From assembly GCA_024278215.1 (NCBI GenBank), contig JAJRTR010000091.1:1-42753 (forward strand): a stretch of 42,753 nt of DNA, written 5' to 3'. A program made the translations under genes and the position numbers. The notes beneath the pieces were generated by a model, which saw only the letters and a program-made list of their open reading frames with translations, was not told the origin of the DNA and did not search any database. Source of the DNA: a bacterium. GTDB taxonomy: Bacteria; UBP15; UBA6099; JAJRTR01. This document shows positions 1 to 42,753 of the stretch, in pieces; positions within the stretch are counted from its first letter, which is position 1; the number at the start of each line of letters is the position of its first letter.

Positions 1-184
1 AGTAGAGCCAATTGCAAAATTCTGATTCGGCTGCGGTCGGCTGCAATTGTCCATAGCTGCGTTGTCGGCTCAAAATCATCCTCAACGTACTCGGCGAGTA
101 CGCCTGCGGGGATTTTGCACCTCCGCCTTGCTTCTGAACAATTTCGCTCGACCTCGCTACGAACATAATTTTGCAACTGGCTCA
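1..184. repeat. Hairpin-forming MITE-like repeat, family A copy 1
   Basis: The outer ends are a 17-bp inverted repeat with one mismatch: GAGCCAATTGCAAAATT at 5-21 and AATTTTGCAACTGGCTC at 167-183. The interior is also self-complementary, for example GTACTC-GGC-GAGTAC near 88-102 flanked by CAAAAT/ATTTTG, so the whole unit can fold into one long imperfect hairpin. A second, diverged copy lies at 39099-39260. No coding sequence fits inside. This is the layout of a non-autonomous miniature transposable element, but the left flank is cut by the window edge, so no target duplication can be read. Confidence 0.75.
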
Positions 185-447
185 GTAACTGAACTGTAAA
201 TATCTTAAAGAGTTGATGAAGAATCACAACAATTTCGAAAAAAACGATATTGTCAGCATGACACAAACAGGCCTTCCAATCGGCCTGCCGTCATCTTAAA
301 TCATCATTGTATCCAGGAATCAACTATTCTTATCCATGCAACAACTGGATATTTATAGTACTATAAAACAGATAGCAACTAGCTATGACGTGTATGCTGA
401 ACAACACCATACCTTTATTGTTTTTCTGCTTCCGCGATTATTTTTTT
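185..447. other. Intergenic, nothing recognised
   Basis: AT-rich stretch between repeat A and the possible small gene at 448-693. A weak inverted repeat (AGGCCTTCC / CGGCCTGCC region, about 270-290) is the only structure seen. Short open frames here have no convincing ribosome site. Confidence 0.4.
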
Positions 448-693
448 TCAGACCAGGCAATCCAGCACAGCACCTCTTCCGAGCGGGTCTTTGGATTCCT
501 GCTGCCTTTCTTCGTTATCGGTCTCCTGGACCATAGCCAACCTTCTTAGTTCTCCAAAGTAAGGACCCGGTGTCTGCTGTCCTGCATTTTTGTCGGAATC
601 CGAAGATTCCAGTACTTCCTGTTTCCTGCCGACAGACTGATAGCTGGGCAGGTTCGCGGAAATTGCATAGCTGTCTGATGCTAAGGCGATCAT
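448..693 (-). CDS. Small hypothetical protein (81 aa)
   Basis: I do not recognise the family. The start at 693 is preceded on the minus strand by a purine-rich GGGAGGGG about 7-10 bases away, which is the main reason to accept it. The product begins MIALASDSYAISANLPSYQS and is hydrophilic, acidic and Gln/Glu-rich afterwards, with no membrane segment or cysteine cluster. It stands alone, with no neighbour on the same strand within the window. Base composition resembles the surrounding genes. It could still be a chance open frame. Confidence 0.4.
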   Translation of the reverse strand: MIALASDSYAISANLPSYQSVGRKQEVLESSDSDKNAGQQTPGPYFGELRRLAMVQETDNEERQQESKDPLGRGAVLDCLV

Positions 694-1290
694 GATGACA
701 ATCCCCTCCCTGTGGTGATTGACAGATTTTGCGTTCCATCTATAGTTGTATTATTGGCCGATGGATACGCATATCGAATGCAGCCAATTAAATCCTTTAA
801 TTGACATGGCTTATTGCCAAATGCAAAAATCGCACTCGATTGTGAGTATTGGATATAAATTGTGGTTTAAGGTTTTCGCTTCCGCTTTCCGGATGGCCAT
901 TCCGTCTGCGTTAAGAAGCTCAACTTAAAGATATTTTAAACGATTAACGAGAAGTTGTAAACCCCTCCCTTCAAAAAAATATGCTGTTTTGAAGGTTACA
1001 GTCCTTATTGAGCCCCCGATGTGATTTATTTAAAACCGGAACAAAATAGATTATCACCGGTCAAATATCAATGTGTCATTCAATGGAATGGAAAAATGCG
1101 AGAACCTGACGACAGACAATATACTACTCCATTAGCAAAACGACCTGATAACAGGTTTGTTATAAAAATTATTATTTGGGGCTTGATTTTAATAATTCGT
1201 TTGTATATAATCGTTACAGTTCAATGGGCTATGTATATAACAAGACAAGTTATGCAGCGGTCGGGAGATGTCGCTATAGGTGAGTAAACA
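694..1290. other. Long intergenic region, nothing firm
   Basis: About 600 bases upstream of the sat promoter. A possible 88-codon frame from a GTG at 1021 to 1287 has one hydrophobic stretch (residues about 48-70) but no ribosome site and odd composition, so I do not call it. No RNA gene or known element was recognised. Confidence 0.4.
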
Positions 1291-1297
1291 AGTGTGC

Positions 1298-1327
1298 TTG
1301 ACAAATGCATAAAATGTGTGATATAAA
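1298..1327 (+). promoter_or_regulatory. sigma70-type promoter of sat
   Basis: TTGACA at 1298-1303 and TATAAA at 1322-1327 with an 18-base spacer. Transcription would start near 1334, giving a leader of about 190 bases before sat. This is the best promoter match in the first 3 kb. Confidence 0.65.
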
Positions 1328-1392
1328 ATCCGTCGCGGCACCGAATATCAGGATATATTGATAATATACTAAATTATTAAGTAATACGGGGG

Positions 1393-1482
1393 GAGTGATA
1401 GCATATAAAAGTACAAGATTATATCACTCTGGCAACACATATTACAAACGAACGAACAGACAAACACGCTGAAACAGCGTGT
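1393..1482 (+). promoter_or_regulatory. Structured 5' leader of sat
   Basis: Two hairpins lie between the promoter and the gene: GAGTGATA (1393-1400) with TATCACTC (1432-1439), and ACACGCTG (1464-1471) with CAGCGTGT (1475-1482) around an AAA loop. They do not match a riboswitch class I know. A role in mRNA stability or regulation is inference only. Confidence 0.4.
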
Positions 1483-1527
1483 GTTTTGCGTATAAAAAAT
1501 AATTTATGAGATGAGAGGAGCAATGAT

Positions 1528-2763
1528 ATGGCACTGGTACCTCCGCATGGAAAAGACAAAGAACTGAAACCTCTGCTTCTGGAGGGCTCTGCGCTTGCAG
1601 ATGAAAAGAAGAAGGCAGAAGGTCTTAAGAAAATCCCGATGAGTTCGATGGAAGTATGCGACTGTGTAATGCTGGGAATAGGAGCATTCACGCCGCTTCC
1701 GGGATTCATGGGTAAAGCAGACTGGCAGGGTGTGTGTGACGACATGAAACTGGCCGATGGCACATTCTGGCCGATACCCGTAACGCTCAGCGCCACGAAG
1801 GAACTCGCCGACAGCATCGGTGCCGGCGAGGAAGTCGCTCTGGTTGATCCCGAACACGGCGATGAGATCATAGCGACGATGAAGGTTGAAGAAAAATATG
1901 AAATCGACAAGGTCCACCAGTGCAAACAGGTCTACACGACCGACGACAAGGAGCACCCCGGCGTGGCCAAGGTCCTGGCGCAACCCCCGGTGAACCTGGC
2001 AGGGCCGGTCAAAGTTCTTTCCGAGAGCATATTCCCCGAGGAGTTCAAGGGGACATACATGACACCGGCGGAAAGCCGCAAGATATTCAATGAGCTGGGC
2101 TGGAGCAGAATTGCAGCGTTCCAGACAAGGAACCCCATGCACCGCTCGCATGAATATCTCGCGAAAATCGCGATCGAAGTATGCGACGGCGTATATGTAC
2201 ATCAGATTCTCGGCAAACTTAAAGCCGGCGACATTCCCGCGGAAGTCCGCTCAGACTGCATCAATACACTCGTGGACAAATACTTCGTGAAAGACACAGT
2301 AGTGGTAGGCGGATACCCGATGGAGATGCGCTATGCGGGCCCGCGCGAAGCGCTGTTCCATGCGCTTTTCCGCCAGAACTACGGATGCAGCCACCTGATC
2401 GTCGGTCGCGACCACGCCGGTGTGGGCGACTATTACGGCCCGTTCGACGCGCAGACGATTTTCACAAAGATACCCGAAGGCTCTCTCGTGACGCGCAACC
2501 TGAACATCGACTGGACATTCTGGTGCAACGCCTGCAACGGCATGGCATCGATGAAGACATGCCCGCATGGAAAAGAAGACCGGGTACTGCTCAGCGGCAC
2601 AATCGTGCGCAAGACACTCAGCGAAGGCGGCGACCTGAATCCGAACTTCAGCCGGCCCGAAGTGCTTGAGATACTAAAGAAGTACTATGCAAGCCTTGCG
2701 GACGACGAAAAAGTGGATATTAAACTTCACGGTGCCGCGACAGGCGATTCCGGAAAGAAATAA
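1528..2763 (+). CDS. sat: Sulfate adenylyltransferase (ATP sulfurylase)
   Basis: Cytoplasmic enzyme that joins sulfate to ATP to give adenosine 5'-phosphosulfate and pyrophosphate, the first step of sulfate reduction. The 411-residue product has the family signatures [11 protein letters not shown] at 199-209 and GRDHAG at 293-298, and a zinc-site pattern with Cys333, Cys336, Cys345 and His347, as in bacterial dissimilatory-type Sat. There is no C-terminal APS kinase domain, so it is the short homo-oligomeric form. The ATG follows GAGAGGAG at a normal distance. It is the first gene of the sulfate block, with its own promoter and a strong terminator, so it is transcribed apart from aprBA. The dissimilatory role is inferred from the adjacent aprBA and qmoABC. 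Confidence 0.97.
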
Positions 2764-2774
2764 ATAAAAGCAAG

Positions 2775-2806
2775 AACGGACGCGGCGAAGGCCGTGTCCG
2801 TTTTAC
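2775..2806 (+). terminator. Rho-independent terminator after sat
   Basis: Stem AACGGACGCGGC (2775-2786) with GCCGTGTCCGTT (2791-2802), one imperfect pair, GAAG loop, followed by TTTT and a T-rich run. It lies 12 bases after the sat stop. Confidence 0.85.
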
Positions 2807-3094
2807 TATTTTTCAAACGCGGTCGGGCCGACTGCCCAGAAGCGAGCGGCCGGTCGTACAGGAACGACAGGAGTTAGCGAGACAAGGCTCCCGGACAACG
2901 ACCAGAAATTTAATAAAAAAAACGAGTCCGCAACAATAGAGAGTTGACGGGCCGAAGGGGGGTGAGTAGTCGAATCCGAACGAACTGTCCGCCGAAATGC
3001 AGGCGGCAGGACGTGAAAGAAACACTCAAGGGGCGATTAAAATCCAGTTAGCGCCCCGAAAAAATCCAGTACTGGCAAAGAAGGAGAGGTAAGA
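2807..3094 (+). promoter_or_regulatory. Upstream region of aprBA with hairpins
   Basis: About 290 bases without a gene. It should hold the aprBA promoter, but no good -35/-10 pair is visible (TTGACG near 2943 lacks a partner). Hairpins: CCGCC/GGCGG near 2989-3006, and GGGGCG (3030-3035) with CGCCCC (3052-3057). The short direct repeat AAAATCCAGT occurs twice, around and just after the second hairpin. This suggests a structured mRNA leader, not otherwise recognised. Confidence 0.4.
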
Positions 3095-3532
3095 ATGCCA
3101 AGTTATGTAAACCCGGAAAAATGTGATGGTTGCAAGGCATTGGACAAGACGGCATGCCAGTATATCTGCCCGAATGACCTCATGGTTCTTAACAAAGATA
3201 TTATGAAGGCCTACAATCGCGATCCCTCGATGTGCTGGGAATGTTACAACTGTGTCAAGATATGCCCGACACAGGCGATTGAAGTTCGTGGATATGCCGA
3301 CTTCTGCCCGATGGGCGCAACATGCACACCGCTGAGGAGCACAGACTCCATCATGTGGACAGTAAAATTCCGCAATGGAATGATGAAAAGATTCAAATTC
3401 CCCATCCGCACAACACCTGAAGGATCGGCAGTGCCGGACGGCGGTTTCGAGACAGGGTCCGATGATCTTCACGATCCCGTACTCTTCACAGAACCCGCAT
3501 CCACGGGAATGGACGCAGTATATACAAAGTAA
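3095..3532 (+). CDS. aprB: Adenylylsulfate reductase, beta subunit
   Basis: Iron-sulfur subunit that passes electrons to the FAD of AprA in the cytoplasm. The 145-residue product carries two [4Fe-4S] binding sets: Cys10, Cys13, Cys21, Cys25 and Cys47, Cys50, Cys53, Cys57, the first with the long spacing usual for AprB. After the ferredoxin part comes the AprB-specific tail that wraps around AprA (about residues 70-145). The start follows AGAAGGAGAGG. It lies 73 bases before aprA in the conserved aprB-aprA order and almost certainly shares its mRNA. Electron donor is expected to be QmoABC, encoded a few genes downstream. Confidence 0.97.
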   Translation: MPSYVNPEKCDGCKALDKTACQYICPNDLMVLNKDIMKAYNRDPSMCWECYNCVKICPTQAIEVRGYADFCPMGATCTPLRSTDSIMWTVKFRNGMMKRFKFPIRTTPEGSAVPDGGFETGSDDLHDPVLFTEPASTGMDAVYTK

Positions 3533-3605
3533 TCTTGCAGGTTGATACAGCGCCGGTGTAATAATTTACCGGCGAGTCAGTTAAATTTAGAGGAGGATTG
3601 AAACA

Positions 3606-5483
3606 ATGCCAGCAGAATTTGAGAACGTTGTAGTCGAAACAGACGTTCTAATCCTCGGTGGTGGAATGTCAGCCTGTGGCGCAGCTATTGAAGCTGCATA
3701 TTGGGCGAAGAAGAACAACGTCAAAGTCGCAGTTGTTGACAAAGCTGCAATGGATCGCAGCGGCGCCGTCGCAATGGGCCTCAGTGCTATCAATCAGTAC
3801 ATTGGCCTCAAAGACGGACAGAATTCGATTGAGGATTATGTAAATTACGTTAAACAAGACCTCATGGGCATCGCCCGTGACGACCTCGTGGCCAGCATAG
3901 CCCGCCACGTTGACTCATCAGTACATCTGTTTGAAAAATGGGGCCTCCCCATCTGGAAAGATGCGGACGGCAAATACGTGCATGAGGGCCGCTGGCAGCT
4001 CATGATCAACGGCGAAAGCTACAAAGTTATCGTCGCTGAAGCAGCCAAGAACGCTCTCGGCACAGACAACATCTACGAACGCGTATTCATTGTTGATCCC
4101 ATCATGGACGGCGACAGGGTTGCCGGCGCAGTGGGATTCAGCACCCGCGAAAATAAATTCTACACCTTCAAAGCGAAAGCCGTTATCTGCGGAATGGGCG
4201 GAGCAGTACACATCTTCAAACCCAGGTCCACAGGTGAAGGTCTCGGTCGCGCGTGGTATCCGCCCTGGAACTCCGGCTCCAGCACATACTTCACGCTCAT
4301 GGCCGGCGCGGAACAGACATGCCAGGAAGTCCGATTCATTCCGGTCCGTTTCAAAGATGCTTACGGCCCGGTCGGTGCCTGGTTCCTCCTGTTCAAATCG
4401 CGCGCTTGCAATGCATTCGGCGGCGAATACATGGTCGAACGCAAAGACGAACTCGCAAACTGGGGTCCCTACGGTTCTGCAAAACCGATCCCGGCAAACC
4501 TGCGTAACTATCTCGGAATGCTCGATGTAATGGAAGGCAAAGGCCCGATCTACATGAGGACTGAAGAAGCCATCCAGAAGATCGCCAACGCCGAAACAGA
4601 CGACAAGAAGAGAAAGAAAAAACTCAAAGAGCTCGAAGCTGAAGCATGGGAAGACTTCCTTGACATGACGATCTCGCAGGCGCTCCTGTGGGCCAGCACC
4701 AATGTCGCCCCGGAAGAAAAACCCTCCGAAATCGCAGCGGCAGAACCCTACTTCATCGGCTCCCACTCCGGTGCGTCCGGCTGCTGGGTATCAGGTCCCA
4801 AAGACCTCGCGCCCGATGAATATTTCTTTGGCTATACGAACATGACTACCGTCAAAGGCCTGTTCGCCATGGGCGACGCCTCCGGCGCATCCAGTCATAA
4901 ATTCTCTTCCGGCTCACTCACAGAAGGCCGCATCGCCGCCAAGGCCGCTGTAGCCTTTGTTGTTGACAACCCGGAACAGCCTAATGTCGATGATGCGAAA
5001 GTCGCGGAACTCAGGGAGAAAATCCTCAAACCACTCGTGCTCTTCGAAGAAAACTCTGGAAAGACAACCGACCCGGACACCAACCCGAATTACATCAGAC
5101 CCAAAATGTTCATGTTCCGTCTCCAGAAGATCATGGACGAATACTGTGGTGGAGTTACATCGCAGTTCATCACCTCGAAACCCATGCTGGAAAAAGGCCA
5201 GGAACTTCTGGACTTCCTTCAGGAAGATTCAGACAAACTCGGTGCCGAAAATCTGCATGAACTCATGAGGTGCTGGGAAAACGTACAGAGGCTCTTCCAG
5301 GCTGAAGTACACCTTCGCACGGTTATGTTCCGCGAAGAAACACGCTGGCCCGGTTACTACATGAGGTCCGACTTCATGGCCATCGACGAAGACAACTGGA
5401 AGTGTTTTGTCAACGCCAAGTATGATGCAGCCAGCAAAGAATGGGAAATGAAAAAAGTTCCGATTCTGTCAAAATTTGAGTGA
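3606..5483 (+). CDS. aprA: Adenylylsulfate reductase, alpha subunit
   Basis: Flavoprotein that reduces adenosine phosphosulfate to sulfite and AMP. The 625-residue product begins with an FAD dinucleotide fold (VLILGGGMSACGAA, about residues 14-27) and RSGAVAMG near 50, typical of the fumarate reductase/AprA superfamily. The substrate-side segment SHSGASGCWVSGP includes His387, which I take as the counterpart of the conserved active-site histidine; this assignment is from memory of the family. It is a little shorter than many AprA proteins (about 650). The ATG follows AGGAGG. A lysine/glutamate-rich insert lies near residues 325-350. A strong terminator follows, so aprBA forms a two-gene unit. 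Confidence 0.97.
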   Translation: MPAEFENVVVETDVLILGGGMSACGAAIEAAYWAKKNNVKVAVVDKAAMDRSGAVAMGLSAINQYIGLKDGQNSIEDYVNYVKQDLMGIARDDLVASIARHVDSSVHLFEKWGLPIWKDADGKYVHEGRWQLMINGESYKVIVAEAAKNALGTDNIYERVFIVDPIMDGDRVAGAVGFSTRENKFYTFKAKAVICGMGGAVHIFKPRSTGEGLGRAWYPPWNSGSSTYFTLMAGAEQTCQEVRFIPVRFKDAYGPVGAWFLLFKSRACNAFGGEYMVERKDELANWGPYGSAKPIPANLRNYLGMLDVMEGKGPIYMRTEEAIQKIANAETDDKKRKKKLKELEAEAWEDFLDMTISQALLWASTNVAPEEKPSEIAAAEPYFIGSHSGASGCWVSGPKDLAPDEYFFGYTNMTTVKGLFAMGDASGASSHKFSSGSLTEGRIAAKAAVAFVVDNPEQPNVDDAKVAELREKILKPLVLFEENSGKTTDPDTNPNYIRPKMFMFRLQKIMDEYCGGVTSQFITSKPMLEKGQELLDFLQEDSDKLGAENLHELMRCWENVQRLFQAEVHLRTVMFREETRWPGYYMRSDFMAIDEDNWKCFVNAKYDAASKEWEMKKVPILSKFE

Positions 5484-5508
5484 TAATCAGAACTGTTTTT
5501 AACAATCT

Positions 5509-5550
5509 GTTATTCCGGGCGGCCTCGAGCCGCCCGGATAACTTATTTTC
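5509..5550 (+). terminator. Terminator after aprA
   Basis: GTTATTCCGGGCGGC (5509-5523) pairs with GCCGCCCGGATAAC (5529-5542) with one bulged base; TTATTTTCC follows. Confidence 0.8.
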
Positions 5551-5825
5551 CTCACGCTCTATCACGGCTGGTCCCTCGATATAAACATGACGGATATTGT
5601 CAGGCTGAGGATAGAGCACAGAAAATGAACTGCCCCGTAGCAAGCGACCGGCAGGTAATTTATAACAATAAAAGACGGTATATGCAGGGAATGGAGATTT
5701 GGGATTTTAATAAAGAACGAAAGATTCGGTGAAACCCCAGTTCCCCGAGTCCTGCCGGCGGCGGCAAACCGACAAGTTGCTACCGTCTGAATATTTGCCG
5801 GCTATCGGCGAATGGAGGAAGTTGT
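5551..5825 (+). other. Upstream region of the zinc-ribbon gene
   Basis: About 275 bases between the aprA terminator and the next gene. CTCTATC (about 5557) and GATAGAG (about 5610) can pair, and a GC-rich CTGCCGGCGGCGGC stretch lies near 5752. No promoter or known riboswitch pattern was found. Confidence 0.35.
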
Positions 5826-6122
5826 ATGCAGGAACCAGAAAAATTTGACATGGAAAAGACGATCTGCCCACATTGCGGCAGCAGGATGCTCAAGTGGAGA
5901 GTGCCTCCCGATTCCACATGGGGCGTGCCCTACCAGTACGTTTGCTTTAACGACGAATGCGAATATTTTATTAAGCACTGGAAATACATGCTCGAAAATT
6001 ATCGACAGAGAGCATCTTTCAGGCACAGGTACAACCCCTTCAACGGTGAGACCGGCCCACTGCCCGTCTGGTCGTTCAGCGCGATGAAAAGCAGCATAAT
6101 AAAAGATGAAGAATCCGCCTGA
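5826..6122 (+). CDS. Small zinc-ribbon protein next to aprBA
   Basis: A 98-residue protein with a single zinc-ribbon pattern: Cys14-x2-Cys17 and Cys40-x4-Cys45, similar to the Ogr/Delta type of zinc finger. The rest is basic and aromatic, without a membrane segment. The ATG follows GGAGGA. The gene sits between aprBA and qmoABC, followed 43 bases later by a cysteine-cluster gene. Its position suggests a link to sulfate respiration, for example maturation or regulation of the Apr or Qmo proteins, but this is inference from neighbourhood only. The function is unknown to me. Confidence 0.8.
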   Translation: MQEPEKFDMEKTICPHCGSRMLKWRVPPDSTWGVPYQYVCFNDECEYFIKHWKYMLENYRQRASFRHRYNPFNGETGPLPVWSFSAMKSSIIKDEESA

Positions 6123-6165
6123 CACAATTGGGTTGCGACCGGCATAATTTTAGTTTGGAGCCATA

Positions 6166-7017
6166 ATGAGCAGCGATAACAATACAGATACAGCCGATAT
6201 GCAGGATGTTGATGATTTCAGGCAACATATTCTGGATGAGTATGAAAGATTGAATCTCGACAGCAAATTCAAGTTCAATTGCGGCAATGAAATGAAATGT
6301 TTTACGAAATGTTGCGGCGACATCAATATTTTCCTTACGCCTTATGACATCATCCGCCTCAAGAACAGGCTCGGAATGGCTTCGCAGGATTTCATCGAGA
6401 AGTACACATTAAATCCATTCACTAAAACACAGAGACTGCCGTCGGCTCTTTTAAAACTTGACGAAGATAAACGATGCCCGTTTGTAACGGACGAAGGTTG
6501 TTCGGTGTATGAGGACAGACCATGGGCCTGCCGCATGTATCCTATCGGGCTGGCTTCGCCCAGCGATGAAAGCATGGAGTCCGGAGCTGAAGAGGAATTT
6601 TATTTCATGATGGCTGAAGACCATTGTCTGGGTGTGAAAGAGTGTGATCGTGAACTGACCATCAGGGAATGGATCGAGGACCAGGGGATAGCTCCCTACA
6701 ATGAGATGGGCGAATATTTCAAGAGTGTAAGTATGCACAAGCTGTTGCACGAGATCGAGCTTACGCCGCAGAAGATGGAAATGTACTATATGGTCTGCTA
6801 CAACATCGACGCTTTCAAGAAGTTTGTTTTCGAGAGCCGTTTCACAGATGTTTATGAGATCGAACAGGAAACACTCGACATAATTAAGGAAGACGATGTC
6901 GAGCTTTTTAAGTTCGGTGTAGATTACCTGCTGTTCGGACTTTATAACGAGCCGACGATAAAAGTAAAATCGGAAGTCCTCAAGGCGAAAAGGAAAGCAA
7001 TGAGGCTGGACGACTAG
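6166..7017 (+). CDS. YkgJ-type zinc/iron-chelating cysteine cluster protein
   Basis: The 283-residue product contains the cysteine cluster of the YkgJ/UPF0153 family: Cys39, Cys45, Cys49, Cys50, then Cys104, Cys112 and Cys122, with the family phrase RPWACRMYPIG at 118-128. The N-terminal 30 residues are acidic. The C-terminal half (about 150-283) has no motif I know and may be a partner-binding domain. The start ATG follows TTTGGAG. It lies downstream of the zinc-ribbon gene and 220 bases before qmoA. Members of this family bind metal, probably zinc or an iron-sulfur cluster; the biochemical role is not established. A role in assembling or protecting the APS-reduction machinery is inference. 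Confidence 0.85.
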   Translation: MSSDNNTDTADMQDVDDFRQHILDEYERLNLDSKFKFNCGNEMKCFTKCCGDINIFLTPYDIIRLKNRLGMASQDFIEKYTLNPFTKTQRLPSALLKLDEDKRCPFVTDEGCSVYEDRPWACRMYPIGLASPSDESMESGAEEEFYFMMAEDHCLGVKECDRELTIREWIEDQGIAPYNEMGEYFKSVSMHKLLHEIELTPQKMEMYYMVCYNIDAFKKFVFESRFTDVYEIEQETLDIIKEDDVELFKFGVDYLLFGLYNEPTIKVKSEVLKAKRKAMRLDD

Positions 7018-7237
7018 GCGAGGGGCTTTCGACTCGAGTTGTTTTAAGATGATTTTTGAGCCATAGCGGTTTTGTATAAATAACGGGAAAACTTGCGACG
7101 GTCGAGGATAGCGCAAGAGACCTGATGCAGAAACCCGGTGAAGTCGCGATAAATCTACCGGGCCGTTTCCGGCCATGCAAACACTGCTGTGAATCAAAAT
7201 AGAAAAGTTACAAAAATCTTGCATTGGTGGAGATGTC
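7018..7237 (+). promoter_or_regulatory. Intergenic leader upstream of qmoA
   Basis: Two hairpins are visible: CTTGCG/CGCAAG (about 7092-7117) and CCCGGT (7134-7139) with ACCGGG (7157-7162). No terminator-like T run follows, so they are more likely leader structures. No clear promoter boxes. Confidence 0.35.
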
Positions 7238-8488
7238 ATGAGTGAACCGAAAAGCATTCTGGTCATCGGCGGCGGGATTTCAGGGATGACGGCGGCCCTG
7301 GAAGCTGCCGAGGCGGGAAAAAGTGTGGCGCTGATAGAGAAAAGCCCGTATATTGGGGGACGGGTAGCGCGAATCAATCAGTACTTCCCCAAATTCTGTC
7401 CTCCTGTGTGCGGGATGGAGATCAATCTCAAAAGGATCAAGAGCAACCCGAACATCACGATTTACACACTCGCCGAAGTGGACAGTATTTCCGGCAGCGC
7501 CGGGAACTACGATGTCAGCGTGACCGTCAATCCACGGTATGTCAACAGCAAATGCACCCTCTGCGGAAAGTGCTCTGAAGTATGTACTGCGGAAATAGAC
7601 GACGATTTCAACCTCGGCATGTGTAAGACAAAAGCGGCATACCTGCCCCACAAAATGGCGTATCCGAGACTTTATGTCCTCGACCCGAGCATCATCGGGA
7701 CAGACGATGCGCAGAAGTGTAAGGAGGCCTGCAAGTATGATGCTGTCGACCTGGATATGAAGCCCGAAAAAGTCACAATCAACGCCGCCGCGATTATAGT
7801 AGCGACAGGCTGGCAACCTTTCGATGCCTCGAAAGTCGATTATTACAACTTCGATAAAAACGACAACATTATCACGAATGTGATGATGGAACGTCTGAAC
7901 GCTGAAGACGGACCGACACAGGGAAAAATCCTGCGCCCATCGGACGGCAAGGAACCGGCAAGTGTGGCTTTCGTGCAGTGCGCGGGCTCCCGCGACGAGA
8001 ACTACCAGGGCTATTGCTCGGGTGTCTGCTGCGCGGCGACTATCAAGCAGATTCATTATGTCAGGGAGCAATATCCCGATGCGGAGATAACGGTGTTTTA
8101 CATTGATATCCGCACACCCGGACGCCTCGAAGACTTGTATCTCAAGGCTCAGGAAGACGAAAAAGTCACCTTCCAGAAGGGCAAGGCGGTCAATATCGAC
8201 GGCACATCCAACGGCAACCTGCTGATCGAGGCGGAAGATACTCTCACGGGTGTCAAAAGCAAGAAAGAAGTCGAAATGGTTGTGCTTGCGACTGGAATGG
8301 TCCCGAATCTTGCCGAAACCGGATTGCCCGGAGGCGGCGCGACATTCGACAAATACGGTTTTATCGTACCCGACGGCGAAGGAATCTACGGGGCCGGTGT
8401 GGCGAAGAGACCCGTAGATGTGGCGGTATGCACGAAGGACTCGACGGGCACCGCTCTAAAAGCAATTCAATGTCTGGTGAGGGGGTGA
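7238..8488 (+). CDS. qmoA: Quinone-interacting oxidoreductase subunit QmoA
   Basis: HdrA-like flavoprotein of the Qmo complex, which is thought to feed electrons from the quinone pool to AprBA. The 416-residue product has an N-terminal FAD fold (VIGGGISGMTAALEA, 9-23), Cys54 and Cys58, a [4Fe-4S] set Cys106, Cys109, Cys112, Cys116 with possible partners Cys161/Cys165, and the HdrA-type QCAGSRD (247-253) followed by YCSGVCC (259-265). It is cytoplasmic. The start follows GGTGGAG. qmoB begins three bases after its stop, so the two are translated together. It resembles the N-terminal FAD part of qmoB, showing an ancient duplication. Confidence 0.95.
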   Translation: MSEPKSILVIGGGISGMTAALEAAEAGKSVALIEKSPYIGGRVARINQYFPKFCPPVCGMEINLKRIKSNPNITIYTLAEVDSISGSAGNYDVSVTVNPRYVNSKCTLCGKCSEVCTAEIDDDFNLGMCKTKAAYLPHKMAYPRLYVLDPSIIGTDDAQKCKEACKYDAVDLDMKPEKVTINAAAIIVATGWQPFDASKVDYYNFDKNDNIITNVMMERLNAEDGPTQGKILRPSDGKEPASVAFVQCAGSRDENYQGYCSGVCCAATIKQIHYVREQYPDAEITVFYIDIRTPGRLEDLYLKAQEDEKVTFQKGKAVNIDGTSNGNLLIEAEDTLTGVKSKKEVEMVVLATGMVPNLAETGLPGGGATFDKYGFIVPDGEGIYGAGVAKRPVDVAVCTKDSTGTALKAIQCLVRG

Positions 8489-8491
8489 ACC

Positions 8492-10756
8492 ATGGAAAAG
8501 AAAATAGGATGTTATATTTGTACAGGTTGTGAAATCGGCGAGGCGATAAATGCCGAAGCCGCACTCGAGGAACTCTCGGCGCCGGTCAAGAAAACCCATG
8601 AAGCTTTATGCAGCCCGGAAGGGCTCGCAATGTTGAAGCAGGACATGGAAAGTGAAGGGGTTAACGCCCTCTGTATCGGCGCATGTTCGATGCGCGAGAA
8701 GACAGAAGTGTTCAATACCTTCGATCCCAAAAAGGTTATAGTCGAAAGAGTTAATCTCCGCGAGCATGTCGCCTGGTGCCAGAAGCCGGGGGATGAAGAC
8801 ACGCAGATGATGGTCAACGACTATATGATCATGGGGCTCACGAAGGTCGAGAAGAGCGACTTCCTCGAAGCCTACTCGCCGTCTGAAGAACAGCCCATCG
8901 ACAAGACTATAATTGTCGTCGGCGGCGGCGTCACGGGCCTCACGGCTGCTCTTGAAGCGGCGAAAGCAGGCTACTCGGTGGTTATTGTCGAGAAAGAAGC
9001 CGAACTCGGCGGTTTCCTCGGAAAAATGAACAAACAGTTCCCCAAGAGACCGCCCTACGCTGAACTTCAGGACACAAACATCGGTGACCTGATCGCAGAG
9101 GCTGAAGCCAACTCGAACATCAAGATTTATAAAAATGCCATATTCAACAAGGTCGAAAACGGGCCCTGCATCTATGAGATCAGCCTGAATGTAAATGGCA
9201 AAGAAGTCAACATACGCGGCGGCGCATTCATCATGGCCACCGGCTGGAAACCCTACGACCCCAACAATCTCGGACACCTCGGCTACGGGAACTGCTCGAA
9301 CGTAATTACAAACGTGATGATGGAGGAAATGGCGGCAAAGGGCAAGCTCGAACGCCCTTCCGACGGCCAGGAACCAAAAAGTGTGCTGTTCATCCAGTGC
9401 GCAGGCTCCCGCGACCCGGAACATCTGCCCTACTGCTCAGCGGTTTGCTGCCGTGTTTCGCTCAAACAGGCAAAATATGTCCGGGAAATGATCGGCGACT
9501 CGAAAGTCTACATTCTTTATAAGGATATTCGCTCACCGGGTCTCTACGAAGACTTTTACAAGAACATGCAACAGGACGAAGGTCTCTTCCTCACTAAAGG
9601 CGAGGTTGCCTCCGTCACGGAAGACGCCGACGGCAGTGTCGTCGTCGAGGCCGAAGACACCCTTGTCGGCAAGAATATCAAGTTGAAAGCCGATATGGTT
9701 GTACTGGCCACAGGCATGGTTCCCAACTCGGCCGATGGCGAAGCTATCCGCAAACTCACGGACGCTAAAGCTACCCTTAAGAAAGAAGACGCCGCTAAAC
9801 CACAGATCGAAGCAGCAGAGCAGGACCTCATTACATACAAAGATCATGAAGGTTCTCAAATCCTTAACCTGAACTACAGGCAGGGACCGGACCTACCGAT
9901 GCTCAAGTATGGAATGCCCGATTCGCACTTTATCTGTTTCCCTTATGAAACACGCAGAACCGGTATCTACGCGGCCGGCCCAATGCGCACACCAATGGAC
10001 ATCCAGGATTCGATGGACGATGCCGCAGGCGCCGCTATGAAGGCTATCCAGTGCGTGGAACTCACCTCGCAGGGCAAAGCTGTTCACCCGCGCGCGGGTG
10101 ACGAATCGTACCCGAGCTTCTTCCTACAGCGCTGCACACAGTGCAAACGTTGCACAGAAGAATGTCCCTTCGGCACGATCAATGAAGACGCCAAGGGCAC
10201 ACCGGAGATTTTCCCGACCCGGTGCAGGCGTTGCGGCATCTGCATGGGCGCTTGTCCCGAAAGAATCATTTCCTTTAAAAACTACAGCGTAGATATGATC
10301 GCCAGCGAGATCAAATCGCTGGAAATTCCTGACGAGGATGAAGAAAAACCCAGGGTGCTCGTGTTCATGTGCGAAAACGACGCATACCCGGCGCTGGATA
10401 TCGTCGGCAAGATGAGGTTGCAGTACAGCCCCTTCGTTCGCGTGATTCCTTTGCGCTGCCTGGGCTCTACAAACATCGTGTGGATCGCCGACTCTCTCTC
10501 GTCCGGCTTTGACGGCATCCTGCTCATTGGCTGCAAATACGGCGACGACTACCAGTGTCACTACGTCAAGGGCAGCGAACTTTGCAACACCAGGCTCGGC
10601 AACGTCAAGGAAACACTCGACAGACTCGCGCTCGAATCGGAACGCATCAGGTTCGAACAACTCGAATTCTCCGAATATGAAAAGATTCCGAAGATCATCG
10701 AGGAATTCATGGAGACAATTGATAGAGTCGGGCCGAACCCGTATAAGGATTTCTGA
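8492..10756 (+). CDS. qmoB: Quinone-interacting oxidoreductase subunit QmoB
   Basis: The largest Qmo subunit, 754 residues. Order of domains: HdrA N-terminal part with several cysteines (7, 10, 13 and onwards); FAD fold with VVGGGVTGLTAALEAA near 142-157; the HdrA signature QCAGSRD near 305; two ferredoxin-type [4Fe-4S] motifs, CTQCKRCTEECP near 548 and CRRCGICMGACP near 577; and a C-terminal MvhD/FlpD-like domain (about 610-754) with paired cysteines of a [2Fe-2S] site. It lacks a membrane segment. This layout is typical of QmoB, an HdrA-MvhD fusion. It overlaps the ribosome site of its own start with the end of qmoA (GAGGGGGTG). Confidence 0.95.
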   Translation: MEKKIGCYICTGCEIGEAINAEAALEELSAPVKKTHEALCSPEGLAMLKQDMESEGVNALCIGACSMREKTEVFNTFDPKKVIVERVNLREHVAWCQKPGDEDTQMMVNDYMIMGLTKVEKSDFLEAYSPSEEQPIDKTIIVVGGGVTGLTAALEAAKAGYSVVIVEKEAELGGFLGKMNKQFPKRPPYAELQDTNIGDLIAEAEANSNIKIYKNAIFNKVENGPCIYEISLNVNGKEVNIRGGAFIMATGWKPYDPNNLGHLGYGNCSNVITNVMMEEMAAKGKLERPSDGQEPKSVLFIQCAGSRDPEHLPYCSAVCCRVSLKQAKYVREMIGDSKVYILYKDIRSPGLYEDFYKNMQQDEGLFLTKGEVASVTEDADGSVVVEAEDTLVGKNIKLKADMVVLATGMVPNSADGEAIRKLTDAKATLKKEDAAKPQIEAAEQDLITYKDHEGSQILNLNYRQGPDLPMLKYGMPDSHFICFPYETRRTGIYAAGPMRTPMDIQDSMDDAAGAAMKAIQCVELTSQGKAVHPRAGDESYPSFFLQRCTQCKRCTEECPFGTINEDAKGTPEIFPTRCRRCGICMGACPERIISFKNYSVDMIASEIKSLEIPDEDEEKPRVLVFMCENDAYPALDIVGKMRLQYSPFVRVIPLRCLGSTNIVWIADSLSSGFDGILLIGCKYGDDYQCHYVKGSELCNTRLGNVKETLDRLALESERIRFEQLEFSEYEKIPKIIEEFMETIDRVGPNPYKDF

Positions 10757-10819
10757 TGCAGCTTGTTCAAGAACTATAGCCGGGCGGTTCAGCCGCTCCG
10801 CGCCAGGGAGGTATTTTAC

Positions 10820-12037
10820 ATGGCGAAAGCAAAATTCATAGAGCCGGACCTCGATTTTATTCATGAGATCAGCTCAGCGGAAATGCAGAAATGCTATCAG
10901 TGTTCAACATGCACGGTAGTGTGTCCCATTTCACCCGAAGTCAATCCATTTCCGCGCAAAGAAATGATCTGGGCGCAATGGGGACTTAAAGACAGGCTGC
11001 TGGCAGACCCCGACGTCTGGCTCTGCCACAATTGCAACGACTGTTCGGTGAACTGTCCGCGCGGTGCAAACCCGGGTGATCTTCTTGCCACTCTGCGAAA
11101 CTACTTCTACACAAAAAACGCATGGCCGGCTTTCCTCGGCAAAGCTGTCAACACGCCTTCCATGCTGCCCTTTATTATCGCTATCCCCGCAGTTCTGATT
11201 CTCCTGCTCGCCGCGATCAACGGAACACTCACGCCGCTGTTCCCGCTCGAAGACGGACATATAAGATACGGCGCAATGTTCCCGGGCATGACGCTCATCG
11301 ACCCGCTGTTCGTTTCCGCCACACTTTTCGTTATCATGTCTTTCAGCATCAGCATATCCAAACTATGGAGCGGCATGAACAACATGACGCCGCGAGTTCC
11401 TAATAAAGGGATGCCTCTGGTGCAGGCTATCATCGCGACAATACAGGAGATTCTCACACACTCGCGTTTCGACGAATGCGGACAGGCCAAAACACGATCT
11501 TCTGCACATAAGGCCCTCGTCTTCAGCTTCATTGCTCTTGCTATTGTCACAGGTGTTGTCGCAGGACTTGAATGGCTGGATATTCTGTTCGACATCAACC
11601 TGGTGAGCAGCGGCCACCATGTAACTCCATTGCCCTTTCTCAGTATCATCGGCGGTCCGCTCAAACTTCTCGCAAACGCAGGCGCGCTACTACTCATCTA
11701 TGGCGTTTATACCGCCATCATGAACAGGAAAAACGACCCCGAAGGCGAAACATTCGGCAAACAGACCTACCAGGACTGGTTCCTGCTCTACACGATTCTC
11801 ACAATCGCTCTCACAGGACTCGGCTCCGAACTCTTAAGGCTCGTAAACATCGCTCCCATCGCATATTCTGTATATTTCATACACCTGATTGCCGTGTTTA
11901 TGCTCATCGCGTATCTGCCGTTCTCGAAATTCGCGCATATCGTCTACAGGACAACCGCTATTATACACTCGAAACATGTCGGCAGATATGAAATGACTGC
12001 CGAAGACGTCAAAGGCAAAGAAGCGATAATGCTTTAA
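10820..12037 (+). CDS. qmoC: Quinone-interacting oxidoreductase membrane subunit QmoC
   Basis: Membrane anchor of Qmo: an HdrC-like N-terminal domain with two [4Fe-4S] motifs (CYQCSTCTVVCP and CHNCNDCSVNCP, within the first 90 residues) fused to an HdrE/NarI-like heme b membrane domain with about six hydrophobic segments (roughly residues 110-385). It should take electrons from menaquinol and hand them to QmoAB. I place the start at the ATG at 10820, after GGGAGG, giving 405 residues. An upstream in-frame TTG at 10763 lacks such a site and would add 19 residues foreign to the family. A strong terminator follows, ending the operon. Confidence 0.95.
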   Translation: MAKAKFIEPDLDFIHEISSAEMQKCYQCSTCTVVCPISPEVNPFPRKEMIWAQWGLKDRLLADPDVWLCHNCNDCSVNCPRGANPGDLLATLRNYFYTKNAWPAFLGKAVNTPSMLPFIIAIPAVLILLLAAINGTLTPLFPLEDGHIRYGAMFPGMTLIDPLFVSATLFVIMSFSISISKLWSGMNNMTPRVPNKGMPLVQAIIATIQEILTHSRFDECGQAKTRSSAHKALVFSFIALAIVTGVVAGLEWLDILFDINLVSSGHHVTPLPFLSIIGGPLKLLANAGALLLIYGVYTAIMNRKNDPEGETFGKQTYQDWFLLYTILTIALTGLGSELLRLVNIAPIAYSVYFIHLIAVFMLIAYLPFSKFAHIVYRTTAIIHSKHVGRYEMTAEDVKGKEAIML

Positions 12038-12063
12038 GCAGTCGTCTTTTATTTAACAACATC

Positions 12064-12096
12064 AGGCTCCCGGTTTCGCGCCGGGAGCCTTTTTGA
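12064..12096 (+). terminator. Terminator of qmoABC
   Basis: Perfect stem AGGCTCCCGG (12064-12073) with CCGGGAGCCT (12081-12090), loop TTTCGCG, then TTTT. Confidence 0.9.
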
Positions 12097-12287
12097 GTGG
12101 CTTTCAATAGGAACTGCTATGTGCTATAACGTGTACTGTTTTTTTTTCCGACTTTCAATGCCCGGCACGACACTATTCCTCATGAAGTATGGTTATCAGC
12201 AAAAGTTTTTTTTTATTTCTGAATCTTTTGGGAAACAACACTATCTATTTAAAACATTACGAAAGAGTGAAAGGAGAAACATAAGGA

Positions 12288-13943
12288 ATGGCAACAAAAC
12301 TTGTTATTATTGGAGGCGTGGCGGGAGGTGCCAGCGCGGCGGCGCGGGCAAGGAGAGTGGATGAAACTGCCGAGATTATCGTTCTCGACAGAGGTGAGCA
12401 TATTTCATTCGCCAACTGCGGGCTCCCATACTACATCGGCAATGTCATAAAAGAACGCGACGACCTGCTTGTGGCGACACCGGAGCTGTTCAAAAACAGA
12501 TTCAACGTCGAGATAAGAAATTTCAACGAAGTTACCGCTCTTGACCGTGGGAAAAAGGAACTGACCGTAAAGAACATCATTACCGGCGAAGAGTATAAGG
12601 AAACTTACGACAAACTTATAATTTCACCGGGCGCGGAACCCGTCCGGCCGCCGCTCGAGGGCATTGACCTCGACACAATATATGCCTTGCGAAACATACC
12701 TGATATGGACGCCATAAAAAAACATGTCGAGGAGTTGAAACCTGAAAAGGCAGTTGTAGTCGGCGGCGGGTTTATAGGGATCGAGATGGCTGAAAATCTC
12801 GAGTTTCGGGGTGTTGATGTCGCCATAGTCGAGATGCTCGACCAGGTAATGGCGCCTGTAGATTACGAAATGGCCGAATATGTTCATATTCACCTTAAAG
12901 AAAAAGGAATCGAGTTGCGACTCGGCGAGGCTGTCAAATCATTCAGGAAGGAAGACGGTCGCACCGTCGTCACGACATCCGGCGGCGACATAGCCTGCGA
13001 CATGGTGATCCTCTCGATAGGCGTCAGGCCTGAAAGCATTATCGCCAAAGAGGCGGGACTGGAAATCGGCGAGCGCGGCGGCATCAAGACCGACGAGTAC
13101 ATGAGAACATCCGATCCCGATATATTCGCGGTAGGCGACGCCGTGGAAGTCGTTGACTATGTGTCCGGCGGCCCTGCAATGATTCCCCTTGCGGGTCCCG
13201 CAAATAAGCAGGGGCGCATCGCTGCCGACAACGCGCTAGGCAGAAGCGAAAAGTATAACGGCACTCAGGGCACCAGCATCGTTCAGGTCTTCGATCTTGT
13301 TGTAGCCGCCACAGGCAACAGCGAGAAAGTGCTGAAACGCAACAACGCCGATTATCTCGTGTCATACACTCATTCCGGCTCGAACGCGGGATATTATCCC
13401 GGCTCAGAGATGATGCACATAAAGTTGCTTTTCGCGCCCGGCGCCGGCAAAGTGCTCGGCGCACAGATCGTCGGCCAGAAAGGTGTCGATAAAAGAATCG
13501 ATGTCCTCGCGACAGCCATCAGGGCCGGCATGACGGTCTACGACCTGACCGAACTCGAACTTGCCTACGCTCCACCATTCTCTTCGGCTAAAGACCCTGT
13601 GAATATCGCCGGCTATGTCGCGACAAATGTGCTTAAAGGTGACATGAAAATTGTTTCTCCTGCCGAACTCGACAACATGCAACTCGAAGATTATGTCATT
13701 ATTGATGTGAGGGATAAAGAAGAGGTGGCAGACAGCCGGCTTTTCTGCAACGCGGTAAATATTCCGGTGAACGATATTCGCAGCAAACTCGGCGAACTGG
13801 ATAAATCTAAAACTTATCTTACCTACTGCGGAATCGGCCTGCGTAGTTATATCGCGTACCGAATACTGGTTCAGAACGGATTCGACGCGGTCAACATCAG
13901 CGGCGGTTTTCAGACGATCAACACAGCATGTAAAAACAGGTGA
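12288..13943 (+). CDS. CoA-disulfide/persulfide reductase with rhodanese domain
   Basis: A 551-residue pyridine-nucleotide-disulfide oxidoreductase fused to a rhodanese domain. FAD motif GGVAGGASAAARARR (9-23); the active-site cysteine of CoA-disulfide reductases in SFANCGLPYY (Cys44); NAD(P)H motif VVVGGGFIGIEMAE (about 156-169); dimerisation domain to about 450; rhodanese domain with its own cysteine at 514 (YCGIGLRS). This architecture is shared by NADH-dependent persulfide/polysulfide reductases and CoADR-RHD. It would reduce zero-valent sulfur carried as CoA-persulfide or polysulfide. The start follows AAAGGAG. It lies 250 bases downstream of the qmoC terminator, so it is probably a separate unit, but the sulfur theme matches its neighbours. 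Confidence 0.9.
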   Translation: MATKLVIIGGVAGGASAAARARRVDETAEIIVLDRGEHISFANCGLPYYIGNVIKERDDLLVATPELFKNRFNVEIRNFNEVTALDRGKKELTVKNIITGEEYKETYDKLIISPGAEPVRPPLEGIDLDTIYALRNIPDMDAIKKHVEELKPEKAVVVGGGFIGIEMAENLEFRGVDVAIVEMLDQVMAPVDYEMAEYVHIHLKEKGIELRLGEAVKSFRKEDGRTVVTTSGGDIACDMVILSIGVRPESIIAKEAGLEIGERGGIKTDEYMRTSDPDIFAVGDAVEVVDYVSGGPAMIPLAGPANKQGRIAADNALGRSEKYNGTQGTSIVQVFDLVVAATGNSEKVLKRNNADYLVSYTHSGSNAGYYPGSEMMHIKLLFAPGAGKVLGAQIVGQKGVDKRIDVLATAIRAGMTVYDLTELELAYAPPFSSAKDPVNIAGYVATNVLKGDMKIVSPAELDNMQLEDYVIIDVRDKEEVADSRLFCNAVNIPVNDIRSKLGELDKSKTYLTYCGIGLRSYIAYRILVQNGFDAVNISGGFQTINTACKNR

Positions 13944-13965
13944 TAGTACAGGTAAAGCATTATTG

Positions 13966-13999
13966 GACGGCCCCATTCATACCGATAGGGCCGTCTTTT
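13966..13999 (+). terminator. Terminator after the persulfide reductase gene
   Basis: GACGGCCC (13966-13973) pairs with GGGCCGTC (13988-13995), followed by TTTT. Confidence 0.75.
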
Positions 14000-14006
14000 C
14001 GTGTTG

Positions 14007-14043
14007 TTGATTTTCCGGATTTCTTTGTGAGAATCCGGGTTAA
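14007..14043 (-). repeat. Partial copy of repeat family C (hairpin end only)
   Basis: On the minus strand this reads CCGGATTCTCACAAAGAAAT then CCGGAAAATC, matching the hairpin that opens repeat C at 29467 and 19543. Only the first 35-40 bases are present. Like the full copies it points the same way as the gene before it (the HNH gene on the minus strand). Confidence 0.5.
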
Positions 14044-14164
14044 CGAATTTTTGAGGTTTAAACAAAGGAAAATATCAAGAAGTGATAGTGTAAACTGTTT
14101 TTTGGTGTTACAGTGGGGCATGAAAATCAAAACAATAACAATATGGTATTGCAGAATTTGAAAG

Positions 14165-14186
14165 CTCACTTCGCAATAAAAGTGAG
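14165..14186 (-). terminator. Possible weak terminator after HNH gene
   Basis: CTCACTT (14165-14171) pairs with AAGTGAG (14180-14186), 19 bases past the stop on the minus strand; a short CTTTCAAATT follows on that strand. Confidence 0.4.
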
Positions 14187-14204
14187 TTGTGAACGCGGGA
14201 AGGT

Positions 14205-14729
14205 TCAGTTTACTGCGGTGCGTGAATTGATGGGTGCTGCGTAGAGTATGTATTTTTCCCAGTCGTCGCGGTAGTTGATCTGTAGCGAGGGTATGAACTG
14301 AGGGGCGCGTGGTTTCTTGCGCAGCTTCATGCCGGCCATTTCAGGTGTGCGGTTGCCTTTTTTCGAGTTACATTTTTTGCAGGCGGCGACAAGATTTTCC
14401 CAGTATGATTCTCCGCCGAGCGATCTGGGCATAACATGATCTATTGTGAGGTCAGAAGGCTTTTTGACGAGTCCGCAGTACTGGCAGGTGTAGCGGTCGC
14501 GCATGAGAATGTTGTTTCTCGATACGGGGACGAGTATGCGGGGTTTGCGCACGTAGTGGCGCATGCGGATGACGGACGGCAGCCTGACTTCGATGCTGGG
14601 CGAGTGCACGGATATGTCGCCGGTTTCGAGCACTTCTGCTTTGCCGGCGAATATCAGGCAGAGCGCACGCTGCCACCGTGTGATGTTGAGAATTTCATAA
14701 CTTGCGTTGAGAACGAGAACATTGTTCAT
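14205..14729 (-). CDS. HNH endonuclease family protein
   Basis: A 174-residue HNH nuclease of the widespread stand-alone bacterial type that begins MNNVLVLNASYEILN. The catalytic region (about 78-130) shows CQYCG, then the IDHVMPRSLGG histidine motif, an asparagine in WENLVAACKKCN, and the second CxxC zinc pair. I chose the ATG at 14729, which has GGAG six bases upstream, over one 18 bases earlier. The biological role of this family is not well defined; it is often chromosomal and not linked to a known mobile element. A strong hairpin with a T run lies between it and the upstream TrpB-like gene. Confidence 0.88.
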   Translation of the reverse strand: MNNVLVLNASYEILNITRWQRALCLIFAGKAEVLETGDISVHSPSIEVRLPSVIRMRHYVRKPRILVPVSRNNILMRDRYTCQYCGLVKKPSDLTIDHVMPRSLGGESYWENLVAACKKCNSKKGNRTPEMAGMKLRKKPRAPQFIPSLQINYRDDWEKYILYAAPINSRTAVN

Positions 14730-14756
14730 GTCGGCTCCGTTTTGCATCGGATTTAT

Positions 14757-14793
14757 AAAAACGCCGGGGTGCGCTTGTAAGGCGCGTCCCCGG
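14757..14793 (-). terminator. Terminator or attenuator between trpB-like and HNH genes
   Basis: On the minus strand CCGGGG (14793-14788) pairs with CCCCGG (14769-14764) with further GC pairs inside, followed by CGTTTTT. It is about 160 bases past the TrpB-like stop and only about 28 bases before the HNH start, so it either ends the upstream operon or attenuates HNH expression. Confidence 0.7.
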
Positions 14794-14954
14794 GTTGTTT
14801 ATTTCATTAACAATGTAGTCTGCAACAAATTTATCAAAGTGTACTTATAACCTTACATTTATATGCCATAAGAAAAAGCGCTTCATCCGCATGGCACATG
14901 GGTTAACATTTTATCATCTTGAAACACTTACAATAAGATCAACAATTACAGCAA

Positions 14955-16253
14955 TCAGCCCATCTCACCGGACAGGTAAGCGTCGTATGCGCCCATGTCG
15001 AAGTGGCCGTGTCCGCTGAGCCCGATGAGGATGCTCTTGCTTTCGCCTGTTTCTTTGCATTTGAGAGCTTCCCTGACTGCGCCAAGTATGGCATGGGCCG
15101 ACTCGGGAGCGGGGATGAGGCCTTCGGCCCTTGCGAACATGACGGCTGTCTGGAACACTTCGAGCTGGTTGCAACTGTCTACCTCTATGACACCTTCTTT
15201 AACGAGCAGGCTGACGAGCGGTGCGGCACCGTGATAACGCAGGCCACCGGCATGAATGGGGGGAGGAACGAAGTCGCGTCCCAGGGTATACATCATAAGA
15301 AGCGGTGTGTAGCCTGCGATGTCGCCGTGGTCGTATTCGTAGTCGCCGGTGGTGAGTGTAGCGCAGGATTCAGGTTCGATGGCCAGCAGCTTTATGTTTT
15401 TTCCGTCCACCATTTTTTCTCTTGCAAATGGGAACGAAAGACCGGCGAAGTTGCTTCCGCCGCCGTGGCAGCCGACTACGATGTCGGGATAGTCGCCGAT
15501 CAGGGCGAACTGTTTGAGGCATTCCTCGCCTATGATCGACTGGTGCGTTACGACATGGTTGAGTACGCTGCCGAGCGCATATTTTGTATCTTCACGACCG
15601 ACGGCGTCTTCGATGGCTTCGCTGATGGCGATACCGAGGCTACCTGTGGAATCCGGGTGTTCTTTGAGAACGGCCCTGCCCGCGTTTGTGAGATTAGTCG
15701 GGCTGGGAACGACTTTGCCGCCCCATGTTTCGATCATTGATTTGCGGTATGGTTTCTGTTCGAAGCTGACTTTTACCATATAGACCATGCACTCGATGTC
15801 GAACAGGTTGCAGGCGAAGCTGAGTGCGCTGCCCCACTGCCCCGCGCCTGTTTCTGTGGCGATACGTTTCACGCCTTCCTTCTTGTTGTAGTAGGCCTGT
15901 GCTACAGCCGTGTTGGGCTTGTGGCTTCCGGGAGGGCTCACACCTTCGTATTTATAATAAATTTTGGCTGGTGTCTCGAGAGCTTTTTCGAGGTTGAGCG
16001 CCCTGCAGAGCGGAGAAGGCCGCCAGAGCATGAGCACATCCAGTACTTCCTCGGGTATGTCGATCCAGCGTTCGGTGCTCACCTCCTGCTCGATCAGGCC
16101 CATCGGGAATATCGGCGCAAGCGCGTCGGGTCCTATAGGTTCTTTTGTTTCCGGGTTCAGCGGCGGGTCCAGCGGTCGCGGAAGATCAGGTGCGATGTTG
16201 TACCACTTCTTCGGGATGTCCTTTTCGGGTAGTATGATTTTCCTTAATGCCAT
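14955..16253 (-). CDS. trpB: TrpB-like PLP enzyme (TrpB2 type)
   Basis: Tryptophan synthase beta-like protein of 432 residues, the TrpB2 class found in archaea and some bacteria without an adjacent trpA. The PLP lysine is Lys112 in [10 protein letters not shown]; the phosphate-binding loop is GCHGGGSNF at 261-269. It would join indole and serine (or a related reaction) to make tryptophan. The start at 16253 follows GAGGAGG; a longer open frame reaches 16352 but would overlap the end of the preceding small gene and has no ribosome site. No other trp genes are nearby, so it may work in indole salvage; this is inference. Confidence 0.92.
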
Positions 16254-16341
16254 TCTCTGCCTCCTCGTTTCTTTCCTTCCGGTTATCTCTTTCGGCAACG
16301 CAGGGTGTTGTGGAAATAATAAAAAGTCATGGCTCGGTCTG

Positions 16342-16569
16342 TTACGGCGCATTTTCCTGTTCCTGTGTTTTGCTCCGGGAGAATTCCGGGTATTTTTTCA
16401 ATATCATTTCGGTTCTTTGTGAAACTTCATCATCGGTCAGGCGACCGCCCTCGATCAGTTCCTGCAGGATGCCGCGTTCGTAGAGCAGGCTGACAATCGC
16501 TATCGAGCGGGCAAGATAATCGAAGCTTTCGCTGCCGTCGACAACCTGTTGTGCATCGGGTTCGGTCAT
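16342..16569 (-). CDS. Small hypothetical protein (75 aa) in TPR-trpB operon
   Basis: I do not recognise the family. The product is acidic and predicted mostly helical (for example [20 protein letters not shown] at about 24-43), with a charged C-terminus, and no cysteines. It starts five bases after the stop of the large TPR gene, with AGGAGGG a little far upstream, so translation is probably coupled. The trpB-like gene starts 88 bases later. Its position in a tight operon supports its being real. Confidence 0.65.
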
Positions 16570-16574
16570 TTACG

Positions 16575-19199
16575 CTACTTTGCCCTCCTGAGGACGTTTT
16601 TTGCCTGCCGCAGCTTCGGGTCAAGTTCCAGAGCTTTCTGTGCAAGGTCTTTCGCCTGTGCTTTTTTGCCTGCGGCGAGTTTGATCTTCGCCTTCCGTGC
16701 CAGAGCATCGGCGGTTTTCCGTACCTGTGAATGTATATTTGCCAACAGCCCGGCATTGAGATAGGGCTCGTATTGCTTAAGTGATTTCAGTGCGGCATAA
16801 GCTTCCGCCGGCATATTCTTTGCCAGTCTGTCGGATGTTTTATGTGTGTAGATGACATAAGCCTGCCCGGCGATCTGCTGTCTGAAAAAACCTGCTCTTG
16901 CCTGATTGATGCCTACGGAATCGAGGATCGAGCCGGCTGTTTCGATGTCTTCCTCCGCACTTTTGAAATCTTTCGCGCTGAAGGAACCGGCGCTGCGTGC
17001 GATGAGAGCGCCGAGAAGTTCTTCGCTGACAGCCTGAGATGTAACACCTTTTCGCTGGAACATGGTCATCAGCCGCACGGCGTCGTTGGGATTGTTCTTC
17101 TCTCGCAGAGTACTGCCCCAGCCTGCGATTATAGAAGCAGTTACAGCTTTCTTGTCACTGTTCACTTCGAGCATATCTATATATTGGGACAAGCTGACGA
17201 CCGCCTTGTCGATGTTCCCCTCTTCAGCCGCCTTTTCTGCCTGCTGATAGACCTTGTTAAGCTCCGAAGTTTGCCTGGTCAGGCCATAGAGAGAATAAAC
17301 AGCGAATGACAGGGCGACAAACAGCAACATCATGGTTAAAGTCGCTATTGTGTTGGGCAAATTGAATTCCCTGGTAATCACCGGCTCCCTTTTGGGAGGT
17401 GTTTTCTGTGCCGCGAGTTCTTCATCGCTAAGGAGCGCTTCATCGCCGTCATCATCATCTAATTGTATTGTGCCTGCCGCTGGGTCTCCCTGCTGTTCGT
17501 ATCCGCCCGGCGGTGCTTCGAGTACCTCGTCTGAAGACGATTGCGCAGTGTTTTCCTGTCCCGTTTGTGTTTCTCCGGCTTCCGGTATCTGCTCATCTGT
17601 CATATCTACTCCCGCCGGATCACCTGCGGTCTCCGCCTGCTGTTCGGATTTTGTCTGGAGTTCCTCCGGCTTGTGGGTTTCAGAGGTATCCGCTGCTGTG
17701 GCATCCGGCTCTTCATCGCCTGTCTTCTTCGATCTTGCGAATATGTAGGACAACCGGTTTTTTATTTCTGTAAAGAAGCCCGGTTTCTTCTGTGTTTCTT
17801 CCTCGAATTTCAATATTTCTTCCTCATCGTCTTCTCCGGCTTCGCCGGCAGCTTCCGCGAGTGCGTCTATCGACTCCTGCCCCGCGGGTTGCCGGATTTT
17901 ATCGGCAATAATATCTTTTTCTGAAATGGGTTCGAGTTGTGGAAATTCTTCTTTTTCTTCAGGCGTTTGTGTGGCTGTGTGGGCTGTGGGGTCCGCATCG
18001 GGTTCCTTCTTTTCCACAAGAAGATCGAAATCATCAGGGGCCGCGTCTTGCTGCCGATCACGCTCTTGTCCAACTGTTTCTTCCTGCGCGGCCTGTTCTG
18101 CCTCCTTCGAGGTCTGTTCGGTATACGCTGTATCCTGTTCGGATTCACTCTTTTCATTATTTGCAAACAGTTCTATATTTTCTACGTCCGGTTCACGGTT
18201 CAGAGATTTTGCGATATTGCTCGCGACCTGGAGAGATGCTTCCACGGTCTCGTCGGGAAGTTTTTCATGCTCTTCGCGTTCTGCCGCAACCTGGCGTTCA
18301 AGCACCTCTTCAACCGTTGCCTTTATCTGTTCGTCTTCCGACGGTGCCTGTGCTGCAGTCGGTTCGACATCTGTTTCCGGCGTTTCGGTTTCGGCATCTT
18401 CATCAGTATCCACAGATTCAAACCGAACAATCGGCTCCGTATCGGAATCAAAAGTATCTTCCGGCGCGGTATCGATTTCCGGCGTGGGTCGTGAGTCTTC
18501 ATCCATATCGACAGAAGCGTCTGCTATTGCAGCGATCAAGTCGTCGGCAGCGGCGTCCTCTGCGGTTTTGTCTGCCTGTGTGCCATCATCCGCTGATTCT
18601 TCTGTCACCTGTTCGTCAACTGCCGGTTCAGGCACCGTTGTTTTCATTTCCCCGGCAACAGGTTCTTCGGCAGACGAGGATGTCGTGACGTCGTCCTTTG
18701 CAGTGGCAATGACGGGTTCCGCCTCAGGGGTGGTTTCAGGCAGTTGCGATTTTTCCTGACGGGGTAAGGTGTCGGACACATCCTCCTCGAAAGAGAAGTC
18801 GGGCATGGGAGGCAGTGGTTCTTTTCCGTCCCTTTGCAGATGAATTCTCTGTTTTTCGATGTTGCGCATCACGACATCCTGCAACTTTGTGTAAAGCCCG
18901 GAGTGGCGGGATTCCGGTTTCAGGATGTCAAGGTCGTCCTGCTGTTTTTCCTGCGTCGGCCTTCCCTTAAGGGAGTCGACAATTTCTTTCTGGAGCTTTA
19001 TATCGGTAAATAGAGTTTCGTAGGAATCCCTAACAAGAGAATCAATATTCTGCGCACCATCCATGAGCGCTTCGCGCGGATAGTGTGAGAGAGCGTTTTT
19101 CAGCAAGTACTCGGCCTCGTCGATGCGGCCTTTCGCCATAAGGCTCTTCGCCCTGTTATATTCAGTAAGACTTTTTTGAAAACGGTCTATTATGTCCAT
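16575..19199 (-). CDS. Large acidic TPR protein with one membrane segment
   Basis: About 874 residues. The N-terminal 60 residues form a tetratricopeptide-like helical pair (RAKSLMAKGRIDEAEYLLKN). Then comes a very long, low-complexity acidic stretch rich in Glu, Asp, Thr, Pro and Gln (about 110-600), one hydrophobic membrane segment (MMLLFVALSFAVYSLYGL, about 625-643), and a C-terminal TPR-like domain (650-874). The likely topology is one side disordered, the other helical repeat, but direction is not certain. I chose the ATG at 19199; a TTG at 19250 is possible. The first of at least three genes on the minus strand. No function can be assigned; a scaffold role is inference. Confidence 0.8.
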   Translation of the reverse strand: MDIIDRFQKSLTEYNRAKSLMAKGRIDEAEYLLKNALSHYPREALMDGAQNIDSLVRDSYETLFTDIKLQKEIVDSLKGRPTQEKQQDDLDILKPESRHSGLYTKLQDVVMRNIEKQRIHLQRDGKEPLPPMPDFSFEEDVSDTLPRQEKSQLPETTPEAEPVIATAKDDVTTSSSAEEPVAGEMKTTVPEPAVDEQVTEESADDGTQADKTAEDAAADDLIAAIADASVDMDEDSRPTPEIDTAPEDTFDSDTEPIVRFESVDTDEDAETETPETDVEPTAAQAPSEDEQIKATVEEVLERQVAAEREEHEKLPDETVEASLQVASNIAKSLNREPDVENIELFANNEKSESEQDTAYTEQTSKEAEQAAQEETVGQERDRQQDAAPDDFDLLVEKKEPDADPTAHTATQTPEEKEEFPQLEPISEKDIIADKIRQPAGQESIDALAEAAGEAGEDDEEEILKFEEETQKKPGFFTEIKNRLSYIFARSKKTGDEEPDATAADTSETHKPEELQTKSEQQAETAGDPAGVDMTDEQIPEAGETQTGQENTAQSSSDEVLEAPPGGYEQQGDPAAGTIQLDDDDGDEALLSDEELAAQKTPPKREPVITREFNLPNTIATLTMMLLFVALSFAVYSLYGLTRQTSELNKVYQQAEKAAEEGNIDKAVVSLSQYIDMLEVNSDKKAVTASIIAGWGSTLREKNNPNDAVRLMTMFQRKGVTSQAVSEELLGALIARSAGSFSAKDFKSAEEDIETAGSILDSVGINQARAGFFRQQIAGQAYVIYTHKTSDRLAKNMPAEAYAALKSLKQYEPYLNAGLLANIHSQVRKTADALARKAKIKLAAGKKAQAKDLAQKALELDPKLRQAKNVLRRAK

Positions 19200-19368
19200 A
19201 AAATTATCGCTTGCCGCACCGGGTGTCAGAGGTATTTGTCTGACAAACAAATGTCACATAAATGCAGATTTTCGTGACTTTCGGTCACATACAACATCAT
19301 ATATTTATATCACTAATCATAAATAAAAGTAAATAATTATGCGCAATTTTTACTGAAAAACAGCAATC
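19200..19368. promoter_or_regulatory. Upstream region of the TPR operon
   Basis: AT-rich. Contains TTTGTCTGACAAA, nearly palindromic, at about 19235-19247, and GTGAC-N5-GTCAC at 19274-19288 with another GTCAC nearby (about 19254). These could be operator sites. No confident promoter boxes. Confidence 0.35.
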
Positions 19369-19543
19369 AAGTATATTTCAGCAATGCTGGTAAAAATCGT
19401 GAGAATGCCTGTAATACAAGGCACGGCAGTAGAGTGGTGAGGGAGCGTACTGTTTTGCACGTGGCCGATCCCGAATTGACGCCGCAACGGAAGTAGAATG
19501 GGCGTTATTATGATTTTCCGGACTTCTTTGCAAAAAATTCAGG
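19369..19543 (-). repeat. Repeat family C, copy 1
   Basis: Read on the minus strand it begins with an imperfect hairpin ending CCGGAAAATCA, continues TAATAACGCC, TTCGGGATCGG, TCACCACTC, CTTGTATTACAGGCATTCTC and ends GCATTGCTGAAATAT. The same blocks in the same order occur at 29467-29672. It starts directly at the stop codon of the iolB-like gene and is in the same orientation. No credible protein is encoded. Confidence 0.75.
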
Positions 19544-20341
19544 CTATGTGTCTTTCAGCCACGCATGGCGCGGGTCGTCATGTGTTATCACTGTGCGCTC
19601 TTTTCCGGCAAGCAGCCAGAGATAATAACCGTGATAGCCCGGCCCGGCGGCGACAGGATGGTAGCCCTCGTTGATTATCAGCGTATCGTTCTGCCCGACA
19701 GAGTATGTTTTGTTAAGTGAATAGTCGTCGTTATATAGTCGAATAACCTGGAAACCCTGGATGGGTTTAACCCTGAAAAGATAGATTTCTTCATGATTTG
19801 TCTCGTTGGGCGGGTCGTCCACATCGTGGCGGTGCGGCGGTGCGCTGGACCAGTTGCCGGGCGGGCTGAAAGTCTCCCCGACAAGCATCGTCGCCGCCGG
19901 AACATCTTTGTCTACAATATCGTGCACAGTTCTTTTCCAGTTGTCTTTGCCCCGCTCGACGATTTTTACGTTTTCGGGGGGGATCAACACGGCGTCACCG
20001 CTCGAGCAGGCCGGACAACGCAGCACTGCCGCTTCCACCGGGTCCGCGTCGGTGGCTTCCACTGTGAACCCGTTGCCCGCCGGAATGAAAACTGATGTCG
20101 CCGGGCCGTCGAAGACGTCTTTTCTACTGCCGATATTCTTCCATTTTTTCGTGCCGGAAACAATCGTGCATCTCCCGCCGAGTATCACTATGCAGATTTC
20201 GTCGCCGGACGACTCTTCCTCATATTTCATTCCTTTTTCAAAAACGAGAAGGTCGAAGCTGATATAGCGCAGTCCTTCATCTCCTCTGGCGACAACCTTC
20301 ACAAACCCTTTTTCATTATTGTATTTCCTGAATCGCCCCAT
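19544..20341 (-). CDS. iolB: IolB-like 5-deoxy-glucuronate isomerase
   Basis: The 265-residue product is a bicupin matching IolB, which isomerises 5-deoxy-D-glucuronate to 5-dehydro-2-deoxy-D-gluconate in myo-inositol breakdown. The metal-site region PPHRHDVDDPPNETNHEEIY (about 165-184) has the His-x-His and Glu residues of the second cupin, and the C-terminal HPVAAGPGYHGYYLW is typical. I chose the ATG at 20341, which has AAAGGCGG upstream, over one 21 bases earlier. No other iol genes are in the window, so the pathway is not shown locally; a related isomerase role is possible. Confidence 0.88.
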   Translation of the reverse strand: MGRFRKYNNEKGFVKVVARGDEGLRYISFDLLVFEKGMKYEEESSGDEICIVILGGRCTIVSGTKKWKNIGSRKDVFDGPATSVFIPAGNGFTVEATDADPVEAAVLRCPACSSGDAVLIPPENVKIVERGKDNWKRTVHDIVDKDVPAATMLVGETFSPPGNWSSAPPHRHDVDDPPNETNHEEIYLFRVKPIQGFQVIRLYNDDYSLNKTYSVGQNDTLIINEGYHPVAAGPGYHGYYLWLLAGKERTVITHDDPRHAWLKDT

Positions 20342-20400
20342 ATCATAACCGCCTTTTTGCATATAGCATTTTCACGTATTGCAGACGAACCATAGTCATT

Positions 20401-20417
20401 ATATCATAGCGTGATAT
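20401..20417. promoter_or_regulatory. Possible operator between iolB and radical SAM gene
   Basis: ATATCA-TAGCG-TGATAT is a perfect 6-bp inverted repeat in the 118-base divergent intergenic region, AT-rich and placed where a regulator could act on both genes. No partner regulator is nearby. Confidence 0.4.
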
Positions 20418-20459
20418 GGACATGAATGGTGATGGATACAATAATATGACAAGAGAACA

Positions 20460-22076
20460 ATGAAAAAATCATTTTTAAAAGAAAATCTCGAATTACTCGT
20501 CGAAAGAAAAAGTCTCGACCGGCACGAGGCGGTTTTAATCTTCAACTCCTCCGAACTTCCTGAAAACTATACTGTAGAGACGTCCAGAAAGAACCCTGAT
20601 GTCGACACTCTTTTTTACACGGCAGACGAAAAAAAACACTACTTTCACAGCAGCTTCGCCCCTGTAGATGAAGCACATCGAAAGGCCGCGCGCCTCGCCC
20701 CGTCTCTCAATCGAGTGTCGATCACCGGTATAGGTCTCGGCTATGAGACGGTCTGTATTTTGCGCACACTGAAGAACCTCGAAGCGATAATGATTATTGA
20801 AAAAGAACCGCATCTGCTGGCTGCGTTATTGTCTTGTTTCTCACTGAAGGATTATTCCGGTATCGAATGGTTTATATGGTGCGGAGACGTGTCGAGTGCG
20901 AACCTCGAAAGGTTCGACAAATTTACGGCAGCGCTGGAGCCGGGCAAGTTCGAGATTATCGTCAACCCGGCTTTCGAAAAGGCCAACCCGATGTTCTCCG
21001 AGAGGATGAAACACACACTGCGCATGAGGCAGCACATGGATGTTGTGGAAGTGCTGATGTCGAGATCAGTCGATGAAGCGAGCTTCCTGCCCTCGCTCCG
21101 CTCGTATTTCGAACAGCGGCTTTACGAAGTTCCTTTCCCGGTTATTATCAGGATCGAACCGACCAATTTCTGCAACCTGAAATGTCGCATGTGCCCCTCG
21201 ACGAATTATCCGAAGTCAGAGAAAGGGTTCATGTCGCTCGATCTTTACAAACAGATACTTGATGAACTTGCCGCGAACGCGCCGGATCGGGTATACCACA
21301 TCGTTCTTTATCTCGGCGGCGAGCCGCTGATGCACAGAAAAATTGCAGACATGGTACGCATGGCGCATGAGCGCGGCTATCTGACACAGATAAATACGAA
21401 CGCTACGCTGCTTAAGGAAGATATTTCGCGCCGTCTCATCGACGCGGGCCTGGACCTTGTTCTCTTTTCATTCGACGATGTGCCCGCCGAACGGTATGGA
21501 GAAATGCGTGTCGGGGCTGTAAAAGATAAAGTCTATGAAAATATCATTAATTTTCTCGAATTAAAAGAAGCGGCAAAAACGGCGCACCCTCTCACCCACA
21601 TTGCATCGCTTCAGTATCCGTCGGAATGTGATCCGCAACCCAGGCCCGCAAGCCCCGTACCGTCGGAAGAATTAAAGCGTCTGTTCGAGGGGCGCAACGT
21701 CCAGTTTATTATGAACTGGGCGCATCACTGGGCATCTGACTTTACGGCTGATGTGCAGGGTATGCCCCCGCTCGGGGCACTTGGCCCGTATTTCCCATGC
21801 AGGCTCCTGTGGGGCGAGATGACAATACGATGGGACGGAACGGTGGTGCCGTGCTGCTACGATCTGCGAAGCGAAGAGGTAATAAGCCGGTTTCCTGACC
21901 AGTCGCTTGCAGAAATATGGAATGGAGAGCACTATACGGGATTAAGGCAGTCACATGTTCGCGGGCGGGCAGGACGGATACCGCTCTGCGCCGGTTGCAG
22001 CGGACTGCGCGGCGGAGAAATATTTGCGGGCTTCCTCGGCGATGCCGCCGAAATATACAGAAAACAACCAGTGTGA
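20460..22076 (+). CDS. Radical SAM/SPASM protein with extra N-terminal domain
   Basis: A 538-residue protein. Residues about 80-180 resemble the DUF115/MptE-like fold (VSITGIGLGYETVCILRTL followed by IIEKEPHL). Residues 230-430 are a radical SAM domain with the cluster motif Cys238-x3-Cys242-x2-Cys245 and GGEPL at 286. The C-terminal part carries SPASM-type cysteines (447, 465, 466, 510, 513), so one or two auxiliary Fe-S clusters are likely. SPASM enzymes modify peptides, sugars or proteins; the substrate here is unknown. The N-terminal domain is related to one found in carbohydrate or pterin transferases, so a role in glycan modification is possible but unproven. Starts with ATG after an AAGAGA box; divergent from iolB. 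Confidence 0.88.
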   Translation: MKKSFLKENLELLVERKSLDRHEAVLIFNSSELPENYTVETSRKNPDVDTLFYTADEKKHYFHSSFAPVDEAHRKAARLAPSLNRVSITGIGLGYETVCILRTLKNLEAIMIIEKEPHLLAALLSCFSLKDYSGIEWFIWCGDVSSANLERFDKFTAALEPGKFEIIVNPAFEKANPMFSERMKHTLRMRQHMDVVEVLMSRSVDEASFLPSLRSYFEQRLYEVPFPVIIRIEPTNFCNLKCRMCPSTNYPKSEKGFMSLDLYKQILDELAANAPDRVYHIVLYLGGEPLMHRKIADMVRMAHERGYLTQINTNATLLKEDISRRLIDAGLDLVLFSFDDVPAERYGEMRVGAVKDKVYENIINFLELKEAAKTAHPLTHIASLQYPSECDPQPRPASPVPSEELKRLFEGRNVQFIMNWAHHWASDFTADVQGMPPLGALGPYFPCRLLWGEMTIRWDGTVVPCCYDLRSEEVISRFPDQSLAEIWNGEHYTGLRQSHVRGRAGRIPLCAGCSGLRGGEIFAGFLGDAAEIYRKQPV

Positions 22077-22275
22077 ATCTTGTAACTTTTCAAGGCGGAG
22101 GAGTGTTTTGCCATCTGGAGTGTGTCGATTCATAACCGCTTTGTTTTGCCGGGAATAAATCTACTCCTGAAGCTGGCGCTTCCGTTTTCCTAAGTTTCCA
22201 GGATAGAACGTTTCGGCATAAGCAATCGCCCTGCAAAATGTTATCCCGCAATACTTCACCAATGCGTGTAAAAAG

Positions 22276-22593
22276 TCAATCCGTCCAGGCGTACATACCC
22301 AGCGTTGCCATATTTGCAATCGGGATCAGCAGAATAAATGCCGTCCAGGCCGGCTTGTCCAGCATATCAGCAATTTTCATCCAGGCGATAACTCCGAATA
22401 CGAGGTTGACACCGGGAACAAGCATCAGCAGAATCCACCACAGTGGTTTTCTTGCTATCAGCACCGGCATTATCAGCACATGAAGAACCGGCAGCCATGA
22501 GAGGATGCTGTGCTGCGTGCCGGTTTTGTGGGCGATCACCTGCAGAGCGAGCGAAGTATATATATGAACCCCAACATATATGAAAAAAAACAT
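22276..22593 (-). CDS. Small membrane protein (DUF5684-like)
   Basis: About 105 residues with three or four hydrophobic segments and the pattern WLPVLHVLIM...RKPLWWILLMLVPGVN...LDKPAWTAFILLIPIANM, which matches my memory of the DUF5684 small integral membrane family. Start chosen at 22593, after AGGGCGG; a longer frame to 22671 would overlap the preceding gene. It follows the zinc-ribbon gene by 13 bases and is probably co-translated. Function unknown. Confidence 0.7.
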   Translation of the reverse strand: MFFFIYVGVHIYTSLALQVIAHKTGTQHSILSWLPVLHVLIMPVLIARKPLWWILLMLVPGVNLVFGVIAWMKIADMLDKPAWTAFILLIPIANMATLGMYAWTD

Positions 22594-22606
22594 TTTTGTA
22601 TCCGCC

Positions 22607-23290
22607 CTACCACCAGAATTGTTTTTTCGTGCTGTAGTAACGAGAATAATCCCTGTAACCCATGAAACCATAAAGAAGAGGCATTATCAGTGCACCTATG
22701 CCGATGGTAAACACAACAAGAGCCACTGCGATGCCGAACAGTAAAAGCCCCTTATTTATCATTCCCTTTAAAAAGTACCACAGGGGCCCAAACCAGAAAG
22801 CGGGCCAGCAGAAACCGCGTGGATTAAAATTATTCGGGTACTCCGGCGGTCGGACGAGTCGGCCCCGCGCTTCAAGTTCGTCGAACGATGGCACTGCGCA
22901 CGGTGCGGTTTCTTCGTGCATTACCGCCTGAGAAGGTGTGAGTTGCTGCTGTTGTTCTTTCATGGCTGTTTCCTCATATGGCTGCGCCGGATGCCCGATC
23001 TTTGGTTCCGCGCCGATTTGTGTACCGCATCTCCGGCAGAAAAGAGCATCCGCCGTAATATCCGAGCCGCATGAATGACAGTACTTCGCGCGTTCCGCAC
23101 ATTCTCTTTCAGGTTGGGAGGCGTAAACGGTTTCCTTTTGCGGCATAACCGGTTCCACACTAGGCTCGACGCCCGGCACTTCCTCCGGAATGTCGATAAC
23201 GCCACCGCATTTCGGGCATTTTCCCCTCTTGCCGTAAAGCGATTCAGGTACTTTCATTTTCGACTGGCATTTGTTGCAGATCACTATCAA
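22607..23290 (-). CDS. Zinc-ribbon membrane protein (MJ0042/DUF2628-like)
   Basis: A 227-residue protein. The N-terminus has an MJ0042-type ribbon (CNKCQSKMKVPESL...CPKCGG) and a second ribbon (CHSCGSDITADALFCRRCG, about 70-88); a Gln/Pro-rich linker follows; then a hydrophobic domain with WPAFWFGPLWYFLKGM (about 155-170) and a GYRDYSRYY end, typical of DUF2628. The start is a TTG at 23290 with GGAG seven bases upstream. Such proteins are common in anaerobes but have no known function. Confidence 0.8.
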   Translation of the reverse strand: MIVICNKCQSKMKVPESLYGKRGKCPKCGGVIDIPEEVPGVEPSVEPVMPQKETVYASQPERECAERAKYCHSCGSDITADALFCRRCGTQIGAEPKIGHPAQPYEETAMKEQQQQLTPSQAVMHEETAPCAVPSFDELEARGRLVRPPEYPNNFNPRGFCWPAFWFGPLWYFLKGMINKGLLLFGIAVALVVFTIGIGALIMPLLYGFMGYRDYSRYYSTKKQFWW

Positions 23291-23545
23291 TAAACTGCTC
23301 CGAAAAAATATTCTGTTGCCGTTTAGTCACAATACCGTTTACTTAAGAGGGTATGGGTATCAATATTCGCGATAAATACAGGCTTTTTTGCGTATCATTG
23401 TTGTTAAAGCAAACGGTATTGCGTTTAGTCATCGTTAACAGGGTCAATCGTTACGCAATAAGCAGTTCATCGTTACGAAAGGATTTCTTCGTAACGATGA
23501 AGTAAAGAGAACGGATGCACTTGCTTTCGCCTGTACTTCATGGAA
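23291..23545. repeat. Intergenic region with several short repeats
   Basis: CGTTTAGTCA occurs at 23320-23329 and 23422-23431. CAATACCGTTT (23330-23340) is inverted at AAACGGTATTG (23411-23421). A perfect 14-bp stem TTCATCGTTACGAA (23466-23479) / TTCGTAACGATGAA (23488-23501) lies just past the aldolase stop, probably its 3' hairpin on the minus strand, though no T run follows. Not matched to a known element. Confidence 0.6.
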
Positions 23546-24919
23546 TTACAGGCTGCCCTTTTTCGGGAATTTTACCTTTACAGGTTTCACATGTTTATCG
23601 ACGAGTTCTTTCGAGTTTGCCGCGCCGAGTTTGTCGAAGAGGAACTCGAATTTCGACTGAAGTTCGCTGCGCAGTTTCGCCCTCGTATCTTCCGGGATAT
23701 CGAGAATCTCCTTCTTGTAGGGGCCCCAGGCCTTTTTCCTGAGTTTCGCGAAGAACTGCTCGTCAGTCCAGCCTTCTTTGCGCTCGCCCTCGAGATTTTC
23801 TTTCATCCAGCCGTACATCTTTTCCTTGATGTCGGCGGGGAAATTAGGCGAGTCCATGAGAATGTTCTGGAAACCTGTTGCAAGATGGACTTCGACAGCT
23901 TCCTGCTGCGGGAATTTGTCGAACATCTCGTCCGGCAGGGTGGATGCGCCGTGCTGGACAGCCCCGCCCATTCCCCATTTCTTTTTCGCCTCGACCGAAA
24001 GGGCGTTAAGTGTATCGAAGTCGAGTGCTATTTTTGCAACAGTGCCGTCGGGCATGATAACTCCGCCGTGCGATGTACCTGTCTGGACACTGACCTTGCT
24101 GATGCCTGTAAGGTCCGGCCCGAGCACTTTCTTGTAGCCTTCCATATATGCTTCGAGTTCTTCCACCGTACTGTTTTTCTCGCCGACCTCGCCGATCTCA
24201 CCGCCTACGGAAATCATCACGCCGTCCGGCTGTATATCGCGGATGTACTTTGTCATTTCGGCACACATTTCGTAGTTGTCTTTCTGTTGTTCATCCAGTG
24301 TCGCCTTGCTCAGGTCGACAAGAGTGGAACTGTCGATATCGATATTAAAGTAACCACCATCGACAGCTTCTTTTATTAGTGCCATGAGAGATTGTTTTTC
24401 TTTTTCCGGGTCTGCAATGAAGTTTTTTGCCTTGAACTGGAAGTGGTCACCCTGCACGAAAAGCGGGCCCCTGAATCCCTCTTCGATCGCCGCCGCCATT
24501 ATTGTGGATGTGAATTCATAGGGCCTCTGGAATGTGTAGCCCATTTCGCTCTTTGCTATTTCGATGATAAACGCACCCGCGTTTTTGTTTCTTGCGGAAG
24601 TGATGATCGCCTTTACCATGTCGAATGTGAAACCCCTGATATTGATTGCGGGAACCGACATGTTGTTGTATTCGCCGCGTCCGCTCGCCATATAAAGATC
24701 GTGGATCGAAGCGAGTATAATACCAAGGTCCTGCCCAGCCTCGATGATCAGCCACCTGACGGAATCCCTCAGTTCCTCGTCACCGGTCAACAGCGACGTT
24801 TCCATAAGCTTGCGAGCCAGTTTCTTCAGTGCGGCTTCGTCTTCAACCTTTACACTGTCTCCGTCAATTTTCACTACACCTGCCAGTGCTTTTTTCAGTT
24901 CATCGATGTTTGTAAACAT
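23546..24919 (-). CDS. Class II fructose-bisphosphate aldolase family protein
   Basis: A 457-residue class II aldolase. VPAINIRGFTFDMVKA (89-104) opens the TIM barrel; zinc ligands and active-site residues are read as His159 (QGDHFQ), Glu241 (VGGEIGE), His284 (TGTSHGG) and His323 (VQHGAS). N-terminal 85 residues and C-terminal 120 residues exceed the core family length (about 300), so this is a longer subfamily with extra domains of unknown role. It would split or make a ketose-1,6-bisphosphate; the exact substrate (fructose or another ketose) cannot be read. ATG after GGAAGGAG. Transcribed alone on the minus strand. Confidence 0.9.
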   Translation of the reverse strand: MFTNIDELKKALAGVVKIDGDSVKVEDEAALKKLARKLMETSLLTGDEELRDSVRWLIIEAGQDLGIILASIHDLYMASGRGEYNNMSVPAINIRGFTFDMVKAIITSARNKNAGAFIIEIAKSEMGYTFQRPYEFTSTIMAAAIEEGFRGPLFVQGDHFQFKAKNFIADPEKEKQSLMALIKEAVDGGYFNIDIDSSTLVDLSKATLDEQQKDNYEMCAEMTKYIRDIQPDGVMISVGGEIGEVGEKNSTVEELEAYMEGYKKVLGPDLTGISKVSVQTGTSHGGVIMPDGTVAKIALDFDTLNALSVEAKKKWGMGGAVQHGASTLPDEMFDKFPQQEAVEVHLATGFQNILMDSPNFPADIKEKMYGWMKENLEGERKEGWTDEQFFAKLRKKAWGPYKKEILDIPEDTRAKLRSELQSKFEFLFDKLGAANSKELVDKHVKPVKVKFPKKGSL

Positions 24920-25321
24920 AACGAACTCCTTCCTGATTATATGTTGTTTGTTTTTGCGTTTTTACGACATCATTATTTTACATCAAACTGCGCAGTACTC
25001 ACAGTAATACAACATAAAAGTTCGCCGACTTGATAACATGCAGGGTAAGAGGTATTATTATTATCTTAGCTGCTTGATATACTACGCAAGATGGTATGTA
25101 TCTTTCAAACACGGAGTGAGCTGAATTTTTTTATAACTGAAAGCCATGTTTTTGGATTGCTCTATAATATGATAACAAAATGTTCTTAGAGTTTTTTATT
25201 ATGTTCATCCGTGTAATCCGCGTCTATTAAGCATTTTATTTATAGTTCCTTTCAGCCGGTCCGGATTATTGGCCATTTTGCATTTTCACAATTGTTAAAT
25301 AGGATAAGGAGGTAGATAGAA
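24920..25321. other. Divergent intergenic region, aldolase / oxidoreductase
   Basis: About 400 bases, AT-rich. It must hold promoters for both neighbours, but I see only poor matches. The phrase GTTCATCCGTGTAATCCGCG near 25202 resembles a sequence recurring in other genomes, single-copy here. No gene. Confidence 0.45.
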
Positions 25322-26284
25322 TTGGAGACTGAGACAAAAGTATTAAGTAAGACAAATGAATTCGGAACTTACGAAATCCGAATGGAGAGCATAGGCGGTC
25401 AGGGCGCTAATCTGGCCGGCAAGCTGCTGGCGGAAGCCGGTATTATGGAGATTGGTCTCAACGGGGTCAATTTCGCGAGCTACGGTTCCGAGAAGAAGGG
25501 CACACCGGTGAAATCGTTCATCAGGTTTGCCGAAAGCGACAAGGAAATCAGGCTGAACAGCCCGGTAGTCGAGCCGCATCTACTTGTTATTTTCACGACG
25601 GTCATTGCAAAGAATGTACCTTTGCTGACAGGTGTCAAACCGGGTTGCATGGTGATTGTAAACACAACAGAAACACCCGAAGCGGTAAGGGACATGCTGA
25701 AGATTCCGGGTGGCACCACGATTTACACCGTGGATGCTATGGGGATCGCGGTCCAGGAAAGAGTGCGCATCAACACCACGATTCTCGGTGCAGTAGCGCG
25801 CGCTGTGGATTTCATGACAAGGGCCGCGCTCGAAGAAACAATGCGCAAGACCTTTACTAAAAAATATCCGAAACTAGTGGAACCAAACATAAAGGCTTTC
25901 AACCGCGGCTATGAAGAAGCTGTGAAATACGATGTTCCCGACGATGGAAAGTACCCTGTCCAGCATTTTCAAGGATTCAAGCCGAAACTGGGCTGGAAGA
26001 ACGCCCCCATCGGCGGCGCTATCGTCAATCCCGGCAATACGGTTCTGAACGATCTCAGTGCGTCTCGCTCGGGTTTCAAGCCTGTATGGAACGAAGAACT
26101 GTGCATCAACTGCGGCGCATGTGACTCGACCTGCCCTGACCAGTGCATCATTTTCCGCAGGGACAAGGACGACAAGGGCAAAGAAAGGCAGTTTTTCGAT
26201 CACATCGACTACAAGCACTGCAAAGGCTGCCTGCGCTGCGTGGAAGTGTGCCCGAAGGATGCACTCACTGCCGAAAGGGAGTAG
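25322..26284 (+). CDS. 2-oxoacid:ferredoxin oxidoreductase, gamma-delta fusion
   Basis: A 320-residue fusion of the gamma domain (GGQGANLAGKLLAEAG near residue 24 to about 190) with a linker and a delta-type ferredoxin that has Cys261, Cys264, Cys267, Cys271 and Cys300, Cys303, Cys306, Cys310 for two [4Fe-4S] clusters. It works with the alpha-beta protein encoded 51 bases downstream to turn pyruvate (or another 2-oxoacid) plus CoA into acyl-CoA, CO2 and reduced ferredoxin, or the reverse. The start is a TTG, the first codon after the strong GGAGG box at a normal distance; no better ATG lies near. Confidence 0.9.
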   Translation: METETKVLSKTNEFGTYEIRMESIGGQGANLAGKLLAEAGIMEIGLNGVNFASYGSEKKGTPVKSFIRFAESDKEIRLNSPVVEPHLLVIFTTVIAKNVPLLTGVKPGCMVIVNTTETPEAVRDMLKIPGGTTIYTVDAMGIAVQERVRINTTILGAVARAVDFMTRAALEETMRKTFTKKYPKLVEPNIKAFNRGYEEAVKYDVPDDGKYPVQHFQGFKPKLGWKNAPIGGAIVNPGNTVLNDLSASRSGFKPVWNEELCINCGACDSTCPDQCIIFRRDKDDKGKERQFFDHIDYKHCKGCLRCVEVCPKDALTAERE

Positions 26285-26335
26285 ACGGAAAATCGACAGC
26301 GCCACGAAAATATCGACCACGAAAGGACATATAAA

Positions 26336-28618
26336 ATGACAACTGAAACATTAGATAAACAGCAGACGGCAGAGCAGAAAACAGTCGTTCTTAACGGAAA
26401 TGAGATGGCGGCGACTGCCGCGTCACAAATCAATTACCACGTTATGGGTTACTTTCCCATCACACCGTCTACGGCTATCCCCGAAGAAATCGACCTGAAA
26501 AAAGCAGCGGGCGAACACCAAATACATATGATAGCGGCGGACGGCGAACACGGAGCGGCCGGCATCTGTTTCGGAGCGGCGGCTGCCGGAGGCAGAGTAA
26601 TCAACGCTACTGCGTCAAATGGGTTGCTCTACTCGATCGAGCAGCTTCCCGTGCAGAGCGGCACACGCCTGCCCATGGTTCTGAATATTGCCAACAGGGC
26701 CGTCAGCGGTCCGCTCAACATCAAGTGCGACCACAGCGACATAGTTTACGCGCTTTCCGCAGGCTGGATCATCCTCATGGGCAAAGACCCGCAGGAAGTC
26801 TACGACCTCAACCTTATGGCCGTAAGGATCGGCGAGGCCGAGGGTGTCAGGCTACCGGTTATCGTTTCTTTCGACGGCTTCGTCACCAGCCACCAGAAAC
26901 GCCGCAGCCTTATCTTCAACGACGTGAAAACCGTTCAGGATTTCGTCGGTGAATTCACACCAAAGATTACTGTTGTCGACCCTGCGAATCCCGTCACACT
27001 CGGACCATACATGAACGATGATCTGATAAACAACAGGAAACAACAGAGCATGGCCATGGACAGAGCCCGCGAAGTCATACCGAAGATATTCGATGAATAC
27101 GCGAAGATCAGCGGCAGACAGTTCTCGATGGTCCAGGCATACAGGATGGAAGACGCCGAAGCCGCACTTTTCATCCTCAACAGTTCGACAAGCACCGCGC
27201 GGGAAGCTGTCGATGCGATGAGAAAAGAAGGCAAGAAAGTCGGTGTCGTTTCTGCCTCCGTCATCAGGCCTTTTCCGATAAAGGAAATCCAGGAAGCATT
27301 CAAAAACTGCAAAGCAATATGTATAGCCGACAGGCAGGACACCTACGGCACAGGCGGCGGAGCGATGTCGATGGAAATAAAAGCCGCACTGAAAGAAGAC
27401 CCGGACAACAAATCACTTGTCCTGAGCAGAATATATGGACTCGGCGGACTCGAGTTCTATATCGAGGACGCGATGGAAATGCTGAACGACGCGCTCGACG
27501 CTTCCACATCCGGCAAAGTCAATGTGCCATTCGAGTACGTTGGCGCATACGAAGGCGATGAAAGCTATGTGCCGGAATTCGCCGAGCCGCCTCTCACTGT
27601 CGAGGACGTGACACCCAACATCATCACCACCGAACGCGACCCGGAAACCGGCGAGATAAAAGTCAAAGGTGCGATCACGCGCGAACTCACGCGCATGCCC
27701 AAAAGAATCGCACCCGGCCACGGCGCGTGCCCCGGCTGCGGCATCGTTCCCAGCATCAATGCTGTTATGCGCGGACTCGAAGGCCCCGTTGTCGTGCTCT
27801 TCCACACAGGCTGCGGCATGATAATCGGCAGCGGCTATCCATTCAGCGCACACCGCACCACATATATTCACAACCTGTTCCAGAACGGAGCCGCCACCAT
27901 GGCCGGCATAGTCGAGATGTACAAAGAACGACAGCGCCGCGGCGAAATCCCCAGGGATCAGGATATAACATTCCTCATGGTCACAGGCGACGGCGGCAAC
28001 GACATCGGTATGGGACCCACCATCGGCTCCGCTCTAAGAAACCACAACATGATCTTCATTGAATACGACAACGAAGGCTACATGAACACCGGACACCAGC
28101 TTTCATTCTCGACCCCGCTCGGCCACGCGACATCCACAAGCCACATCGGACCGGCCCAGAAAGGCAAGAGCACACAACATAAAGATACCGCCCAGATTAT
28201 GGCCGCCTGCCACATACCCTACGTCTTCACTGGCGCGGAATGCAATCATGTAGACCTGACGAAAAAAGCTGCGAAGGCCCAGCTCATCGCACGCGAAGAG
28301 GGATTCGTCTACGGCAAGCTTCTCTCCGCCTGTCCGCTCAACTGGCGCTCGAACGAAAGCAAAGGCCGCGAGATCATACAGGCAGCCGTCGACTCCTGCT
28401 TCTTCCCTCTCTACGAGATCGAACACGGCATAACTAAGATAACTTACGATCCCGAAGCAAAGGGTAAACGTGTCCCCGTCCTTGACTGGCTCAAGCAGAT
28501 GGGCAAAACCAAACACATGGGGAAACCGGACTACGAAGCGGAACTGAAGAGCTTCGAGAAAGAAGTCGAACGCCGCTGGCGGCGACTTAAAGCAATGGCG
28601 GAAAATCCGCTCCTGTGA
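26336..28618 (+). CDS. 2-oxoacid:ferredoxin oxidoreductase, alpha-beta fusion
   Basis: A 760-residue fusion. The alpha part is about 1-440 (GYFPITPSTAIPEEI near 38; substrate and CoA side). The beta part begins with HGACPGCGI (Cys465, Cys468 start the cluster ligands) and carries the thiamine diphosphate motif GDGGNDIGMG near 551. Pyruvate is the most likely substrate, given features such as SAHRTTYIHNLFQNGAATM in the beta part, but 2-oxoglutarate or other acids cannot be excluded. Two-gene fused arrangements of this enzyme exist in several anaerobes. ATG after AAAGGA. A perfect stem follows. Confidence 0.92.
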   Translation: MTTETLDKQQTAEQKTVVLNGNEMAATAASQINYHVMGYFPITPSTAIPEEIDLKKAAGEHQIHMIAADGEHGAAGICFGAAAAGGRVINATASNGLLYSIEQLPVQSGTRLPMVLNIANRAVSGPLNIKCDHSDIVYALSAGWIILMGKDPQEVYDLNLMAVRIGEAEGVRLPVIVSFDGFVTSHQKRRSLIFNDVKTVQDFVGEFTPKITVVDPANPVTLGPYMNDDLINNRKQQSMAMDRAREVIPKIFDEYAKISGRQFSMVQAYRMEDAEAALFILNSSTSTAREAVDAMRKEGKKVGVVSASVIRPFPIKEIQEAFKNCKAICIADRQDTYGTGGGAMSMEIKAALKEDPDNKSLVLSRIYGLGGLEFYIEDAMEMLNDALDASTSGKVNVPFEYVGAYEGDESYVPEFAEPPLTVEDVTPNIITTERDPETGEIKVKGAITRELTRMPKRIAPGHGACPGCGIVPSINAVMRGLEGPVVVLFHTGCGMIIGSGYPFSAHRTTYIHNLFQNGAATMAGIVEMYKERQRRGEIPRDQDITFLMVTGDGGNDIGMGPTIGSALRNHNMIFIEYDNEGYMNTGHQLSFSTPLGHATSTSHIGPAQKGKSTQHKDTAQIMAACHIPYVFTGAECNHVDLTKKAAKAQLIAREEGFVYGKLLSACPLNWRSNESKGREIIQAAVDSCFFPLYEIEHGITKITYDPEAKGKRVPVLDWLKQMGKTKHMGKPDYEAELKSFEKEVERRWRRLKAMAENPLL

Positions 28619-28656
28619 CGCAAGTCGAATCAGGATTATCTTCTCATATCGATTTA

Positions 28657-28702
28657 ACCAATGATACTCCCTGGGGTATACAGCACCGGGAGTATCATTG
28701 GT
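28657..28702 (+). terminator. Perfect inverted repeat after the oxidoreductase
   Basis: ACCAATGATACTCCC (28657-28671) and GGGAGTATCATTGGT (28688-28702), 15 bp perfect, 16-base loop. A T run is weak. It probably ends the oxidoreductase mRNA; it also means an upstream start at 28661 for the next gene is unlikely. Confidence 0.65.
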
Positions 28703-28750
28703 ACATCATATTTGACTCTTGCCGGCATCCCCTCGAAAGCTGAAACCTGT

Positions 28751-29455
28751 ATGTCTATAGACGATAGAACCATTAAATATCACATTCTCAACGATATAGA
28801 AGTTGAAATCGACGATTCGGCGCTGTTGAAAAGAGCGATGGTGAAACCGGGTACGCCGATTGCCGGTATGGCGCTTGAATTTGCGAAAAAGGCCACCCAC
28901 GCAGCGCATCCAAAAGCTATGTACGCGCCCATATACATAGACGAACGCAACGGAGACGAAGTCGTCATCGCGGGCATAAGGTTCAACAGCAGAGTGCTGA
29001 GTGTTAATGTCAGGGGCGGCGAAAGGGTTTTCCCATTTGCGGCGACATGCGGAAACGAACTAGATAACTGGTCGCGGGAGTTGAGCGACCCGCTTGAACA
29101 CTACTGGGCAGAGACTTTCAAGGGTGTTGTGCTGGAGACAGCCGTAGACGCGCTACGTGCGGATGTCGAGGAAAGGTATAAGACAGGAAAGATATCGCTC
29201 ATGAATCCGGGTTCTCTCGAGAACTGGCCTATCGAGCAGCAGAAGAAGCTTTTCGAGTTGCTTGGTGATACAGGTGCTCGTATAGGAGTTGAGCTCACTG
29301 AAAGTTATGTTATGGTGCCTGTGATGTCCCTGTCGGGGATAATGTTTCCGTCGGAGCAGAGCTTCTTCAGTTGCCACCTGTGCCCGCGGGAAGACTGCCC
29401 CGGTCGCCGCGCAAAATACGATCCCGCATTATATAAAAATAAATACGGTGCATGA
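28751..29455 (+). CDS. Stand-alone methionine-synthase reactivation-type protein
   Basis: A 234-residue protein matching the AdoMet-dependent reactivation domain of B12-dependent methionine synthase. Its C-terminal half has the conserved phrases GSLENWPIEQQKKLFELL and IGVELTESYVMVPVMSLSG. It ends with a cysteine-rich tail (CHLCPREDC) seen in uncoupled members of the family. Such separate domains restore oxidised corrinoid proteins. No MetH gene or corrinoid protein is near, so the partner is unknown. I chose the ATG at 28751 since the frame's first start lies inside the preceding terminator stem; the ribosome site is weak. Confidence 0.8.
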   Translation: MSIDDRTIKYHILNDIEVEIDDSALLKRAMVKPGTPIAGMALEFAKKATHAAHPKAMYAPIYIDERNGDEVVIAGIRFNSRVLSVNVRGGERVFPFAATCGNELDNWSRELSDPLEHYWAETFKGVVLETAVDALRADVEERYKTGKISLMNPGSLENWPIEQQKKLFELLGDTGARIGVELTESYVMVPVMSLSGIMFPSEQSFFSCHLCPREDCPGRRAKYDPALYKNKYGA

Positions 29456-29466
29456 TGCCGTGCCTA

Positions 29467-29672
29467 TCCCGGATTTCTTGGAGAGAAATCCGGAAAATCA
29501 CGATAACGCCTGTTCTACTGCGTTGCGTCGACGATTCGGGATCGGTCACATACCTCTGCATTTTGCGCAAGAGGCCGGCTGGCCGGCTGCTGCCTCACCA
29601 CTCACTTGCCGCGCCTTGTTATTACAGGCATTCTCCTGATTTTTGGCCCGCATTGGTGAAATATGCAGATTA
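29467..29672 (+). repeat. Repeat family C, copy 2
   Basis: Opens with a perfect hairpin CCGGATTTC-TTGGAGA-GAAATCCGG, then GAAAATCACGATAACGCC, ATTCGGGATCGGTCAC, an extra block with GGCCGGCTGGCCGGCT, CCTCACCACTC, GCGCCTTG, ATTACAGGCATTCTC and GCATTGGTGAAATAT. The blocks match copy 1 (19369-19543, minus strand) in order. It fills almost the whole gap between the preceding gene (stop at 29455) and the stop of cinA on the other strand, and points the same way as the preceding gene. Confidence 0.75.
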
Positions 29673-30929
29673 GAGGGTATCCAACTCCAGCACACAGCGT
29701 CGAACAAGGTCCAGAGCTATCTGCGCGCTGATAGCGCGGATGTCATTACGCGGTCGTTTGAATTTCCTTGCGATCACTCTCGGCTTTATCTTATCGCCAC
29801 CGAATGCGGCGGCAATATACACCTGCCCGACTTCACTCCTGTCGTCGTCCGAGGTAGGACCGGCATTGCCTGTAACTGACACAGCAATGTCGGTAGCGAA
29901 CCGTTCCACAGCGCCCCGTGCCATTGCGATTGCAGTCTCTGCGCTGACGACTCCGTGTTCTTCTATCACATCCGACGGCACACCGAGAAAAGTTGTCTTA
30001 ACTTCGGCTGTATAGCAGATTATACCTCCCTTGAAAACCTCGGAGGCGCCGGGTATTGCTGTTATTCTGCTGCCTGCGAGTCCGCCTGTGCAGGATTCCG
30101 CAACGCTCAGGGAAAGACCTTTTTTCTTCAATGTATTCACGACAACTTCTTCCAGTGTTGTGTCGCCTTCGCCATATATGTAGTCGCCCACGCCTTCGTA
30201 TATCTTCGCGCAGTGTGCAGCAAGTATCCTGTCACAATCCACATCCGTCTCGCCGTGCGCGGTGAGACGCATTTCGACCTCGAAGCCATGCGGGAGAAAT
30301 GAAAATGTCGGATTATTCGATATAGTTATTGTCCGTGGTATCATCGATTCGAGATTTGATTCGCCGACACCGAATTCGCGCAGGGAGCGGGATTTATATA
30401 CGATCTTATTTTCTCCTTTCAGTGTACGGGCCAATACCTCCGGCATCATCGACTTCATTTCGCGCGGTACACCCGGCAGAAAAAAAAGTTGCTTGCCGTC
30501 GCGCTCGATATACACACCGGGCGCTGTGCCCACAGGATTGTCTATCACCGACGCACCCACAGGCACTCTCGCCTGGTTCATACCGTTCGGGGTTGCGGGC
30601 ACGCCTATCATCCTGTAGAAGCGCTCCACTTTTTCTTTGATCTTCGGGTCGAACTCCAGCGCCATCCCGAAATATCCGGCAACTGTTTCCACAGTAATAT
30701 CGTCCACAGTAGGGCCGAGACCGCCGGTGCATATTATCAGGTCGGCGCGTCCCATAGCTGTATCGAGTACCGAACATATCGCCTCTTTGCTGTCGCCCGC
30801 CGTCGTGCGGTATTTCACCTCGACTCCGTTTTCGAGCAGAGTCCTTGAAATATAAGTCGCGTTTGTGTCCTGCACAGCCCCTTGCAGCAGTTCAGTACCG
30901 ATTGTGATTACTTCCGCAATTTTTGCCAT
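29670..30929 (-). CDS. cinA: CinA family protein (nicotinamide-nucleotide amidase-like)
   Basis: Full-length 419-residue CinA. The N-terminal molybdopterin-binding-like domain (EVITIGTELLQGAVQDTNA, TGGLGPTVDDITVETV) is followed by the C-terminal PncC/CinA domain (about 255-419) with VAESCTGGLAGSRITA near 264-279 and GNAGPTSDDDRSEVG near 365. The second is a departure from the usual TGIAGPGG. It should deamidate nicotinamide mononucleotide or act as a pyrophosphatase in NAD recycling. The start follows a weak AAAGG site. It is 40 bases downstream of the PrpD-type gene and probably shares its mRNA. Confidence 0.93.
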   Translation of the reverse strand: MAKIAEVITIGTELLQGAVQDTNATYISRTLLENGVEVKYRTTAGDSKEAICSVLDTAMGRADLIICTGGLGPTVDDITVETVAGYFGMALEFDPKIKEKVERFYRMIGVPATPNGMNQARVPVGASVIDNPVGTAPGVYIERDGKQLFFLPGVPREMKSMMPEVLARTLKGENKIVYKSRSLREFGVGESNLESMIPRTITISNNPTFSFLPHGFEVEMRLTAHGETDVDCDRILAAHCAKIYEGVGDYIYGEGDTTLEEVVVNTLKKKGLSLSVAESCTGGLAGSRITAIPGASEVFKGGIICYTAEVKTTFLGVPSDVIEEHGVVSAETAIAMARGAVERFATDIAVSVTGNAGPTSDDDRSEVGQVYIAAAFGGDKIKPRVIARKFKRPRNDIRAISAQIALDLVRRCVLELDTL

Positions 30930-30969
30930 TTTATCTGATTAACCTTTAACCGGCGGTGTGTCGCACCTA

Positions 30970-32595
30970 TCACTGCTCGACACAGCAGAAGCCGGCCAGT
31001 TCGCCGATCCCCGCAGCATCGAGTTCTTCCATGCGAAGCACCATATCGAGCACTTTCTCAGCTGCTTCTTCGTCGAGTATCCGTGCTGCTTCCCTGCGGA
31101 ATTTATCGATCACAAGCTCTCGTGTTTCGCGGCCCGGCCTTCCCGCCGCACCCAGCGGTATAGCCTGTTCGCTTTCATAAACTTTCCTGTCGGACTTGAG
31201 TTCGATCACAGTGCGCGCGCCGATAGACATCTCGAAGTCTTCGGCGGAACCGGCGAGTGAATTTCTACCGCTGTCACCGGTGCCAGCGAAACGCTCGAGC
31301 GCGCGGCGTCCATGATCGAACAGGCGGGTAATCTCATGCCCCCTCGTGAGCCACAGCAAGGGCGATGCCGGGCCGACCTTGCCAAGTATCGAGCGCAGTG
31401 AACCTATACCCATCTCGCCGATGAGATATTTCAGATTGAACAGTGAAGTGACGGAATCAAAGAAACGGCCTGTCATGCCCATATCGTGATGTACACTCAC
31501 GCGCTTGACAATATCCCATATTTTCCTGTCGCCGATACGTTCCGGCTCGAACTGCGCTGGACCAAGTTTTCCGTCGATAATACCGGCAGCCACATTGTAT
31601 GGTGTAAAAAAGTTCAGCACTATCGGCTCTGTGTGTATATGGCGCAAGTAGCGCATTGACAATTCATCCATCTTCGCAGTAAGCACACTTGCGTGTATAT
31701 CGATTTTATATATATCTTCCGGAGCGAATTCCTTTTCGTCGAGTATGTCGAAAACAGTATCCATGACCGGTGACATGTAAGCGCAGCCGGGATAAATCTT
31801 ATAACTGAGTGTATCTGTGAGCCACAGTTCGCCCAGTTGTGAGAAAACCTGATAGAGAGGAACAAACGAACACTTCTCGCAGAATCCGGCATCCGCTTCG
31901 AATATGTCGTCAGGGGCGGAAAGACCTTCCGCCGCAAGCTGCGCGGCCATAATGCCAGTGTTCATCGGCGCAGCCGCCGTAATAACTTTCGAATAGCCGC
32001 CGAAGAAACCCGGTTCGAGCGGCTGCGGTGGCTGCGAAAGAGCAATGCCGAGCGCGCGTGCGATGGACCTGCCGTCCAGCCCGAGCAACCTGCCCGCAAC
32101 ACACGCCGCTCCAGCCGCATGAATAAACGACCACATCTGCCCGTTCAGCGGGCCGAGCATCACCGAGCTTCCCACACGCGCCTCGACTTCGTTTGCTATA
32201 ACCTGCATCGTAAGGAATTCTTTGCCGGTAGTTCCCTGTTTCCGAGACAGCATCATCGGTGCGAGAACAGCCGAATGTCCCGTGTGCCCCGACATAAGGT
32301 AGTCGTCGTAATCGAGCATAATGCTGAGAGCCGACGCGCACGAAAGTGAATCTTTCACATTTGCCGCCGCGCCGGACGGAATCATCCGGCAGTCTCCGCC
32401 GTCCGCCCATCTCTCGAACGCACTTGCGATCTTCCTGCCGGCAGTTGTCGAGTAAGAAGCGAATACCGATGCCAGTACACTCAGTGTCTGAAGCTTCGCC
32501 TTCTCGATTATGCGGTCAGGAATTCTGTCGTACTCAAGGCTCGATACCCATTCCGATAATTCGATTGTATATTTCCTGTTCCTGCTGCCGGCCAT
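30970..32595 (-). CDS. MmgE/PrpD family protein
   Basis: A 541-residue member of the MmgE/PrpD family, which includes 2-methylcitrate dehydratase and other acid lyases or isomerases. The family's early helical part (SVLASVFASY, near 45), SCASALSIMLDYDDYLMSGH (about 110) and the GHSAVLAPMM segment agree. The C-terminal region (about 430-541) is family-like but longer than usual. I chose the ATG at 32595, which has GGAGG seven bases upstream, over a start 33 bases earlier. No other propionate or methylcitrate genes are near, so the substrate is unknown. Confidence 0.88.
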   Translation of the reverse strand: MAGSRNRKYTIELSEWVSSLEYDRIPDRIIEKAKLQTLSVLASVFASYSTTAGRKIASAFERWADGGDCRMIPSGAAANVKDSLSCASALSIMLDYDDYLMSGHTGHSAVLAPMMLSRKQGTTGKEFLTMQVIANEVEARVGSSVMLGPLNGQMWSFIHAAGAACVAGRLLGLDGRSIARALGIALSQPPQPLEPGFFGGYSKVITAAAPMNTGIMAAQLAAEGLSAPDDIFEADAGFCEKCSFVPLYQVFSQLGELWLTDTLSYKIYPGCAYMSPVMDTVFDILDEKEFAPEDIYKIDIHASVLTAKMDELSMRYLRHIHTEPIVLNFFTPYNVAAGIIDGKLGPAQFEPERIGDRKIWDIVKRVSVHHDMGMTGRFFDSVTSLFNLKYLIGEMGIGSLRSILGKVGPASPLLWLTRGHEITRLFDHGRRALERFAGTGDSGRNSLAGSAEDFEMSIGARTVIELKSDRKVYESEQAIPLGAAGRPGRETRELVIDKFRREAARILDEEAAEKVLDMVLRMEELDAAGIGELAGFCCVEQ

Positions 32596-32687
32596 GCCGA
32601 TCCTCCGAATCTCTTTTATCCTGGACAAACAATTTATAGTCTAACATATCATCCTTTAGCGATAAAGCAGAAACTGTAGAGCCCCAG

Positions 32688-32799
32688 CGGTGTGGAATGA
32701 CTGGGGGGGTGAGTGGCTGCGGATGGCGATGATGGAATTTCAACTCGGGCATCTATTTTTGAGGGGACGCGGGGGCGGAGCATCCTGGAAGCTCACGGT
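32688..32799. repeat. Repeat family B, copy 1 (112 bp)
   Basis: Begins CGGTGTGGAATGACTGG and ends GCATCCTGGAAGCTCACGGT. It matches 38953-39064 over all 112 bases with five substitutions by my count. It lies directly beside the transposase piece at about 32800-33046, so it may be part of the same element. Confidence 0.85.
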
Positions 32800-33046
32800 T
32801 GTGGTATAATTATGGGGGCGGCGGCGTAGAGGGCATCGCCCAGGAACAAGATGGGCAGTTGAAGGAAGTCTTTTTTAGTTGGGGAGCGAGACGGTAGAAG
32901 GCGCGCAGTTCGCAGTCCTGTTTTTTGACGTTCGGCGATTCGTTTTCGATGAACTCGGTTGCTATCGAGAGTGCGAAGCCGTCGGGGGTTATGAGTTTTG
33001 CCTCAAGGGTGTTGTGATAGTAAATAGTTTCGCCGTTCACGTTCAT
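32800..33046 (-). pseudogene. Transposase fragment with frameshift
   Basis: The frame starting at 33046 reads ETIYYHNTLEAKLITPDG and KQDCELRAFYRLAPQLKK, like the middle of a DDE-type transposase. Near 32875 one frame change is needed: the shifted frame continues DFLQLPILFLGDALYA, where the aspartate of GDALYA is expected as part of the catalytic triad. Neither N- nor C-terminus is present. It is therefore a dead fragment. The family name is not certain. Confidence 0.7.
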
Positions 33047-33049
33047 GGT

Positions 33050-33255
33050 TAGACAGTGGTGCAGTGTTTTTCATTCCTGCCACCAACAGCGAACTAAAAC
33101 GCCGCCACGGAATGGGCCGCCTGAGAATCCGGGGCAGGCCACAGGTAGAACTGGCCGTATACCTCAAAGCAAGCGCCTGCAACGTGAAGCGCTACCTTCA
33201 GTATGCGCTGAAAAAAGCCACGGAAGGCTTAAGCCCGGCACAAGCGACCATCTGA
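33050..33255 (+). pseudogene. Transposase C-terminal fragment
   Basis: The + frame reads FFIPATNSELKRRHGMGR then LRIRGRPQVELAVYLKAS, CNVKRYLQYALKK and a stop after TI. It resembles the last 60 residues of a DDE_Tnp_1-type (IS1182/IS5-like) transposase, including the ELKRRHGMGR and IRG/AVYLKA pattern. It lies head-on to the minus-strand fragment, so the two come from different elements or an inversion. Confidence 0.65.
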
Positions 33256-33363
33256 GAGCCGAAAATGCAATTATTTGGAAAAAAACACGAAAAAACACAG
33301 TTTTGGAAAACACAAGTATAATCAGAGTAGTTTTTTTGTCACAGACATACAGCCGGCATTTAC

Positions 33364-33473
33364 TATTGATTCCGGCGCAAAAAGTCCCAACACGCGAAAA
33401 GCGGGTAGTCCCCGTTTTTCGCTGACTGTTTTCCATTTAGACTCAACACGGACTTTTTGCGCCGGAATCAATA
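33364..33473. repeat. Miniature inverted-repeat element (family D)
   Basis: A perfect 24-bp inverted repeat: left arm 33364-33387 starts TATTGATTCCGGCGC, right arm 33450-33473 ends GCGCCGGAATCAATA, enclosing 62 bases that also contain a smaller GCGAAAAGCGGG / CCCGTTTTTCGC hairpin. Only one copy is in the window. It follows the stop of the large lipoprotein gene by about 55 bases. Likely a MITE or the end of an insertion element; it might also serve as a transcript end. Confidence 0.75.
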
Positions 33474-33527
33474 TTCAGCAAAACACGGCATGCTTGAAAT
33501 GCTCTTATTACATACGAATCAATATTG

Positions 33528-36500
33528 CTATTGAGTTACAGGCGCGGACTTGTCGGTTTTAAACAGAATTTCTATGTAAGCGCGCGACTGTTCAAATGTT
33601 TCCGCATGTATCCAGAAATCGTGGCCTTCTCCAAAGAAGTCGCGCCAGTATGTGCCTGTATCCCAGTCTGCGAGCATCGAACCGTTGTTGTTCACAGCCA
33701 ATGCGGTCTCGTAGTCAACGGTGTTTTCGGTTTGCTGGTAAGTGGAAGCGCCGTACTGAGAGTCCATCACACTGTAGCTTCTTATTACATTGTCGGCGTC
33801 CCAGGTAGCTTCTATGACGCCGGATTCACCGACCTCGCCGTCATAACTGTCGAACTTATTGACAACTACGCCACGCCACTGACCGGCAAGGCTTGCGGCA
33901 TCGAAGCTCGAAGGCTGTCGCGTCAGTATGTAGATGCCCTGTTCGGTTCCGCTGCTGGTTGCTGCGATGATAATGTTGCCGTTGCCGGATACGCCGCCGG
34001 AGTATGTCGCATCGTCAGTGTATATGTGTATGGAACCGTCTGTATTGCTGAAAGTATAGGTAGCAGACGCGGACCGGCTCTGCTCGGTTGTTGTTCCTGA
34101 GTTGTTGTAGTAGACAGTGCCGGTGATAACGCCGGAATTTGTGACTATAGTTCCCGCCTCGATGCCGATACCCGATGTGCCGTTGTAATATATCTTCGTC
34201 ATGTACCAGATGCCTGAATCATCCATGGCAGCGTATTCTGCGGAAGTACCCTTCGCGGCCATGAACGCTGCTTCCCAGATACCGGTCTCCTGATTAGCGA
34301 CAGCGAGGAACGAGCAATCGTTATTGGGTATGATCGTGTATGTCCCGGCGGTGTAAACTCCGTTGCTGCCGAGTGTCACGGTCGTCTGTTCGTTGGACGT
34401 AGCCGTGTCGGATGAGCCTTTGGATGAGCCTGTCAGGTAGTTGGCCGTCATCGTGAGTCCCGAGAAGGATGATGAGCCTGTGGACGAATACATGGATTCC
34501 TGATTGTCGCCGCCTGTGCCAATGAACCAGTAGTCGCCGGTGGGCGGACAGGATGAGGAGAAAGCCGGTTGTGCAACAGTGATTGTCACCGTGTCCGGCT
34601 CGTAGGTTGCGAAACTGTCATCGCGAACACTGAGGGCGAACACATAGGTTCCGGCCTCGGTCGGTGTGAAAGATGGCTGCGCCGCACTGTTGTCGGAGAG
34701 TGTGACGGTGGGGCCGCCTGTCTGCGCCCAGTGATAATGTAAAGTATCACCGTCCGGGTCGCTGGAAGCGGTGCCGTCGAGCGTCACGGTCTCATTTGTG
34801 TTCACCGACTGATCCGCGCCCGCGTCCGCTGTGGGCGGTTGTCCGATAGGACTGGATTGATCGGTTTTGAAATAGAACGATATGTCGGATGTATCGGTGG
34901 CTCCTGTGTTTACTCTGAACATGAGGCCGCCGCCCACAAAAAGTCGCGCGCCGTCCTGTGACATCCGTCCAGAGCCGTCGCCGGCGGAGAATGAAGACTC
35001 AAGTTCCGAAGGCGACATGTCGTAAGACGTGTAATCTAATCCATCGGATGAATTGTTGGAGCTGATGGTGACATAAGAAGTGGACGAATTTATCAGCCAT
35101 GCTTCCGTGCCGCCCATGCCGGAGCTGCTTGTGCGACCGAGCATTATCCCACGCCACTGTCCCTGCACATCATTCGCGTATGAGAATGACGTCGGCTGCT
35201 TCGTCATCATTATTATTCCCTGCTCACTCGACGAGAGGGAAGCGAAAATGATAGTGTTACCGTCCCTGCTAAGAGCCCCCCTGTATGAAATACTGTCGCT
35301 TGTTGTCATCGTGATTATACCTGTGTCCGTGGCAACGGAATAAGAGATACCCAGGTCGCCGGTGTATATCTCTTCTGCGGCGGTATCGTAGTCTCGCGAG
35401 TATAATGTGCCGGAGCCGGAGCCGGAATCCATTGTGACAGGCCCGCCATTTACACCCCGGTAATTATCCGCCGCTTCATAGTAAATGCCATTGAGAAACC
35501 ACTCGCCGGTTGTAACAGCGTTCGCGTAGCTTGCGGCGGAGCCTTTTCTGACCATGATGCCGCCCTGCCATTCGCCGGCGGCGAACGTTGTCACCCCCAG
35601 TATCGAGCAGTCGTTGTTGACAATAACTTTGTTTGTGTCCGTTCCATCGGTGATCTCGTAAGTTCCATCGCTGTTCTGTGTCAGAGTACCGGAGTATGAG
35701 GTATCGTCATAAGTACCGACCGACACGTTGCCTTCGGTCGTCCCAGTGATGTTGGAGCCGCTGACCTGAAATTCGCCGAACTCCGAGTATGTGTTGTCTG
35801 CGTCCCCACCCATACCGGCATAATAATACGTGCCCGAAGGCGGGCAGTTGGATGCGTAAGCGCTTATCGTTAGCGCGTCGGACAATGTGGCAGACTGTCC
35901 GTCTGCGTCAGTCACCGTTACAGAATACGTGCCCTCCGTGAGCGTGGCCGGCACCTGCGCCATGATGAGTGTCGCCGAGTCGATTGTGGCGGTAACGGTT
36001 GCCGCCCCGATTGTGACGACTGTGCCGGTTGCGAAGCCCGTGCCGGTTATCTCCAGCGAGCCGCCCTCGCCTTCCTCGATGGATGCCGGGACGATCTGCG
36101 ATATGGTGATTGCTTCGGAGGTTGCGTTCTGTTCCGTATCGGTCGCCTCGACAACTATAATAAGAATAGTATCTTCGACTGTATGCCCGTCTTGGGTGAC
36201 CTCGAGTTTCACATTATACTCGCCAGGTGTCGTGAACTGTGCATAAGCATACGGTTCCAACAACGATGTCGTGCCCGCGCCAGCGGCGCGGGACAGGTCT
36301 TCAACCACGCTGCCACCGTCGAGGTCCCACTGGTATGTGACATCGCCGGTTGCACCGTCCGCACTGAGGTGATCGGCGTATAGATACACCGACAGAGGTG
36401 CCTCGCCATAAGTCGTGTCTGCGGATATACCGGCTTTGAGAGTGCTGTTCGTGGCAGTTTCCTGTGTCGCTGCGGCTGAATAGTCGCCCGCATTGATTGT

Positions 36501-37136
36501 GTATGATCCGGTTGCCGCCAGGTAACATTTCAACTGGCCTTCCGCGCCGAGTGTTATCGATTCGTGATTCGAGCCGCTGATATATACCGTCGTCGTGGAA
36601 TTTGTTGAGTTCTTAATAACAAGCGGTTCGCCGCCATCGAACGAAAGAGACGTGGGTGTGACACCTTCGGACGTTATTGTGTAGCCGAGTGTCATCTTCA
36701 CATCTTTGAACACACCCTCTTCGATAGTGACAAGCTGCTTACGTGTCGCAAGGACGCTTCCTTCGCTGCAAAGGGCGTTGACTGTAATTGTCTTAAGTCC
36801 GATGGGAATATTCGCAATGGTAACAGGTTCTCCGCTGGAAACGTTGGTAACGAGAACTTCGATAGGGGCCGAGAGGTCGCTACCCGTGACGGTTATCGAG
36901 AAACTCGCGGTATCCGCCGGCACTTTGCCCGCCGCACGCCCCGTACCTGTGTCCGGCACAGCGACAGCTATACGAATAGAGCCCGTTCTGGCATTTACGC
37001 CTGTCCCCGCGATTGAACCGCTACCTCCACCACAGCCGGCCACCATGACAAGCCCCAGAACCACCATTACCGCTACCATAGCCGTGACTATTCCCGACTG
37101 TCCATTCATTCTGTACCTTTTACCATTGCACTTCAT
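33528..37136 (-). CDS. Large lipoprotein with PKD, IPT and duplicated modules
   Basis: A 1202-residue surface lipoprotein. The signal peptide ends in the lipobox VAGC with the lipid cysteine at 35. Then: a carboxypeptidase-regulatory-like part (about 50-150), a PKD-like domain (232-330), an IPT/TIG domain (342-425, SLEITGTGFATGT), module 1 (about 430-745), a classical PKD domain (about 765-860, ADAGADQSVNTNETVTLDG), and module 2 (about 862-1202). The two modules share CPP(S/T)G(T/D)Y at the start, a VNNDCSIL/PNNDCSFL middle and a FKTD(Q/K)S(S/A)P end, so they are a duplication. I read it as an outer-membrane or cell-surface protein. Two starts (37136, 37109) are possible; the first has GAGGGA upstream. 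Confidence 0.88.
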   Translation of the reverse strand: MKCNGKRYRMNGQSGIVTAMVAVMVVLGLVMVAGCGGGSGSIAGTGVNARTGSIRIAVAVPDTGTGRAAGKVPADTASFSITVTGSDLSAPIEVLVTNVSSGEPVTIANIPIGLKTITVNALCSEGSVLATRKQLVTIEEGVFKDVKMTLGYTITSEGVTPTSLSFDGGEPLVIKNSTNSTTTVYISGSNHESITLGAEGQLKCYLAATGSYTINAGDYSAAATQETATNSTLKAGISADTTYGEAPLSVYLYADHLSADGATGDVTYQWDLDGGSVVEDLSRAAGAGTTSLLEPYAYAQFTTPGEYNVKLEVTQDGHTVEDTILIIVVEATDTEQNATSEAITISQIVPASIEEGEGGSLEITGTGFATGTVVTIGAATVTATIDSATLIMAQVPATLTEGTYSVTVTDADGQSATLSDALTISAYASNCPPSGTYYYAGMGGDADNTYSEFGEFQVSGSNITGTTEGNVSVGTYDDTSYSGTLTQNSDGTYEITDGTDTNKVIVNNDCSILGVTTFAAGEWQGGIMVRKGSAASYANAVTTGEWFLNGIYYEAADNYRGVNGGPVTMDSGSGSGTLYSRDYDTAAEEIYTGDLGISYSVATDTGIITMTTSDSISYRGALSRDGNTIIFASLSSSEQGIIMMTKQPTSFSYANDVQGQWRGIMLGRTSSSGMGGTEAWLINSSTSYVTISSNNSSDGLDYTSYDMSPSELESSFSAGDGSGRMSQDGARLFVGGGLMFRVNTGATDTSDISFYFKTDQSSPIGQPPTADAGADQSVNTNETVTLDGTASSDPDGDTLHYHWAQTGGPTVTLSDNSAAQPSFTPTEAGTYVFALSVRDDSFATYEPDTVTITVAQPAFSSSCPPTGDYWFIGTGGDNQESMYSSTGSSSFSGLTMTANYLTGSSKGSSDTATSNEQTTVTLGSNGVYTAGTYTIIPNNDCSFLAVANQETGIWEAAFMAAKGTSAEYAAMDDSGIWYMTKIYYNGTSGIGIEAGTIVTNSGVITGTVYYNNSGTTTEQSRSASATYTFSNTDGSIHIYTDDATYSGGVSGNGNIIIAATSSGTEQGIYILTRQPSSFDAASLAGQWRGVVVNKFDSYDGEVGESGVIEATWDADNVIRSYSVMDSQYGASTYQQTENTVDYETALAVNNNGSMLADWDTGTYWRDFFGEGHDFWIHAETFEQSRAYIEILFKTDKSAPVTQ

Positions 37137-37195
37137 ATTTCACTTCCCTCTTTCTGTTCTTTCCCGGATACATATCAGGGATACTTAAATTATGC

Positions 37196-37221
37196 ACCCG
37201 CAGAACACCTGTTCTGCGGGT
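37196..37221. promoter_or_regulatory. Hairpin between fecR and lipoprotein genes
   Basis: ACCCGCAGAAC (37196-37206) and GTTCTGCGGGT (37211-37221), a perfect 11-bp stem with a four-base loop. Inside an operon on the minus strand, it could attenuate or process the mRNA before the big lipoprotein. Confidence 0.6.
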
Positions 37222-37261
37222 TGTTGTCATGGCCGAACAGCACCTCGCGGCTCTTCCCGGT

Positions 37262-38101
37262 TCAATCTATTTGCAGATTGACTCCACCCGTTCCCTCTTG
37301 CAGATCAATCACTACATCGGTCGCGGGACTCGTGATCGTGTCGTTTGTCGTTGTCTCTTCTATTGAGGTTTCCGTCACTTCCTGTACGTTAGTCTGTTCG
37401 TCGGCCTGCTCGTTGCTCGTTTCGCCGGACTGTTCTTCCGCCGGTGCCCGCGTTGATGTCGTGTCGACATTCGCTTCCTCGTAGACGGCAGCAGCTTCCG
37501 CCTGGAATTCTTTCATTTCTCCGGCGGGAACGTCCTGCGGTGTTGACTCAACTTCCGTGGCCCCGGGTCCGAAAGCGACTTTTGTGCTCTGGTCGAGAAC
37601 TACCGACAGTCCGTCCGACGCCACCTCGAACTCGCCGGATACTACAATAAAACTCGATTTGTCAGGTGTGGAAACGACAAAGATTTCCGAGCCCCTCACC
37701 CCGGCGATAGCTGTTGGTGTGCGTATCTCGAACGACGAATCCGGAGTCATGAGCTTGGCAGCGCGTGCGAAAATCTTGCCTGTTTCAAGTTTCATCGTGC
37801 TTTTTGTTGTTTTTCCTTCGAGCTTTGCTTCCTGGACCCGAAACCGGCTGAGAGGATACACTTTCACGACATTCCCCAGCCACGACAACGTCACTTCTCC
37901 ATCTGCCGTTGTCCTGACTGTGTCGCCGGTCGCCAGTTTCATGCCAAGTCGCACAGGGTTTTCATGCTCGTCTCTCACCACCGTGGCTGCTCCTTTTGTC
38001 GCTATCACGTCTACTTTCAGTTCTTCAGCCGACGCGCTGGAAAACATCAATGCTGTTGCTGCTATAGCAACCATCGCGATTATCAAACCTGTTCTTTTCA
38101 C
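37262..38101 (-). CDS. FecR-domain periplasmic protein
   Basis: A 279-residue protein with a signal peptide (KRTGLIIAMVAIAATALM, cut after SSASA) and a FecR domain: GDTVRTTADGEVTLSWLG near 60-77 and the classic IRTPTAIAGVRGSEIFV near 125-141. The last 90 residues are acidic, Thr/Glu-rich and probably disordered. Such stand-alone FecR proteins in this type of genome sit beside surface proteins; they may bind a cell-envelope partner. The start is a GTG at 38101 with GAGGAG upstream, which gives the proper signal peptide; a longer frame to 38206 overlaps the preceding gene. Operon with the outer-membrane-type gene before it. Confidence 0.88.
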   Translation of the reverse strand: MKRTGLIIAMVAIAATALMFSSASAEELKVDVIATKGAATVVRDEHENPVRLGMKLATGDTVRTTADGEVTLSWLGNVVKVYPLSRFRVQEAKLEGKTTKSTMKLETGKIFARAAKLMTPDSSFEIRTPTAIAGVRGSEIFVVSTPDKSSFIVVSGEFEVASDGLSVVLDQSTKVAFGPGATEVESTPQDVPAGEMKEFQAEAAAVYEEANVDTTSTRAPAEEQSGETSNEQADEQTNVQEVTETSIEETTTNDTITSPATDVVIDLQEGTGGVNLQID

Positions 38102-38135
38102 GTTTAATACTCCTCTGTTTTTTTGCAAATTAGAT

Positions 38136-38843
38136 TTAGTATGAACGGAAGACGCCGCCCTGGAAAATGTCGTCGTCGTCGATAACGCCGGTTTGCATAT
38201 CCACAAGGATATAGCTGAGCGCGAATTTTGTTGTTCTACTGAATCTCTTCGATAACTCGGCGCTGTACAGATTGAAAATATTGTCGTCGAGGTTCAGGTT
38301 GTAGCTGTATTGTGCCGAAACAGACACCTTCCAGTTATGAGTAAATCTTAAATCGTACTTGAGTTTTTCGTTCAATGTCCGGCTGTCGCTGAAATCAGTA
38401 GCTGTCGAGAAAGAGGAATACAGGCTCAGTTTTGTTCTTTCCGACTGCCTGAGTGCATATTGCGCCAGGAAAAGCCAGCGGTCCGAATCGTTGCCGGTCG
38501 GGTGTGTCCTGGCGTTGCCGGGAGATGTGCTGTTCGTGTAACTGTACAATAGAGACAAGCGCTTCGAACGCTGATTGGAGATGGAAACATTGACGATATT
38601 CGAGTCTGTCTGATCGTCGTCGAGACTATACTTGTTCAGGTAGGACAAAAACGCCGTATATCCCGGCTGCAGGGACTTGATGATGAAGAAACCGTTGTAC
38701 ATGAAATCACTGTTCCCGGTCTGGGTGTGAGTCTCGAACCGGGTGAGATGGTGAAGCGATAATGAATTCTTATTTGCATACGTTCCCGTCGATGTCAGAG
38801 CTATCACAAGAAGCACAAGTATGGTTGTTCGACAAGCTTTCAT
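38136..38843 (-). CDS. Putative outer-membrane beta-barrel protein
   Basis: A 235-residue secreted protein with signal peptide (MKACRTTILVLLVIALTSTG, cut after TYA). The mature part alternates polar and hydrophobic residues with many Tyr, Ser, Asn and Leu (for example RLSLLYSYTNSTS, VSVSAQYSYNLNL) and ends in an aromatic residue (GGVFRSY), as expected for an outer-membrane barrel. No named family recognised. First gene of the three-gene operon, with a promoter 60-90 bases upstream and AGGAG near the ATG. Confidence 0.75.
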   Translation of the reverse strand: MKACRTTILVLLVIALTSTGTYANKNSLSLHHLTRFETHTQTGNSDFMYNGFFIIKSLQPGYTAFLSYLNKYSLDDDQTDSNIVNVSISNQRSKRLSLLYSYTNSTSPGNARTHPTGNDSDRWLFLAQYALRQSERTKLSLYSSFSTATDFSDSRTLNEKLKYDLRFTHNWKVSVSAQYSYNLNLDDNIFNLYSAELSKRFSRTTKFALSYILVDMQTGVIDDDDIFQGGVFRSY

Positions 38844-38904
38844 AAAACATATCTCCTAATCTCAATAAACACTATATATGTGCGCATATGTTCGCCAGCA
38901 ATAG

Positions 38905-38932
38905 ATTATAGAACTTGTCCATCATAAGTCAA
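38905..38932 (-). promoter_or_regulatory. sigma70-type promoter of the fecR operon
   Basis: On the minus strand TTGACT (38932-38927), 16 bases, TATAAT (38910-38905). This is one of the best promoter matches in the window. The leader before the first gene would be about 55 bases. Confidence 0.75.
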
Positions 38933-38952
38933 GACATCTACAAGGTAGGCAA

Positions 38953-39064
38953 CGGTGCGGAATGACTGGGGGGGTGAGTGGCTTCGGATGGCGATGATGG
39001 AATTTCAACCCGGGCATCTATTTTTGAGGAGACGCGGGAGCGGAGCATCCTGGAAGCTCACGGT
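38953..39064. repeat. Repeat family B, copy 2 (112 bp)
   Basis: Matches 32688-32799. Here it is bounded by a short inverted repeat, GCGGAATGACT on the left and AGTCATTCCAC about 15 bases past the right end (39080-39090). Repeat A copy 2 follows immediately. Confidence 0.85.
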
Positions 39065-39098
39065 AAAGGTGCGAAAAAAAGTCATTCCACAGGGCTGT

Positions 39099-39260
39099 GT
39101 AGAGCCAATTGCAAAATTCTGATTCGGCGGCGGTCGGCTGCATTTGTCCATAGCTGCGTTGTCGGCATAAAATTGTCCTCGACGTACTCTCTCTACAAAT
39201 ACGTCTGCGAGGATTTTACACATCCGCCTTGCTCTGAACAATTTCACTCGACCTCGCTAC
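39099..39260. repeat. Repeat family A, copy 2
   Basis: Shares with 2-160 the start GTAGAGCCAATTGCAAAATT, the middle TTGTCCATAGCTGCGTTGTC and the end CACTCGACCTCGCTACG, with changes in between that keep the internal hairpin (TAAAATTGTCCTCGACGTA with TACGTCTGCGAGGATTTTA). The right terminal inverted repeat is missing; the sequence diverges after 39260. Confidence 0.75.
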
Positions 39261-39423
39261 GCAGGCATTGGGGGCAGACTTAGAATTATGCACAAGGATG
39301 AATGCAAGGGGCAGGACGTGAATTGTAAAATTTGAGAATAGTTTATTGGCTCGAAATAGTTTTGTTCACATCGTCATTTTGCTACCTGTTGACTTTTACT
39401 CCCAGGATGATGAAAATCTTAAT

Positions 39424-40474
39424 ATGCACGAAATATCATTAAGCTGCAACGGCAACCTTATCGACGAGTTCGACGCAGGCGGCAACCTGCTCGCCTCCTA
39501 CACACACGAACCCGGCACGCTCGACCATCCTATCGCCATGCAGCGCGGCGGCGGCGATGGCGGACAAAGCGGCGGCGAAACATTCTACTACCACTACGAC
39601 GAGCGCGGCTCCGTCATATACCTGACAAACAGCAACGGACACATCGTCCAGCGCTACTACTACGACACCTTCGGACGCATCGCCTACCAGGTAGGCAGCC
39701 TCCCCAACCCATTCACCTACACCGGCCGCCAGTGGGACCCCGAAGCCGGTCTCTACCACCTATCGCGCCCGCGCCCTCGACCCCGACACAGGCCGCTTCC
39801 TCCAGCACGACCCCGTCTTCAGTCTCAACTCCTTCGTCTACGTCGACAACAACCCCGTCAACGCCGTCGACCCGCTGGGGCTGGAATGGATTAGACACTA
39901 TAATACATTTGCTTACAGATGGAAAACCTGCGAGAAAGATTGTTGTTGGTACGACACTCCCGAGCGCCAAAAATGTGCTGAAAAAGGGTGCGATATTTGT
40001 ATAAGTTCATCTCCACCGGCCAGCGGTTACGGACCTATGTTTATATGCCCGTGGTGCACAATATGGTGGAAAGTAGCTGATCCTTCCAACTGCTGGGATA
40101 TATGCAGTGAACATACAAACAATGACATTGATTTTGGGCATTGCCTTTTCACCTGCGTGGGCGTCTCGCCGCCACCTGAAAAAATAGCCCCGGAGCCGAA
40201 GGGGCAGCCACGCACGATTCCTGATTGTAGAGAAGAAAGACACAAGGAATGTCTGGCTGAGAATTGTCCCGGCTATAGAGATCTAAGTGAAATAGCGAAT
40301 TGTACTAGTGATTGCTGGGTCACATCGGATTGGAAAGATTTACCACCAGAAACTGGGTTGCCTGAATTATCAAGGACTAATTTTGGGATTTGTGGAGCAT
40401 ATTGTTTTGCCAAAGGTGAAGTATGCCAAACAATTCGTTGTCCATGTTATTATTATTATGATATATTCCAATAA
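39424..40474 (+). pseudogene. Rhs-protein tip with Cys-rich toxin-like domain, frameshifted
   Basis: The first part (about 39448-39759) is the end of an Rhs core: FYYHYDERGSVIYLTN, RYYYDTFGRIAYQVG and TGRQWDPEAGLYH. At about 39760 one extra base breaks the frame; the next frame continues YRARALDPDTGRFLQHDP and NPVNAVDPLGLEW, the standard Rhs boundary, and stays open to a stop at 40472-40474. After PLGLEW comes a variable C-terminal domain of about 195 residues with 22 cysteines, including CWDIC and PPPEKI. Variable domains here are usually toxins (nucleases, etc.); this one I do not recognise. The N-terminal bulk of Rhs is missing, so it is an orphan tip, or a damaged gene. The frameshift may be a sequencing error. 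Confidence 0.75.
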
Positions 40475-40501
40475 TTGATCTTTATTTAGGAGATATGGAC
40501 T

Positions 40502-40870
40502 TTGAAGGACCATATATATAAATCAATTGTTTATATAATTTCTATCCGCTTTTCTTTTTATTTAACAACAGTATTCGACCTTGTAATTTTCAATAATTTC
40601 GGCATACCTGTTGAAGAGCTTCCATCAGTAATCTTTTTTAAGAATCCACCCTCTTATGTTAATTTGTTAGTTATTTTGTATTTATTATTTTCTATTTTAA
40701 GAATACTGATAGGATTGTCTGCTATTGGATTGCTATTCTTTTCAAATTTAGCAAGAAAGTGCTTTATCGTTTTAATTATTATTTACACAATCATGAAATT
40801 TATTTTATTCGCTAAAAACATCTATATTATCATATTTATTACATTAAATATTTTTTCATATTATCGCTAA
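40502..40870 (+). CDS. Small membrane protein, candidate immunity protein
   Basis: A 122-residue, very hydrophobic protein with three or four membrane helices and AT-rich codons (for example LRILIGLSAIGLLFF). It starts at TTG with TAGGAG upstream, 27 bases after the Rhs tip. The position directly behind an Rhs C-terminal domain is where immunity genes lie, but no family resemblance supports it; immunity is inference from place alone. Confidence 0.6.
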   Translation: MKDHIYKSIVYIISIRFSFYLTTVFDLVIFNNFGIPVEELPSVIFFKNPPSYVNLLVILYLLFSILRILIGLSAIGLLFFSNLARKCFIVLIIIYTIMKFILFAKNIYIIIFITLNIFSYYR

Positions 40871-40904
40871 AGAGCTTTTTTTTAGAAATCAAAAACATCA
40901 TTTC

Positions 40905-41282
40905 TTGAAAAAGTTATTTATTACTGTTTTGGCCATTTTCTACATTTTCGGACTATTCGCTTATAACGTAATGGATATGACAGAAAGCATCCCTTTTATG
41001 GTTTTTCAGTTTCATGCAAATCCAAAAGCTTCAAAAATTTACATTGAAGTTACCAGATTACAGCGAGATGGACATTTACAAGAAGCAAAAAAAGCCTTAG
41101 ACTCCATATTATTTGTAAAGGACAAATATAATCGTAGTGAAAAGGTGTTTATATGCAATAAATACAAAGAATTGAGCACTGCATTTGAGAATTATATTAT
41201 ACCTGAATTTTGCAAATCATTTGATGATCGTATGTATAATAAATACGTATTTCCCAAGAACAAGACTTTGCTTGATTATTAA
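40905..41282 (+). CDS. Hypothetical membrane-anchored protein (125 aa)
   Basis: One N-terminal hydrophobic segment (LFITVLAIFYIFGLFAYNV) followed by a helical, charged domain with a TPR-like stretch (VTRLQRDGHLQEAKKALDSI, about 46-65). The start is a TTG at 40905 with no good ribosome site, so the true start is uncertain. AT-rich, lying between the two Cys-rich cassettes. No function recognised; it might be another immunity or fragmentary gene. Confidence 0.5.
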   Translation: MKKLFITVLAIFYIFGLFAYNVMDMTESIPFMVFQFHANPKASKIYIEVTRLQRDGHLQEAKKALDSILFVKDKYNRSEKVFICNKYKELSTAFENYIIPEFCKSFDDRMYNKYVFPKNKTLLDY

Positions 41283-41365
41283 TAATGTATCTGTGTATCT
41301 GGGGCCGAATAAACAGGGACGCTTACCGTTTTTACATTTGTTGCCGGTTGACTTTTATTACGTAT

Positions 41366-42003
41366 ATGTTAAAGAAATATACAGTCAAAACAAGCGGTCC
41401 TAATGGAATGCGTTGTTGCGATTGGGGAGAATGCATCACTGAAGCTAATGAAAAGTGCAATATCGCTTTTGGACTCTCTAATGCGGATAATTGGTTGACA
41501 AGATGCGAAGGAAAAGGCGTAATATGCCAGTTATTATGGGGTATCAAGAATAAATCCGATTGTTGGGATTTCTGTCGCGAAAATGCTTTCCGGATTTCGA
41601 TTCCTGCTTCAATGCATGCACCGGCATCCCGCCACCTGAAAAGATAGTCCCGGAGCCGGATAAATGCAAAGATACTTGTAGGCACTACGCAGAAGATGAT
41701 AACTATTGTAAAGTTAACTTTAATGATGAATTAATGGATAAATGCATAAAAGAATGTTTTGAGAAGTTTTGCCAATACAAGAAGCTTCCATTCTACTTGA
41801 ATCTTTTTGCGGGAGCAGTTCAAACTTATCATACTGGAGGCCAAAATGATCTCCCTGGGGCAAACGATTACGGTAAATATTGCATTGTAAAAAGAAATGG
41901 GGAAGCAATTTGTAAAAATTATTGTCGAAGGACAGGAAAAAGTGTTCCGCCTGATTTTGGGTTTCCGTCACGTGAAGATTATAGTCCAAGCTGTTCAAGA
42001 TAA
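41366..42003 (+). pseudogene. Displaced second Cys-rich toxin-like domain, frameshifted
   Basis: Two frames encode a domain related to the one at 39870-40474. The first frame (41366-about 41580) has CCDWGECITEANEKC and DCWDFCREN; the second (about 41578-42003) has CFPDFDSCFNACTGIPPPEK and CKDTCRHYAEDD. The shared order is CWD(I/F)C, then C-x3-C, then (S/I)PPPEKI(A/V)PEP. No Rhs core lies before it. So this is an orphan C-terminal cassette of the same family, broken by one frameshift near 41580. Confidence 0.65.
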
Positions 42004-42018
42004 TAAAGGGTATTGTAC

Positions 42019-42711
42019 ATGAAGAATAATAAAAGATTGTTATCTGTAATATTACCATTATTATTAATTGGTGTCTTTTTGACATACAAATGCATTTTTA
42101 TCAAAAAGAAAAGTGCCCTTTATCAGGAAAGAAAAATGATACTAATCAATAAAACGGATGATTATTACAAAATACTAATGAAGAAATCAGAGGATATTTT
42201 TAATTCTGCAAACAATATCGCAGATGGCATAAAACATGATATGCCAGACGACGTATTAGAAAATATATGTAATCTTAGAAAATTGAAGAAAACGGATTTA
42301 ACGGAATATTATAAGATAAAAAAACATTTGGTTATAAATATAAAAAAATCAGCGATAAGAAAACTCCCTTCATCTGGGTTTAACCATGATGAATATTATC
42401 GAGAAAACATAATTCATTATATAAGTGCAGAGAATGATATGATCTTTGTATTTAATAAGGCAAGAACTGATACATATGATATGTGTTTAACGGAAATATG
42501 GAATTTACAGGGCAACGATTGGTGTATGAATGATTTGAAAAATGAGTTTTCCAGAGAGTCACAAACAATATGTTGTTTAGAAAACAGGAAGATAGAAATG
42601 GAATGTTTTTTTACTGGACAGTACCAAGTTTACCATCAAGCTGCAAGGCGAAAGTCAGGTAATCTACCAGGGTCGGCGTTTTCGAGGATGAATAACGCAA
42701 GGTCGGCCTGA
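42019..42711 (+). CDS. Hypothetical membrane-anchored protein, candidate immunity
   Basis: About 230 residues. An N-terminal hydrophobic segment (LLSVILPLLLIGVFLTYK) is followed by a charged, mainly helical domain. AT-rich. The start is ATG at 42019 after AAAGGG, 15 bases past the Cys-rich cassette. The last 30 residues are encoded by sequence of higher GC content, suggesting the true C-terminus was replaced by a junction. An immunity role follows only from position. Confidence 0.5.
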   Translation: MKNNKRLLSVILPLLLIGVFLTYKCIFIKKKSALYQERKMILINKTDDYYKILMKKSEDIFNSANNIADGIKHDMPDDVLENICNLRKLKKTDLTEYYKIKKHLVINIKKSAIRKLPSSGFNHDEYYRENIIHYISAENDMIFVFNKARTDTYDMCLTEIWNLQGNDWCMNDLKNEFSRESQTICCLENRKIEMECFFTGQYQVYHQAARRKSGNLPGSAFSRMNNARSA

Positions 42712-42752
42712 TTATCCCCGGCAAAGAGAAATTCGGGAAGTGAATGCCTCAG
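42636..42752 (-). other. Possible C-terminus of a minus-strand gene at window edge
   Basis: On the minus strand a frame is open from the window edge to a stop at 42636-42638, reading FLFAGDNQADLALFILENAD. The base composition here is like the rest of the chromosome, not like the toxin region. It may be the end of a gene or a chance frame; too short to say. Confidence 0.25.
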
Positions 42753-42753
42753 G

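Follow-up and report, generated by a model that had tools for sequence, protein, structure and literature searches.

A gene order resembling the one analysed here was described in Candidatus Thermonerobacter by Thiel et al. There, "two conserved hypothetical genes" lie between aprA and qmoC in the order sat-aprBA-hyp-hyp-qmoC, followed by dsr genes, and the passage describing them gives neither a family nor a function (PMC6338057). Syntenic genes 1-4, of unknown function, were marked in acidobacterial MAGs by Hausmann et al. and are left unnamed in the part of the paper concerned (PMC6018796). In Desulfovibrio, QmoD/DVU0851 is also an accessory gene in the qmo operon. Compared by description only, it differs from the pair studied here in being the last gene of the operon and in having been reported, in the section concerned, without a homologue outside Desulfovibrio (PMC3125180).

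Two other lines of published work bear on this pair. FliB methylates lysines of flagellin, has 8 conserved Cys and binds an oxygen-sensitive [4Fe-4S] cluster through CX4CX3CC (PMC8598068). In tagged preparations from D. vulgaris, the ApsA peptide FLLFK carried mono-, di- and trimethyl-lysine and the ApsB peptide MWTVK carried trimethyl-lysine (PMC3125180). The mass accuracy of the first stage could not separate trimethyl from acetyl groups, but methyl is favoured by the mono- and dimethyl forms and by a loss of 59 Da (PMC3125180). According to the same source, DsrC and ribosomal L7/L12 were also methylated, and two SAM-cycle enzymes were among the partners of ApsA; this 2011 paper nowhere uses the word "methyltransferase" (PMC3125180). 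Among the matches listed for the open-licence literature, we found no paper whose title ties YkgJ or PF03692 to sulfate reducers, the best match on the methylation side being the 2011 study itself, and no function assigned to the two hypothetical genes at the aprA-qmo position. The word YkgJ is absent from the main text of the D. vulgaris and D. alaskensis fitness papers.

The gene block and its two protein families

The window, i.e. the whole stretch of 42,753 nucleotides that was analysed, carries the gene block listed in Table 1. A first-pass annotation had placed two metal-binding genes between aprBA and qmoABC, and both were recovered as open reading frames, one encoding a zinc-ribbon protein of 98 aa (ZnR) and the other a YkgJ-type protein of 283 aa. 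Their domain scores exceeded the Pfam cut-offs: 34.1 bits against 26.3 for ZnR (Ogr_Delta), and 41.2 bits against a gathering cut-off of 23 for the YkgJ-type protein (CxxCxxCC). Neither of them was above any family cut-off of NCBIfam. A purine-rich, Shine-Dalgarno-like stretch was found directly 5′ of each gene.

Table 1. Features of the sat-apr-qmo block in the window.
Feature	Coordinates	Strand	Evidence and remarks
sat	1528..2763	+	TIGR00339, NF003166; first gene of the block
aprB	3095..3532	+	TIGR02060 above cut-off; carries Lys91 (MWTVK)
aprA	3606..5483	+	TIGR02061 above cut-off; carries Lys264 (FLLFK)
Terminator-like hairpin 3′ of aprA	5514..5538	+	Terminator scan and fold z −4.7 against shuffles
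ZnR, Ogr/Delta-type zinc ribbon with conserved C-terminal hairpin (SYRHR...PLPVWS)	5826..6122	+	PF04606
YkgJ-type CxxCxxCC protein	6166..7017	+	PF03692; candidate [4Fe-4S] enzyme for AprBA modification or maturation
qmoA	7238..8488	+	HdrA-like match and position
qmoB	8492..10756	+	HdrA/FlpD-like match and position
qmoC	10763..12037	+	NF038018, 435 bits (cut-off 300); start codon uncertain, later start possible

The stem of the hairpin 3′ of aprA has 10 pairs, 9 of them G-C. Further terminator-like hairpins were found 3′ of sat (2773-2804) and 3′ of qmoC (12064-12090). The scanned region had 14 terminator-like sites, which is no clear excess over shuffles (mean 11.3, sd 4.1), and the terminator call at aprA thus depends on how strong its single stem is. 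As this hairpin lies between aprBA and the pair, ZnR and the YkgJ-type gene probably head the qmoABC transcription unit in the window genome, rather than ending the apr unit. Structured RNA was considered for positions 5560-5825 and 7018-7200 and rejected, the folds of the pieces being not clearly beyond shuffles (z −1.5 to 0.7). No Rfam family at gathering score and no tRNA was found within the window. Apart from the pair in the window, the genome has no second ZnR and two much weaker YkgJ paralogues. The block has a further conserved neighbour 3′ of qmoC (12288-13943), encoding a rhodanese-domain protein that resembles CoA-disulfide reductase; it is found likewise in the related loci L081, L084 and L089.

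Among 17 aligned ZnR sequences, the cysteines C14, C17, C40 and C45 are invariant. ZnR shares this four-Cys zinc ribbon with the Ogr/Delta zinc finger, but it lies in an apr-qmo block and is also conserved outside the ribbon, in the two C-terminal motifs SYRHR and PLPVWS. The YkgJ-type protein has eight invariant cysteines (24 sequences aligned): positions 39, 45, 49 and 50 form an N-terminal CX5CX3CC cluster, which is followed by C104, C112, C122 and C154. The complete pattern was present in 29 of 30 Desulfovibrio-like loci, and L184 fell outside the search pattern. The YkgJ protein of E. coli has about 110 aa. The window protein resembles this type in its PF03692 score, but belongs to a longer, AprA-tied subfamily in which positions past the domain (Q173, Y212, F217 and L247) are conserved as well. 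No SAM-binding motif was identified in it.

AF2 models of the two proteins had pLDDT values of 88.9 (ZnR) and 80.2 (YkgJ). A sequence search of solved structures revealed no relative, with best E-values of 0.28 and 0.46 for the two proteins and 0.46 for the YkgJ profile. Searches of solved structures with the models (Foldseek and VIA) stayed at noise level, the best hits having E 0.71 and Z 2.3 for YkgJ and E 1.3 and Z 2.5 for ZnR; these results are no proof of new folds.

Linkage to apr and qmo and co-occurrence with AprA

Six short peptide patterns taken from the YkgJ protein were run against 84,980 species, each represented by one genome; such a scan favours close relatives. The patterns matched 35 stretches, of which 12 were confirmed as loci, with two pairs of near-copies among them (L006/L007 and L008/L015). 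By record name, they came from Deltaproteobacteria, Anaeromyxobacter, Acidobacteria/Acidobacteriota, Chloroflexi, a Nitrospira MAG and a Kapabacteria MAG. Although only YkgJ was used in the scan, 11 of the 12 loci adjoin apr and/or qmo genes, and ZnR lies between aprA and YkgJ in seven. The exception, L011, has two tandem YkgJ genes (7612-9210), and its 19 kb contain no match to apr or qmo. Another tandem pair of YkgJ genes was seen in L012 (6831-8481), 3′ of a divergent AprA. In the 20.8 kb locus L013, which has the gene order of Ca. Thermonerobacter, the interval from aprA to qmoC holds ZnR and YkgJ, and dsrA comes next; there is no qmoA, and the only qmoB-like match has 25 bits. The position of the pair directly 3′ of aprA, without qmoA or a real qmoB, implied a closer tie to AprBA than to QmoAB. 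From this order we infer that the two hypothetical genes of Ca. Thermonerobacter are ZnR and YkgJ.

A broader survey covered 386 diverse genomes, 27 of which had AprA above cut-off. Up to 20 kb around aprA was inspected in 27 loci, i.e. in the 26 genomes other than that of the window and in G299, whose aprA is split. Nine of these loci have the pair, four have YkgJ only, on the qmoC side (L069, L077, L078 and L086; directly 3′ of qmoC in the last three), and 14 have neither gene. For the last group, YkgJ was found elsewhere in five genomes and not at E 1e-10 in nine. Like these four YkgJ-only loci, L008, L010 and L012 from the scan have YkgJ with no adjacent ZnR. In L070 (genome G069), about 2 kb separate aprA from qmoA (10854-12824), and both YkgJ and ZnR are elsewhere in the genome.

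An AprA tree was built from 37 of the 40 available rows (the window, the 12 scan loci and the 27 aprA loci), L008, L011 and L015 being dropped because they had no usable AprA. The pair lies directly 3′ of aprA in 17 of the 37 loci, mostly with qmoA as the next gene, and all 17 fall in one branch of 18 rows with 100/100 support. The remaining row of this branch is a YkgJ-only locus of a Chloroflexi MAG. As all pair loci belong to one AprA branch, it seems that the pair travelled across phyla with that AprA lineage.

The association with AprA does not depend on linkage. Strong YkgJ matches (E < 1e-35) were found in 18 of the 27 AprA-positive genomes and in three of the 359 others. This line was chosen after a gap from 3.9e-37 to 3.5e-21 had been seen in the best matches per genome; at the search threshold of 1e-10 there were 32 genomes, and the 11 set aside had matches of 42-76 bits in reading frames of 136-222 aa. 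Two of the three AprA-negative genomes are assembly cases, namely G299 and G012, in which the contig begins inside YkgJ and continues into qmoABC. The third, G352, has a different Cys spacing. The ZnR profile matched 15 of the 386 genomes, namely G299 and 14 that are AprA-positive. The pair is not universal among AprA genomes: nine of 28 (the 27 and G299) had no YkgJ, eight of the 27 lacked both proteins, and the ninth, G340, had ZnR only.

We also compared 99 genomes of a single family, which was named Desulfovibrio-like because the AprA of its member G029 matched the solved D. gigas structure 3GYX over nearly its full length (1294 bits). AprA was present in 72 of them (71 above the curated cut-off and G399, with aprA split over two contigs) and absent in 27, seven of which had a weaker AprA-like paralogue. 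YkgJ was found in 65 of the 72 AprA-positive genomes and in none of the 27 AprA-negative ones (Fisher test, P = 3.8e-18), the weakest of the 65 matches having 221 bits and the next match 64 bits. Among genomes at least 90% complete, the counts were 58/63 and 0/18. When counted by genus, which handles kinship to that level only, they were 29/33 and 0/11 (P = 1.8e-7); four AprA-positive genera were without YkgJ. ZnR, whose matches were weak (34-51 bits), was detected in 52/72 and 0/27 (P = 7.0e-12). Of the 27 genomes without AprA, 23 had a DsrC peptide match although both proteins were absent from them; ZnR and YkgJ therefore follow APS reductase, not sulfite reduction.

In this family, YkgJ is far from the genes with which it co-occurs. 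In the 16 genomes where a distance on the same contig could be measured, the nearest YkgJ was separated from aprA by 41 kb. Eight YkgJ loci of 14 kb each were examined, and no apr or qmo match was found in any of them. An rfaE-domain-II-type nucleotidyltransferase gene adjoins the unlinked YkgJ in four of these eight loci (L220, L222, L223 and L225) and likewise in G029 (L095); these calls were made by eye, with one locus checked. Also by eye, ZnR-like genes were seen to neighbour a RecA-like ATPase and genes of flagellar appearance in two AprA-positive genomes (L145, near 9655, and L147, 9686-10069).

Because of the linkage and the co-occurrence with AprA, ZnR and YkgJ are in all likelihood accessory proteins dedicated to the dissimilatory APS reductase, AprBA. 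The first-pass annotation had suggested that the pair, if it recurred in other sulfate reducers, could be dedicated assembly or control factors. The neighbourhood survey bears out the recurrence, with linkage to apr or qmo across several phyla. The opposite outcome, with the linkage confined to this genome, is clearly contradicted by this recurrence and by the co-occurrence with AprA even where the genes are unlinked. The word "dedicated" is upheld by the same two results; the restriction to assembly or control is not, with lysine methylation as a third option. APS reductase, to which two unnamed families are now strongly and specifically tied, catalyses the first redox reaction in sulfate respiration. 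Whatever their mechanism, and even if methylation is wrong, the two families mark APS reduction well in metagenomes and set it apart from sulfite reduction on its own.

Likeness to FliB and the lysines of AprBA

The YkgJ-type protein and FliB (NF038110) both have an N-terminal Cys cluster, with CX5CX3CC in the former and CX4CX3CC in the latter, and eight conserved Cys in all. A comparison of the YkgJ profile with four FliB-type proteins gave a moderate match over the Cys region (hhalign probability 75.6, E 2.4e-5), where only one of the four was above the FliB cut-off of 85 bits; with this protein alone the probability was 42.4. Three control comparisons gave probabilities of 1.2, 0.6 and 0.1. 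The two proteins differ in length (373 model positions in FliB, 283 aa in the YkgJ-type protein) and in substrate, that of FliB being flagellin and not AprBA. The FliB model had no match to the window protein in the NCBIfam search at E 0.1, and none in the window's own genome at E 0.001. The window protein was thus not filed as FliB.

Alignment to 1JNR_A and 1JNR_B showed that Lys264 of the window AprA is Lys-A281 of A. fulgidus and corresponds to the methylated lysine of ApsA, and that Lys91 of AprB is Lys-B91 and corresponds to the trimethylated lysine of ApsB. Five positive residues, Lys-A281 among them, ring the entrance of the substrate channel, and residues B69-B104 form a three-stranded sheet in the interface region with the alpha subunit (PMC2211403).

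We attempted to use the conservation of these lysines as a discriminator for YkgJ. Every one of the 37 rows, of which 28 have YkgJ and nine lack it, has K at the AprA position, and 33 of 35 have K at the AprB position. In the nine genomes without YkgJ, K was kept in 9/9 (AprA) and 8/9 (AprB). No lysine column of AprA or AprB was present at 80% or more with YkgJ and at 30% or less without it. The lysines are equally kept in both groups, and the discriminator failed; since the nine YkgJ-less genomes keep the AprA lysine, residue conservation does not test the methylation hypothesis. L012 has T at the methylated position of AprB, yet it carries two YkgJ genes. D. vulgaris itself, the species of the reported methylation, is outside the surveyed genomes, in which the best match to the DsrC peptide was 92%.

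Possible roles of the pair

For the mechanism of the pair, we favour protein lysine methylation of AprBA, with a rough probability of 0.4, because FliB is a characterised possible relative and because the modification of AprA and AprB was reported without a known enzyme. The YkgJ-type protein would bind an Fe-S cluster through CX5CX3CC, perhaps with some of the four further invariant Cys, and, like FliB, might transfer methyl groups from SAM to lysines of a neighbouring enzyme. The candidate targets are Lys264 of AprA, where the APS/sulfite channel opens, and Lys91 of AprB, which belongs to the interface sheet next to AprA. A trimethylated lysine would keep its positive charge permanently and be closed to other reactions, whether at the channel mouth or the subunit interface. 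ZnR, which is often but not always present, might dock the modifier or nascent AprBA. The fully specified version, in which a FliB-like [4Fe-4S] methyltransferase acts on both lysines, ZnR serves for targeting and paralogues serve other targets of the sulfite pathway, is still more tentative. Against methylation stand the nine of 28 AprA genomes that keep the AprA lysine without YkgJ, the position of the window protein outside the FliB model, the moderate profile match to FliB-type proteins, the lack of an identified SAM-binding motif, the T in the AprB of L012, and the Desulfovibrio-like YkgJ loci, which lie apart from apr and qmo and in half of the cases adjoin an rfaE-domain-II-type gene. 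From the first of these it follows that any genuine methylation must be less than universal or depend on other enzymes as well. The methylated DsrC and L7/L12 of D. vulgaris could also point to a general methylating enzyme.

Fe-S or flavin assembly is a close rival. YkgJ would here carry iron or an Fe-S cluster, with ZnR as a chaperone, and the pair would insert or repair the two [4Fe-4S] clusters of AprB, or aid FAD loading or heterodimer assembly. Such a maturation role is possible, and only a little less probable than methylation. It accounts for the same linkage and co-occurrence as methylation does, the Pfam description of PF03692 goes no further than putative chelation of zinc or iron, and the order in L013 makes AprBA, not QmoAB, the partner. 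However, the lack of YkgJ in nine of 28 AprA genomes of the broad survey implied that it is not generally required for cluster insertion, and FliB, the possible relative of known chemistry that we found, is described as a methyltransferase and not as a cluster donor (PMC8598068). It is unlikely that the pair acts between Qmo and AprBA in a redox or docking capacity, or tunes AprBA activity as a sensor. The frequent place of the pair between aprA and qmoA would fit such a role, as would YkgJ next to qmoC in three loci and a paralogue next to dsrP in one genome (G046), but YkgJ lies apart from apr and qmo in all eight Desulfovibrio-like loci, and its profile did not match the two-cluster, ferredoxin-like AprB (probability 0.1).

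The resemblance of ZnR to the Ogr/Delta late-gene activators, seen in its PF04606 match, and the place of the pair at the head of a separate unit 3′ of a terminator-like hairpin raise the idea that the two proteins are transcriptional regulators of the apr-qmo block. We regard this as improbable, given that the conservation of ZnR reaches the SYRHR and PLPVWS motifs outside the ribbon and that YkgJ occurs without adjacent ZnR in seven loci. Even less credit can be given to neutral hitch-hiking, i.e. to a pair without a role that was fixed by one old transfer of the apr-qmo block. All 17 in-locus pairs do fall in one AprA branch, but unlinked copies also track AprA in the Desulfovibrio-like genomes, for both YkgJ and ZnR, and those of YkgJ still do so when counted by genus.

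If lysine methylation is the true mechanism, it would name the enzyme behind the trimethylation of AprA and AprB reported in 2011, and FliB-type Fe-S methyl transfer would be used on metabolic enzymes. In G046, the YkgJ paralogue (L096: 6322-6993) adjoins dsrP, followed by dsrJ, dsrK and dsrM, all named by NCBIfam equivalogs. This paralogue, which might be a version for a second target, is of interest because DsrC was also reported as modified in D. vulgaris (PMC3125180).
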